Shown here: one piece after another, positions 1-64,000 of the stretch
Numbering within the stretch: the stretch's first letter is position 1
Layout: every line of letters starts with the position of its first letter
Source of the DNA: Hymenochaete sp. R1
Lineage: Eukaryota > Basidiomycota > Agaricomycetes > Hymenochaetales > Hymenochaetaceae
DNA length: 64,000 nucleotides
Reading direction: 5' to 3'
NCBI GenBank assembly: GCA_019400425.1
Contig: JAFREE010000018.1
Location: 206,265 to 270,264, forward strand
Notes under the pieces: model-generated
What the model was told of the DNA's origin: nothing
The model's database searches: none
What the model saw: the letters and a program-made list of their open reading frames with translations, nothing else
Program-made: the position numbers and the translations under genes

Positions 1-190
1 AGCTTCAAGCTTGTTGGAACACGCGACCGATCTGGCCGGTTCGACTGTCGCAGTCCTTCAATTGCATTTGGCAGAGTTGAAAAATCGCAAAGGTGCATGC
101 TCTTTCTCTATTTGTCAAAGTCTTTTCTATTAATACTCTTATCCGAGTTGACTATTCTCAAATTGAAACACCAAACATTTCATGTGTCAT
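1..190 (+). other. Left edge; possible 3' end of a truncated gene
   Basis: Two forward frames are open from the first base. Frame 1 runs to a TGA at 187-189. Frame 2 reads as a helix-like segment (ATDLAGSTVAVLQLHLAEL) up to a possible splice donor near 92. The window cuts any gene here, so neither frame can be confirmed and I do not recognise the sequence. The stretch 190-507 holds nothing I can name and should include the promoter of the gene starting at 508. Confidence 0.2.
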
Positions 191-507
191 GACTATTCCG
201 AAATCGAGAAAAATGCAAGTCAACGCGCGTTAGTGCATCCAGCCTCCAACAGCAAGGCGAGTTGGCAGTGGTCCTGAATCCAGATTGTGCCTTGTGCCCG
301 TGCTTAACGGTATACATCCTATTGATTATTCGTATCTTCACTGGAAAAATAAGGACATGAATGAACACTTTCGCCGTCTGTGTAACGACATGCATTCGGA
401 CAATGAAGGCTTACTTGATAGCCCTCCAGACTCGCATACAGCAACATACAAAGAGTGGCAATCGTGCCAATGGGGTTCTCTAGTATCCCCCACCCCCCCT
501 CGCTCCA

Positions 508-2299
508 ATGGCCCTCAGAGTTGATCCCCGCATAGTGCCCATCGTTATTGAAAGCCATTTCATCACAAGGCTCCTAAGATTCATTTTACCAACTGCCTTG
601 GTCTATGACTCACGTATGCACGCTCGACTTTTCATAAGTCTAGAATAAAACTGACGTACTTCCAAAGTGTGCACATTGGACAAAGAAGTCAAGTATATGT
701 GGGTGAGTCTACAGCGTCCTCCTGCTCGATCCCTCTAGTGAGCACAACGTTTAGACAGCTCCTTTTTCTTTCACAAAGTTGGTATATTTCTTGGTAGGTG
801 TGCTGAGGTAGACTTCGTAAGCTGTGCCGAGTTTAAACTGCCATGCAAATAGAACCGATACATAGGCATCATTGGCGCCATTTTAACTGCTATGCTTGCC
901 ACAGCTGTAAGACGGAAGGAAGGCATCACTTTTGCTAATAATAGTCCGGACGCACCTAGCGGAAAACTACTGTAAGTCTCAAGCCGCATTTAAAAGCTAC
1001 TACACCTGTATCTCCCCTTACTATGTCCCACAGGTGTACGCTCAACTTACCATTGTTGGTTCTGAACCTTTAATTGACTTTGCGCATGGACAGGCTATCT
1101 AGGTGTCTGGGTTCCAAATATATCGCGTACGTTTCACAAAGATGCACTAAAACATCTAGAGTTCTCCAAAGCTTATTTACATCTCCGTCCCATCACTAAC
1201 GAATCGAATTCTTTCATTGCCACCCCCCCTCCCCCAAAAAAAGACTCAATCACAATTTCCACTATGGACTGTGAGATTCATACGTTTATTATTTTGCATT
1301 CCTTGTGCTTACTACTGATATCTTAGACATATTGACCATCCGTGTCCTGGCACTCTACGAACAAGGTGTGTCGCATTATTTGCTATAAACTGACTTCTTC
1401 AATCAATGATGATCACTTTCAGAGAAGAGTTTGGTTAAGCTGCTGCATTCCCTTGCAGCTCTTTCAGCTGTTGCAAAGATGTCATTTAATATTTATATTG
1501 ATGCCAGTTATGACTGTATGCCATCTTCGACCATCGTCCATATTGAAACCCATTTCTCATCTGATTATCGCAGTCACCTTTATCGTCTTGACACGCAAGC
1601 TTTCAATCTGCGCAGCACTCGTGGATGTTCCAGAATCCCTATTCATCATCGACTGGTAAGCGAGACAGGCGAGAAACAGTTCGTCCGAGGGTTTACTAGC
1701 AGCTATCTAGGATGGTTCCATGCCTGTCTGGTGCCATTCTTGTGTCATTGGCTTTCTACAAAGCCGCAGAGTATTGGAAGACGCATGGCTTCAACACGTC
1801 GCGAATGGTCAAAGTTCTCGTTATGGATCAACTCTTCTATTGCATCATGTGAGTCACCTCATGTCTTCAATTAATTAGCATGATCGATATCCTTTCCTCG
1901 TATTAAAGCGCGATGGCGTGTTCCGTGAATGAAGTCTTGGGATCCGAATACAACAACAAATTAGGAAGTAGACCGTCTGCATTTAAGTATGGTCCTGGAA
2001 ATCCGACGCTCCTATGCATCATAGGGAGTCGAATGTTTTTCAATCTGAAGGAGGCAGGCGAGCATGGAGTCAATAAAGGGACGAACTACACTACTGGTAA
2101 CGACTTGTCAAATATGTCCTTCAATCTCTCAGCTCTCGGCAATGATAACGACAGGAAAGTTTTTCTCGTTTGTTTTTTAGCGCAACCCTCTGAGATGTTT
2201 TCTTTACTACTAGTGGGTTCTTATATACGAACCGGGATGGCGAACTTGAACTTGGATTTGATGGGCTCGAGGGTCCAAAGGTGTGAGATACGTTTTTAA
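508..2299 (+). CDS. DUF6533-family seven-helix membrane protein, copy A
   Basis: This is a multi-exon gene of the basidiomycete DUF6533 family (Pfam PF20151), integral membrane proteins with a GPCR-like seven-helix layout and no established function. The ATG at 508 opens an exon ending in ALVYDS with a donor at about 617. Later exons supply the family blocks in order: CTLDKEVKYMW (~670), NRYIGIIGAIL (~852), IRVLALYEQ (~1340), a membrane helix followed by KAAEYWK (~1760), DQLFYCIM (~1835) and the C-terminal block GNPTLLCIIGSRMFFNLKEA (~2000-2056). Its N-terminal exon is divergent and lacks the acidic DEV motif of copies C-G. The last exon is uncertain: I follow the open frame to 2299, but a final short intron as in the other copies is possible. 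Family assignment is firm; exact exons are not. Confidence 0.75.
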
Positions 2300-2916
2300 T
2301 CTTTTCCTCCGCTGGTCTTGATTTTCTTGATCCGTGATATCTGAGTCCATTGAAACCAAACAAAAAAAACTTGGTAAATTGATATAACTTGAAGATCATA
2401 CTTTGTACTAGTACGGTTTATACTATAAGTACTGAGTTACGTACCAGATTAATAACACTCTTTTTGTATTTTATTACTGCGCAGGGGATGATGAACTTGA
2501 ATGCTTGCAATCACTGCGCTTTTTCTACTCTCACCACCAAGTCATCACGAGTTCGTGTATGTTCTAAACTAATCTACCCAAGAAGCGAAGAAATGCTGCG
2601 AACAGACTGCGGCCCGCTGCGGAGGCTGATAGCGCATCTGGCCCCGCGTGGTGCTCATCGACACCCCTGCATCTCCGCCTGCGCAGTCATTTATTCGCCT
2701 TTGCCTCCGACGTCCATCTCCCACCAAATATATACCTGACACCTTTCGCGGAAGTCATGGGCGCTCCTGCTGCGTCGACTGCGTGCGTTGGGGTTTTTAT
2801 ACCTTGCGTCCTCAAGCCTTTGAACACCCGTATACCTCGCATAGCTCCCCACACTGGCACCTAAGCCCAAGCATTGAATGCGAACTTGTTCTACAAATCC
2901 CAAATATTTGGACACA
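2300..2916 (+). other. Intergenic, upstream of GNAT gene
   Basis: No gene is recognised. A TATATA run at 2729-2734 lies about 185 bp before the chosen start of the acetyltransferase and could be its TATA element. Open frames here are short and show no family motif. Confidence 0.3.
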
Positions 2917-3962
2917 ATGATCGTCGACAGATACTCTGAAGTAGAATTCGGCATGGACGTTGATGAAAAGACGGCTATCAAGCTACTGTCTCTCGAGGCA
3001 GCGTACTCAAGGTTCTACGTGCTGAAGGAGAAGATCAAGGTGAAGAAGCTTAAAGCTCGTGCGTTGTTATCGTTCTTTAAATATTCACATTGTGAAATCG
3101 TCTAATATCTTCTCTGTGCTCTCAGGGGATGTTTCAAATGCTGTCAATACACTGTACGACGCCGTTGTAGAAGACCCCGTCATGAGATATGTCCGCAGCG
3201 CACCTGTGAGTCTGCTACGTTGTCATTGTTCCTGATCATTACTTTGTTGACACGGATTAACACAGGGGGCACGCAATCCCAAACTACAGCGGCGCGTAGA
3301 GAAGTTCCAATTTGCGCTTTCAGCAAGACAGTGGGTCCGCGACGGGATTGCGTTCACCGTTGACCACGGGCATGCCGTAGCTGTTGGGTACGTGTCCTTT
3401 CTTCATGCTTGCACCCTCTTTTGCTAAGACTTTTGCTCCTATAGCGTTCCGGCGCCCGTCGATAAGAAACGAAGCAAACGAAGCAAAAGAACCGAAAGGT
3501 TCCTTCACCACCTCTTTGACATCATGAACATGGTTGCGCTTTCTAAAGAACAACGGAAGGTATGTTCTTCATTCTCAGACATAATTTACCGTTCCCTTAT
3601 CCTCCTTTTGTATCTGGATTCAGCGACGCGCTGAAGTCGCACAAGCCCTTGACAATACTGCTTCCGCTCTTTTAGGTGCATCTAAACCCGAAATGCGCAC
3701 CCTCGCCTCTCTCGCGACACACCCTTCATATCAACGGCGCGGCTACGCTACGGCTATAATATCCTTTCTCAACGATCGCGCAGATGCTGAAGGTCGTTCA
3801 TGCTGGTTATTTTCGAGTAATCCAGCAAATGACGGGTTCTACGAGGAGCTGGGGTTCGTCAAGCTTGGAGAGGCGGTCGTTGGGAAGGAGAACCCGACGT
3901 GGAAGGAGGAACCGGTGAAGATGGCGTTAATGGTCAGAATATGCGGGAAGTCTTGGAATTGA
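2917..3962 (+). CDS. GNAT-family N-acetyltransferase
   Basis: This is a Gcn5-related acetyltransferase that would use acetyl-CoA; its substrate cannot be told from sequence. The N-terminal strand and helix read VKKLKARDVSNAVNTLYDAV followed by DPVMRYV, typical of this fold. The acetyl-CoA loop is plain in the last exon: LATHPSYQRRGYATAII matches the Q/R-x-x-G-x-G/A motif. It is followed by CWLFSSNPAN and FYEELGFVKLG, the usual C-terminal GNAT strand. At least four introns: ~3054-3124 (phase 1), ~3207-3265, ~3390-3443 and ~3560-3623. The ATG at 2917 has A at -3; an in-frame ATG at 2878 would add 13 residues. It sits between two DUF6533 genes without obvious functional linkage. Confidence 0.85.
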
Positions 3963-5159
3963 ATCGAGTCGAATTTACTGGAAGCTTTCTTTCGCTATCA
4001 TTATCAGGATGTTTTGTGCACTTACTGTCTCTTGTACTTCATATAATGTGTAATTTATGCTTCGCTCGCTCTACCACTCTACTCCAATACTTTAGATGAT
4101 TCGGAACCGCTTGGGTCTAACTTTAAAGCGATTTATATCATTGTGAATGAATTGAGGATGAACATTGCGGCTTCCTTTCTCTTGATCGATGCGCTAGACG
4201 CCGGAGTCGCTCGACTCGATATAGAGAAATTGATCGACATTTCCTCTCGGCGGTTTGCTCGAGCCCGTCTGTTCCTTGCTTGTTTCACGTTCTACGACTT
4301 ACCCCAGGCCAGTCCAACGCATTCCATGAAATTCAAGTGCTCATTCTCTATGAAAATGAACGAAGAAGCTACTGTCGACTTTTCTCTTGTTCCCGAAGAA
4401 AAATGAAGTGACCACGTACTACATTCTCGGCCAGGGCAACAGAGTCGCTTTGAGAGAAGAGATTGGTGCCCAAATCACTGGCACCAATGGTCTGCAAAGC
4501 CATCTCAATCACAGAATCGAAATGGAAGCTAGCACGCCATACGGCGACCGATAGGAACGCACCTGATCCACTAATCAGTTCCTCTGCTCTCTATGGAAAT
4601 TTGTCTTGTTGATCTCTAAAGGATCAAACGAAACATAGGTATCTGAATATGCGTCGAACGCACCTACCTTTCACCATCATGATACGGATGTAAGTTGACG
4701 CTACTTTTGCGACTATTTCTGTCCCTAGACTTTTCTCTGATATAAACGCCCGGTAAGCTGTTCTGACTCTTGCGTAACCTATCACGGTTTGTTCGTCATT
4801 GAGGTACTATCACGTATAACAGGCTTATCCGGTTCCGATTTCGATTTCTGACGCCGCCGGAAAAGTACTGCTTCAAGAAGAACCCACCGACTTGATATCA
4901 TGAAATTCTTTCACTAAATTGAATGCGAGCTGTAGGATGTCAAAAGGGACCGCCTTCAATGCCATCGCGCAGTAGGGACGAAATCTATGATTTATAGTTT
5001 AAATCAGGTGCATTCTCCGCTAAAATCAAAGAGCCCTGGCTGTAACAGGTCCAACATCTAACACCTGCGCTCAAGTATAAGTATCGTCCAGTCTGTTCTG
5101 TATCTCTGTGGTCGCACCCCCACTCCCCTTTGACGACTCGCCTACTTTCTATCTCCAAG
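3963..5159 (+). other. Intergenic, no supported gene
   Basis: The longest open frame is 87 codons (4143-4406, +). It has no recognisable motif and no clear splice partners, so I treat it as chance. A TATAA at 5076-5080 lies about 84 bp before the next start codon and may be the promoter of DUF6533 copy B. Confidence 0.35.
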
Positions 5160-6919
5160 ATGGGTACCATCTCCCATCTCGCGCGAAGTACTATGGGTGA
5201 TGCATGGCCTGGAAGATGCTGGTTCAACGACAATGGCGCGGAGTTCTACATATACCTGTCTTTGTCAAGTGCAGTAGTCTACGACTCGCGTGAGTACTTC
5301 CTGATCATGGATGAGTTCTCTCGCTCACGGTTGACAGAAAAGTTTGTATTTTTGATCGCGAGGTGCGCTCTTCGCGTAATTATGCTTGGATGTCGACTGA
5401 CCCCGGCTTTTTCTCTGTGCTCAGGTCAACTACTTCTGGGTAGCTTTATCTGAAATTGGTTCTTGACGCACTACTGACACCCATCCAGTTCACACGATGG
5501 AACATGACGAGAGTTATTTTCTTCTTGGTGAGTACTGTAGTAATATCATGAGGTATTCCTACAGCTCGTAATACTTAAAGAAATTTTGTAGAACCGGTAT
5601 TTGGGGGTCATTTGTTCTATACTGAGCCCTCTTCGTAAGTGTTTTATAAAAAGAAATGGTATGAAAGCGTCATCTAAGTGTTGTTGATCTCATGATACTA
5701 GAATATTCGATCAATGCGACATCATCTATACAGTACGTCCGGCTCGACGCTTGACTTCATACCCTTCTCATTGTTTCTTGTAGATGTATGCCGGTTGACT
5801 AAGATGGTAGTCATATCGCTCATATTTTGACCAGGCCAAATTTCGGCGTTTTCTGCGACAATCCTTTGTCAGTAATGCTGGACTATTCCCTATGATGTCT
5901 ATTCACGATGCTGCGACTAGATTGCTTTACGATACTTTCGATCGATTGTGAGTCATAAAAGCATGCCAGTGAAGATCTCTTCATCGACGTGGCTGGCAGA
6001 CGTCTTGACTCAGAGTTTTGGCCATATATGACAGAGGTATGTTCATCTTGTTCCAATACTGCGCAACTATTAGTAACCAAGGTAGCGCGTTGGCTATCCG
6101 CGATCCTATTCTCACTTCTGAGCATGGAAGTGATCGCTTTTCTGGCCCTTGAGGCTTATTCATCGGTGACTGAAAAAGGTTTGACTGACCCTTCTGTGTC
6201 TATTTGATGCGGCTAAGTTAAGTCCTTCAGTGTCGATTCTCGTAACGGGTCCCTACGATAGCTTGAGTGTTTGCAATTTAGCAATGACAGTAAAGGCGGG
6301 TCCGATCTGGCTGATAAACTGGTGTGTAAATGCGAAAGTTGTTGTTTTGAGTCACCTTTTCAGTTTTGCACGTTGACAGGTTGTTTCCGTTGGCTTATGG
6401 GATATTACTTTTTGTTCTTGTTTTGTACAAGGTCGTAGAGCTCCGAAAACTTGGCATTCTCCACAATGCCCAAGTGACGAAAGTCCTCGTCAGAGATCAT
6501 ATGATCTATTTCCTACTGTACGTTTATGTCTTCCTTTGGACATGTATCTGCCATTTTTAACTCGTTATTATACAGAGCAGTTCCATGTCTGACCTCCAAC
6601 CTATTATGGTCGCTCCTCGCAAGGGAAACATCTGCTTCGCAAATGACATTGATTGTGCTAGCGAACCCGTTTTTCCTTTTTTTATTCGGGAACCGGCTCT
6701 TCTTCAATCTTAAAGAGGCAGTTGACTACGGCGCCGGTGTTAGGACTAGTTGGGACTCTCAAACCATCAGCAATATCGACTTCGACATTTCGATCGATGG
6801 GAGCACTGATTCGGAATGGAAGTACGTGCTTTCAAGACTTCCTTCCGCACTAGACTGATTCTCCCAGGCCACCGCCCGAAGATGACATTGGATCAGATCG
6901 TGTTTTGGTATCGGTGTGA
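5160..6919 (+). CDS. DUF6533-family seven-helix membrane protein, copy B (divergent)
   Basis: The start at 5160 opens an exon ending in SSAVVYDS with its donor just after. Family blocks follow: VNYFW (~5425), NRYLGVICSIL (~5593), ILLFVLVLYKVVELRKL (~6400-6455), TKVLVRDHMIYFLL (~6475-6515) and FGNRLFFNLKEAVDYGAG (~6685-6740). The last donor follows the codons for DSEW at about 6822, and the acceptor before 6868 leads into PPPEDDIGSDRVLVSV and a TGA at 6917-6919. The usual GNPTLLCILGSR signature has decayed to a weak match in which only GNRLFFNLKEA is kept, so this is the most divergent intact-looking copy. A membrane location follows from the helices; function is unknown. Confidence 0.78.
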
Positions 6920-7194
6920 GAGTGGGAACCTATATACCAGTCCTGCACATGTTTCTTCGGTCGTTCGAACGCGAGCGGAACGAGTATCGGCTATCAAGGG
7001 TGAAAATGCTACGTTGGATATATTTTACATTCTTAGAGTTCACATCTGTTCTGGCTTCATTGCACACATGCAGAAAGTACATGTAAGGCTACATTGCGTA
7101 CATGTGAACATACCAGCGCCAGTCGCGCGACTGCGATGTATCGATATGCCCCAAAATGCGATAGCGATTAATTGTCATCAATACAAACAAATGC

Positions 7195-8579
7195 TCACCT
7201 CAGAAGTAACTCAGCATCCATCCAAAGGTCTTTCTGCCCCCAGAACTCTGCAATCGCAGCTACAACGAGCCAACACGCATTTTCATCCATCGGTGCATCC
7301 GCAGGATCCCCTGCCCAACTAGACTTTGAACCTTTACTCACATCCTTCATCAATTTGAGACATGCCCGCGCGAGGAGTCGTAGTTCGCTAACTTCCTCGT
7401 TCAAAAGTTGCTCGTCAACATTTGTCAAAAGTACGAAAATCCAGCGCCCATGATTTGAAGAGAGGTAACGAGGTATTGAGATAGAGGTGGGGGTTTGAGG
7501 GTCTGAAGCACTGAGATATTGATTGATCCAAAATGTGAAGAAAGAAAGGAGACGAAGACAGAAGCGCTGGAACACAATCGGCGTTAGCCTACAATAAATC
7601 AGATAAAAAAATCCTTTAAAAAACTCACATTATCCATTTCAGCAATTAAATTTGACGTCGGAGGCCTCCTCTCACTCGTCTTCTTGTACCTTACTTCTGG
7701 TTGTGGGGTCGCAAAAGGCGTCGGGAGAGCAGCGCTAGCCTCATCATTTTGAGTATCTTCCTCTGCTTTTACTTTAACCTCTTCTGCCGCCTTCACGTCA
7801 TCGTTATCCTCCAACATTTCACCATATTCGCTGACGACTAAAGTCTCCGTCTTTTCGACGTCTTCGGCTGGCCCCCTGGAGACATCGAACCCCTCCGTAT
7901 ACGTCACCTCGTACTGATCCACCTCATCCGTTCGTATATATTTCTGAGACTCGGAGTTCCATACTCGTTTCCTTCTCTTTGGACGCTTTGGTATGTTCCA
8001 TTCAAATTCTGGGCGGCCGTTGATGAAGGACCACCAAGCATCGCGTTCAGTTCTCTCGGGCATGAGTTTTGAGGTTTCATCGGACGGGGTGAAGGGGATG
8101 CGGGCGCCGATGGTGGGTTGGGATATGTTCTACGTAGGGTGACAAACTAGATGAGTATACAACTCTTGCTTGAGTTGGAGATGTGTAGACATACCTTCCG
8201 CAAGTTCTTGAACCTTTGAAGAAACGTAGCTCGCCATTCCTCGCATGGAAGTATAAGCTCTGCACAGGATGTCATGGATTGAGTACTTGCGTCCGTTTGT
8301 TTCGGTACCGTCAAGGCTTTTTGGTACGGGTTAGCTGCTCTCGAGACCCACGGAAGCTTCTCCGAGTCACGCCTGTGTGATTTATTATAAGCCTCGCCGC
8401 AAATGAGCATGCTGATATTCGACGAACCTAACCGTGAAGAGGTACTGCATACCATCTACCGGATCGCCATTGAATGATTCAGGAAGTCGAGCAACTGGCA
8501 AGATCTGCCTTCCTAAGGATGGTTCCTCGTCCTCATCAGAACCCATGGCTTTATCCCACGAGCGTTTTGTCGACGCCAT
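7195..8579 (-). CDS. GEMIN2: Gemin2 / SIP1 homologue (SMN complex, snRNP assembly)
   Basis: Gemin2 binds the Sm-protein pentamer and SMN during spliceosomal snRNP assembly. The protein starts MASTKRSWDKAMGSDEDEEP and reaches the family motif PVDGMQYLFTVR-RDSEKLPWV, matching the EYL-x-x-VR/Q-x-EA-x-x-CPDV block of SIP1 proteins (PF04938). The first donor must be GTTCGT, which joins the arginine codon in phase 2; the more obvious GTTAGG two codons earlier runs into a stop. A central WWSFINGRPEFEW block precedes an acidic, low-complexity insert of about 100 residues. The C-terminal helical domain reads GRWIFVLLTNVDEQLL, SELRLLARACLKL and AIAEFWGQKDL, close to animal Gemin2. It is head to head with the next gene, start codons 205 bp apart. 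Confidence 0.85.
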
Positions 8580-8784
8580 CGAGTTGTCGATGAGAACTAT
8601 GACTGGCTGCAACGACCGCTGCCAGTGCTAGACGAACGGATTCGGGCTTCTGGGCGTAAGTGATCGACGATGATCGGCATTGCCAGGGACAATCCCGAAG
8701 TCGTGAGCAGCAGTAGTCAACTCCTACCTCATAGGTTATCCTGTTACACTTTGATTTCATACTGCGACACACACGCCCACATGA
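8580..8784. promoter_or_regulatory. Bidirectional promoter region, Gemin2 / DUF3245-like pair
   Basis: The 205 bp between the divergent start codons must hold both promoters. I see no clear TATA box on either strand, as is common for divergent housekeeping pairs. Confidence 0.5.
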
Positions 8785-9950
8785 ATGGATCAAAATGGCG
8801 ATCCGACAACAATCGATGTTGAGACTATCCAGGCACAGATCGACCTCGCCATGTCGATGAATCTCGAGCTCGTGTCGTCCTGGGTAAAACCTTCAAACTC
8901 CAAGTCGAAGAAGGCTACGTTCGAGGACATGGAGAGAGAACTGCAAGCTTATATGAAGAAACCTCCCCGGTAAGTATGTGTAGCACTTTCTGTGTGTTTT
9001 GAGAAATCAGTGTCTTGATGTTCGCGTTCGTTGATTACAGGTTGGGTGTCGGAGCCTCTATTCCGAGCACGACAGGTGCAAGCACTCGAGAAGCAATCAC
9101 ACTCAAGAATAGACTTTCAGGCCCTTCCAGAAATAAAGGCAATTATCAAACAGCTTCTATGACGAACGGATTGAATCTTGCCGGCGCTGAAGTGGACGAG
9201 GATGAGGAAACGAAAGGCTCTTCGAAATCGAATGCTGGTTCAAAAAGGGAACGCGTAGATCCATTCAGTGCGCCGAGGAAGAAGACCAAGCGAAACGAGG
9301 TGTATGCTACTGGGAAAGGGCCGGATGGAGAGCTTACGGCTGTTGCACACAAACCGAGCGAAACCCCGATACCAGACGAGGTCTCCAACGGGCATGGCAA
9401 GATTTTGGAGCAAGCTGCATCGAGCTCAGGAGCGACTAAAGTGACGAATGCTTCTGGCGCCAGGTCAATCGGTACGGAAGAAGAAAATGAAATTTTAGAC
9501 GACCCACTCCGTCCTCCGTCCTCTACAAGGCTGTTCGAAGCAGGTCACTCCCAAATGTCGCTCGATAGCAAACCTAATGTTTCCATTCTCTTCCCTCCCC
9601 CGTCTACTTCACCCTTACGACAAACGGGCGATAATAATTCTGCCAAAAACGAAGAAGAGGATGAATGGACAGGTTTCGCCACCTCTATTGGTGAGTATTT
9701 TATTTGTTTCAAATCGCGCACTTGAAACCAAGTCCGAATTCCGGTAGAATCAGAAACGCCATTGTCTTCTACAAACCACAAAGCCCTCAATACCCATCCG
9801 CAAGAAGCAACCCAACTTCTTAACTTGGATGGGCCTCCACCTGACCTGGATCCGAGTGCTTTTGGCACCGGCGACACTGGGAAAAAGAAAAAGAAACGTC
9901 GGAAGAAGAAAAAGAGCAAATTGGGCGACTTGGAACCGACTGTACCGTGA
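8785..9950 (+). CDS. DUF3245-like nuclear protein
   Basis: This three-exon gene has phase-2 and phase-1 introns (about 8970-9041 and 9690-9748). The N-terminal part carries two landmarks I associate with the fungal DUF3245 family: LVSSWVKP near residue 32 and PPRLGVGAS near residue 60, the latter created exactly across the first splice junction. The rest is hydrophilic and probably disordered, with basic clusters (SAPRKKTKR, and a lysine/arginine-rich run GKKKKKRRKKKKSK near the C-terminus) that would serve as nuclear or nucleolar localisation signals. The function of the family is not known to me. The splice structure is convincing; the family name is from memory of these two motifs only. 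Confidence 0.6.
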
Positions 9951-10267
9951 TTGCACAAATACTGCTTTTATCTCCCGCCGAATTTAGCTCGAGGCTGCGT
10001 CCATTGTTGTAGGCTTACAAAATAACCTTCCGTGCTTCATCCCATCGTCGTAGTCATCATGGCCATTATCATCATTTTGTTTCTTCTGTAATACTTGGAA
10101 CATACATCACTATACGTACATGACTTACCTATACTTGTCTACACATTTCGATCATCAATTGAATTAGGAAAGCTATCGTAGCAGTAATAAAATCTTTCTT
10201 AAATCCTTCACGAAGCCGGTAAAGAGAACGAGAAATACAGAAATCCTATAACTCCGACGGAACGCAT
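9951..10267. other. Convergent intergenic region
   Basis: The 317 bp between two convergent gene ends holds only short open frames. I see no gene; it should contain both 3' untranslated ends. Confidence 0.5.
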
Positions 10268-11508
10268 CTACGCCGCCGCCGCAACATGAATATCACTCGG
10301 GCTTCGGCTTGTATGGTGCTTCCCATGGCCAAAACCGTGGCTCAAATGGCTCTGTCCCGAGCCACGGTATCTCGTACTCGCCGTCCGCGCGGTCCCAGGA
10401 CCAGTTACAGGCGGAATCGGGCCTAAGTTTTCATAGAACTGTCTCGCAGAATGACCCGCACTTGACCGCGCAACAGGGATCGCACGCTCCCTCTCATGCT
10501 CCCGGTGAGAATGAGCAGTAGGCACGATGGGCATCCCGCGCATATCGTGTGCTCCAGCGGCCATGCTACCTGAGTGATGACGAGAACCAACTGGAGCGTA
10601 TGTATTCGTCGGACTCGGTGTCACCTGTATTTCGGGGCTGTGGTCGTGGCTACTGCTATGTTGTCTCGAGTAAGAACGAGAATGGGATTGGGAAGGTGCA
10701 TGTGAACGGGAGACTGGGATAGCACCTTCAACGTGCCTGGGCATGCTTCGAGCGACCTGCATGGGAGGAGCGGCACTCATACTCGTGCTTGGGTATCTAT
10801 GGTGTCCATGCCCGCTCCTGTGTCCCATGCTCCGTGACGCCTGGACCGGTATAGCTCTGGTATCGTAGTACTGGGCAGGCTGGACAGTTACGGGGACACC
10901 TGTGGGGGTCACCACCAATGGTGCAGCCGCACTGTGGCTGTGATGATGACGGCTACGGTGATGATGCTGGCGCCTTGGTCGAAAGAGTGTACTTGCACCC
11001 AAACGAATCGCTTTCCCTTCTTGTGCAAGCCATCGGAGTCGCCTACGCCTCTCCCGACGTCGGTCACGATCCGCTTCTTCCTTCATCGCAAGACCACGAG
11101 CAGCATGCTCTCGTCGACGCGTGAGGAAGCCCCAGAGGCGGAAGTGTGCACCGTGGTACCTGCGACCGGCACGCATAAATATAGCAATACACCAATCATA
11201 AATTAGAAACGCGTGTGCAAACGAGACGTGAGGACATACGGAGGGTGACAACGGCGCCTGAAATGAAGAAACGGGTGTCTCCTGGCGGAAGAACGCGTCT
11301 TCCTGCGGCTGCCGCTCCTATGGGATGCCCTGTCGCGTACGCTTTTGCTCCTGCTCCTGCTTCGTCGACTGCCACTGTCATGATGACGCGACCTTGAGCG
11401 CGAGCGGTCTCTCTGTTGTTTCTTGCGAATGGCCATGGCTTGGCGATATGCATGCGCATCATGCACCTCTAGCTGACCTTCTTCGCGCAGCCTCTTGTTC
11501 AATGACAA
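10268..11508 (-). CDS. Arg/Ser- and His-rich hypothetical protein
   Basis: Two exons (11508-11240 and 11159-10268) with a single 80-bp phase-2 intron give 386 residues. The first third contains an RS domain (RDRSRSRSRHHDSGSRR and further RS dipeptides). A short ordered-looking stretch follows, YHGAHFRLWGFLTRRREHA then a basic helix (EEADRDRRRERRRRLRWL) and EGKAIRLG. The remainder is low-complexity, rich in His, Ser, Arg and Pro, including HHHHRSRHHHSHS. RS and His-rich tracts both favour nuclear-speckle localisation, so a role near RNA processing is possible but unproven. I do not recognise the family. It is divergent from the nucleoside hydrolase gene. Confidence 0.6.
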
Positions 11509-11886
11509 GAGTCCAACTAATTTTCGAACCCATCCACGAAATGAAGATGGAGGTGACTCTCCCTTGTAAATACGTTCCTCCTGTAACTCATGTCAATGCA
11601 ACGAAGAATAAAGCAATTTTACAAAACTTTACCATAAATACTTTTCGACTCTGAAACTGTCGGTGGACCGTGGGCGCGGACTGTCGTGTTGGTGGTTGAT
11701 GGTAGGGAGAGAGGGGGCAATGAAATAAAGAGAGCCAGAGCCACAAATTATGATGATGTAATCCAAATAAGACTGCCTTCTGTAGGCGTTTATTTGGCCG
11801 TATTTGCAATAGTTTCTTCTTGAAGTGCCCAAGTTGCCTTTGCTTCCGTAACGACGGTCTGCTTTCGACCACGTTTTTCAATTACA
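11509..11886. promoter_or_regulatory. Divergent promoter region
   Basis: The 378 bp separate the start codons of the SR/His-rich gene (-) and the nucleoside hydrolase gene (+). Open frames crossing it are short and lack motifs. No sharp TATA box stands out. Confidence 0.4.
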
Positions 11887-13269
11887 ATGGCAAGGCAACG
11901 ACGTGTATGGCTAGACTGCGATCCCGTGAGTAAAGGCTTTTCTCATCTTATCTTCAGACTATCATGTATACTCGGTGCACTATCTTATCTTGCGATGCGA
12001 TCAGGGACATGATGATGCAACTGCTATCCTGCTCGCGATTCATTTACCTACTGTTAAGCTTGTCGGTGTCTCGACGGTGAGGTTCTCAATAAGACATCAT
12101 TGGTTTATCTCGTCTCGATCTGATAGAGAGGCGCTGTAGGTCAGCGGAAACGCCAACTCAGAGAATACATTCAACAACGCCGTTCGTTGTCTCTACGCCT
12201 TCGCAGCAGCGGAGGACGTCATTGTCTACAAAGGTGCCACAGAACCTCTCTTAAAGGTAGCCAAACATGACGAAGAGATACATGGATCCGATGGCCTCGG
12301 AGGAGTCGAAGGTCTCCCAAGTACCTCTGATCCAGTCTTTTCAAACTCCAAAAGACATCGATCGATAGATACAGAAATAATTGCCATTGAAGCGATCAAA
12401 AAGGCCGTATTAGATGCAAGGGAAGCAGGAGAGAAAACAACAATTGTATCAACCGGACCGATGACGAATATTGCGCTCTTTGTGAGAGTATACAAACATC
12501 TACTGCCATTTGTTGAAGAGTTCGTCTTCATGGGTGGTGGGGTCGGACAAGGTAACCGTTCTTCAGCTGCAGGTAAGCCGAACCCACAGTGGTCTTGATT
12601 GATTACTGAGCGCCCGTGGTCAATACTCGTAGAATACAACATCCTATGTGACCGTAAGCTTATCTTGAAAATCCATCTTTCTTTTCTTCCATGCTTACAT
12701 TATCGCCTAAAATCTCATCAATAGCCGAAGCGGCTCATATTGTCCTGAACGTCGACGTCCCAAAGACAATGCTTCCAATCAACGTCACCCATACCGCAAT
12801 TCTCACATCCGATATCCACTCACTTCTACTGGATCCATCTCTCCCAGCACCACCTCCCCAAGACCCACAAAACCGTGTCTCCCTCCCCGCCGCCAAAACA
12901 CCCCTCCGACATACCCTATCAACCCTCGTCTCCTTCTTTGCAGCCACATATGCTTCCACATTCGGCTTTACAGCAGGCCCGCCTTTGCACGACGCCCTCA
13001 CCCTCATATACGTCGCTCATCCAGAGCTTTTCCGCATCAGTCGGCGGCGCGTTGATGTCGAGACGAGGGGCGAATATACGGCAGGTGAGACTGTAGTGGA
13101 TGTATTTAGGTATCGTGAGATGGAGTTGAAGGACCCACAGAGCTGGGGGAAAGATGGGGTGAATTGTAATGTTTGTGAAGGGCTTGATGTGAGGGCTTTT
13201 TGGGAAGTTTTCTTGGAGTGTGTGAAGAGATGCGATGAGGTATCACCTTTGAACAAGACGGATAAATGA
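11887..13269 (+). CDS. Inosine/uridine-preferring nucleoside hydrolase
   Basis: This enzyme of the IUNH family hydrolyses ribonucleosides to a base and ribose for nucleoside salvage. The N-terminus reads MARQRRVWLDCDP then, across a short intron, GHDDATAILLA: the DxDPGxDD calcium-binding signature that defines the active site. Further family blocks are SGNANSENTFNNA, IHGSDGLGG, TTIVSTGPMTNIALF and FVFMGGGVGQGN, and a C-terminal GPPLHDALTLIYVAHPELF, whose HDA matches the conserved catalytic-site His/Asp. The last, long exon begins near 12720 and ends with TGA at 13267-13269. A substrate-specific name (uridine or purine nucleosidase) cannot be given from this reading. It was probably recognised correctly because all calcium ligands are present. 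Confidence 0.9.
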
Positions 13270-13499
13270 AATGCTACGAAGGCAGTCTCAGTTGTGACAA
13301 CAACTTAACGTATTTTTCAGAATATTTTTAAAACAAAAAATTTATAGATGTAATACAGTCCAAAGATACAGGTATATGAAGGAAGGTCCATATGTATGTA
13401 GATGTGCAGACGAAGATACAGACAGCAAAATCAAAACAAGTCATAATATCGACACAAGGTCATACCTGTCATAAGTTAAATTTGATCCTTAATACCCCC

Positions 13500-16400
13500 T
13501 CAAGAACCATCCAAAAATATCTTGCTCAAAGGCCTATTTCTATCCCTCCGCACACCCTTCCTCATGCTCTTTATAGTTTCATCTAGTTCACCACGACCTA
13601 TGCTTCGATGTTTATTTTCTGCAGCATCTACCGGTATAGGAGGTGGAGGTGGAAGAAGAAGCCCGTCTTTGCGATGAGGAACGGCGTCGTTTGGTGCTTT
13701 ACTGGGCTCGACGCCGGCAACAGGAAGATTCACATGCATCCTCGGCGGTAATGCGTTAGAGATAATTGAACTTGTGGGTTTGCCGTTCCTCAAAATGGAG
13801 GAAGGTACCGGTGTACGTGCAGCCTTTTCTTGCGCGTCAACCACCTCAAGACCCGCTTTCTAAAAAAAAAAAGAGAGAAAATTGGGTTGAGTTTATTTAG
13901 GTCAAGAAAAAGGAAACTCACTCTCAATGAAGAAGAAAATGATACAATTAAGCTGAAGAAATCCTCGGGCTTTGGGCCATCGGCACCATCCCCGTTTTCT
14001 CCGAAGTATTTCATGACTGATTTCAGCTCAGCCTCAACTGCCCTGTTCATATTCTCGATGGCCTGGATACTTGAGGTTACTTGGACTACGAAGGGCTATA
14101 AATCAAATCAAAAGGAGGCCATACCGAAGGGTCTATGGCAAAGGTGGTCTGCTTACCTCCATCACTTGAATGAATCGATCTTCCGGTAGTGGGGTCTTTG
14201 ACTGCCTCTGCGCTTTAATTTCAGCTCGCAATTGTGTAACCCCTGCGGAAAGTAAATCAACGGAAGATGACACCGTTTGCATAGACACTTAAGAAAACAA
14301 CGTAAGTCTGTCGGAAGACACTTGTCGAGTCATAAAGCAACCAACCTCGAGCAGCAGCTTCCAAGTGCGGCATATCGTCCAAGAAGTTGATATGTTCAGG
14401 ATCTGATCTCAAGACGATCCTTGCGACATAATGCAAGAGGGTTGGACATTCCGGAGATGCTTTAGCTGTCTTGGTCTCTTTCATCTTCAACAATGCTTCT
14501 AGTTGAAACCCTCTCGCATTCCCACGAAAGCTCGAGGCGTTCAAAGTGTTGCCCACCATCAGAATCGTCTTCCATTGCATGAGTCTTATTTTAAATTAAC
14601 TTTACAATACGGGGCATACCTTCAATACTTGCCGGAATCGACTTGACGACTTCAATTCCTTTGTCGCGCTTCGCACGATGTCAAGCTCTGGTCGCACTTC
14701 TTCTAGATCAAGCTCAAGCCTTCGGCGGAAGAGCATACAATTGATCCGTTCAGGTAACCGTGGTATACTTGATATCTGACCACCACAGATCGATGAATAT
14801 TATCTCCTTTTTGGTTCGCACGACATACCTCTTTAAAATATTGATCCGCCTTCGCGAGTTTGCTCGGGTCACCAAACTCGTTTATCCTTCTGATCTGAAA
14901 ATTGTTTCTCAATTTCGTTTTGTATTATGAATAAATTGAGGCAAACCTCATCCACAGTCGGTAGCTGCTTCGCTATTGCTTTCAGTTCATCGATATTTAG
15001 CAAACTGTCATCAACAGACAGCAGTGCGCGCTTGATATCAGGTAGGTTGAGTTTGATTCGAGTGAGCGTGATTACTACGAAGTTTCAGAGTGTAATCAGA
15101 CGTTATGCAACAACATTGAGGACTAAGAAAGAGAAGGAAGAAGAAAAGGCACCCACATATATTGTTTGCGCGAGTCACATCGAGAAGCGTAGTAGTGCTC
15201 TGCTTTCTCGTTGGACTCATCATTTGCAAGGAATTAGTTTTATGCGGCGTCACTTCAAGCGCAAACGTTTCCTCTAAATCCTTCAGATCGAGATCAACTC
15301 CAGCGGTATCAGAAGATAAGACATCGTCCCAGATGCTTGGGGATGAACTGACGACAGGGCTGTCTACCTTGGTCCAAAAGAAGGGTTTCAAGCGTTTGTT
15401 GGATTTGGGTATATTTGGTATATGTGTTGTAGGACCTGAAATAGGAGGCGGTGGCGGGGGTGGAGGCATTCCTGGAGGTGGAGGAGGAGGCGGTGGAAAC
15501 ATCGAAGGCGGCAAAGGCGGAGGTGGAGGCGGTGGAGGTGGAGAAGAGGAAGTTGCAGACGATGAAAATAGAGAAGGAGGAGGGGGCGGAGGTGGAATAG
15601 TTCCAGGGCTCGCTGCATCTGCATTCGAGACTGACTTCGCAGTAGACAACGAGCGCACAGGTGGAGGAGGCGGCGGCGGAGGGACACCCTTCTTGAAGGC
15701 GCTCTCTGTAACAAACCTCGCTTTATCCTCTAACTGTTTCTTCATCTTTTCGACCTCCTTCCGCAAAAGCTCGATCTCATCGTCTTTAGCTGCCAAGGCT
15801 TCAACCGCCTTAGATGCGATTTGCTCTGCATCGAGGTCGCGAACCTGGGTCTCACGAGTTGACACTGGGCTTTCCCTGGATGCAAGGTCGTTATGTAGCC
15901 TGGAGTAAACGGATTCCATGGCGCGCTTGAGATAGACAACCTCTTTGTCTTTCCTAAGAAGGCTTGTCTCCGTCTCTTGGACCTAATGAGAAAGTAAGGT
16001 AATCCTTCACGTCATCAAGTACATTAGTCTAACCTTTCTTTTCAAGTCGGACACCTCATCCATGAGCGAATTCCACTTGATTTTCTCCTTCTCTGTCTTA
16101 GCTCGATCTTCCTACCGAATGGATGTCAATTAGCGTATATACTTCAGCATCAAGAGAACTAACGCACCGATTCACGCACATTGATATGGGTTGCCTGTTT
16201 CAGTCGATTAAGCTCCGACTGGAGCTGTACGGCTTGCTTTTCTTTCGACACAAGACGCTGTACCAAGCCTTGGACCTGACCAGACTTGCCAATCGAAATA
16301 AGCATATGGGACGAATATCATACATTATACTACTGTTACCTCTTTTCCAGGTTTCTGCCCGATATGAAATGATCTCAGAGTATCAACTTCCGTTTGAAGC

Positions 16401-19400
16401 AGATTGAGTTTTTCTCGGAGCTCTTCTCTCTTTCATTAATACATCAGCATAGGATAGCGAAGGAAGAATGGCTTTTTCTTACCTCTACCTTCAGAGATTT
16501 TACGCTACCCTGGGGCTCCTCCGTCCCTTCGCGATTCTCCAAGTCCCCGCTGTCTTTCAGACTCAAAGGCTCGCCAATAAGTGAACCGGCGTGTTCCAGG
16601 AAAGATTGAAGCAGAGCCATCCAGTCATGATTTCTGAGCGGAAAAAAAGACGTTACTTCTATGAGGATTGGGACCATTAGAATGACCGTACAATGCATCA
16701 GATGTTAGCAAACTGTCCAGTAAAGCGCACAGGACCGTAAAATAATCTGACTTGAACTTGCTATACGGTCAAGGTAGCTTCAGCGTAAAAGGCATCCACA
16801 GGATAACAACAAACACTGACAGCGTGATCTCCTTCCCCATCAAGCCCGTCAACCTATCTAGCATCTCAATAACCTTTGGCCTTAGCGCGTCATACCGCAA
16901 TGCCATCTCGTTCAAAGCCGAACACGCCGTCTCAAACTCCGAGTTGCCGCCCGAGTCTTTGAAGACGGACCGCGTACGCTCGCGGATCTCTTCCTCATCT
17001 TCGAACTTCTCTTCGGTATAGACGTCGATCTGTGTAACGATGGATTCTGGAGGGCGGATATATCGCAAAGTCTATATAGCGTTAAATTGAGAGAGAAAGT
17101 GAAAGGGTTGAGGAAAAGCGACGTACCACGATGATTTCGTTCAAACCTCGCCGTCCAAATTCTTCTCGTAGCTGTATCCTCTCTTCCAAGGACTCCGGGC
17201 AAGTCGTCAATGCATTGACGAGAGTCATTGCACTTGTCCTAGCTTCCCAAGCTCCCTCTTCGTCGTCATTCATTCCCGCATCTCCATCACTTTCATCGTC
17301 TTCAACATCCATTCCCGGATGATTCAGCCTAAGAGACCCGATGAGCTCCTCGAATCGAAAGGCCTCCTCATGCGAGACGCAGTAGTCCGAGAATGCTGCG
17401 AGAACGAGACGATGTCCCTGCGTCACTGAGAGAAGACAGATCGCGGCAAGTAGCTCGCAAGTGAGCGTTCTAAGCTTCAGAGAGTCCGTATGAAGTGTAT
17501 ACGAGACATGAGTGATCAGTGAGAGCGTGGCTAGAAAAAGATTGAAGCCCAGCTATAGCGCATATAATTAGCCTAAAGTATTACACATACAAGGAGAAGT
17601 TTACCTCAGTATTGAGTAGGACCCGCAGGCATTTCACCACCTCGTATGTCACACTTTCCTCCGTCTCCGTCAATTTCCTTCCTTTCCCTCCTTTCCCTAC
17701 AAGACCTTTCAAAAGTCCCGCAAGCGCTTCCATGCCCCGACATTCTTCCCCGAGGAACCGTTCAACCCAGCTTACCTTTGCCGTAGACAAATGGACGCGC
17801 AGCGCAATAAGATGTTTCACGAGCTTCATGTCATTCGGTCGTTTTTCACGAGCGCGAATGCCGTCAGCGTAGAATGCAGGAGACGAAGAGTCTTTGTAGT
17901 TGGAGGCTGAAGTGGTAAGAGGAGTCGAGCGAGATTTCGAAATAGAGCCAACCCAAGAGTCGCTACCTGAGGAGTTCCACCAACTACTCCAGAGAGAACC
18001 TGTGTTTTGAGATAGAAGGGGTGCCGGTTCGGCCCTGCTTGGGCTTTCGGAACGTTTCTTATTTTCGTTCAAAACATCACGGAGAGAAGAGACACTCGAT
18101 GAGAGCTGAGAAGTCGGAGTGGATGGTAGATTGGGACTTTGCGTCGGGCTCCCGGAACTTGACCAGCTCGTAACTGAGAAACGCTTCATGAGGCCTCCGT
18201 CCCCGGTCAAACTCGGCACCAGCGAAGGTGTCACAGGAGAACTTCGGCCTGGATTGATTGTTGCCGACTGCGGTGGAGATTTGACTGTAGCGGATGAAGA
18301 CGTCGAACGCATTTGTCTGTTTTGGCGGATCAAGTACCGTTTGCGATCAACAGGGAGGTTCCGCATCGCATCTCGCTTTTCTCCCTTCAATCCTAGATCG
18401 CTCTTTCGTGAAACATTAGAGTTGTTTTGCATCTTAGCTAGACGAAATTTACTCACAATCATCTGTTCAAAATCTTCTTCGTCAATTGCAGGCTCGCTCT
18501 CATCTGGTGATTCCGCATGCGCTTCGATTGCGACCGGATCGCTGACGACTGGCCTGTTGGGTACTTGATTCGCCGTGACCGTGTTCAAATGCTCTCCAGA
18601 GGTCGATATGTCTGCAAGAGCAGCATCCGACCCAGACCCAATCCAACCTTCAAACATACTCGAGAACCTTTTCGACGAAAAGGTCCCACCGGACCCGTCA
18701 GAAGACCTCTTTGCAGTCGGTGACGCCGGTGCCGAATTCTGCGGTGTTTGCTTGGCCTTCGCTGTCCCTTCCCCCTCTCCTTCACTGTCCCCATTTGCCT
18801 TTGCTTCGGCTTCTTCTTCAGCTTCGAGTTCGGAGAGGCGCTTCAAAGTTGATTCGGACGGTGCAAGGGGTGCATTTCTGAGGCGCGAGTTGGTCGCGCT
18901 GGAGCGACGATACCATTCGTCTGGCACACAGAATGTGAATTCGATAGAACATGATTTCGACTCTTCTACAAGAGGGGAAATAGATGTATCGGAGGCAAGG
19001 CGGATTGTTTCTTCAACGAAATTCAGAAATAAGCTTCCAGGATCAAGACCGGACATCGCAGTACAGACTCACCTCCGTCCCTAGTCATTTCCAGCACGTA
19101 CTCAACGTCACCACCTCCCCTTCCAGGCACATTCAAGCTTTTCATCAGCCCAAACCTTTCTACGATCTCTCTCGTCACATCGCCCACGGCTATATTCCTC
19201 GCTAAGTACACGTTCCATCGAAACCCGTCATGCACTTCTGGTACACGGGCGAACACGAGCTTGAGCTTCAAAGCTGGATGTTGGGAAATGATCCGTAGAA
19301 GTGGAGTATGGAGATGTGATGTGAGTGGAAAAGTTGAGAAGTGCCGGTCGAAGGTTGGTCGGGAAGAAGTGTTTGGGCTTGATGGTGGTACGAGGAGGGG

Positions 19401-19743
19401 GGCAAGAGGTGTCTCCGGTGCGAGAAGGCCTAAAGGGTTGATTTAGTACAAAACACGACGGCGGCGCAGAATCAAATCAAGGACAATACTACGAACCGTC
19501 ATTTAAAACCTCAAGTTCTTCCTCTTCCCACTGTCTCCCAGGGTCTGACTTCTGTACTCTCTGCAATGCCCACCCATAGCCGTCGTCCGACAAGTCCCCT
19601 AGCAGGTCTTCCTTCACATCTCGCATCTCGATCAAAGCGTCAAGCGCATCTCCAACTGTCGCATCCTTCGAAACAGATACGAAGTGGACTACTCCAGACG
19701 GCGATAGAATGGGTGCTACAAGAGGTGCTTCACCATTGGCCAT
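13500..19743 (-). CDS. Diaphanous-type formin (FH2 actin nucleator)
   Basis: Formins nucleate and processively elongate unbranched actin filaments for polarity, cables and the cytokinetic ring. Domains in order: an N-terminal region with a beta-grasp, RA-like look (WNVYLARNIAVGDVTREIVE); an acidic, Ser-rich linker; a GTPase-binding/FH3 region beginning EEDFEQMIVSKFR and ending in armadillo-like helices (VKHLIALRVHLSTAKVSWVE); a coiled coil; a proline-rich FH1 (15395-15700) with at least six polyproline runs of 7-9 residues; and FH2, with RLKPFFWTKVD, LLDVTRANNI, IRRINEFGD, ILMVGNTLNASSFRGNARGF and TLLHYVARIV. A conserved-looking tail, RRDRNRPLSKIFLDGS, ends at 13500. There are a dozen or more short introns. 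The start at 19743 is the best in-frame ATG; an extra 5' exon cannot be excluded. Confidence 0.9.
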
Positions 19744-20138
19744 GCCGGCTACAAGACCCGAGCTTGCCTGGTCTGCTCGCGTATGCCAAGTGGAAGCTAC
19801 TGTCTTGACCAGACCTCAATAAATACACTCTCCGATGAGCAAAATAAAATGGGCAACAAGCCTCGAACGATGTTTCGTAGTAAGAGTTACTGCCCTGACG
19901 TGAGGTGTAGAGGACAACGTCCTGCACCTTCCGGCTCGCAAGCACGTCTATTTGGTTAGGGGTCTCACGGGATCGACGTCTCAAAGTGCATACACCCGGA
20001 CTTAATGACTCTCATAATCTTAGATTACAATATTAATGAGAAAGTTTGGAAACGAGTAAAGCGTCAGGTACCAATTGCATTTACGATTACAAGTACATCT
20101 GTTGTTTGTTTCAATGTTATTGCAGTTCAAATACGGCT
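19744..20138. other. Intergenic between SBDS-domain gene and formin
   Basis: About 395 bp between the end of the upstream minus-strand gene and the formin start. An open frame of 84 codons here (19730-19984, minus) is out of frame with the formin and shows no motif. I regard the stretch as the formin promoter. Confidence 0.35.
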
Positions 20139-20808
20139 CTACGCTCCACTCAGACGACCACCCGACCCACGAACGTCCATTCGGTAGTCGCCTGTAAAGC
20201 AATTCGTAAGACGATCAAAGCTCAAAATATCTTTCAAGTCATACCGTGCGCCAAATTCTTGATGATATGATCTTCTCCGATTGCGTCAGCTGCTTGTGAA
20301 TCCCCGTCGGACAACACTTTCTCTGCAACGTCGTAATCCTTCGAGGTTCCGAAGATGTTCTCAAGCTGCTGCTTCGAAGCCACACCAAGATGACCCTGGC
20401 TGCCTTGAGCAGACACGAAGACTTGGAAAGCTTAAATGCAATGAGCCTTATGGGGCAATATAAAAATGTGGAGAACATCTCACAGTCAACGACATCGACC
20501 AAAGGGATCGTTCTAGAGGAAACTGTGTTAAATCTCAGCAGTGACAATTGTGAGTGTAGATCCGTACTTGTCTGAAAATCGACACGATCGAGTTAGATCT
20601 TGACTCGCACTAAACACATGAAGACAGAACTCACCACCGCCCCTCCATTTCTTATACTACAGATGTAAGATCAAACGATCGTCCGTCAGCATGCCTGTCC
20701 TCAGAAACGAAGTGATCGCGTGCTCACCTCGCCGGCATTGACGATCATTATGAAAGACTCCGTAGACTGAGTACTGGGTTTGTAGACGACCTTGGTTAAT
20801 TGCTTCAT
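20139..20808 (-). CDS. SBDS N-terminal-domain protein (Rtc3-like)
   Basis: This small protein carries only the N-terminal SBDS domain (PF01172), like yeast Rtc3, a family linked to RNA metabolism. It starts MKQLTKVVYKPSTQSTESF then IMIVNAGE at 20808-20728. Successive splices give YKKWRGG, TIPLVDVVD, SFQVFVSAQGSQGHLGV, ASKQQLENIFGTSKDYDVA and, across a last phase-1 intron from a GTATGA donor, NLAHG joined to DYRMDVRGSGGRLSGA with TAG at 20139-20141. Without that last intron the protein would stop at 20234. One acceptor before VSSRTIPL is a choice between two AGs, so a few central residues are uncertain. A minus-strand TATAAA lies at 20913-20918, about 105 bp before the start codon. Confidence 0.85.
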
Positions 20809-20940
20809 GACTTCGAGTTGATTTAGATACGAAATACGGTTGAGAATATCAGAGTGGTAATGTGTTGAAAGATGAGAGTCGATGGAAGGAGGCAAAGGAG
20901 GATGACGCCCGGTTTATAAGGGGAAGGGAGGCTATGCAGG

Positions 20941-21270
20941 TCAAGTGACGTCAAAGGAAAGCTGTTGCGCTTTTTCTCCGAATTCAACCGCTGACTCGGA
21001 GACTCTCACCGGTACCGCGTCAACTTCGTCAACCTGACTCCCTGACTTCTCCACTCCGATTCCGCTTTCAGCATCAATTTCAAAGGCTGTCTTTACATGC
21101 GATGCATATGCGAGCATCCAGAACCGTGTTACGAATGTGTGCAATCTGTAATTGACATCATAACATAGAAGGACTTGAACACCATCCGGGTCGGTAAACA
21201 AGGGTGATATTGATGACTTAGATGCTTTATTCCAGTGCTGACATACTCTCGAAGATTCGTATACGCTCAA
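20941..21270 (-). CDS. Small ORF of unknown status
   Basis: An open frame of 109 codons lies between the DUF6533 copy C gene and the SBDS-domain gene, on the same strand. It reads MSVYESSRVCQHWNKASKS and later an acidic stretch (VEKSGSQVDEVDAVPVRV). I recognise no family and see no clear splice partners. It may be a real small gene, an exon of an unrecognised gene, or chance. Confidence 0.22.
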   Translation of the reverse strand: MSVYESSRVCQHWNKASKSSISPLFTDPDGVQVLLCYDVNYRLHTFVTRFWMLAYASHVKTAFEIDAESGIGVEKSGSQVDEVDAVPVRVSESAVEFGEKAQQLSFDVT

Positions 21271-21566
21271 AAATGACTGACAGTGGCTTAGACAAAAAAG
21301 GAGATGAAAACTTCACAGTGTTATAGGTGAGAGGAACGAAGTAGTACATGATTTTTTTCGAGGCATTCGATGCGCGTCAACAATCCACTCCGCTTCCACT
21401 CTCCTTGGATTCAAGAACTTCACGATCAACTCTCACCTGCGGGCACAGTCCGATTATACTCGTAACGATTTTCTGAATGTACCGTTTAAAGCATTTTACA
21501 AAACTTGGGGAAAAGTATTAAAATGGTCCACTCACTGGCATATTGAAGGACAAGCGAGTCGACCAC

Positions 21567-23350
21567 TTAAGCTTCCTCAGAAAGGACAGAGGTGGGAGTG
21601 CAACCTATGAAATCCGAGCCTTGCGGGCTGCTCCTGGCGGGATGAGTAAGATGGTACTTAGAACCCTTTCACAATCACAGATGGTTGTTAAATACGGTTT
21701 GAACTCACTGATCACCTTTGTTGCCCGGTTCATCAAAACCCATGCTACTGACTGTAGAATAATAAGAGCCGATGTTCGTACCCTCATTCAGCCCTGCTTC
21801 TCCTGCTTCTTTCAAGTTGAAGAACATCCGACTACCAAGTATACAAAGGAATGTCGGATTTCCCGCTGCAGCCAGAGCAGTTTGCACGGTAAGCTGAGAT
21901 GAACTGTTTGTACCACTCAATATTTCGAATACCGAGCTCATTATTACCCTTTGCCAGTGTGAGAACAAGCACAAATGGGTAAGAAAGAAACTCACGCAAT
22001 GAAATACACAATCTGATCCGTTATAAGAACCTTGATGAGCCTCGGGCCTCTAAATGTCCTAAGAACCCAATACTCCTTAGCCTTGATCAAGGCCATGATT
22101 AGGAGCAATAGGCCGATTGCGATAGGAATCCCCCTATACCGCCGTTGAGCGCACGCTTGAGTGTATAGATGAGAAACAGAGGCCACTTGCCAGTCGAGAA
22201 AGATGATAGCTGATGAAAATTCACCCGTTCCGGCACAAGATGTGCTATCCCTTGCCAGGCCAACAACTCCAACTACTCAGGACAGTGAGAATCTAAACAA
22301 ACAGGAAACGGAGTACACTTACCACCACCTGCATAAGTTCCATAAATTGATAAAGAAACTTTACCAATAGCCTCGAGCACTAGGACGGTGTAAAGAAGCA
22401 TTGCAACTCCTTTAACTGAGATACTGATTGTAAACATTTGGAATCAAGAACAACAACTGAAGGTCCGCACCTTTGTGATACAGAGCCAGAACCCTGATAG
22501 TCAAGATATCTAAAGTGAGATGGTCAAAATTCTGCAACGGCGACAAATCTCGAGGCTTCACAATCGACTGTAACAACCGTGATTGAATCTATTGCAAATC
22601 TCAAAGTGTGTCATCAAATATAGTCGTGTTACACGTACAGGATATTGCAGGTATCCACGCATACAAGTTGCCTGGACAGTAAATTTTGATTCATCATTTT
22701 CAAGCAACAAGCTGAGCTTTGCGACACAAACACCTGGAGAATGTCATCAGTTCACTCAGTCTAATGAATTGCCTGTGGTGCGATATACGCACTCAAGAAG
22801 CGTCACATTTGACGTGAAGTCTATGAAGTCGATTCATATAAGCTCAGTACTATCCTACAAAATAACTTACATAATATCCTCATTATTGCACCGATAATGC
22901 CAACATAACGGTTCTGTATCGTATGTAAACATGGAACACGTTGATGAGCATTTGTAAGTACTCACTAAAAAGAAAAACAATTTCGGTACACTCATGGAAT
23001 TGGTCTGGTGGATACGAGCCTGAAGTCAGTCATCTAAGCCACCCTCGACAAACTTAAGCTACAACGTACCCAGAAGAACTTGACCTGGTTACGAAATAGA
23101 AAATATATATAAAAAGAGTTTTCCATACTAAAGACTCACTTCTTTATCAAACGTGCATACTGAAGTAAGTTAGAAAACGCAGCTTATGCCAACTTGAAGA
23201 GAAAAAGAACAAACGTGAATCGTAGAGAAGTGCAGATGCTACAACAGCGGAAAGATAGCCAAAGACAAAATTTCCTTTCACCCAATCAGACACCTCATCT
23301 GAGGGCAGATTATTGGTGACGTCTCGGAGAGAAATAGAAATGTCAGACAT
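21567..23350 (-). CDS. DUF6533-family seven-helix membrane protein, copy C
   Basis: The start exon reads MSDISISLRDVTNNLPSDEV then SDWVKGNFVFGYLSAVV and ASALLYDS, with its donor next to that serine codon near 23216. Downstream exons give the canonical blocks, including KAKEYWVLRTFRGPRLIKVL and TDQIVYFIA near 22000-22080, and GNPTFLCILGSRMFFNLKEA then GEAGLNEGTN near 21800. The last intron starts at a GTGAGT donor next to a TGA-like triplet at 21705; splicing it gives a Ser/Pro-rich tail ending VLSEEA with TAA at 21567-21569. A TATATAA lies 57 bp before the start. It is in tandem with copy D. Membrane protein by its helices; no function known. Confidence 0.82.
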
Positions 23351-23400
23351 CACGGCAGGAAAGAAGGGGGCGAAATGAGCTGGCAATCAATAGCGAAGGG

Positions 23401-23407
23401 TTATATA
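23401..23407 (-). promoter_or_regulatory. TATA box of DUF6533 copy C
   Basis: TATATAA on the minus strand, 57 bp upstream of the start codon at 23350. Copies D, E and F have a TATA element at nearly the same distance. Confidence 0.55.
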
Positions 23408-24020
23408 CTATACTAGTTGACATTTTTGACTCCATCTTGATCTATCTGTCCTAGCTTCGTCATTCTGTGATTCTGTGTTATAAAAATACATTTAAAAATC
23501 GAGGAAAGCATGTAGAAATCAGATATGCTCCATGATCTGTGGAAGATTATGATTTGATATCAGAGCGACACTCACGACTTGCTGCCGACTCTCCTGCGGA
23601 AATCCAGTCCGCCCGTTTCATGAAATCCCAAAAGAATGAGCTGGCTCATTATGAAGGCGCACTGACATAGACATGTCAATGACTCTTTTGAAAAAAGAAT
23701 TGATAATCGTGAATGGGGACGTGATGATCACTGGACATCTTGATAGACGAATTTACATATATCTTTCATCAACTGGAGCACTGTAGATACTAGAGTTTCT
23801 GGAGATGGTTTCGAGGCCTATGATCGGATGAAACACCGCCATTAGTGTTTGTGCGCACCGCAACACAGAGTAGAAGTTCCTAGAGGTAATCTTCAAGTTA
23901 TACGAGCTCAGAATGCAGAGGACGTCTTTGTTGAAAATGGATGTACTCACAGTACAGTATTCTAGACTCTTCATGCCTTTACTTTGCTAAACTATTGCCT
24001 TCATCCCATAAGCAATCAGT
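23408..24020. other. Spacer between DUF6533 copies C and D
   Basis: No gene is seen between the two tandem copies. Short minus-strand frames (for example 23753-23974) have no motif. Confidence 0.45.
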
Positions 24021-25665
24021 TTAGTGTGAGCGGACCACCAAAGTATTGAAGACAGCCTTGACTCCCTCTCGGCAAGTGGATTGGTGCGAACTAACATTAA
24101 TGCTCGTTCCTTCGTTGACACCGGCTCCACCTGCCTCTTTCAGATTGAAGAATATCTGGCTGCCAAGGATGCATAGGAGCGTAGGATTTCCTATAGCATC
24201 CAAAACAGTCTGGGCTGAATTTTGCACCAGATCCTCGCCGCTCACTATGGCAAAAACAGAGCACAGAATTGCTCTTTGCGTGAAGTTAGAAAGTACCGGT
24301 ATCGCTTTAAACAATTGAAGGGACTGACGTAGCGAAATACATAATTTGGTCGGTAATGAGAACCTTAACAAGTTTCGAACCGCTGAAGGAGTTCAACTTC
24401 CAATATTCCGTAGCTTTGATTACAGCTAGAACCAAAAGTAGCAGATCTAATGCAACAGGAGGAACCCTATACAACGCGTTCAGCAGTACATCCATGACCG
24501 AATGATATCACACACCAATCAAGCATATATGCAAACGTCGGTGCATTTGTTACATCAGCACAAGCTATTGTATCCTGCGCTAGCCCAACAGTTACCACTA
24601 GAATCGAAGAAATCAGACTTCTGTGACCAAGTATTTAGAATGGACCTCACCGCCCTCGGCCAAAGTAACATAGGTCATAAAAGATATTTTTGCGATAACT
24701 TCAAGACCTAGGAGAATATAAAGGACCAGAGATACTTTTGTCCCTGTTATTCATTTTCTTGATAAATATTTACCAATAGAAAAAAATGAATCAAGTGCGC
24801 GCCTTTATGATACAATGCCAGAACCCTGAGTATCAAGATATCTGGTCGAAGTTAGAGCCCATGATAAGATTGCATGTTACATGCGAAACCCCACAGTCAA
24901 TGGTGATAATGGTGATAGAGTCTACGGAACTTCAGACTGCGCAACCGAAGACTATGGAAATTGCACTCACAGGACAGGATCGGTAACCACGTGTAAAGTT
25001 TACCTAGTAAAAGAACATCGATATCAATGCGTACGATCACCTTCTTGAGTGTCAAGGAAGCACACATCTAGTAACAGTGTTAGCTTCGCAAGGATGACAA
25101 AACCTAACATACATACTGGAATAATGTTGCATTGTAAGACGGTTCTGCAGGGCAACGATATCAGCTCGAGCGTCCGCTGGTTTACGCTCGTATATACGAA
25201 CCAAGAACACGCAATACTGATCCAACAACCCCCACATAACGATTCTGCAGTTTGCTTTAGAATTGGACAGATGGAATTACGTCAATATACGCACCAAGAA
25301 AAAGACGATCTTGGTCAAGTTCATAGGAGCGAACTGATCCAATGTTAGCATTATGGATGGAGAATTGGTTTGAAGGCAAACATACCCAAAAGTATCTGAC
25401 CTGGCGGGTGGAATCATATAAAATGAAAAGAGACCACTAGCATACATATACATACTTCTTTCTCGAACGTGCATACTGGAGCAAATTGGATGAGCGAGCC
25501 TAGATACTAGAAACGGCTGTACTTACGCGAATCGTAAATTAACGAAGTCGCCAGTGCAATAGACAAGTAACCCAAAGTGTTTGTTTCCTCTATCCAAGGG
25601 GGAACCTCATCTGGAGGGATGGTTGCAACGATGTCTCGAACAGTAAAGGTTGACTTTGATAGCAT
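24021..25665 (-). CDS. DUF6533-family seven-helix membrane protein, copy D
   Basis: The first exon reads MLSKSTFTVRDIVATIPPDE then VPPWIEETNTLGYLSIALA and TSLIYDSR. Later exons hold LLLLVLAVIKATEYWKLNSF, SGSKLVKVLITDQIMYFAT (24310-24440) and GNPTLLCILGSQIFFNLKEA then GGAGVNEGTS (24130-24200). Unlike copies C, E, F and G, no donor is used after the C-terminal block. The frame continues through HQSTCREGVKAVFNTLVV to a TAA near 24021, so the C-terminal tail differs. The conserved arginine of GSRMFF is glutamine here. TATAAAA stands 52 bp upstream of the ATG. I take it as functional, since no frame break was found in the exons I could follow. Confidence 0.78.
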
Positions 25666-25710
25666 GGCGGATGCGGATGAGGGTACTCAGGACTTTGATG
25701 GAAAGATGAA

Positions 25711-25717
25711 TTTTATA
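25711..25717 (-). promoter_or_regulatory. TATA box of DUF6533 copy D
   Basis: TATAAAA on the minus strand, 52 bp upstream of the start codon at 25665. Confidence 0.55.
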
Positions 25718-26174
25718 GCGCTGGAGTGAACTGAATCTTTGCACGCAGGCTTGATTGAGAAATCATCTCGTACCCAAAAGTCACTTATGCTGGACGGAAG
25801 AACGGCAAAAAGGCGAGCTTGTGCAAATGGAGATCCCGAGTCGCATCAAGACTCGTAAATAGAATTGAAGAACGCCTCGGATGCACTACTGGCCTCGGTG
25901 TATGTCTTTAGCTTATCAAACTTACTCCAAAAAAAGAAAGGTAATTGGCCTCCAACCACATCTGATGCTGTGCGCAATGATCCTAAATGGCAAGTAAGTG
26001 GACGCCCCATTCGAGAGGGCGGAAGGTTTGAACTTACAATATCTTCACGCGCGACGAATCCATGAAGCTAGCGCACATTGTTTTCAGTCTTCGCCTCATA
26101 TCTGCCCTGCAAAGTCTGCAACGAGGAAAAAGATCGGAACACAGCGAAATATCACAGGTCATCTAGTCGCAGTT

Positions 26175-26178
<4 letters not shown>
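25718..26178. other. Intergenic, no gene seen
   Basis: Upstream of copy D. No open frame with a recognisable motif; it leads into the AT microsatellite. Confidence 0.4.

Positions 26179-26227
<49 letters not shown>
26179..26227. repeat. (AT)n microsatellite
   Basis: An uninterrupted run of alternating A and T, about 24 dinucleotide units. It lies between DUF6533 copy D and the relic copy. Confidence 0.97.
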
Positions 26228-26230
<3 letters not shown>

Positions 26231-26521
26231 GGTTATCACATACGTGCTTCTTTCATTCAAAAGACGATACGTCGGATTGATCCAAGAGATGAATTCTTCA
26301 CTCCTTGTGCTTCCATGTCGTTTCGCATCATGATAGAAAGACAAACAAACAAAGGTCTGGTGATGCGGGCGTTCTGCATCTATGAATAGAATCGATCAGG
26401 AGGCATACCTCAAATCATATAGACTAAACATCAAAAAATCAAACAGACGTACCGACTACTGTGTTGGTGGACTTCCCAAGACGAGAGCGAATAAACTTAA
26501 CATGAGATTTTTATAACCAAC

Positions 26522-26620
26522 CTATCCAAGCTTCAAGTTCAATGATATGCAGCTACCGAGCATGCATAGGAGTGCAGCATTTCCAGACACTCGAAATTTC
26601 ACTTTCTTGCTTCTTTCGAA
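26522..26620 (-). pseudogene. Relic of an eighth DUF6533 gene
   Basis: On the minus strand, 26584-26522 translates as GNAALLCMLGSCISLNLKLG followed by a TAG. This is a decayed form of the family signature GNPTLLCILGSRMFFNLKEA, matching at 13 of 20 positions in the same spacing. The preceding residues (KKVKFRVS) do not match the family. I found no other family block between 26227 and 26768, so this is a fragment, broken by the stop and by loss of the upstream exons. It lies in the same orientation as copies C and D and continues that array. Confidence 0.65.
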
Positions 26621-26767
26621 ATATCTTGTACCATGAAGAGTTCGATAACCGGGGAAACTGGGACTTCCAGGCAATCATTAACCAAGAGAGGATATGAATG
26701 GATTAATATTGCTGCGCAAAGCATCTACAAGCATTTAAATAGAGCTGCTTTTACCACAAGCACACAT

Positions 26768-27789
<1,022 letters not shown>

Positions 27790-27978
27790 GGTGGATGACG
27801 ACGACGACGACGACGACGAAGGATGAGGGTGTGCGATGAGGACGTTTGGCAACTTCAAAGTCGGAGGGAGAGGTTACGTAAGCACAAATGGGATTGACCA
27901 ATGAAATTATTTCCGAATGTAAACCTCAAAGTTCCGGCAAGTGATCCTTTCTCTCTAACGATAAGATAACAAAAAGAC
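27790..27978. promoter_or_regulatory. Bidirectional promoter, NDUFS8 / prefoldin 2
   Basis: 189 bp separate the divergent start codons. The NDUFS8-proximal part contains a (GAC)n trinucleotide run at about 27794-27820. Confidence 0.5.
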
Positions 27979-28514
27979 ATGTCCAGCTCATCCAAGGGCA
28001 AAGGCACCTCAAAAACACTTAATGAGCAAGGTATGTGAGGGACAGCACATTGTAGACACGTCTGATCCAAACTTAGAACTCCAACAAACCCTGTCTCGAC
28101 TGCAAAATGACCTTCAGGCTCTTGCGTCGAAAATAACCGAACTCGAAGCCGAGGCAGATGAACACGAGTGAGTCAATATTACCCTACCTGTCATCCGAAA
28201 TGAGGCTGATCAACCGTGTTAGACTAGTGCTGTCAGCTTTGGTAGAGGCCTTACAAACGAATCCTGACAGGAAGTGCTTCCGTATGGTCGGCGGTATACT
28301 TGTGGAACGCACGGTGAAGGATGTTGTACCTGCCCTGCAGACCAACAGAGACGGGGTGCGTGTTTTTGTTAGATCCTCAAGATACGCTGTGAAGCTGATT
28401 AATGTCCAGATCAAAAGTGTCGTTTCAAATCTTGTGAATCAGTACAAGTCGAAGGATGGGGAGTTCGAGTCATTGAAGAGAGAATACAACGTTCGTCCAA
28501 TAGCAGTAGCCTAG
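27979..28514 (+). CDS. PFDN2: Prefoldin subunit 2
   Basis: A beta-type prefoldin subunit, part of the cytosolic hexameric chaperone that delivers nascent actin and tubulin to CCT. Exons give MSSSSKGKGTSKTLNEQ, then a coiled-coil helix (LQQTLSRLQNDLQALASKI then TELEAEADEHE), then LVLSALVEALQTNPDRKCFR, MVGGILVERTVKDVVPALQT and a final helix IKSVVSNLVNQYKSKDGEFE ending with NVRPIAVA. The MVGG-x-LVE-x-TV block is the hallmark of subunit 2. Three short introns; stop TAG at 28512-28514. Length is as expected for the family. Confidence 0.92.
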
Positions 28515-31500
28515 GCTTGCTTAGACGTGCGCATGAAAGTGTGAGTGTTGAACTTCTTGGTTGCTTGGAACTTCGTATTGATCGTCAGCCAAAGACTGTA
28601 TCAAAAGCGTGACATGTATCAACAGAGGTTTCGAACTAACGTCAGTCTATCTTATTGCAAATGCACGAGAAGCCCTGCTATGTTCCACCGGATTGTCAGG
28701 TTGAATAACGTGTGATACTGGCAATGGATCATCCGTTCACAAAATCTAGCGTACGCAAGTCAAAGTTGCAAGTTTTCTTCGACGCTGGCAGCTGAAAGAC
28801 CAGCGCTGCCCCGGTGGCTTTTGCCCTCGGAGGAATCTGTGCAAGGCCATGCGAACGCGGACGCCCGATGTACTCCGCGATGTTTGGCTCTGAGAGAACT
28901 TCAAATGTTTACTGGCGGTGTAGTCGGCGGCAGTTGCAAATGCATCTCGATGGCCTGCCATTTCCAAACGCCTAGGAGATACCAATCACATCGAATTTCT
29001 TGGTGTGTCCAGTCCGATCATCAACTTCTGTCTTTCACATTCAAAGAGCCTGCTCTGCAAGTCTGGAATCTCACGATGAGAAAAAATAAACAGGTGTTTT
29101 TGATTGTCTGGCGAATCGCACGCACTTCTGAATCTCAAACACAGTTCTCGCCTAACAATCAGGATGCAGCCCAATAAGCATTCCGTTAGGTCTCGGTTAT
29201 CCCTTTCATTTGCAACACATTAGCATCATAGAAGATGGATCAACATCGTTTAGGAGGCGACGGTGTTGCTTGCACTTTATTTGGGCGTTATTTCGATGGC
29301 TGTGCTATAGCTCACCGACATGGGCGTCTACGAGAACCTGAGGGCCTGTTCCATCGCAACTCGTCGACCAAGCTGTACCAGGGACCAACGAATGGAAATT
29401 GGGCTCATTCCGCATCGGAACTATCCAAGAATACGGTGCAACTCACAGATTTCTTGATCATATAAGGAAGGTGAATAAAGAATAAGCTATTAAAAAAGGC
29501 GCCTGCAATGACCCTTCCATTACTCGACCTTGTGTAGCGTTTGAGTCTGAACGTCAACAATGGCCGAATATCATAATGTTTGCCTTGTCTGCACGGCCAG
29601 AGAACATCTTTGACCTGTCACAATCAAGTAAGCGAAGTACCAATCGCCGCCGAAGATGCCCAACTTAAAAAAAGGTACTCCTCTCTTTCTAAATCTCTTA
29701 AAGCGACATGTGGCTTGTGTTTCTAACTTTACATACGCCTTTACAGGTTTCTACTTCGGGACGAGGCAGAAGCTTTAATTGACACACGTTAGAGCTGCTA
29801 ATCCTGGGTTTGATAGGATAGTCGTCACTGGAGCAGCGAATGTGTAATTGAGAAGGTGATGTCAATGGCATTGGTCCTTCCCACTGTGATTTCAATTCGG
29901 TGGGTGAAGCCGAGACATGCGTTGGAAATGAATATTCCCTGTAAGTCTGTCTCTTCATCAGGCTTCTCGCAGTCCCGTAATGATACACCTAACCCAATGT
30001 TTATTGGTGTAGGATTGTGATCTTCCTTACGGGATGGGCAATAAAGCGTGATCCTTGTCACTAGCCTGTCCGTACGGGCTCGGAATTCACGGTAGTCGAC
30101 GGTGAAATTCGAGGCACATTCCCTTTCTCCACATCCATCTCAGTCGCCAATCGATCCTACTTGTGCCACGTTCTAACACATTCTCAAGCGGAATTAGGGA
30201 ATCCAATGCATACCAACTCTTACGCTTACTGCGATCAAGCTGCTGGTACTATCACACGCACCAAGAAAACCAAACAGCTCTCCAGATTATCCGCTCAGAG
30301 TCTAAAGAACCGCCGAGCCGAGATTTCATTTTGCGTTCGCAGTCGTATCGGTAGTGCCAAGGAGACAAAACTTTCCTCGGTATAATTCAGTCTCGAGCTG
30401 TGGTAATGTAGACGCTCATGCCTCTTGGGCGCTCACCCCGAGCCGAGTCAGAGGTTCACCGGTACTGTATTCAACGCACATTTAGACATCGCCTACGCTT
30501 ATATTTTTGTGCTTATTGACGCCGATCCGGCGAACAATGCACGCTTGCTTCCGCGAGTGAGACAAGGAACAGAGAGCAGTGTTAGCGCCTTGAATCTCGG
30601 ACGCATGAATCAAGGCGTTTGCTTCCCGAGCTTTGAAACTCAGGCCCAAGCTATGACTCAGGCAAGTTGGCAATGTCTATAAATCTCGGGTTCTTATCTT
30701 TATTTTTACTTCAATAATATTTTTTTTTTGCACTGACACTTTTATCGAAGAATCAGGTGTGTGCAAACGACATGGCTGATTCTTGTCCGATACCGATAGT
30801 GGTGAGGATGTAGGTGTACCCTCGAACACCCCTAAATTCGCATTCATCCTCGATTAGAGATGGACGTGACAGGTCTTGAAACTCGTACACACATGGATTC
30901 AATCACAGAGAATCGCTTTCGGCGTCGAGGATCGTTGTAGTTCTGACCCCTATTTTCAACACTCGCTACCCACGCATTAATACCATCGTACCCACTATGA
31001 ACGAGGCTATGAACCAGGGCTAAATTCCGACATTGAATACAAAGGCACTTGTTCCGATTGTCCGTATGCTAATTCGTACGTATCCACCCTTCTCTTCTGC
31101 CGCTGTGTTCACTGATGCCACCTTCTGAATTCTAATCTTGAACATCATGATCAAAGTCTGGCGACGAGTTCAGAACTGATATAGCATATCACCCCCCTTA
31201 ATATGATCGTTCATATGTTCATACCGTTCCGTTCATATGCTATGGAACAAACAAGCTCCGGGGTAGTGGGGTGCTTCTTTTCTTATACCGCCGGTCAGTG
31301 CCAGTGCCAGTGCCGTGCCATTAGCGAGTCACTGAGACAATGGCAGCTCGAAGTTGGCAAACAGACTCTTGGAGCCCCTTAGTCTTCTGAGTCTCCTCGG
31401 ATTGGGTTTGTTCTCAGCGGCGGCGTATCAGTGTCTGAAGCTTCGAAGAAACATTGACCCCTCTCTTCCCCTTCTCTTCTACGTGTAGCCGGAGCCCTTC

Positions 31501-31801
31501 TCACATGTACGTATCTCCCCCTTCCCCCTTCCGTCAATCAACACAAAACGTCATTCACTTCGTAAATGTACACGGCTAATCATGGCTCTTCTCGAATACC
31601 GAGCAAATAAAAAGCTGCATCTTTTCCAGTCTGCTGAATCGGATCGGATTAGCCACATCGACATGAGAGTACCGATTCAGGATGATGCTTATGGGATGGG
31701 ATAAGGATAGGGGTAGAGGTAACTTCTCTGCCCTCTGTGGCTCCTTGACTCAGAAACGCTTCTCGAGCAGATACTTTCACACGCCCTTCCTTACTTTACT
31801 T

Positions 31802-31815
31802 CCCCCCCCCCCCCC
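31802..31815. repeat. Homopolymer C tract
   Basis: Fourteen consecutive C residues, in a pyrimidine-rich stretch. Confidence 0.9.
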
Positions 31816-32192
31816 TCTCCTTCTTTTTTTACTCAAATTCTCAAAGTAACAAAGTTATTCCGCGGTACATACATACATAGTAAGTCTTACTCCCGGGAGT
31901 ATCGTCGACTCGAGAGCCGCACTAACAAGAGCCTGACGGAGAAGAGAAGCTTAAGAGAAGTAAGGGAAGTAAGAAGCACAGCTGGGCGCGTCTCGTTCTA
32001 AATTAAACGTGAACTTCGATTGTCCACATCCGAGTCCGAGTCGCCACCACTACTACTTACTACTTACCACCGACTACTAGTAGTAGTTAGACAAGTAACA
32101 AGCCGGCGGTTCTGTCTCCAGAAACACCGAAATGAAAAACACGACCCTCCTCCGGGAACCGAAACTTGAGTTCCGACATGCAGTACGCAGTG

Positions 32193-32221
32193 CCTACTAC
32201 TACTGCTGCTGCTGCTGCTGG
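32193..32221. repeat. TAC/TGC triplet tract
   Basis: A run of TAC units passing directly into CTG/TGC units, non-coding as far as I can tell. Confidence 0.75.
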
Positions 32222-33066
32222 TGCAGTGCCAGTGTACTGTACTGTACAACTGTACAAGTAAGTAAGTACTGGATAGATGTCTTATTGGAATTTGCCTTTC
32301 GGGGACTACCATGTACCATACCATGACTACGCATCTTCTTCAAGAAGTAGTAGTTACAATTCCATATCGTGGTGCCAGTGCCAGTGGCGTCAGCAAAAGT
32401 AAAGCTGCCTCGGCGGGTCGGCGAGTTACTAGTACATAAACACGGCATGCATGCTTCTCGTTCTCATCTTGAAGACCATCGAGAGGCACCGATCCTGAGA
32501 CTGGTACTATATATGCAGTATCGTACCAATCGTAGTAAGCAACATACCTGATACAGAACACTACAGAGACAGAGGCAGCCTGCTTCCCCTTCCCATACAC
32601 CACCACTAGTCACGGTATTCCGTAAGATCGGGAAACATCAATGCGTGTGCTACCTTCCCCCCAATTTCCAGCACGTACGACGAGCGAAGAGAGATACATG
32701 AACTTGTATACGCATAGAAGGCGGAGAACAGAAAGGCAGGGAGACAAGGCAAGACGGTGGAAGGCCATGTACAAGCATTACATGTATGTACATCTACGTT
32801 ATATAAGATATTTAAAGACCAAGGAGGAGGGGGAAATCGAGCAGGAGATAGCATAAAAGCGTAAAGAAAGAGATGTAAAAGAGATGCAAAAGGATAAGGA
32901 AGGGGAACAGAGGCAAGATACTAACGCTATTATACCAAATGCAAGTGCGAAACAAAGAGAGGAGGGGAGGGGCTGGGAGGCTCACGTCCGATCCCCAACA
33001 TCCTCCACTTTTCTTTTTCCCAACAAAAAAAAAACAATGACAACGCGCTTTTCAAAAGGTCAGAAA

Positions 33067-34933
33067 TCACGACGGCGTCCCCGACGCACTCCTCTCTCTT
33101 TCTCTTTGCACCGATCCCCTCCCCGGCCCACCAGTAGTAGTAGTAGGCATAGGCATCATCGGCTCGTCAGCCGGCCCCAGTCCCTGTTCCGGCATCTCCG
33201 GGTCGACCATCGCATCCCTCATCACATAAGACCCCGGCCCGATCCGTTGGTGTCCATGCATCCTCTGCGGGGCCGAGACCGGGGCTCCAGGCCCATTTGG
33301 TGAGGTTGGGCTTCCGGAGTGAGAGTGGGCGTGTTGACGAGAATGAGAATGGGTGTGGTTGTAATTGTGGGTGTGGGTGTGGACGTAGACGTGGGGTCGG
33401 TCGCCGGTGTGGGGGTGGTTGTGGACGTGGGGCCGGTTATGAGCGTAATGTGCGTGTGCGTGGTGTTTGTGCGAGTGTGTTGTGCTCGAGTTTGAGGAGG
33501 ACGGTGGGAGGTGTGGTTGGGGAGGAGAGGATGAAGGATGCGTGCCACGGGATGGCTTATCACCATTTCGTTCTCGGTCTCCGTGAGCATGCTGTTGCTG
33601 CTGCTGCTGCGACTCAAACTTTTCTCGTTCGAGGCGTTGACGCTCCCATTCGTCGTCTGCCATCTGTTGAGCATGTGCATGCGAGTACCCACCCGGAGAT
33701 GAAGCCTGTTGACGACCTACACCAGCACCAGCAGCAACGGAATGGGACCGACTACTACTCGACGACCTATGGGGAGGTGGTATCACTCCTGTTCCAGCCC
33801 CTTGCTCGGTAACAGGACTATGATGAGAAGAATGCGGCGTCATAGCAGGCGGCTGCGAAGCCTGCATCGCCGCCATTGTCGCCGCCGCTTCCTGCTGTTT
33901 CTGTATCTCCCGTTCCCTCTCTTCGCGCTCGCGTTCCAATCTAAGAGCTTCCTGATTCCGCATTTCTTTTACCGCCTTGCTCACGCGCCCACCTCTGCGT
34001 TTTGGGGGAGCCGAGACTGGGGCTGGGGCTGGAGCTGAGCTATGAGGAGGTGGCGGTGGTTGTGGGTGCACATCGTGTGCGAGGATGTACTGACCGGCGT
34101 CGGTGATGACGGGTCTTCCGTCGGTGCCAGCGACTACGATTTGAGGGCCGTCATGTGTTTGAACTGTTACCACCTGCTGGGCGTGGGTGATAGGAAGCTG
34201 GTTTGGATGCTCATGAGGTTGCTGTGGAGAGACATGGTTTGGGCCGCTTGAGCCTGGGACAGGAGCGGGTTGGATGGGATGGAAAGGTTGTTGATGGGGA
34301 GCTGGGGCGTGTCCGCGTTCACGACGTCTACTGGATTGAGGGAGTTCCGTCGATGCCGGCGGGGGAGGTTGGTCAATGAATTGATTTGGCAGAGATGTAC
34401 CTGCAGGCTTGGGAGAGGCGGGAAGCTGATTGAGGCGTTCGTACAAAATTCTAAATGGAGATGAGCGAGTGTGCGAGGCGTGTAAGGACAAAAATAGAAT
34501 GTAACTCACGCTCGTTCGAGTTTTGCACGTTGAATGTTTCTTTTTGCCTGTAGAACTTTGAAGTACAGTCTGTCGTTTTCCTGTACAAAAGAAAGCAAAA
34601 TCGATTGAGTTTCTGTTGATTTTTAGAAACTCGTGTACGACTCACCGATTCGACTTCAGCAACCTTATACTTCAAGTCCTTGTACCTCGCAATGTATTTG
34701 CTATCATTATCTACGCCTTGAATGTTGATGTGATGCACGGCACTTTGGCCAGGCTTTGAACGACTTGAGTTGAACGGCGCTGACGTGGCCGAATTTTGAA
34801 TGGGAGCACCGACTTCCCGGAAGGGTTGAGAATTAGAGGAAACAGGCATCCCGTTTGAGTCGCGGTAATGAGAATGCGAAAGCGCTGAGGATTGTTGCGG
34901 TCCAGAGGGTCCAGGCGATGGTGGAGGGGACAT
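33067..34933 (-). CDS. INO80 complex subunit F-domain-like protein
   Basis: The recognisable part is a short basic coiled coil formed across two splice junctions: YIARYKDLKYKVAEVES, then ENDRLYFKVLQAKRNIQRAK, then LERAILYERLNQL. It matches the INO80F (TFPT-like) domain, a subunit of the INO80 nucleosome remodeller. The rest is disordered: proline- and glutamine-rich segments, a charged helix (LRLEREREEREREIQKQQEA), poly-Gln, and a His-rich tract of about 60 residues near the C-terminus (many HTH, HSH, HPH repeats). The start MSPPPSPGPSGPQQ at 34933 is chosen because the upstream open extension to 35260 resembles untranslated sequence. The gene ends with a TGA at 33067-33069. Domain call moderate, exon structure good. 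Confidence 0.68.
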
Positions 34934-35824
34934 TGTGTGAGAGTCGTTGGAGGTAACGATGAGGAGGGTGGATATCGCCACGCGAGCGGGAGAGTGTCTG
35001 GAGCCTTTGTGTTGTTTTGTGGTGAAGTCCGAAGAGGCAGGTAATAATTGAGTCCGGATTCGAGACGGGCGCCGAGCGTCTCGCCAAAGCCGGTACCCAG
35101 CTAAAAAGAGAGCTTTTGTCGGAGAACGATGGCTGAATGTCGTCGACGACGACGACGAAGGGGACAATTTTCTGTGAGCGAGGGCGGATGTGATGAGAGA
35201 GGGAGGAAAAGAAGGGGGAGGGGTGGTAAAACGGAGACGCCTGGCTGTGTTTCCCTTCAAGTCAGTTCATTTCATTTGGCTTTTCTGTTCCTGCCGCGTT
35301 CTCCCTTTCAACTCTAAATTATACACTTCATTTTCATAATTTTATAATCACTTACACGCTTCATGTATGCATTTACTGTAGCTTTCTGGTGGTGTGGACT
35401 TGGTTGAATTCTCAAAAAAAAATCAATAAAATAAATTGTTGTCGAACGAGCGAGATCCAGAGCGGGAAATGATCCTGACACTCGAATCAAATCAAGCGAA
35501 GCGAATCCGGAGTCGGTCGGTCGAGACAATTGAGTACCTAATTTAGTTGTACTCTCCCACGACTTCAGTGTTTCTCCGTCACGTCTTTCAGTCAGTGTGC
35601 GCTCACATTCGCTCGTCCATCCTTTGAGTTCAACACAGCTGTTTCTTCATCAGTTACAACGCCACTAGTACGTTCTACCAGACTTGTTTTGAAACAATAA
35701 TGCTCAATATGCTTTATGCTATGCAGTGTCTCTTCCTTACAGGCAGTATGTCTCGTTTCGCAAGCCTCCATCTTTTCTCCTGCAAGGGGCTCTTTGATAT
35801 TCACTCACTTTCTCCTACAGGGAC
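34934..35824. promoter_or_regulatory. Divergent promoter region, INO80F-like / NDUFA13
   Basis: 891 bp between divergent start codons. On the plus side a likely 5'-UTR intron runs from a GTATGT donor at 35746 to the CTACAG acceptor ending at 35820, four bases before the NDUFA13 ATG. An upstream ATG at 35700 opens an overlapping frame that this splice would disrupt. Confidence 0.5.
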
Positions 35825-38800
35825 ATGCCCCCTCCGGGAGGTTTTGAATCCATCCGCTATAAGCGCAATCTACCCTTCCGTGGTCCTTCCAGCTTCGTCA
35901 TACTTGCAGGAGTCTTCGGCATATCTGCTTTCGGCTTCTATCGTTTGGGTCAAGGAAACCTTGAACGGAGGTAAGCCAATACAGTACCCATTTTACCTTT
36001 GCCTTCTTCGTCTTTCCTATCTTTGTCTACTTCTCTTCATACACCTCTCCATCTTCTCCCTTTATCCTTTTTTGCTCTCGTCAGCAATGACGTCTGCAAA
36101 TCATCCCCCGGCACGCTCGACTCCTATGCTCTATCTATCGAGAGCTTCCGCGCTTCCCTGGCCAATTCAGTTTAGATCAGGAGATCTCTCTGACAGGGGT
36201 TAACACCTCATCTGGTCCTCATATGATGACGAATACTTGTGGCGGACTACTAGCGAAAAAAGGAGAATGACGAAGAGGGGGTGGCAAGTCGCCCAACGGT
36301 TCGCTTGGGCATGATCGCGGCTACCGACAATGCTGAAGCTGAATTATACTTCGCGTTACAAGGAGGGCTTCATCGCATCCGTCATCACCAGCTTCACCGA
36401 CATCGCATGACTATGTCATGCTCGCAGCACCTTCGCATCAAGTTTGACTAATTGCGCAAAAGTTAGCGTCGATCTCTTGGGAACTGAAGGACGACGAAGA
36501 CTTCATGACACAGAACGAGGTGTCCGAATGTGACGGGGTGCTTACCCCCCTCTGCTTTTTCGATCCGTTCCTATGGGCATCGCACATCTCATCTTCAAAA
36601 TTGGGTCCTTTCGCCAAACGAATGGCTGACAGAGGGGTTCAATATACCATTGCTCCGCCGACTCTTCCTGCCACCCAGAATCCTTCCTATCTTTCTTGAT
36701 CGTGACGTGATCAAACGGAAAGGAAAGAAACAAGCATCTCTTCAACGGTGCACGAGCGATTGTATCTTCTGTCCTTTCCCCACCTCTCATTTCCACGATA
36801 TATTGGCGATACGCGTCCTCGGGCCGTCCTCCGTAGGAGAACGTCAAGAAGTCCGACCCAGTGATCGGAGCAGGGGAACAGCAGAGGGGTGCCACGTTCG
36901 CTTGCGTCCGGTTCACCCGCACCCGTGACCGCATGTGTATCTTTTCCATGGAACGTGCCGAACGATACAGAACGCGGCTCGATACCGAATTGGCTGCGCG
37001 GGCCTGCGTGTGCGAGAGAGGGAGAAGCTTTCGGAGTACTATCCCCCTGGCCTGGACGTGACCCCCTTTCCCCCCTCCTTCCTAGAGCTTTAAGTTTGGC
37101 CAGTGTCTTCCCAGTGCGTTGAATGAATCTTTGCACCCCACACGTCTAACAATGATAGACAATATTGGGATATATTGCGTGTCACGCTCCGAAGCGGTGT
37201 CTGGAGGTCGGACATAGGATTTAATGGACTGTCACTGTTACTGGGACCTGGCGAGCGAGGGGGTGGAGGAAGAATCGAAGACCAGAAGCAAGTGTAAACC
37301 ATCTCCAGCTCGGAAGCCAACGACGACATGCTCATTTCGGATTTGGGCCGACGGGGCACGTCAGAGTCAGGCTTTTGAATGTCTGAATTTGGAAGGCAGT
37401 TGGAACTGTAACATACGCTCCGAGGGTTAAATTTTGATCCCGTGCTCCGACGATCCGCGCGCCTCCTCTCTCTCCCGTCCTGCTGGGTCGTCGTTCCGCG
37501 GAGTAGCCTCGTGCCACGTCTTACGGCCCCCCTCGCAATTGCCTCATTTTGTGTTCTCCGGACGCCCGGGCATTCGTTCACTCCTTCTGGCCACGCCACC
37601 CTCCCCCCTCTCTCGCACCCTTTGTCCGAACCACTGTCCTTCATTCGCCCTCCGATCCCTCTTTGTCCGCGTTTGAACGTCAGAGGCGTCGGCGTCCAGA
37701 CGTCGAAAGCATCTCCACCCTTCATTTTTCACTTTCTTCCAAAATTATAATCTTCGTCTTCCAATCTATGTTTGCATGCAGTGCAATCACTCTGTCACAT
37801 GCATTCATGTTTCACTTTCTTCTTCATTGTTCTTGTCTTTTTTTTTTTCAAATCAAGAAAGTCGAAAGGAAAGCTGACTGACATATGCTGCTGTCTTATT
37901 GCACTTCATTGTTGCTTGACAGGGAACTGCAGCGCGAGAAGACATGGTCACGGATCCACCTTGTCCCACTTTTGCTCGCCGAAGGCGATCGGGACGTGTA
38001 CCGGCGTTCAGAGGCCGCCAAAGCTCGCGAGGCTGAGATCATGAAAGACGTCCCCGGATGGGAGGTGCGTTTATTCTCGGATTTTGACTCTGACTCGATG
38101 TTAAGCGCCTGCTTATCTGACTGTGCCTTTTTTCTTCGCCATCATGCTTTTCATACATTATCTTTTGACTCTAACGATAACGGCGACGCTTTTAACCTGC
38201 CTTTTGGATATACTTGGCGCTATTTTTGGACCTTCGGCTTTGTGTTCGCATTGCTTTTTCGGGGGACTTTCTATGGTCAATGCGTTACGGCTGTCAAACG
38301 TGGCTCGGCACCTCGCAACGGTCCCGCTTTTGTGTATTGTATCCGGCCCCGACCTCCCGATGCCTCCGGCATACTGTCGGCTCTTTGTACCGTTCGGATT
38401 GGGACGTGCAAACGGGTCCTTACTGGACCTCGGACGACTTTGGAATGACTGGACACACTGCGACGATGAATCATCATCGACGTTGGGGTTTCGACTGACT
38501 ATTGTTCGATGACTACGTCCGTAACGTCGCCTCTCGTTCTTGGCCGACGGTCGACATCTGAATGAATCATCGAAAAAACGAAAAACGGCTCTATCATTTC
38601 GTTTCGACCTGGGCGCGTCGCCTTACATCGCCATCAAACATGTTCCAAAACCATACGAACGCCGCTATCTCTGACCTTGCCCACCAAACCGACCCCGACA
38701 CGTCTTTCAACCTGACAAATCGATACTCGCCCGTTATCTCGTCGGGTAATGACTCGCCTATTCATTCATTCGTTCATTCGACTCACGGACGTTTCGCGGG

Positions 38801-39556
38801 AAACGGAAATCTCAATCGAAATCTCGGGTACACGGACATGCAATTCAACGCGATCCCGCACCTACGGAACTAAAACTGACCAAACTCAAAAACGCACCTG
38901 AACGGCGCAATCCGGCGATTTGCGTCGGCGCGGGAACGCCACTGTTTTCTTTCTTTCTTTTTCTTTTCGTGCTTGTGCGCCCCGCTCTGACTGACACGCG
39001 TGATTCTCCGCTTTTTCCCTGGTGCGAAATGTAACCTTGCGCCGATTGTGACTTTTTTTTGCATCCGGGTCTCGGTCTCGAACGCGGCGCGTTTATCCTC
39101 CTGCAAACATTCCTCTGGACCATGACTTTGGTACGTTCGGAAATGGCCTTGCGGGTGGCGTTTATCGCGGCGCTTGTGGACTCTCTTGTCCTTCGTTCAC
39201 TTGCACCTTCACGGTGCTGGACGATCACGCGTCCTATCGCGGGGGTGTTTCATTTACGATGGATGGAATGCACGTCTTGTTCCCAAATTCGACGGGTCGG
39301 CCGATTGGGGCGGGTGCTTTCGTTGGTTTCGCTGTATCGCTGCGGGGGGATACTTGTGTATTTTTCCTGATTCCGTACTTGACGGAACGGGGATTGTTAT
39401 TCGTTTTGGTACGGGTTAACTTCCATTGCGGCGTTGGGGATGTGACGGATGGGCGGAAAATTGGGTGGTGTGGTATGGATTGGATGTGATCAGGCCGGCA
39501 AGAGTGTGTACAACCAGGAACGGTACCGGGGCGCTGAGTCGATCGTCGTGCTCTGA
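35825..39556 (+). CDS. NDUFA13: NADH:ubiquinone oxidoreductase subunit NDUFA13 (GRIM-19)
   Basis: An accessory, single-helix subunit of mitochondrial complex I. Three coding exons, 35825-35970, 37923-38064 and 39494-39556, total 351 bp and 116 residues. Exon 1 encodes MPPPGGFESIRYKRNLPFRG and the membrane helix SFVILAGVFGISAFGFYRLG, ending NLE-R. Exon 2 gives RELQREKTWSRIHLVPLLLA then EGDRDVYRR and EIMKDVPGWE. Exon 3 gives AGKSVYNQERYRGAESIVVL and TGA. All are hallmark GRIM-19 blocks and the phases agree (2, then 0). The introns are 1952 and 1429 bp, some 20-30 times the usual length here. Intron 2 has a 1387-nt stretch without any AG before its acceptor; intron 1 has a strong alternative acceptor at 36083-36084. 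The exon calls are secure because the protein is reconstructed end to end. Confidence 0.95.
36085..36175 (+). other. Possible alternative terminal exon of NDUFA13
   Basis: A canonical acceptor (long pyrimidine tract, TCAG at 36081-36084) would define a 114-bp intron from the exon 1 donor, a normal size for this genome. Using it appends 30 codons (SNDVCKSSPGTLDSYALSIE and ten more) and ends at TAG 36173-36175, giving a truncated protein with only the membrane helix. Whether it is used is not known. Confidence 0.35.
38105..39491 (+). other. AG-dinucleotide desert in NDUFA13 intron 2
   Basis: I scanned every line from 38105 to 39491 and found no AG on the plus strand in 1387 nt, while GA, AA, GG and the reverse complement CT are all frequent. 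The last AG before it is at 38104 and the next, at 39492-39493, is the splice acceptor of the final exon. The sequence is otherwise of ordinary complexity and rich in CG. I infer selection at RNA level against AG between the branch point and the acceptor. Confidence 0.93.
38117..38140 (+). promoter_or_regulatory. Candidate distant branch point and pyrimidine tract
   Basis: CTGAC at 38117-38121 (branch A at 38120) is followed at once by a pyrimidine-rich stretch with a T7 run. It is 1373 nt upstream of the acceptor at 39493. The acceptor itself is preceded by about 60 nt of G-rich sequence. A weaker TTAAC at about 39416-39420 is a possible proximal branch point. Confidence 0.5.
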
Positions 39557-40097
39557 GCTCTAAGCTAAGCACTGGGTAGGTGCAGTGCGAACTGTAGGCG
39601 TAGAACGAATAACATACAATGGGTCAGTAGGCAGTAACACAGCCTTACTTGTTTAGCCTCCACCCTGCCCCGCCTTACGCGCCCTTTTCTCTTTGTCAAC
39701 ATTAACGACTGTGCATTCTCTCTCAATTAAATTGCGCTGTGCATGTTATGTTTTTTTCTCGGGTCGACCGCCTGTCTGGCCTGTGGAAATGTTAATGCTG
39801 TACATGTGTGATGCGCCTGATAAACTGAGGCGCCGTCTCGGATATACGCGTGTGAGCGTCCCAGTGTCAATGTCTCACTGTTCTATGACTGTTCTATGAG
39901 TACTAGTGAGTGTGTGGATGCGAAGAAAAAGAAGCGCACGTTGGCGGCTAATTTCGTATACCTCGACTCCGTCATCATTGCTATCGATGTTCTCTTCTTC
40001 TTTTTCTTTTTCCGCGAATGAACCCACATTACCCACATGGTGTTTTAATTTTTTTTTTTTTTTTGAGAGTACAGGTTCCTTTGCGGACCTGTGGCTT

Positions 40098-40116
40098 CTG
40101 TCGCCGGAGGCGACAG
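40098..40116 (+). other. Perfect 8-bp hairpin
   Basis: CTGTCGCC (40098-40105) and GGCGACAG (40109-40116) are exact inverted repeats around a three-base loop, about 35 bp after a poly-T run. Confidence 0.6.
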
Positions 40117-41767
40117 GCGACTGCTTTCAAAAACTGTGTGGTGGGTTTATTGTATGTTCCGAATTCAGGAGGAGGGAATCATTGATCATTCAAGTTGAAG
40201 ACCACCCCCCACCTCTCCTCCGACTGCCAGCCAGTGTAGCCCAGCATCTTTACATCTCAGTAGTATTTGTAAGCCGACCGTCATCCTGATAGTCTAGCCT
40301 AGACCCAACGAGCAAAAATAAACATATACGTGTGATAGCGCGCTAATGTATTCATTTCGAAGGAATGAAATGAGCATTTATATTCATGGCTACAGATTGA
40401 GGTTCAATATTAATCAGAGATGAAGAGGAAGGTTTGAGCCGAGTTTCTGGGTGGTTCTTCTTCTCGGTCGGTCGGCTTGTGTGTCACACTTGACGAAAAT
40501 GGAAGTAGTGACGGTATGTGACAAATGTGACTAACTGTGACTGAGTGCCTGTCCGCGCAAGACCCCCTGGCCCCGAGGATGATTCTTTTTTTCAACCCTT
40601 TCCTTCCTTTTTACCAATAAACCCTTCATCATCACCGTTCCTCGTTTTACGGCGACGAAAATACACGTCTCTCGTCCGCTCGTTTATCTATTGCTGTGTC
40701 TTTTTGGGAGTCTTTATTGTCCGAAGCAGCCGAGTGCCAAAGAGGCACTGTGCTTACTCGTTTATCAGCGTGGATTGAAAAAAGGGGAAGCGGGAAAGGT
40801 TGGGTGGTCTCGGGTTTGGCGGAGGCGGGGAGTTGGTCTGCTTTTTTGTTTGTGTGAGTCCCCAGGGAAACATCCTGATTCCGTGTTGATTCCGGTGCTG
40901 ATTCTAATTTGTATGGGCTGTGATGCCCTGATTGTGATTTTGATTGTGTCATTATCTTTTACGGTGTTGTGTGTGACCTTTTGTGAGTCAAAATAGAGTT
41001 GCGGGGGAAGATTGGCTGGGCCCCCTCATGCTGCGCTCGACGACGAAGCACGCGTTACATCCTCGGCGACCGAGAGTGGGAACGGCTGATAGTAGGGGAG
41101 GAGTGCCGGTATGGGAGGGGAGGCGCTCAATCGGCGAGACAGTGCGAAGAAATGCGGACATGGAGCTGCTGGACGTACGGACAGCGTCGTCGTCGCTGTT
41201 GTCGTCGACACCGACAAGGACACGGAGTCGGACAATAACTTCATGGCCTCTTTCGGCAACTTCGTCTTTTGCAGGAGTCACGTCTGTCCGACGGCATTCA
41301 TGCAGCGCCTCTAGACGTGTCCGTCCGACCCATGAGGAGGAGAATACCCATGCATATTACTATGCCGGCAGATCCCATGCAGGTGCCGTCGACGTGACTG
41401 GCGATGCTTGTGTTAGCTCGAACGCCATACGATGTGGATCTGGACACGAGATCCGGAGTCGATTGTTCTTGCGATTGCTTACTTCCGACAGACGCCCCCA
41501 TCATCACCAAATCCTGCATCAGCAGCAACATCACCGGGTCTATTCAGTCGGTGCAGACTCCCTCGATTCGGGGCCATCATCATCACCACCACCTTCTTAC
41601 ATATGGACGCGGACGAGACCTGGTGGTCGGAGTGGCTTCGGAGAAGGGGATGGACGTGTGATAAGATTGGGAATATCAATGGGATTGGGTGAGTGGACGG
41701 AGACGAGTCAGAGAGTGGAAATAAAAAATAAATTAAAATATTATTTGGTTATAGACTATGCGGGTGG

Positions 41768-41775
41768 TATAAATA
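41768..41775 (+). promoter_or_regulatory. TATA box of HMG-box gene
   Basis: TATAAATA 126 bp before the first downstream ATG (41901). The interval is strongly CT-rich, as is usual for fungal leaders. Confidence 0.6.
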
Positions 41776-41900
41776 CAGACCCTACCTCAGCTGCCCGTAC
41801 CTCTCTCTCTGCCCCCTCTCCTCGTCGTTCCTCGTGCAACGGCCCTCCCCTCCCTTTCTTTCCTACCCCCATCTCGCTCCGTCGTCTTCGTCTTTGTCGC

Positions 41901-44900
41901 ATGCTTCCAACTCCCTCGACGTCGACAACAGCATACTATCACTCCTCGTCACACGCATACAACCACCCTCGTCCACCCCAAACGCAGTCACATCCACATC
42001 CTCATCGCTCGAGTACTCAGGAAACGATAAAGCCTTACTCCCCGACGCGGGTATCCTCATTTGCTGCTCGACCCAATTTCTCCTCCGCTAGTGCCACCCG
42101 AATTGCTTCCGGATCGGAAATGGACCCCGGCCACGTTCCACGTTCCATGGCTTCTGCCCCATTTGCATCCGCCCCGTCCGTGCCCCCGTCCACCTCTGGC
42201 AGTCACGAGGACGCGCTTCACCATCACTCTTATCTTCATCATCCTCCACCGCCGTCCTCTGCTTACTCCGACTTTTCGAATGTAAACACCAACTTGAACG
42301 GCAAGGATGACGACTTCAACCGATTGTTTGCTTTCGACCTCCTGGGGACTTCCTCTCCAACGGTCCCAGTGCTGCATACACCTTCTTTGGGGCAACAGCA
42401 TACGCTTAGCCTTCCGAGCCCTCCACCAGCAAGCGACGTTGACGGGGATGGCATGAGTCCCGCCCTCTCATTCGCAGGATCGCCTTCGCCGACGTGGTCT
42501 CCTGCCGGACCGGGTTCCGCTTCGCTCATCACTCATCCTCAGGCGGCGCAGATGCACGCACAGACACACTCGCCTACGTTCGACTCGCCCACGGGGAACT
42601 CGCCCGCTTTGTCAGTGTACGACGGAGGAGGAGCATATGGATTGGGACTGTTCGGGTCTAACGCCGCTGAAGACGGTATATTCTTCGGTGAGTGGACATC
42701 TTCCTCGGTCCCCTGCCCCTCCTACTGCGGAATGGGCTACGGTTTTGGTTTTGACTTGCCTGAAGAGGCGGATGACTCATTTCGTGTTTGTGCTTCTCTA
42801 GGTCAGTGCGCGTCGGCACCGATGGATGTTGGGGAGCTCGACTTCGATGGGGCTTTCTCCCTTCCCTGGGACTCGTTTCCCTCGGGGTCTCCAGAGCCTC
42901 ACCTTGGCTCTCCGAGGAATCAGCAGCAACAGCCACAGCAGCCACATCAGCAATTGTTCGCGTCACCTCAGACTCCCCAGTACGGTGGTCCCTACGTTGG
43001 CCCGGGACCATTGTCCGCTCCTAACCCCGCTGCGCCGCGTCTGTCTCCGTACACTCCTCCGGCCGTCGCACCTCGGGACCTTGAGTTGTCACCGGGCTTC
43101 GCCCATCCGACTTCTAGCTTATCTTCATCTACCCCGCTCTGGGCTGCGCAGTTGTACGAGACCCCTTCGTCGGCCACGGGTACAGGCTTCGAAAGCCGCA
43201 ACTCGTCATTTTTAGCTTCTCACGGACGCAGTGCAAGTGACGCCAGTGTTTTCACCTCATTTCAACAGCAGCAGGGCATAAATAGCAACCCATCGTTCGT
43301 GCCTCCCCCCTCAGCCCCGGCCGCGATACCTATTCCATCTTCAGGCGGAAGTGGGCTCAATGCGGGTGACACAAGCTTCGGAGGTAGTGCTGCGCTTGCA
43401 CAGCTCTTCCAACCAGCCAGTGCTCCCGTGTCTATCCCTGGAAACTCCAATTCCTCGTCTTTCATGTCAATGACGACGACTGGTGCCTCAGGGTTGCCTT
43501 CTCAATCACCCTACCACGGTTCAATTGACATCAATGCCAGGGGTAATGTCCAACGTAGCCAGGACCTGAAGGGTCCGGGCTCAGGGCTTCGGAGCCGCAT
43601 TAGGAGCGCGAGTCAGCGCGTCGGAAGTGGGCTGCGGGATGCGCAGCGTGCAGTTTTCCACACGCGGACAGCTCCATACGCTCGAGGAGGATCTCCTTCG
43701 GACAATGTCAATGCAAAGCTGGAGCAAGACGCAATAGATGCTGCTGCCCAGAGGGACTGGGAGCTTAAGATGAGCATTATGGACGTCGATGGGCTTACGA
43801 ATGGAACTGGAGATGGCACCATGAGGGTTGCGTTCCCTACTTCGACTACGTCACCGATGCAGATGAGGAGGGATCCTGATGCGACGGTGCGGGATTCACG
43901 CAGGAAGAGGAGTAACACGACTTCAAGCAGCACCTTTGGAGCTCAGCGACCTTCATTCGCGTCCGGTCTCCCATCTTCTGAGCCAACGACGTCTTTCCTG
44001 CTTTCTCACTCGCGTGAAGGGTCCGAACCGTCTGTGGGTCGCTCGCGTGCAGCGTCGGAGGAGTCAGGCAAGTCCGAAGATGACCCGTCGAAAGAGAAGG
44101 ACAAAGAGGCCCCATTGCGCTCGGAGTTGCGTCCGCCTAAGCTTGCACCAAGCACTTGGCAGCTATACTTTACGGACTGGATTTCTAGACACCAGATGGT
44201 AAGGGGCGATAGGAAACTCAATGTTGCACAGGCAGCGAAAGAAGCCGGGGCCGAGTACGCAGGATTAAGTCCTGAGCAAAAGGAGGTTTGTGTTCAAGTC
44301 TCACCTCATTCAGACATTGTTTCTCATTCGTTACTTTTTTCATATCGTACATGATGCAATTTTACCGACGTCCGCCTTGCAGCCGTACAAGCGTCGTTCT
44401 CAAGCCCTCAAGAAGGCTCGTGCGCAGGAGCTTGCAGCCTGGCAGCGTACTCTCACACCTGAGGCCATCAAACGCGAGAATGCGTTCCGCGCACAACAAC
44501 GCAAATCTGGTCGTTCTCGCCGAGGCAACATCAAGGATCCAAACGCGCCGAAGAAACCTCTCAGCGCGTATTTCATGTTCTTGCAATACGTCCGCGCCGA
44601 CTTGGAGCGCGTTAAGAGGGTTTTTGGTGACGAAAAGGAGACGACGGCACAGAGCGTGCTCGCAGCGAAGTACTGGGGGAGTATGACCGACGAGGAACGC
44701 AAGGTGAGCTTTCAGTCTCCGTCCCGCCCTTCTCGTTTCTCCTTTTCGGATTTTATTCTCCGATTTTCTGTCTGTTTTTTCGAAGCTTTGCAGCTTCATC
44801 TACCTTTCACTGCCATCTCTTCAGATCACTATTGCTTCCCTATTTTCCCCCTTCCATTTCACTTAACCCCGCTGCTTTCACCATCTGAGCGAGAGGTTGG

Positions 44901-46677
44901 ACTCTCGCCATATCTTATCGCCGCCGCTCCTCTAAATCTGGACGAGCGTGTATTGCACTTCCCTTATTTGGAAGTCAAACTCTGAGCTTGTCGGGCTGTG
45001 CAAGCCTCATCTGTCTCCGTCTCATCTGTGTCTATGTTTGTTCGATGCTGTGCACAGACCTGGGGACAGTCGATGTCATTGGTTCCTTTTTCCTTCCGTC
45101 TTGAGGATTTGGTGATTCCGAGCCCTCTTTGTTCTCTACTTTCGTCAAGAGGTTCGATCGGCCGCGTACACGTATGCTGCGGAGGCACTGCCCTTTGACC
45201 ATATTCATGGATAGGAACTGTAGTTCCAGGACGGAAGGACCTCTAACACCCCGTGGGAGAGCATGACCCTATGACCCTCCCCTTCTGCACTTTGTCTTTA
45301 CTCGTCCATCCCATTCTTCTTTCTTCGACTTTTCGGCGTTCTTTGAATAGAGCCCCCAAGTCGAGCCCCTTTCTGCCTCCCTTCTCTTTCGTTCTCGTGA
45401 ACTTCCCCCTCACACCATTCAGTTGTTCTTCCTTCTTTGACCCGCAACAAACTCACATCCCCGTCCGTCCCGTACTCCGCCGACGAGAGCATGCCGGGTT
45501 CGGCGAGCGGGCTCGAATGACGAATGAGTCATTTGAGCTCACTTGTACACATTTGCACATCTTTGCTTCTTCTCCGCTCGTCCCGCTCGCTGGCAAACGT
45601 GTCCTTGCTGTGAACGTGCCACGCGCATCGGAAGGTACCGTGCCACCTCTGCACTATCTTTCCGATCCCCCTTTCCCCGCTCATCGAGTACATCTGCACA
45701 TATCGCGCCTAGTTCCGGGTACGCGCTTCGGTGCGGGGCCTCCGGACGGTGAGAACGTCACGGCAGGTCGAAGAGGCAATCGGAGTCGGCGCTTTTGCAT
45801 TCGGCCCTCGTATGCTTTTCATTATCGGCGGGAGAAGCGCTCTTGACTTCGAGCTTCTTTTTTTCCCTCGGTATGCATTTATGTGATCCTCGTGATCTCG
45901 CGATTGTGTGGCTGAAGCGCTTCGGAGCGCGGCGTTATCTACTTTCTCTTTGCACTTTCACCATCATTGGTTTCCCGATCTCTGGGGGAATGGGAGGTGT
46001 ATGCTGTTCTCGATTGCGAATTTGGACGCGATCTCGGGCCGTGGATCGACGGGGGGAGCTCAACTGTTGGGCATCTGCGACCCCTATGTCCTATTTTCTT
46101 CCCAGATCATTTCATTCGACATTTCATTTGTCGTTACGAATGATTTCGACATGACTATAGTTTTATTTGGCATAAGTTTCGGCTTCGTTCGGCCTTCGTG
46201 AAGTCCTTCTTTCTGTGTTTGTGCTCTGGATTCTGGGAGTTTTCGACATCGCAATCTTGTCGCTTTCATTCACGTTATCTTTCTTACTCTCTTTTCCTAA
46301 CTTTACCCACTTTTTCTCTCTTTGAAACTTTCCTAATCGTATTTTTATCGATATCCTTATCTTTCTACCGCTTTTGCGTTTGCTTCGCGATGCACGCTTA
46401 CTGACTCCTTTCTCTTTCTTTGTCACATCTTGTGACTTCATAGCCGTTCCTTGCACAGGCCGAGAAGGAGAAGCTTGAGTACGAAGCAGCAAGGAGAATG
46501 TACGAAGAGGGAACCGTGGGCTTCGAGACGACCATCAGCTTCGATAACGCCGACTTTGCCTCGGGGTCGGGCTCGAACGCTGGTCAGGGCCAGTCGGGTT
46601 CGGGCAAGCGAGGTGGGAAGAAGAACACTGTTGCATTTCCTGCTGGTGCTGGGATGGGTGCAGCATTCGTGATGTAG
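41901..46677 (+). CDS. Two-HMG-box transcription regulator, Exp1-like
   Basis: Four exons (41901-42687, 42802-44285, 44383-44703, 46444-46677) give 941 residues. The first 700 are disordered, rich in Ser, Pro and Gln, with short acidic hydrophobic patches (FNRLFAFDLLG) that could be activation motifs. HMG box 1 (about 705-785) starts LAPSTWQLYFTDWISRHQ and continues VAQAAKEAGAEYAGLSPEQK. HMG box 2 (about 808-885) starts DPNAPKKPLSAYFMFLQYVR and continues KYWGSMTDEERK-PFLAQAEK across a 1740-bp intron. Two HMG boxes at the end of a long disordered protein recall Coprinopsis Exp1, needed for cap expansion and autolysis; this parallel is from memory and unverified. The start is the first ATG after a TATA box; the frame is open 306 codons further up. 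An acidic reading continues after the stop. Confidence 0.82.
42688..42801 (+). other. In-frame 114-bp intron, possibly optional
   Basis: GTGAGT at 42688 and CTCTAG at 42796-42801 bound 114 nt with no stop codon in the coding frame. Removal joins FFG to QCASAPMDVGEL; retention inserts 38 residues. Both products keep the frame. Confidence 0.55.
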
Positions 46678-46764
46678 TTTGAGGGTGAGATCGATGTGGA
46701 CGCTGAGGGTGAAAGCGAAGACTTCACGACGGATGATGAGGCAATCCGGCGGAGGAGGATGTGA
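46678..46764 (+). other. Coding-like acidic tail after an in-frame TAG
   Basis: Directly after the TAG at 46675-46677 the same frame runs 28 codons, FEGEIDVDAEGESEDFTTDD then EAIRRRRM, to a TGA at 46762-46764. It has the strongly acidic composition of HMG-protein tails. It could be a nonsense-truncated end (one change, CAG to TAG, would explain it), stop-codon readthrough, or chance. Confidence 0.5.
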
Positions 46765-49700
46765 AATTCCTCGTTTTGCTACGCCATCCGACTCTTCACG
46801 CTTTCTCATGTTCCAGTCCTCGTCCCTCTGCGCGTCTTCCCCCTCCCTCTTTTTTCACTTTCATCGTCCTCTCCTTACTTGTGTTTATTCTCGTCGGCGG
46901 TGCAAGTTACTCCCGCTCGACTTTACACGAGACGTAATTCCCTACCACCAGCACCTTTACCTCGGGTCGCACTTTCGAAACTGGGACACTCTTCGGATTC
47001 GGATTCTTATCGAACCGAAGCTTACCCCTCTCTTCCAGATTACAACTTTCTCCTCCGTCCTGGCTCCCGTTCATACTCAGACTCCTCGTCCGCTCTTCGC
47101 CACGGCCGACGACAGCCGCGATCAGTTATGCGTATAGCCCAGACCCATATGTCCTGGCTCACCGCTGCCCTGTTGTTTCGTCATTCCCCTCTCGACGTAA
47201 CCTAATACCCCACTCGCTCCATGCATGCACCCATTCTTCCTTCCACCCGACGACGCCTCCAGACTGATAGAGGCGTATCGATCGTACCTCGTGATACAGC
47301 GTCAGGCTCCCGGAGAGCTTCGAAAGCTTCGATTCAATGATAGGTCAAAGGGTTTACCTACGATACCCCTATCTTTCTTTCCTTCTCCCTTGTTGTCCTT
47401 CCCTCGCCTCCTCTTCCACTGAAGTACGTTGGCTTCGATTAGCCAATCAGCGCTTCTCGTCCCACTGTCGGAAGAAGGCTGTGAAGGTATTCATTGGGTC
47501 GTACTTTCCTCTCTTTGCTCGTTGACTCCTGTTGTCGCCCCGTACCCGTCTTTCTTCCCTTCATCCTCCCTTGCCCCCTCTTGGGTTCTCTCGGGATGTC
47601 GCGATGAATCAGAATCGCCGTCGGAGTCTGGGTTAGTTTATTGGACCGGTTTGGGGATCTCCTTCCCTCCAATTGTCTTCCTCTTTTTTTGGACACGTCT
47701 TCTGCTGTTCGATATTTGGATTGGATTATTCTCGTTTTACCCACCACCTGTCTCCTATGAATGGCCTTGCTCGAATAAGGGTTCATTCGGATCAGCCGAT
47801 ATGACTAAGTCGGTCGTATCTTGACTCCTCCTTTTTTCTTTTTCTTTCTAAACCCTACGAGTTATGGAACGTTTCGATGATATACTTTCTCCACTCTGTT
47901 CTTTACTTTTCTTTTCGTTGTTTACGACCGAGGTTCAGATTCATCTACTCCAAGCTAGAGATAGATGAAGAGCCCTTTTACGTTTGTCTTTCTTCCGATT
48001 GCTTGTGCAATCTCTCTATGCTAGCCTTTTTCTTCCTTCGTCATATTGAAATTGAAATTGTCTATCTTTTCTTTTTTTCCCCTTTTCTTTCGTTGACGTT
48101 TCAATCTTCAACTTCTACATGAATCATCCCAACCCCAACTCCGACTGCGCTAGTACATTCGCCGAGAATCCCTGTCTCTACGAATGGCCCGTGGATGTAT
48201 TATCGTCCACTTCCTCACCCTCTGCTTCCCGCTCTTCTCCTTTCCCTTCTCCTTCACAGTTCGCGCCTTCAATTTCTTGATCGGTTACCCATTGTACAGG
48301 GACACTTCCTTTCTCTATCCTCGGCCCTGTTTATCCATTTAGACCTGGCCATTTTATCTTTAACCCTGTCATTATTCCCTTTATCTTTTTACGCCTTTGT
48401 GACTTGTCTGGTGAAGGAACAATGGCTGGTACATATACGGATCTTTTTCGCTTATCTCTTGTCGTGGATAAATGGGTTTCGTTCTCAATGTCGATGTCGT
48501 ACATATGTAGCTTTACTTACTTTCTTTCTTTCTTGTCGCTTCGCTTGTCTCTCCCCACGATTATCTACGATTCATTTAATCGGCGCGTCGAGATGGCGTC
48601 GATGTGTATATACCCCTCTCTCTTTCTTACTTCTTTTCTGTCTTTTCGTTGCTACAATTGTTTCTTCGGGGTGACGACTGAAAGTTCATAGACACTATTT
48701 TATCTCTCCGCCGTCATCTCTCCAACCCCCGCCCTTTCGACGACATTTTCTCTTATCGGGATGTATGATATCTCTTTATCGGATGTATTTTTTGGCAGAA
48801 GATCTCTCGCTCGTGAATAGGATCAAATATGTATTATACTGGACATTTATTGGTGATTTAACGACTGAGTTTGAATCTTAATGAAGTTGTGTGTTACTTC
48901 TCATCGGATCGTTGATAGAATCGCTAAGGAGGTTGATAATGCGGTTCGAGAATCAGAATCAGATGTGACAATGACCGTGTTCGTGTTCTTGGGTTGTTCA
49001 TTTTCTCTTTGCGGTTTATCACTGATATCATATCAGGTTCCGTCTCGGCCTAGCTGCATAGCTACAATTGCATACAATTGCAAAAGAATGGCCATCATTG
49101 ATTTTTCAATTCGGAACACACCTCGTCGTTGAGGTGGCCGATATTAATTAACGCATCAACAGGCATGAGAAGCTCACGCCACGAGCATTGCCGAAAAAAG
49201 GTCGACCAAATCCCAAAAACGAAGAGAAGGAAGAGGAAAGGGGGATAAAGCATAGTCCGAGTCTGGGTGCTTCTTTCCAGCCTTCAAAGGTTTAAATTAG
49301 ATTGCCCCCGAACTGGAAGGAAAAGAGGGAAGTAGAAAAGCCAAAGCCTCGAGGCGAGTTACCAGTGACACATGGCGCCAATCCCCGCCCCGAGGACGTT
49401 GTTTTTAATGATCGCATGCTTATTTATTTAAAAAATAACTCAAAAGCCATCAACGGTCCTAAACCTCGTGTTTATGTCTTGCTCTTCTTCGATCCCTCTG
49501 ATTCTATGGTTTTGGTTTGAATTGAATTGATGACGATACCGAGTCGGGGAGGACAACGTGTTGGACACGCCCTCCTAGACTTGCCTCTCAAGGAAAGCTT
49601 ACGTTGCCACCACCCCGGATAACGCCTCGTGGGTTGACTTTTGTAGTAAGTCTTCCGCATATGTGGGTAGGGAGAAAATGAATTATTGATGATCCTAATG

Positions 49701-50308
49701 CAGTCGGGAACCAGCATGGTTTGAAGAATCGGCAGAGAATCTGATTATGGGAACGTGTTCCCCGCAAGGGAGTGGGGTAAGGAGGGAGACGGTCAAAGTG
49801 TTTTAGGTGTTTGAGCTTCCTGCTCTGCTTACACCGGCCGCCTCTAGCATTGCCGCCCGTCGGTGAAATGGAGATGTGGTGCTACGCTTCCAGATAAGAT
49901 TACGATGCGAGACCGGCGATTTCGATAAGAAGGCGGATCTGATATCTATGTCGTGATTTCTTGACGTGTTTGATGATGCTGCGCATTGAGATCTCACAAA
50001 TATCCAAGAATGTTAATGGCGGCAATAGCGAGCGAGCATTGGCCGTCGACTATTGCGTTTCAATCGGAGGCAGTCGTAAGTGTACGACATTCCGTTTCAA
50101 TTATTCAGGATGGGCCAAATTATTCAGCATCAAAGATTTGTATGGCTTTCCGCAACCCCTTTGTTTCCTGACATGTCAGATGCGGTTATGGTGGTGAAAA
50201 GCTCACGGAAGAAACGTACATGTATAACATTTGAAAGGGCTCGGCCGCCTACGACACATGGAAGACAAAGGCTCGATACAATCCAATTTTAGAAACAAGT
50301 CAGTCGGA
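46765..50308. other. 3.5 kb without a supported gene
   Basis: Downstream of the HMG-box gene. The plus strand is markedly T- and CT-rich from about 47350 to 48700, so short open frames full of Leu, Phe and Ser occur by composition. None shows a motif or splice structure. It probably contains a long 3' untranslated region or non-coding transcript, but nothing in the sequence proves this. Confidence 0.4.
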
Positions 50309-51870
50309 CTAGAAATCCTTCCACTCGTCCCAGTCATCGTTTTTCTTGGATGAGTTCGAAGCCGGGACCTTCGAATTCGCCGTAGCACCCGTCGCAGCCG
50401 AGCTGTTTAACCCCGCGACCGATGTGCCTTGGCCGAAGCCGGCTCCGGGACCGGAGTCCTCCAATCTCTCTCCCGCTGTAAAGTCGGTGAAGTCACCTTC
50501 TCCGTCATCGTACGCTTCCCATTCCACTGAATCGTGATGACTTGCTAGGGCTCCATATCCCTCTCTACCGCCCTCGTTCCCACCCACAATACCCCTAACA
50601 TTATCGTATACGCCACCCATCTTGTCCGCTACGTCAACACCGAATTGAGATCTGCCCCACTGGTTTGCTTGCTCGCCTGCAGTACCAACACGACGGGTGG
50701 CTTCAGTCGCGTACCCTCGTATGCGAGCCTGGAACTCTGGATCCTGGACGCGCTCGAGTCCAGGTTGAATGACGTTCTCGGTAACGGTTCGGCTCGCACC
50801 CGCTAGAACAGAAGAGAAGAGCGACCATCCTTTACTGAGAGCGGCGCCCGGATTCTCCTGGAAGTCATTGAGCGTGGGTGCGTTGGCGCTTGAGATGCCG
50901 AAAGAGGGATGTCCCGAATTAGGTTGAGGTGATGTTGAAGGTGAAGGGGTGTTGCCAAAGCCGGTATATCGCCCACCTTGCGATGGAGGAAGATCGGCGG
51001 AACGGGAGGCATTTGCGGCTCCAAGAGAGGCAAAGAACGATTCGTTGGCTGCTTTCTGCGATCCGTCGGGATTGGGACTTGTTGACCCTGGACTACTGCC
51101 ACTCGTAGGAGGCGGCGATGAGGGATTCTGACGGAGAGAAGAGCCGGTAGACGATCTGGCCGCTGCTCTTGACTTTCGGAGACCTTGCGCAGAAGATGGG
51201 CGGCCAGTGGGAGAGTTAGATGCAGGAGCGTTCCACTCCGGAGGCGGAAGGGATGGCTCCCAGTCCTTCCCTGCAAGCTCAGCATCGAGCTAGAAGAGCT
51301 TCAATGCTGATAAGCACCACAAAGCAACGAGTAGACACACCTTCTGTCTGTATTGAGTTGCAGCCCAACATGCATATCTTTCATTGATGTCGACCGCCTT
51401 CTTGTACCCTCCAACATCCTCTGGGGTATACTCCTGTACGAACTCGAGGAATTTGGCATTCCCACCCAACTGCACGTATGGAAATTAGAGCAGGTAAATG
51501 CTTAAATCGAATCATCCTCACTTTCATTCTACGTATCTGTTCTTCCTGCCACGTATCCATAGAGACCGAACGCACGAAACTTGAGCATATCAATTAAGAT
51601 GTGCGAATGAAGATAGGACATCAATACCTAATATGCACACCAAAGCCTCTATGCTTTCCAGCGCAGTCTAAGCAGATGAAAGTCGCATTGCTTCAAAACC
51701 ACCGGGGAATACATTAACCCAACGAATGCAAGACGCAACTATAGTGACCTGGCGAACCTGAGAGACGCCCATTGCGGATTCAAGTGTTCACAATCACAAC
51801 ACTTCTTGTTGTTGAGAGAGGCATCTTCAATGAGTAGTTGCAATTCCTTTCTCGATAACTTTTGGTCCAT
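50309..51870 (-). CDS. ArfGAP (Gcs1/ARFGAP1 type)
   Basis: A GTPase-activating protein for Arf, acting in COPI vesicle traffic at the Golgi. The start MDQKLSRKELQLLIEDASLN leads into the zinc finger. Choosing the GTTCGC donor at 51757 gives CCDCEHLNPQWASLSNATF then ICLDC, an exact C-x2-C-x16-C-x2-C finger; the next GT would add three residues and break the spacing. HRGFGVHI carries the catalytic arginine of the family. FVRSVSMDTWQEEQIRRMK, LGGNAKFLEFVQEY and DVGGYKKAVDINERYACWAA follow. The C-terminal half is Ser/Pro-rich with amphipathic stretches (DFQENPGAALSKGWSLFSSV, lipid-packing-sensor-like) and ends DDWDEWKDF at 50309, a tryptophan motif typical of COPI-coat binding. Five or so short introns. 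Confidence 0.92.
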
Positions 51871-52583
51871 TGCGTTCTGCAGAAGGTTGTGATATAAGGG
51901 TCGTCGTCGTGGCCAGAGCAACAGCTTGGGACCTGTTCACTCGGGTTGTTTTTTGCGGACGCTAGCATGCCGTCGATCAACGGAGGCGGCTTTGGACTCC
52001 CTGCTTTCCGGCACTCTCGAATTCACCAGTGTCTCCCTCTATCCACCATCTCCTCGTAAACCGCGTTCTGTTATAGATCTCAGTCTCGTTTCTGTTGTAC
52101 TATTGGCGCGTCAAATAAAATCTGATCCATGTGATCAACTCAGTGTTCCTGCTACAAGCGTCTCAACAACCAGTTGAGGTCTCGTATTAGAGCGACATCC
52201 TTCCGCAGTTGAGAGAGCTGGTTTGACGTTATCTTCCGATCTCGGTGTTCAACTCGAGACTGGCAACACATATTTGTGTCCTTTAACATCTCAGTGTGAC
52301 TGCGCAATACCTTTGAAGGTGGTTGAGCTCATCTCATCTCGATGGGTGACGATAATGGCCTATCCACGTCCATGCGACGCCTTGTTGCAAACTCGTCGTC
52401 TTTCGATAATAATAGCATTGATATCGACCGCGAAACAAACTGACATGTACGTCTACAAAATTCCTTGTAGTTCATTGATATCAATTCTGATCATGTCGTG
52501 TGTGTCCTTGGCGCCTCCAAATGCAGCAACCGATCTTAGTACCTGATGCATTGGGTGAGGGTCTCAAGCTTCACGCGTGAAAG
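51871..52583. other. Intergenic, divergent promoters
   Basis: Between the ArfGAP start (-) and DUF6533 copy E (+). An open frame at 52223-52546 has no recognisable motif. No gene supported. Confidence 0.4.
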
Positions 52584-52590
52584 TATAAAG
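52584..52590 (+). promoter_or_regulatory. TATA box of DUF6533 copy E
   Basis: TATAAAG 48 bp upstream of the start codon at 52632. Confidence 0.55.
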
Positions 52591-52631
52591 GTATTCACGG
52601 TGCTATAGCTTGTTGGCATACGCTCACTCAC

Positions 52632-54367
52632 ATGACAGCAAATACTTCTTTTATTCTTCGCGATGTCGCGTTCACAGTACCCCCACAAGAAGTGGCTGGA
52701 TGGATAAAGGAAAGCATCGTACCAGGTTACCTATTGACTATTCTCGCATCTGCTCTTATTTACGATTCAAGTAAGCACGCTGTTACCCTATATCTTACCA
52801 GGTCCGTTCAACTCGATTTAGTACACACGTTTGAGAAAGAAGTATGTAAATTTGAGCACATCATTATTGTAATGACTCTGACTGCATCACTATCAGGTTA
52901 AATATTTCTGGGTATATTCTTTGACTTCAACGTCGTATATCTGTGTAATATACCTCTGCTCAGTCTTCTCCGCTGAGTGCGACGAACATCATATACTTTC
53001 TAGTAAGTGATGTAATACCCTTATCTTCCAATACATTTCTGATGATACCATAGAACCGTTATATTGGCATAATTGGATCAATACTACGTATATTTGGTAT
53101 GTCATTGTGGTGGAAGATTAATTCACATAAGTAACTGGCTGCTCAGAAGCGTCTAACAATGCAACATTATCCGAGTCAGTTCTTGAATAATTAGGCATTT
53201 TCCTGGCTAATTAATGTCAATAGGTGTATGCTCCTCAAGGCCACAGGCTGAAAAATACCGATTCTGATCCAGTTGCGTTAGGTAAACTATACACGTGGTT
53301 GCCTAGCTTATCCTGTGAGCAAAACTTATTTCTATACGAAGTTCAATACTGAAATGAACGACAGACACAATAACCATCATAACAATTGATTGTAAGGGCT
53401 TCAAAATGTTGGTATAAAATGCTTATAGCCATAGTCAGATATCTTGACGATCAGGGTTCTGGCTTTGTACGGTAATGGTATGCTTCCACATTTAATCAAT
53501 AGCGCTCGTTCACGCTCTACGCAACAGAACGAAATATATCGATCATCCTTTACGCCCTCGTAAGTATCGAGGCAGCCATGAAAGTATCTTTGATGGTATA
53601 TGGTACCTTGGTTAGCAGTAGTAAGTACGCATTATTTTGAAAAGCGAACTTTGTTAAGATCCTCGATAGTCGTTGTTGCTGGTTTAGCAAATGATGCTAC
53701 ATCTTGTGCCGTAGCCTCTTCTTCTCCACAATGGGCATATCTTCTCGATTGGTATGTTGAGTTTTTTTTTGTTATCCATGTCACTGATCAAAATATTCAG
53801 GGGGCTTCCTATGGTGTTCGGTTTAGTGTTGCTGGTCTTGGCTCTGATCAAGGCGGCTGGTTACTGGAGGCTTAGGAAATTCGAGGGATCCAGGCTCCTC
53901 AAAGTCCTTATAACCGACCAAATTGTATATTTTGCTGCGTGAGTTATTTTTTAAAATTTAACGAGGTCTCTGTTAACCACTGGCAAAGGGCAATATTATG
54001 TTCGATTTTTGCGATAGTGAGCGATATGTCCAGCATTTCTGAACAATTCGCAGCGCAAAACGTGATAAATGCCTTGGGAAATCCGACGCTTCTATGCATC
54101 CTTGGTAGTAGGATGTTCTTTAATCTGAGAGAGGCAGGAGAGGCTGGTGTCAATGAAGGAACAAATGTAGGTTCCTATCGTTCCACGACCAGTAGTATTG
54201 GTTTTCAAGAGCCAAATGATGGAGAAGAACAGTGCGTTCATATCTTCCAAAGCGCCTTTGAGGCTAACATTGTTATTTACAGACATTCGCGGTCGGATAG
54301 CGATGTATTTACGGAATCGGCATCAACCCACTGGGATCCATATGTGGTGTCTGCCCCAGAAGTTTGA
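52632..54367 (+). CDS. DUF6533-family seven-helix membrane protein, copy E
   Basis: The exon chain can be followed almost completely: MTANTSFILRDVAFTVPPQE then GYLLTILASALIYDS; HTFEKE-VKYFW; NRYIGIIGSILRI; TITIITID; DILTIRVLALYGNG; VVVAGLANDATSCAVAS; GLPMVFGLVLLVLALIKAAG then YWRLRKFEGSRLLKVLITDQ and IVYFAA; AILCSIFAIV; and GNPTLLCILGSRMFFNLREA then GEAGVNEGTNVGSYRSTTSS. A last phase-2 intron leads to a Ser-rich tail ending VVSAPEV at 54365-54367. The hydrophobic blocks fit seven helices. Exons are separated by introns of about 50-60 bp. It is the clearest family reference in the window. Function unknown. Confidence 0.85.
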
Positions 54368-54904
54368 CCAGTCTCTGAAGGTTCGTGTGGTGTTAGATGC
54401 GAGTTGACGAACTCATGGCGACAGATCTTTTCTACTCATTATTCTGTTCTTGCTTTCTGTATGCATTGGGTCTAAAGGATCTATTCTATGACATCTCTTT
54501 ATCCGGGCAGAAAGCCTTATAGTGTATCCCTTTTCCTTACAATGTGCACGGTACGCAGTCCTGATGTGCGTTCAAAATATCTCATTGATATCTACCTTTT
54601 TATCGCTTCTGGGCCCGAGCCGCGTCATGTTGCAGTGTTCAAATCCTTAGTCTCCATACATTCAGGATAGAAATTATTGAGGCATATTAATCGGAACTAC
54701 ACATGACACAGGAACTCAAAAGAACTTTAGTGTAGGGTGAACATATGTTGCGTGGCAAAGTCAAGCTTTATGTCGCTTTTTATTCCTTAAGACATTCCCA
54801 TAGCGGCGATTGCTCCGTTCCTCGCTCCAACCAAGGTCCACTTTATATATTCATCAGTCCTTCCATTGCGCCACGGGTAGAGTACCATAGTTTGTCGGAC
54901 ACAA
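54368..54904. other. Convergent intergenic region
   Basis: No gene is seen between the end of DUF6533 copy E and the end of the minus-strand acetyltransferase gene. Open frames are short and motif-free. Confidence 0.45.
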
Positions 54905-55950
54905 TTACGGCGAGAGATTTGCCTTCGTGGGTACTTTGGCATTATTCATGGTACCTGAAGTGGGGTTCCCCTTCGGAGCCGCACTCGACGTTGGGACGGG
55001 TACGGGAATGCGCAGGCGTGCAACCATTTTCTGATGCGGCGCACCGTCTTCTTCATGCTCAGGTCCCTGTTTTCAGAAAAGGGAAGACCGGCGTGAGATG
55101 GATGTTTTTGAGGGTTAGAGAAGCAGAGACTGGGGTCCTGAGATGCAGAGCGGTGCAATGAAAGGAACTTTGGATAATAGGGTGAAAGGATGCTTATTGA
55201 AACTTACTTCAGATGTATAACCGTATCTGCGCATTATTTCCGAAACAATCGGTAAGATAAGAGGTTAGTACATCATAACTGATTGTATCTGTATTACTTG
55301 AAAGGAGACAGATGGCCGTATTTGATGATATTGCGACATTGAAACACTCCCGTTTAGATGGTAGTATTATATCAAAGGTGTTTGAAGCAAAGGCAGGATC
55401 ACAGGAACTGAAAAACACTACATGTCTTTTTGCCACGGCAGTGCACTAGATTGCAAGGATCATACTCACTTTGAATAAAATCCTTTTGCATAGATCTGAG
55501 AATGTGCATGAACTCGAACCTCTGTCCCTGGTGGTGCCCCTCGCTGTGCAGAATCGCATATGACCCAGTTGTGTAAGTGAAGTACAAGTGCACCTCCAAG
55601 ACGGTATTTCCTGTATTCTTTCACAACGACGAGTCGGGAAAGCTTGTAGTATCCGTCTAGGCGGATGGCTCGAATCGTACCAATAGGACGGAGCGAAGGG
55701 AGAAGTCGCATGAGGAAGTGGATGCCACAATCTTCATACCTGACACCCATCAGTTCGGCACATCGAGCACAAACAAGACTTCTTGATCATTCCCTTACTC
55801 GTCCAATTCCCCTTCCGATGGGAACCCTTGCTCGTCTGAGAAAACTTCGAGTCTGAGATCATAGCACTGTTGGAAGAGCTTTTGTCGACCGGGTTGACCA
55901 AGTTGGGGAAGAACAACGATGTCGTAGTCATGAGGGTTTCTTGTTTCCAT
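54905..55950 (-). CDS. GNAT-family N-acetyltransferase (YjcF/ElaA-like)
   Basis: Four exons can be joined in phase. Exon 1 reads METRNPHDYDIVVLPQLGQP and LRLEVFSDEQGFPSEGELDE, the R-x-x-VF-x-x-EQG-x-P motif of the YjcF-like GNAT subgroup. Exon 2 (begins about 55742) reads YEDCGIHFLMRLLPSL, PIGTIRAIRLDGYYKLSRLV and VVKEYRKYRLGGALVLHL; the YRKYRLGGAL segment is the acetyl-CoA loop. The exon ends KGFYSK, and after a phase-2 intron of about 235 bp a tiny exon supplies YGYTSE. The last exon begins GPEHEEDGAPHQKMVARL and ends with TAA at 54905-54907. The small exon is proven by the restored FYSKYGYTSEG block, a standard GNAT strand. Substrate unknown. Start at 55950 preferred; 55989 is an alternative. 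Confidence 0.85.
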
Positions 55951-56482
55951 TGTTACTAGCGTTACTTGGAAGTTACCTGTGTCCAGCAAGCTAAAATAAG
56001 TTGTCGAAACGAAGATAATTTGTGCATCAGTAGATTGGAAAGTCAGTGCATTTCGATCTCACGGAACTCACGGCAATCACAATTGGGGACTCCGATGTAC
56101 AGAGAGAAAAAGAAAGAGGTCGGCGAAATAACCTTTTAATCCCAAATATTACTTGTGGACTTAAACGGAGATGCTACACGGAGTGCCCTAGTAAAAGGCG
56201 AGGGCATTAAAGTGCTTGTTGCGTCTCCGTCCACACTCCTATATCGAGGAACAAAGGACGTCGGAGGCCACAGAAAGAGTTTTTGGTCAAGCAACGGGGC
56301 GAGTGTGGAGTGTGGGAACCACTGTCCAGATTGGAGCTGATCGACGTCAGAGATCATCAGCGCACTCGCTCTTTGGACACGCCCGAACCTGTTCAACCTC
56401 TCACTCAAGAGTCCTTTACCAACTCATTTCATCCTAAGTCATCAACACAGTGCCTGGCTCTTTCTCCGAGCAGAGGACAACC
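55951..56482. promoter_or_regulatory. Divergent promoter region, GNAT / NDUFB9
   Basis: About 530 bp between divergent start codons. No open frame with motifs and no clear TATA box. Confidence 0.4.
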
Positions 56483-57023
56483 ATGGCCTCCATAGCAGCC
56501 TCCGTGCATTCGCCATTCTCGGCCGCGCACCGTTTCTATGTCAAATCTCTCTACAAGCGCTTTCTTAAGAACGAACTAGACTGGACGGTCAATCGCCAGG
56601 TCTGGCGATGGAAAGCAATGCAAATTCGCGCCGAGTTTGAGGCCAACCGGTGAGCAATGGCTGTCGCCTACGGCGTTGTCTCCGCGTTAGCTGATGACTT
56701 TGTATTTGACTTGCTATGCATATCGTTTAGGAACGTGCATGACCCTCGTGCACTGGCGGTTATTTTGACCAAGGCCGAGGAAGAGTTGGCTTCGAAGCTG
56801 CATCCGGATCCTTACACTGGTGTGTTCCAATGTGTACATCATATTATTAACAAAGATGATGCTCAACTTCTTTTTTTAGCCCCCTCGTCGCCAGGCGGAA
56901 CCAAATGGTACGTCACACTCTGTCCGTACGCTGAACAGTATGTATTGATGGTGGATGGGTTCTTTCAGGGAACGCAACATACCGGTACGTTCAGTTCCCT
57001 CAACCGCTGCATCAGTGGCTTAA
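56483..57023 (+). CDS. NDUFB9: NADH:ubiquinone oxidoreductase subunit NDUFB9 (LYR protein)
   Basis: An LYR-type accessory subunit of mitochondrial complex I (B22). Exon 1 reads MASIAASVHSPFSAAHRFYV then KSLYKRFLKNELDWTVNRQV and AMQIRAEFEANR; the SLYKRFL segment is the L-Y-K/R motif of the family. Exon 2 gives NVHDPRALAVILTKAEEELA and KLHPDPY. Exon 3 gives PPSSPGGTKW, and the last exon begins ERNIP after a phase-2 GTACGT intron that splits the tryptophan codon. The frame ends at TAA 57021-57023 after VRSVPSTAASVA. The order HPDPY, PGGTKWERN is diagnostic. Longer readings past 57023 are in another frame and are not part of the protein. Confidence 0.93.
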
Positions 57024-57750
57024 AAAATTCTATAGCCCAAGATGGGTCCAATCTACGATCATCTGTCGGCGGATGCCCATCATTAGATTCTATATCAGGA
57101 GTTACATCCTTCAATGATACTATGAAACCCAATTCACTGCGTGAATCCGAGAAAACACTGCAAGAAACTCAAATCGAATGACCCTTGTTTGCAAGATTAA
57201 GTTTCGACTAAGTGGCAGTTGAAGCACACATTATTTATTGCAAAAAAGCAACTTCATGGACTATCGCCCAGTGTTTGCGAGGAAACCATTTTGCACGATT
57301 TTCTTTCAAGGGTCTCGGAAACACCTACAATGAACACGTTTTACAGCCCGGTCCCCTCTGACGTGTGTCCCTATCATGTTTCTGCCTCTCATATGAACTA
57401 ATATGTTGATTAGATCAAGGCTGTTTAGCATGGAGACTTCCTTTCCACATGAAGATCAGTTTATATTTGTCTATTGAGCCTAAACACGCACTCGTAGCAG
57501 TGCATTCCATGCTAGGGGAAGGTGTTGTTCGCTATTCGAAAATAGACCGTTGGAGCGAGAGCACCGAAGTTGATCGAGTATCTCAAATCACAAGGAACGA
57601 CAGGCCCCCGCAACACCATCAGAGTTCATCCGCATGAAAGTCGCTGATCTCCCCGGATGTATAGGTTTTGACGTTTTCCAAGAACACTACTTGAGATAAG
57701 AACGCGGGTAGCGATCGCTGGAGATACCGTCAATCAGCCTCTCGCACCGG
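57024..57750. other. Intergenic, no supported gene
   Basis: Between NDUFB9 and DUF6533 copy F. Open frames up to 62 codons (for example 57449-57637) lack motifs. Confidence 0.45.
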
Positions 57751-57757
57751 TATAAAT
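57751..57757 (+). promoter_or_regulatory. TATA box of DUF6533 copy F
   Basis: TATAAAT 43 bp upstream of the start codon at 57794. Confidence 0.55.
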
Positions 57758-57793
57758 GGGTTGGATTTCTTGCTATTTTTCTTTACCACAAAC

Positions 57794-59556
57794 ATGCTCC
57801 CTAACTCATCTATCTCTGTGCGAGATGTCACTGATTTCGTTCCTCTCGATGAGGTTTCCGACTTGGTGGACGAGTTAACTCTTCAAGGCTATCTTTCTGC
57901 TGTCTTGGCAGCAGCTATATGCTACGATTCTTGTGAGTATCTGTCTCTCTAATTCAGTGCTTCATCACTTCTGGCTCAATTTTGAAGTATGCACCCTTGA
58001 AAAAGAAGTAAGCAAGAATTGCTGAAATGATCCTAAAGATCTCACATATTCGTCACTAGATAAAGTATTTCTGGGTACGTCTATCCACCATTCGGCGTAC
58101 AGTGCTATGGTACGATGTCATAATTAGTATGCCCCTCTGAATATGACCAAGGTCATATATTTCACGGTGAGTATTAAATTCTGATCAGCATCTTGTACAA
58201 AGCTAAAGTTCGACTAAGAATCGCTACATTGGCATCATTGGAGCAATATTGAATATTTTTTGTGGGTTCGTACGGGCTTAGATTTCTTCCTCGCTGACAG
58301 TCAGTCTACAGGGAATGATTTGAATGCAACGCTGGTCGAGTAAGTCTTTCAATCCGTCATCTTGTTCTGAAGGTTGAGGTCTTTGTCGTAGATGTAAGCT
58401 TACTTTTTCTCCGAAGATGGCATCAGCGTCAATATAAGATCTGGGTTTAGGCAACTTGTTCGGCTGGTTTCCTGAAATATCCTGTGAGTCTTTCTGAGTT
58501 GCCTTCCCCTGTGCATGTATTGACCTGTTACAGATACAATCACCATTATCACCATCGATTGTACGAACTTATGATATAGCGATTGGAAGTGCTGATCACT
58601 CACATCAATAATAGATATTCTGACCGTCAGGGTCCTGGCCCTGCACGACAATGGTAAGCAAGCCCTGTTGTCTCGCATCTGCTAGTCTGACACGTTTAAC
58701 TTCAGAAAAGAAAGTGGCAGTAGTGTTATTCACTCTCTTAGGCATCGAAGCAGTCTCAAAGACGTTCTTCATGATTTACGGCACTGTCCTAGGAAAAGGC
58801 AAGAATCGTTTCTATTGACAGCCTTATGAAACTTGACAATCATTGGTAGTCGGAGTCATTGGTATGACCCATGATGCCACTTCTTGCGGTGTCACTTCTG
58901 CAGGCCCCGCATTTTCCTACATCTTTGATTGGTATGTTGGAACCGTCTCGAACCAATCGTAAGGTATTGATGACATGCTCTAGGGTTCTGCCTATGGTGT
59001 TTGGTCTACTATTGTTGATCCTGGCACTAACTAAAGCCATCGGGCACTGGAAACTGCGCGGGTTCCGTGGATCACGACTCCTCAAAGTACTTATTACAGA
59101 CCAAATTATGTATTTTGCTGCGTGAGTCTCTTCCACACATAGTTGATGAAAGACCTCTCACCCTGTCTATCACTCCCAAAGTGCGATCATGTGTTCAGTT
59201 TTCGCCATATTGGACGATGCATATGACGGGACCCAAGTTTCAGCCCAAGCTCTTTTAGGTGTCACCGGCAACCCGACGTTATTATGCATTCTAGGGAGCA
59301 GGATGTTTTTCAATCTTAAAGAAGCGGGAGAAGCCGGGCTCAATGAAGGGACGAACGTAGGTTCCCATCGATCTGCCTCTAGTAGCATTCACTTCGATGG
59401 CATAGACAATCCTGGGTATCGGTAAGTTATTCCCCATGATTAGGAAGTCATGGTTGAACTTAAAATTCGGAAATAGTGCTTCGCAATCGATCGATGATTG
59501 TTTGGTCAATTTTACTTCCGCTAGCACTGGATCTGTATCTATTGTCGATGTTTGAT
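57794..59556 (+). CDS. DUF6533-family seven-helix membrane protein, copy F
   Basis: Exon 1: MLPNSSISVRDVTDFVPLDE then VSDLVDELTLQGYLSAVLA and AAICYDS. Then CTLEKE, IKYFW, PLNMTKVIYF, NRYIGIIGAILNIF, NLFGWFPEIS, TITIITIDC, ILTVRVLALHDN, a helix around 58700-58790, GVIGMTHDATSCGVTSAG, LPMVFGLLLLILALTKAIGH, WKLRGFRGSRLLKVLITDQI and MYFAA, AIMCSVFAIL, GNPTLLCILGSRMFFNLKEA and GEAGLNEGTNVGSHRSASSS. A phase-2 donor at about 59422 leads to a last exon with ASQSIDDCLVNFTSASTGSV and a TGA at 59554-59556. All family blocks are intact, so it is probably functional. It is one of three plus-strand copies at the right end. Confidence 0.83.
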
Positions 59557-59952
59557 CGAGAACTACCGATCGTTTCAATGGTCAAAAGTAGCATGCTTGC
59601 CACGGATCATTTGCGTGTTCCTCATAACCGATTGTCCTGATACATGGCATTTTCAACTACAATCCCATGATATTGTTAAGCTTTAGGACTGTACTTGCCC
59701 TACTTGCCTTTAGATTTGTGAAGCCTAAAATTGCTACGAAGTGGCAGGTTGCACAAAATCTCCAAGCGCGTTACAAAGGAGCTCACTGATTAGTCTCAAC
59801 AAAACAACGAGTTTGTAGTGCGTCAACAGGTTGAGCTGGGATTCTCAGCAAATCAGGAATGAGTTTCTTAATAACACAATATACAGTTACATGCAAGACA
59901 AAAAAGAAATACATATTTACTAATAAAAAAGTAGTGTCCATTGCATTTGCTT
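59557..59952. other. Convergent intergenic region
   Basis: Between the end of copy F (+) and the end of the next gene (-). AT-rich; no gene seen. Confidence 0.45.
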
Positions 59953-61205
59953 CTACTCCGAGTCTGAGTCGCTCGAGACGGCGTATCCTTCAGCCTTTCG
60001 AAATCGTTTCCAATATTTGTGCTTCGATTCGAGCGTGTAATAGCCATTCTCGTCGAAGTCCTCGTCAACACCAAGTCTGTATTCGGTTGCTTCCTCGACC
60101 TCGAACTTCAGTAAGCACTTCATTGTCCTCTTGTTGTAGTTAACGTTCAAGGAAATGATTCGGAGCGCGACGAGACCAATTTTTTCGTTCGGGTTAAAGA
60201 TCGGGTTTCCACTGGAAATCGAGTAGATTCCTATGTGATGACTGTTAAAGAAGATTTTTCAAAGCAAACTGAGATAGCGTACGCGTATGATTGTCTGTCC
60301 ATCGATAACCTTTTAGCTCGCGAAACTTCGTTTCGAAGATTTGTGGGATCTCGTCCTCTGCCTGTGAAACAATCATATATAACTGTAGTAATGCACGACC
60401 ATTACTAAAACTAAGCTTACGAATTGTAGGACAAATGTATTTTCGTTTAGACGCCTCTCATAGGTGGGTAATACCTCGTCTTGCTCAAAGATGGCTGAGA
60501 ACTCTTCGGGATTCATGACCTCGGAGATCTTGCAGATTTTAGGCTTCCCGCCCTTAAATTTAAATTTATCTGTCTTCAACTCCGTCTGTGCCCTGGGGGA
60601 AAAACCAGATGAGATGAAAGTTAGTAACCGTAGCAGGAAGCTCACTTTGTCAGGATGTATTCGCGAATGGCATCGATCGTATACGGGACTGTCGTTGAAC
60701 TCGGTAAGGTATCCCAAACAGTTTCAGACACGTTACACGACGATTCGGCAACTGGTGAAGGACTAGATAGTCGCGGCTTCTTGGCCGGAGGCTGCGAGCG
60801 AAGCTGCCCTTCGAGAGCTTCACAGACATCTTCGAGCTAGAACGAGAGGAAAGACGCGTAAGATTCTCATCTAGGAAACTTCGAGAAGCAGATCTTACTT
60901 GCATCACCCTCTTCCGTAGAGCATTGACTACCTAAACGAAAAGTAAGTAAGGTTCCAATGTCTGTCATTTGATTATCATACCTCTTGAGTCGCAGGGAGT
61001 TCCTCGCTGTTCAAATTTAAAACACCTTTTTCATATTCAGTCGAATGCTTGATATCCTGACAATCCAATCATACTCACCGCCTTTGTCCGTTAAAGCAAC
61101 ACGTTTCATGGTGTCTTGCTTTATTTTGCCGTTACTGATAACAAAGCACCCGGACCTTTCTTGCGGCTCGCGCATAAACGCGGAGTTTTGGGTAGACTTT
61201 AGCAT
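59953..61205 (-). CDS. Multi-exon hypothetical protein
   Basis: A coherent exon chain that I do not recognise. In order: MLKSTQNSAFMREPQERSGC, NGKIKQDTMKRVALTDKGGV, LNLNSEELPATQE, VVNALRKRVMQ, LEDVCEALEGQLRSQPPAKK, a Ser/Pro-rich linker, DTLPSSTTVPYTIDAIREYI, a basic patch (DKFKFKGGKPKICKISEVMN), YERRLNENTFVLQF, AEDEIPQIFETKFRELKGYR and, in the last exon, a strand-rich domain (KIGLVALRIISLNVNYNKRT then LKFEVEEATEYRLGVDEDFD) ending in an acidic SSDSDSE tail at 59953. LEDVCEAL looks like a coiled coil and PPAKKPR a nuclear localisation signal, so a nuclear protein is possible. Introns are short with good consensus, which argues for a real gene. Confidence 0.65.
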
Positions 61206-62124
61206 TATGATGACGAATGTGATCGAGAATGAGCGTATAGATTTTTTGGTGATGAAGGGGTATCAGTGCAATGGCTGCTTTTAAGCATGGTGAGGTTGTG
61301 GTTGAAGCGGAAGTAAACGCATTCATCGCGACTCGCCACGACACGCCGAGACTCATTCGACGGTTTTCGCCGAAGCGCTCGCTGGGCGCCCACCTATCTA
61401 ATGAACACGCGCCGAGTCCGTCGATTTTCCGAGTCTTTCGACATTCATCTAACGCTTGTCTTCCTATCCCAAACAACTTGAATGCTCACAGTGCATGTGA
61501 TTGCTTTCCTCAACACCTTTTGGCAAGACGATGGTTTTCTTAGGTGCTTTGTTTGTCTCAACCTGTCGCTGGCGGTATCGATCAGCGAATTCAAGCGGAC
61601 GGTCAGATTCCCCAGCTCCAGCGTCTGAACCGTCGTTGACCGCCGTGAGCGTCCACTGCTTTCGAGGTCGGTGCGTATCATTGTATCATTTCATCCTGGA
61701 TCAAATCAGAAAGAATATGTGTGCACCATGTCGAACCGTGGGTCATTCTTCGTTGGGTCACAATGAGCGGCTCCTTCCCGTGATGTGATTATTGCAGCAG
61801 CATTCGTCTGAGCCCTCGGTTTTACAAATTCATGGACGATAGGTTTTCCTTTTTTCCTCCGAAGTGCGCTGTAAGCCCTGAACTTTGCATACGTACCGTT
61901 GCCGTCAAGTTACTGATAGCATCCGTGAAGTGAGTAAACCTTATTTCAGCCGGTTCTCTCATGCCTGTGGTGATGTGAATCGCCATATCCACAAGGGTAT
62001 CTGAATGCAACGAAGTCTTCTTTCCCTGGTCGTTGATGGCAGAGTTGGTGATTGTTCAAACGTGTCCCTTCAAAAGATGACAGCATACCGCCCGCAGCTG
62101 GCTTCTGACTTGATAACCTCCATC
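61206..62124. other. Intergenic, no supported gene
   Basis: Divergent region between the hypothetical gene (-) and DUF6533 copy G (+). Several open frames of 60-95 codons overlap here on both strands and none shows a motif. Unlike copies C-F, no TATA box is visible just before the copy G start. Confidence 0.4.
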
Positions 62125-63836
62125 ATGCTACTTGACTCCTCCATTACCTTCCGAGATGTCGCTGGTGACATTCCTCCAGATGAAGTGTCAGAGCTGGTGA
62201 AGCAAACTGTTGTTGGGGGATATCTAAATGCTGTCGTTGCGTCTGCACTCATTTACGATTCTGGTAAGTGCCGTTGTCTTTGGTAGCTGGGTTGTCTGAT
62301 CGGCTTCAGTCTGCACATTTGACAAAGAAGTACGTGAACATGTTCGCTCATTCCTCTAGTTCATCTAACATAAACCTTTCTGGCAGGTTGAATATATCTG
62401 GGTACGGTATTCTGCAACTCAGCTTATTTTAATCATTGATGTCAATGATATCAGTGTTCCCCTTTGAACGCGATGAAAATTATATATTTCTTGGTAAGCC
62501 TCTTGACAGGATTTCTTTCTTCTTTAACGCTCATGCAAGGTGCAGAATCGCTATATTGGCATTGTCGGATCGGTGTTACGTATGCTTGGTATGCAAATAT
62601 ACTGCGAGGCTCGTGCAGGTGAATGATACCAAATTCGCAGATGTATCCTTCAATGCCTCTTCGGCCGAGTAAGCGAGTAGATTTCGATGGAACAGTATTT
62701 TTGCTCACATTGTACTTTTGAATTTCAGGTGTATGTTTTAAAAGGCGTGAGTATGGGCAATTTTAGGGCTCAAATCGTCTTTCAGGTAAATTATACTACT
62801 GGTTACCCAGCCTTTCTTGTGAGTCAAGCATGAGCTGTGTTCCTTCATACGTTCTGAACATTTTACTAGACTCACTGACTATTATCACTATCGATTGTAT
62901 GGCTTGTCATTCGCTTCTACTGTTTCTGGTTCCAACCACCTTCCTTAGATATTTTGACCCTCAGAGTTATGTCTCTGTATCTTAAAGGTCGACGCTTCCA
63001 CCATTTCCACAGCGCTTGTTTCTCAAACAGATAACAGATAAACGTCAGGCAATACTTCTTTATACCCTCCTGGGCCTCGAAGCTACCGCGAAACTCTCTA
63101 TAGTAGTTTATGATCTACTATCCGAGGGTCGTAAGTGAATTCTTCATTCATAGCTGCTTTCCGTTTATAAGCATAGATAAGTCACTATTGGTGGTCTGGG
63201 GAAGCACACCACAGTATGCTCCGCGTCGAACGTCACCCCGAAATTTCTCCTTGTTCTTGACTGGTACGTCAATGATTTTTAACCTAACTACATCATCCAA
63301 TGTTTTCTTAGGGGGATCCCTGTCGCATATGGCGTATTGCTCTTGGTCCTAGCCCTAGTGAAGGCAGTTGTTTTCTGGAGACTCAGGGCTTTCCACGGCT
63401 CGAGGCTTGTTAAAGTCCTTATAACGGATCAGATACTGTATTTCGCTGCGTGAGTCTCCACCACCCCCAATGACAATGTACTGAACATGGTTTAAAACCA
63501 GTGCAATAATGTCCTCAGTCTTCGCTATAGTTGATGACACGTCTACATCGACTCAGGCTGCAGTGCCGTATATATTAAATGCCGTTGGAAACCCCACGTT
63601 TTTGTGCATCCTCGGCAGTCGGATGATCTTTAACCTGAAGGAAGCTGCAAAAGCGGGCGTCAATGGAGGAACGAACCTCGGATCTTATCGTTCTACCGAC
63701 GATGAGAGTATTCAGTTCGGTGCCCCAGATAATGAGGAGTCTTGGTGCGTGATATCTCGTTATTAATTAAATTATGACCAAAGACATTGAATGCAGGATC
63801 CCTCAAAGCTCTGAAAGCATCAAGCCCCCATCCTGA
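62125..63836 (+). CDS. DUF6533-family seven-helix membrane protein, copy G
   Basis: Exon 1: MLLDSSITFRDVAGDIPPDE then VSELVKQTVVGGYLNAVVAS and ALIYDSG. Blocks that follow: CTFDKE, VEYIW, NRYIGIVGSVLRML-like sequence near 62545-62590, DILTLRVMSLYLKG, IPVAYGVLLLVLALVKAVVF then WRLRAFHGSRLVKVLITDQI and LYFAA near 63310-63450, AIMSSVFAIV, and GNPTFLCILGSRMIFNLKEA then AKAGVNGGTNLGSYRST. The last phase-2 intron starts at a GTGCGT donor within the tryptophan codon at about 63745. Splicing gives the tail IPQSSESIKPPS with TGA at 63834-63836, replacing the read-through tail CVISRY. Similar to copies E and F and in the same orientation. Confidence 0.82.
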
Positions 63837-64000
63837 CGATGAGCGTTCAATAATTCCAACTGCCTATCGTTCATCGAGTGTCATACTCATCATACTCAGC
63901 TTTTTGTCCCCTTCATATTAGTCTGTTTGAGTTGCTACGTTCTTGAGACGATGATAAAGGATGTCTATTTGATTTGTAAGCAAAGCCCTAAAAACTCCGT

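Follow-up and report, generated by a model that had tools for sequence, protein, structure and literature searches.

In animals, distant-branch-point exons are spliced via a distal branch point and the first AG downstream of it (PMC1431707, PMC2991248, PMC7969005), exon 3 of alpha-tropomyosin being one that carries an AG exclusion zone (AGEZ) (PMC1431707). Gooding et al. 2006 used a zone of 150 nt or more as the cut for closer examination, and the portions of that paper drawn on here report AGEZs of 381 nt for PTB exon 11 (590 nt in Fugu), 438 nt for nPTB, and 288 nt for GABBR1 exon 23. In human tyrosine phosphatase sigma, an intron of 1132 nt displays an AGEZ of 1126 nt, while the mouse ortholog has only 229 nt (PMC1431707). 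Intron 4a of OGDH, which lies between mutually exclusive exons, has branch points near the donor, a mega polypyrimidine tract and, according to the portions of the report used here, a zone of about 280 nt (PMC7969005). Much shorter distances have been described for fission yeast: S. pombe reporters are poorly spliced once the acceptor lies 30 nt or more from the branch point, and branch-point-distant introns are aided by Sde2, Cactin, and Tls1, as stated in the sections of that work covered here (PMC9508853).

Here, we describe an AG-free zone of 1387 nt in intron 2 of NDUFA13, a gene for a subunit of mitochondrial complex I, of the basidiomycete Hymenochaete sp. R1, located in a window of 64,000 nt (the whole stretch of DNA analysed). 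The zone is longer than the 150-nt cut of Gooding et al. 2006, exceeds that of tyrosine phosphatase sigma by 261 nt and is the longest met in the literature searched, where titles and abstract openings yielded no AG-free zone above 1126 nt and none of kilobase scale in a fungus. The sequence-only reading of this DNA had held that no AGEZ near this length was known, which the 1126 nt of the human intron contradict. As far as the portions of these papers used here allow a comparison, the locus resembles the animal distant-branch-point exons in that AG is missing all the way from a candidate branch point, which has a pyrimidine tract and sits close to the 5′ end of the zone, to the acceptor, but it differs in its length, its fungal host, a conserved terminal exon instead of a known alternative exon, and the lack of pyrimidine filling. 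With the tyrosine phosphatase sigma intron, it shares an AG exclusion of kilobase scale over nearly the whole intron as well as candidate distal branch points; the fungal zone is non-repetitive. OGDH intron 4a is similar with its branch points near the donor and its long AGEZ, but not in its exons, its tract, and its zone length. The branch-point-distant introns of S. pombe likewise represent fungal 3′ splice sites at unusual distance, and matches to the factor families are present here too, but tens of nucleotides are concerned there versus 1.3 kb here (PMC9508853). Since S. pombe reporters are already poorly spliced at 30 nt or more, a distance of 1.3 kb is demanding and surprising in a fungus. 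The AG exclusion rule is already established, and what is new is the extreme length, the fungal host, and an apparently constitutive intron.

AG Content of the Zone

Between positions 38105 and 39491 of the window (+), AG starts at none of the 1387 positions, the flanking AGs being located at 38104-38105 (5′) and 39492-39493 (3′). The base composition of the zone is ordinary, with 255 A, 370 C, 348 G, and 414 T (18%, 27%, 25%, and 30%), and because of these counts about 64 AG would be expected. Indeed, 2000 mononucleotide shuffles of the zone revealed a mean of 63.8 AG and a minimum of 43. The other 1387-nt windows (n = 1294, overlapping, drawn from the window together with 200 kb of the same contig, with those touching the AG-free run excluded) showed a mean of 86.3 and a minimum of 32. 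CT, which is the same dinucleotide on the opposite strand, occurs 103 times in the zone; the depletion is strand-specific and restricted to the sense strand. Our recount and shuffles therefore bear out the sequence-only reading in its claims that AG is absent from the interval although base composition predicts many, and that CT is common there, and its expectation of 70-90 AG comes near to both computed values.

The second-longest AG-free run of the window has a length of 203 nt, and the next longest runs (five in the window and six in C90) span 140-203 nt, with just 1-6 AG expected in each. Outside the window, 246,093 bases of this genome, about 0.9% of it, contained no AG-free run longer than 191 nt and no CT-free run longer than 202 nt. 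As about 1.1% of the genome was examined, window included, further long AG-free cases may exist in it. Downstream of the acceptor, AG is back at once in and after exon 3, with 10 AG in the bin 39500-39599. Another AG-free run, of 172 nt (39656-39827; 6 AG expected), was seen about 100 nt 3′ of the NDUFA13 stop codon.

Gene Structure of NDUFA13 and Edges of the Zone

The exon 5′ of intron 1, encoding DMPPPGGFESIRYKRNL...LERR, was placed at 35821-35970 (+; start approximate) by its translation and a Pfam GRIM-19 match at 35822-35974, and its donor reads AG|GTAAGC. Intron 1 (35971-37922, +) is followed by exon 2 (37923-38064, +; ELQREKTWSR...MKDVPGWE), which is supported by a Pfam GRIM-19 match, translation, and alignment. 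Intron 2 (38065-39493, +) has a length of 1429 nt, reads GTGCGT...ATCAG, and contains 2 AG in all, one of them being the acceptor at 39492-39493 (+). The terminal exon (39494-39556, +), identified by its open frame and by alignment, comprises 20 codons and a stop and encodes AGKSVYNQERYRGAESIVVL. When exon 2 is joined to it after the AG at 39492-39493, the frame stays open until the stop at 39556, and the spliced product, which lacks the N-terminal exon, can be aligned from end to end with GRIM-19/NDUFA13 of basidiomycetes. Among the best 120 of 367 matches, Fomitiporia mediterranea (86%) is the closest, followed by Pyrrhoderma (83%), both genera belonging to the Hymenochaetales. A second gene, labelled diaphanous/formin in five jgi entries, had no near match from a named species, its best one reaching 69% over 52% of the query. 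In an alignment of 14 sequences, namely the query and 13 chosen from the 367 matches, the W, E, G, K, and Y of WE|xGKxxY across the junction are invariant in 14 of 14, with variation in the final few residues. Because of these conserved junction residues, the acceptor is set by the protein, independently of any argument from AG. The identity of the gene, its intron 2, and the acceptor had been proposed before from the sequence, and the full-length alignment together with the conserved tail after the acceptor corroborates all three. Judging from this tail, which its splicing delivers, intron 2 is apparently constitutive.

The AG before the zone occupies nucleotides 40-41 of intron 2 (38104-38105), so that the first base of the interval, 38105, is the G of this AG; the next AG is the acceptor. 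The earlier claim that the AG-free stretch fills intron 2 thus holds for its 3′ end, which reaches the acceptor, but not for its 5′ end, where about 40 intron bases with one AG precede the zone. Used as an acceptor, the AG at 38104 would yield an intron of 41 nt. It is probably too near the donor for use, because 41 nt is less than the 46 nt of the shortest candidate in a survey of short introns. This survey was done without homology and gave 34 unverified candidates with visible false positives; the settings were a length of 42-120 nt, a branch-point distance of 6-60 nt, and a required CTRAY, and since these ranges are built in, it says nothing on the usual branch-point distance in this fungus. 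As background only, AG was absent downstream of the first CTRAY (+9) as far as the acceptor in 24 of the 34 candidates and present in the other 10. Both edges of the zone coincide with splice logic, one about 40 nt into intron 2 and the other exactly at the homology-fixed acceptor. No AG starts within 38105-39491, meaning that the zone offers no internal acceptor, and recursive splicing or a stwintron is thereby ruled out.

Candidate Branch Points and Proposed Splicing Mechanism

Three CTRAY motifs lie in the first 110 nt of intron 2, at +26, +53, and +107 from the donor. The second, CTGAC at 38117-38121 (+), is a predicted branch point whose A (38120) stands 55 nt from the donor and 1373 nt from the acceptor; it ends TATCTGAC at 38114-38121 and is the one with a strong pyrimidine tract behind it, C or T occupying 17 of the 20 bases that follow. 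The third, CTAAC at 38171-38175 (+), is likewise a predicted branch point, with its A at 38174 and 1319 nt to the acceptor. The first, CTGAC at 38090-38094 (+), has its A at 38093 and is followed 11 nt later by the AG at 38104. According to the AG count, AG is absent between the two candidate distal branch points (38120 and 38174) and the acceptor. Around the first and the third motif, the 13-mers TTTTGACTCTGAC (38082-38094) and TTTTGACTCTAAC (38163-38175) are near-identical; branch-point-like, they lie 81 nt apart and close to the donor.

At the 3′ end of the intron, the CTRAY nearest to the acceptor has its A 123 nt upstream, with none within 122 nt, and the last 30 nt before the acceptor are G/T-rich, with 40% pyrimidine and no pyrimidine tract. 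Weaker TRAY motifs do occur at -51 and -77 from the acceptor; as a counter-point to distal branching, these could act as conventional branch points of intron 2.

The distance does not seem to be bridged by RNA structure. The minimum free energy (MFE) of intron 2 stood at z +0.46 relative to 60 dinucleotide shuffles, hence not below them. The paths from the three candidate branch points to the acceptor take 19, 10, and 48 steps in the MFE fold, compared with shuffle means of 29, 39, and 61 (SD 10, 17, and 24), and are, in this one predicted fold, shorter than in the shuffles by about 0.5 to 1.7 SD. With this z value and paths within 1.7 SD of the shuffles, folding is too slight an effect to explain the distance.

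From these features, we infer distal branch-point use, a linear search, and selection; a first-AG mechanism under purifying selection had also been proposed in the sequence-only reading. Intron 2 would be branched at a CTRAY about 55-110 nt after the donor, either CTGAC at 38117 with its pyrimidine tract or CTAAC at 38171. Lariat formation, as the first step, would be independent of the 3′ AG, and in the second step the spliceosome would pick the first usable downstream AG, 1.3-1.4 kb off. A new AG in the zone would then act as a premature acceptor and corrupt the 20 conserved residues at the end of the protein, and purifying selection would keep AG out. AG is probably absent up to the acceptor because an earlier one would be read as the end of the intron. 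To this reading, with branching near the 5′ end, first-AG choice at 1.3-1.4 kb, and AG purged by purifying selection, we assign a probability of roughly 0.77. That first-AG selection reaches this far from a donor-proximal branch point in a fungus, the intron being constitutive and its gene one of core respiration, with neither unusually stable structure nor pyrimidine filling, appears to us somewhat probable. All five splicing-factor families sought, Slu7, Prp18, Cactin, Sde2, and Hep_59 (the last presumably C9orf78/Tls1), were matched at or over the family cut-off, Sde2 exactly at its 26.4 bits; being general factors, they lend this reading weak support.

If true, intron 2 would put the linear-search model to the longest test in nature known to us and would be an AG-free intron maintained by selection over nearly its whole length, a single dinucleotide apparently being under selection along a kilobase of seemingly non-coding DNA. 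A natural intron of 1.4 kb with a single usable AG would also be a clean substrate, in which inserted AGs report whether and how far the first AG wins. Gene finders tuned to short fungal introns likely miss the last exon of NDUFA13.

Intron 1 as Internal Control

Intron 1 is longer than intron 2, with 1952 nt, and contains 89 AG versus 2. In its last branch-point motif, CTGACTGAC, the As precede the acceptor by 45 and 41 nt, and the 30 nt leading up to the acceptor consist of 67% pyrimidine, versus 40% in intron 2. Six CTRAY sites were found in it; among the four upstream of the presumed branch point, three have an AG 44-59 nt downstream and the fourth has one at 10 nt.

These numbers bear on a general avoidance of cryptic acceptors, the alternative that survives best. 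Intron 2 would here have several branch points or a weak proximal one, and scattered branch-like motifs would make any AG compete. Consistent with this, ten CTRAY are distributed across intron 2, the zone reaching 6.5 per kb versus 3.05 per kb in the window, and the TRAY motifs at 51 and 77 nt could serve as proximal sites. Intron 1, however, tolerates its six CTRAY together with 89 AG, including the three AG at 44-59 nt past upstream CTRAY, and because such pairs are tolerated, if intron 1 is removed whole, a CTRAY with an AG behind it is not enough to force splicing, a point that also weighs against the distal branch-point reading. With a weak proximal branch point, moreover, the 1.3-kb exclusion would have no explanation unless distal sites were in use too. 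Taken together, we regard this alternative as unlikely.

A part-copy of NDUFA13, comprising exon 1 and part of intron 1, was noticed elsewhere in the assembly; positions 35583-37130 of the window are 90.8% identical to L004 1263-2809 (C1:715989-717535). It ends before intron 2, its donor is altered and its exon changed, and it is probably dead. Over 1159 nt, intron 1 and this copy have diverged by 9.1%, sharing 45 AG, while 12 occur only in the window and 18 only in C1. With 89 AG in intron 1 and these 30 found in one copy only, AG is not generally avoided. Given this turnover of AG in intron 1 or its copy, a kilobase without AG would not be expected to persist unselected. In the zone, 602 of the 4164 single-base changes would create an AG, and from the part-copy and these mutation counts we estimate that, without selection, it would gain about two AG per 1% divergence.

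Repeat, Coding, and RNA Content of the Zone

Repeats within the zone are short, namely two tandem arrays of 20 and 15 nt, and across the whole intron 2 there are two pairs of direct repeats, 13-14 nt long, plus an inverted pair of 14 nt. A similarity search with E up to 10 and simple repeats skipped found no second copy of the stretch in the assembly of 27.8 Mb and 336 contigs. A repeat or low-complexity cause of the AG-free stretch is ruled out by these results.

It is distinctly improbable that the zone reflects a constraint or mutation bias outside splicing, for instance from an antisense gene or RNA that overlaps it, or an AG-free ancestry. Open frames of 129-188 codons do exist on both strands, in the zone or overlapping it, and the lack of a second copy in the assembly leaves room for an AG-free ancestry. 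Of the six frames compared with Pfam, however, five had no match at E up to 1 and one hit GRIM-19, by way of exon 2; with this as the sole match, a nested protein gene was rejected. Base composition differs little among the three codon positions of the zone, and in Rfam nothing exceeded the family cut-off across 35500-40000, where one line was at chance level (E 4, 21 bits versus a cut-off of 50). The edges of the zone, matching splice sites, speak against a constraint outside splicing as well.

Chance, an assembly error, or an altered sequence is hardly credible; the sequence is known from one assembly, but 0 AG face about 64 expected, and an error would be unlikely to strip a single dinucleotide from just one strand along 1.4 kb of non-repetitive DNA and to end at the acceptor.

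The frame of exon 2 stays open for 128 codons past the donor (37882-38448, +), for which the stop frequency gives a chance of about 0.06. A longer NDUFA13 product from retained intron 2 is conceivable.

Other Features of the Window

Three open frames, at 1907-2299 (+), 24021-24392 (-), and 53876-54367 (+), share by eye a GNPTLLCILGSRMFFNLREAGEAGVNEGTN-like segment, which we take to belong to the DUF6533 family. Downstream of NDUFA13, at 40977-44985 (+), long open frames were observed that include the segment DPNAPKKPLSAYFMF..., presumably HMG-box-like.
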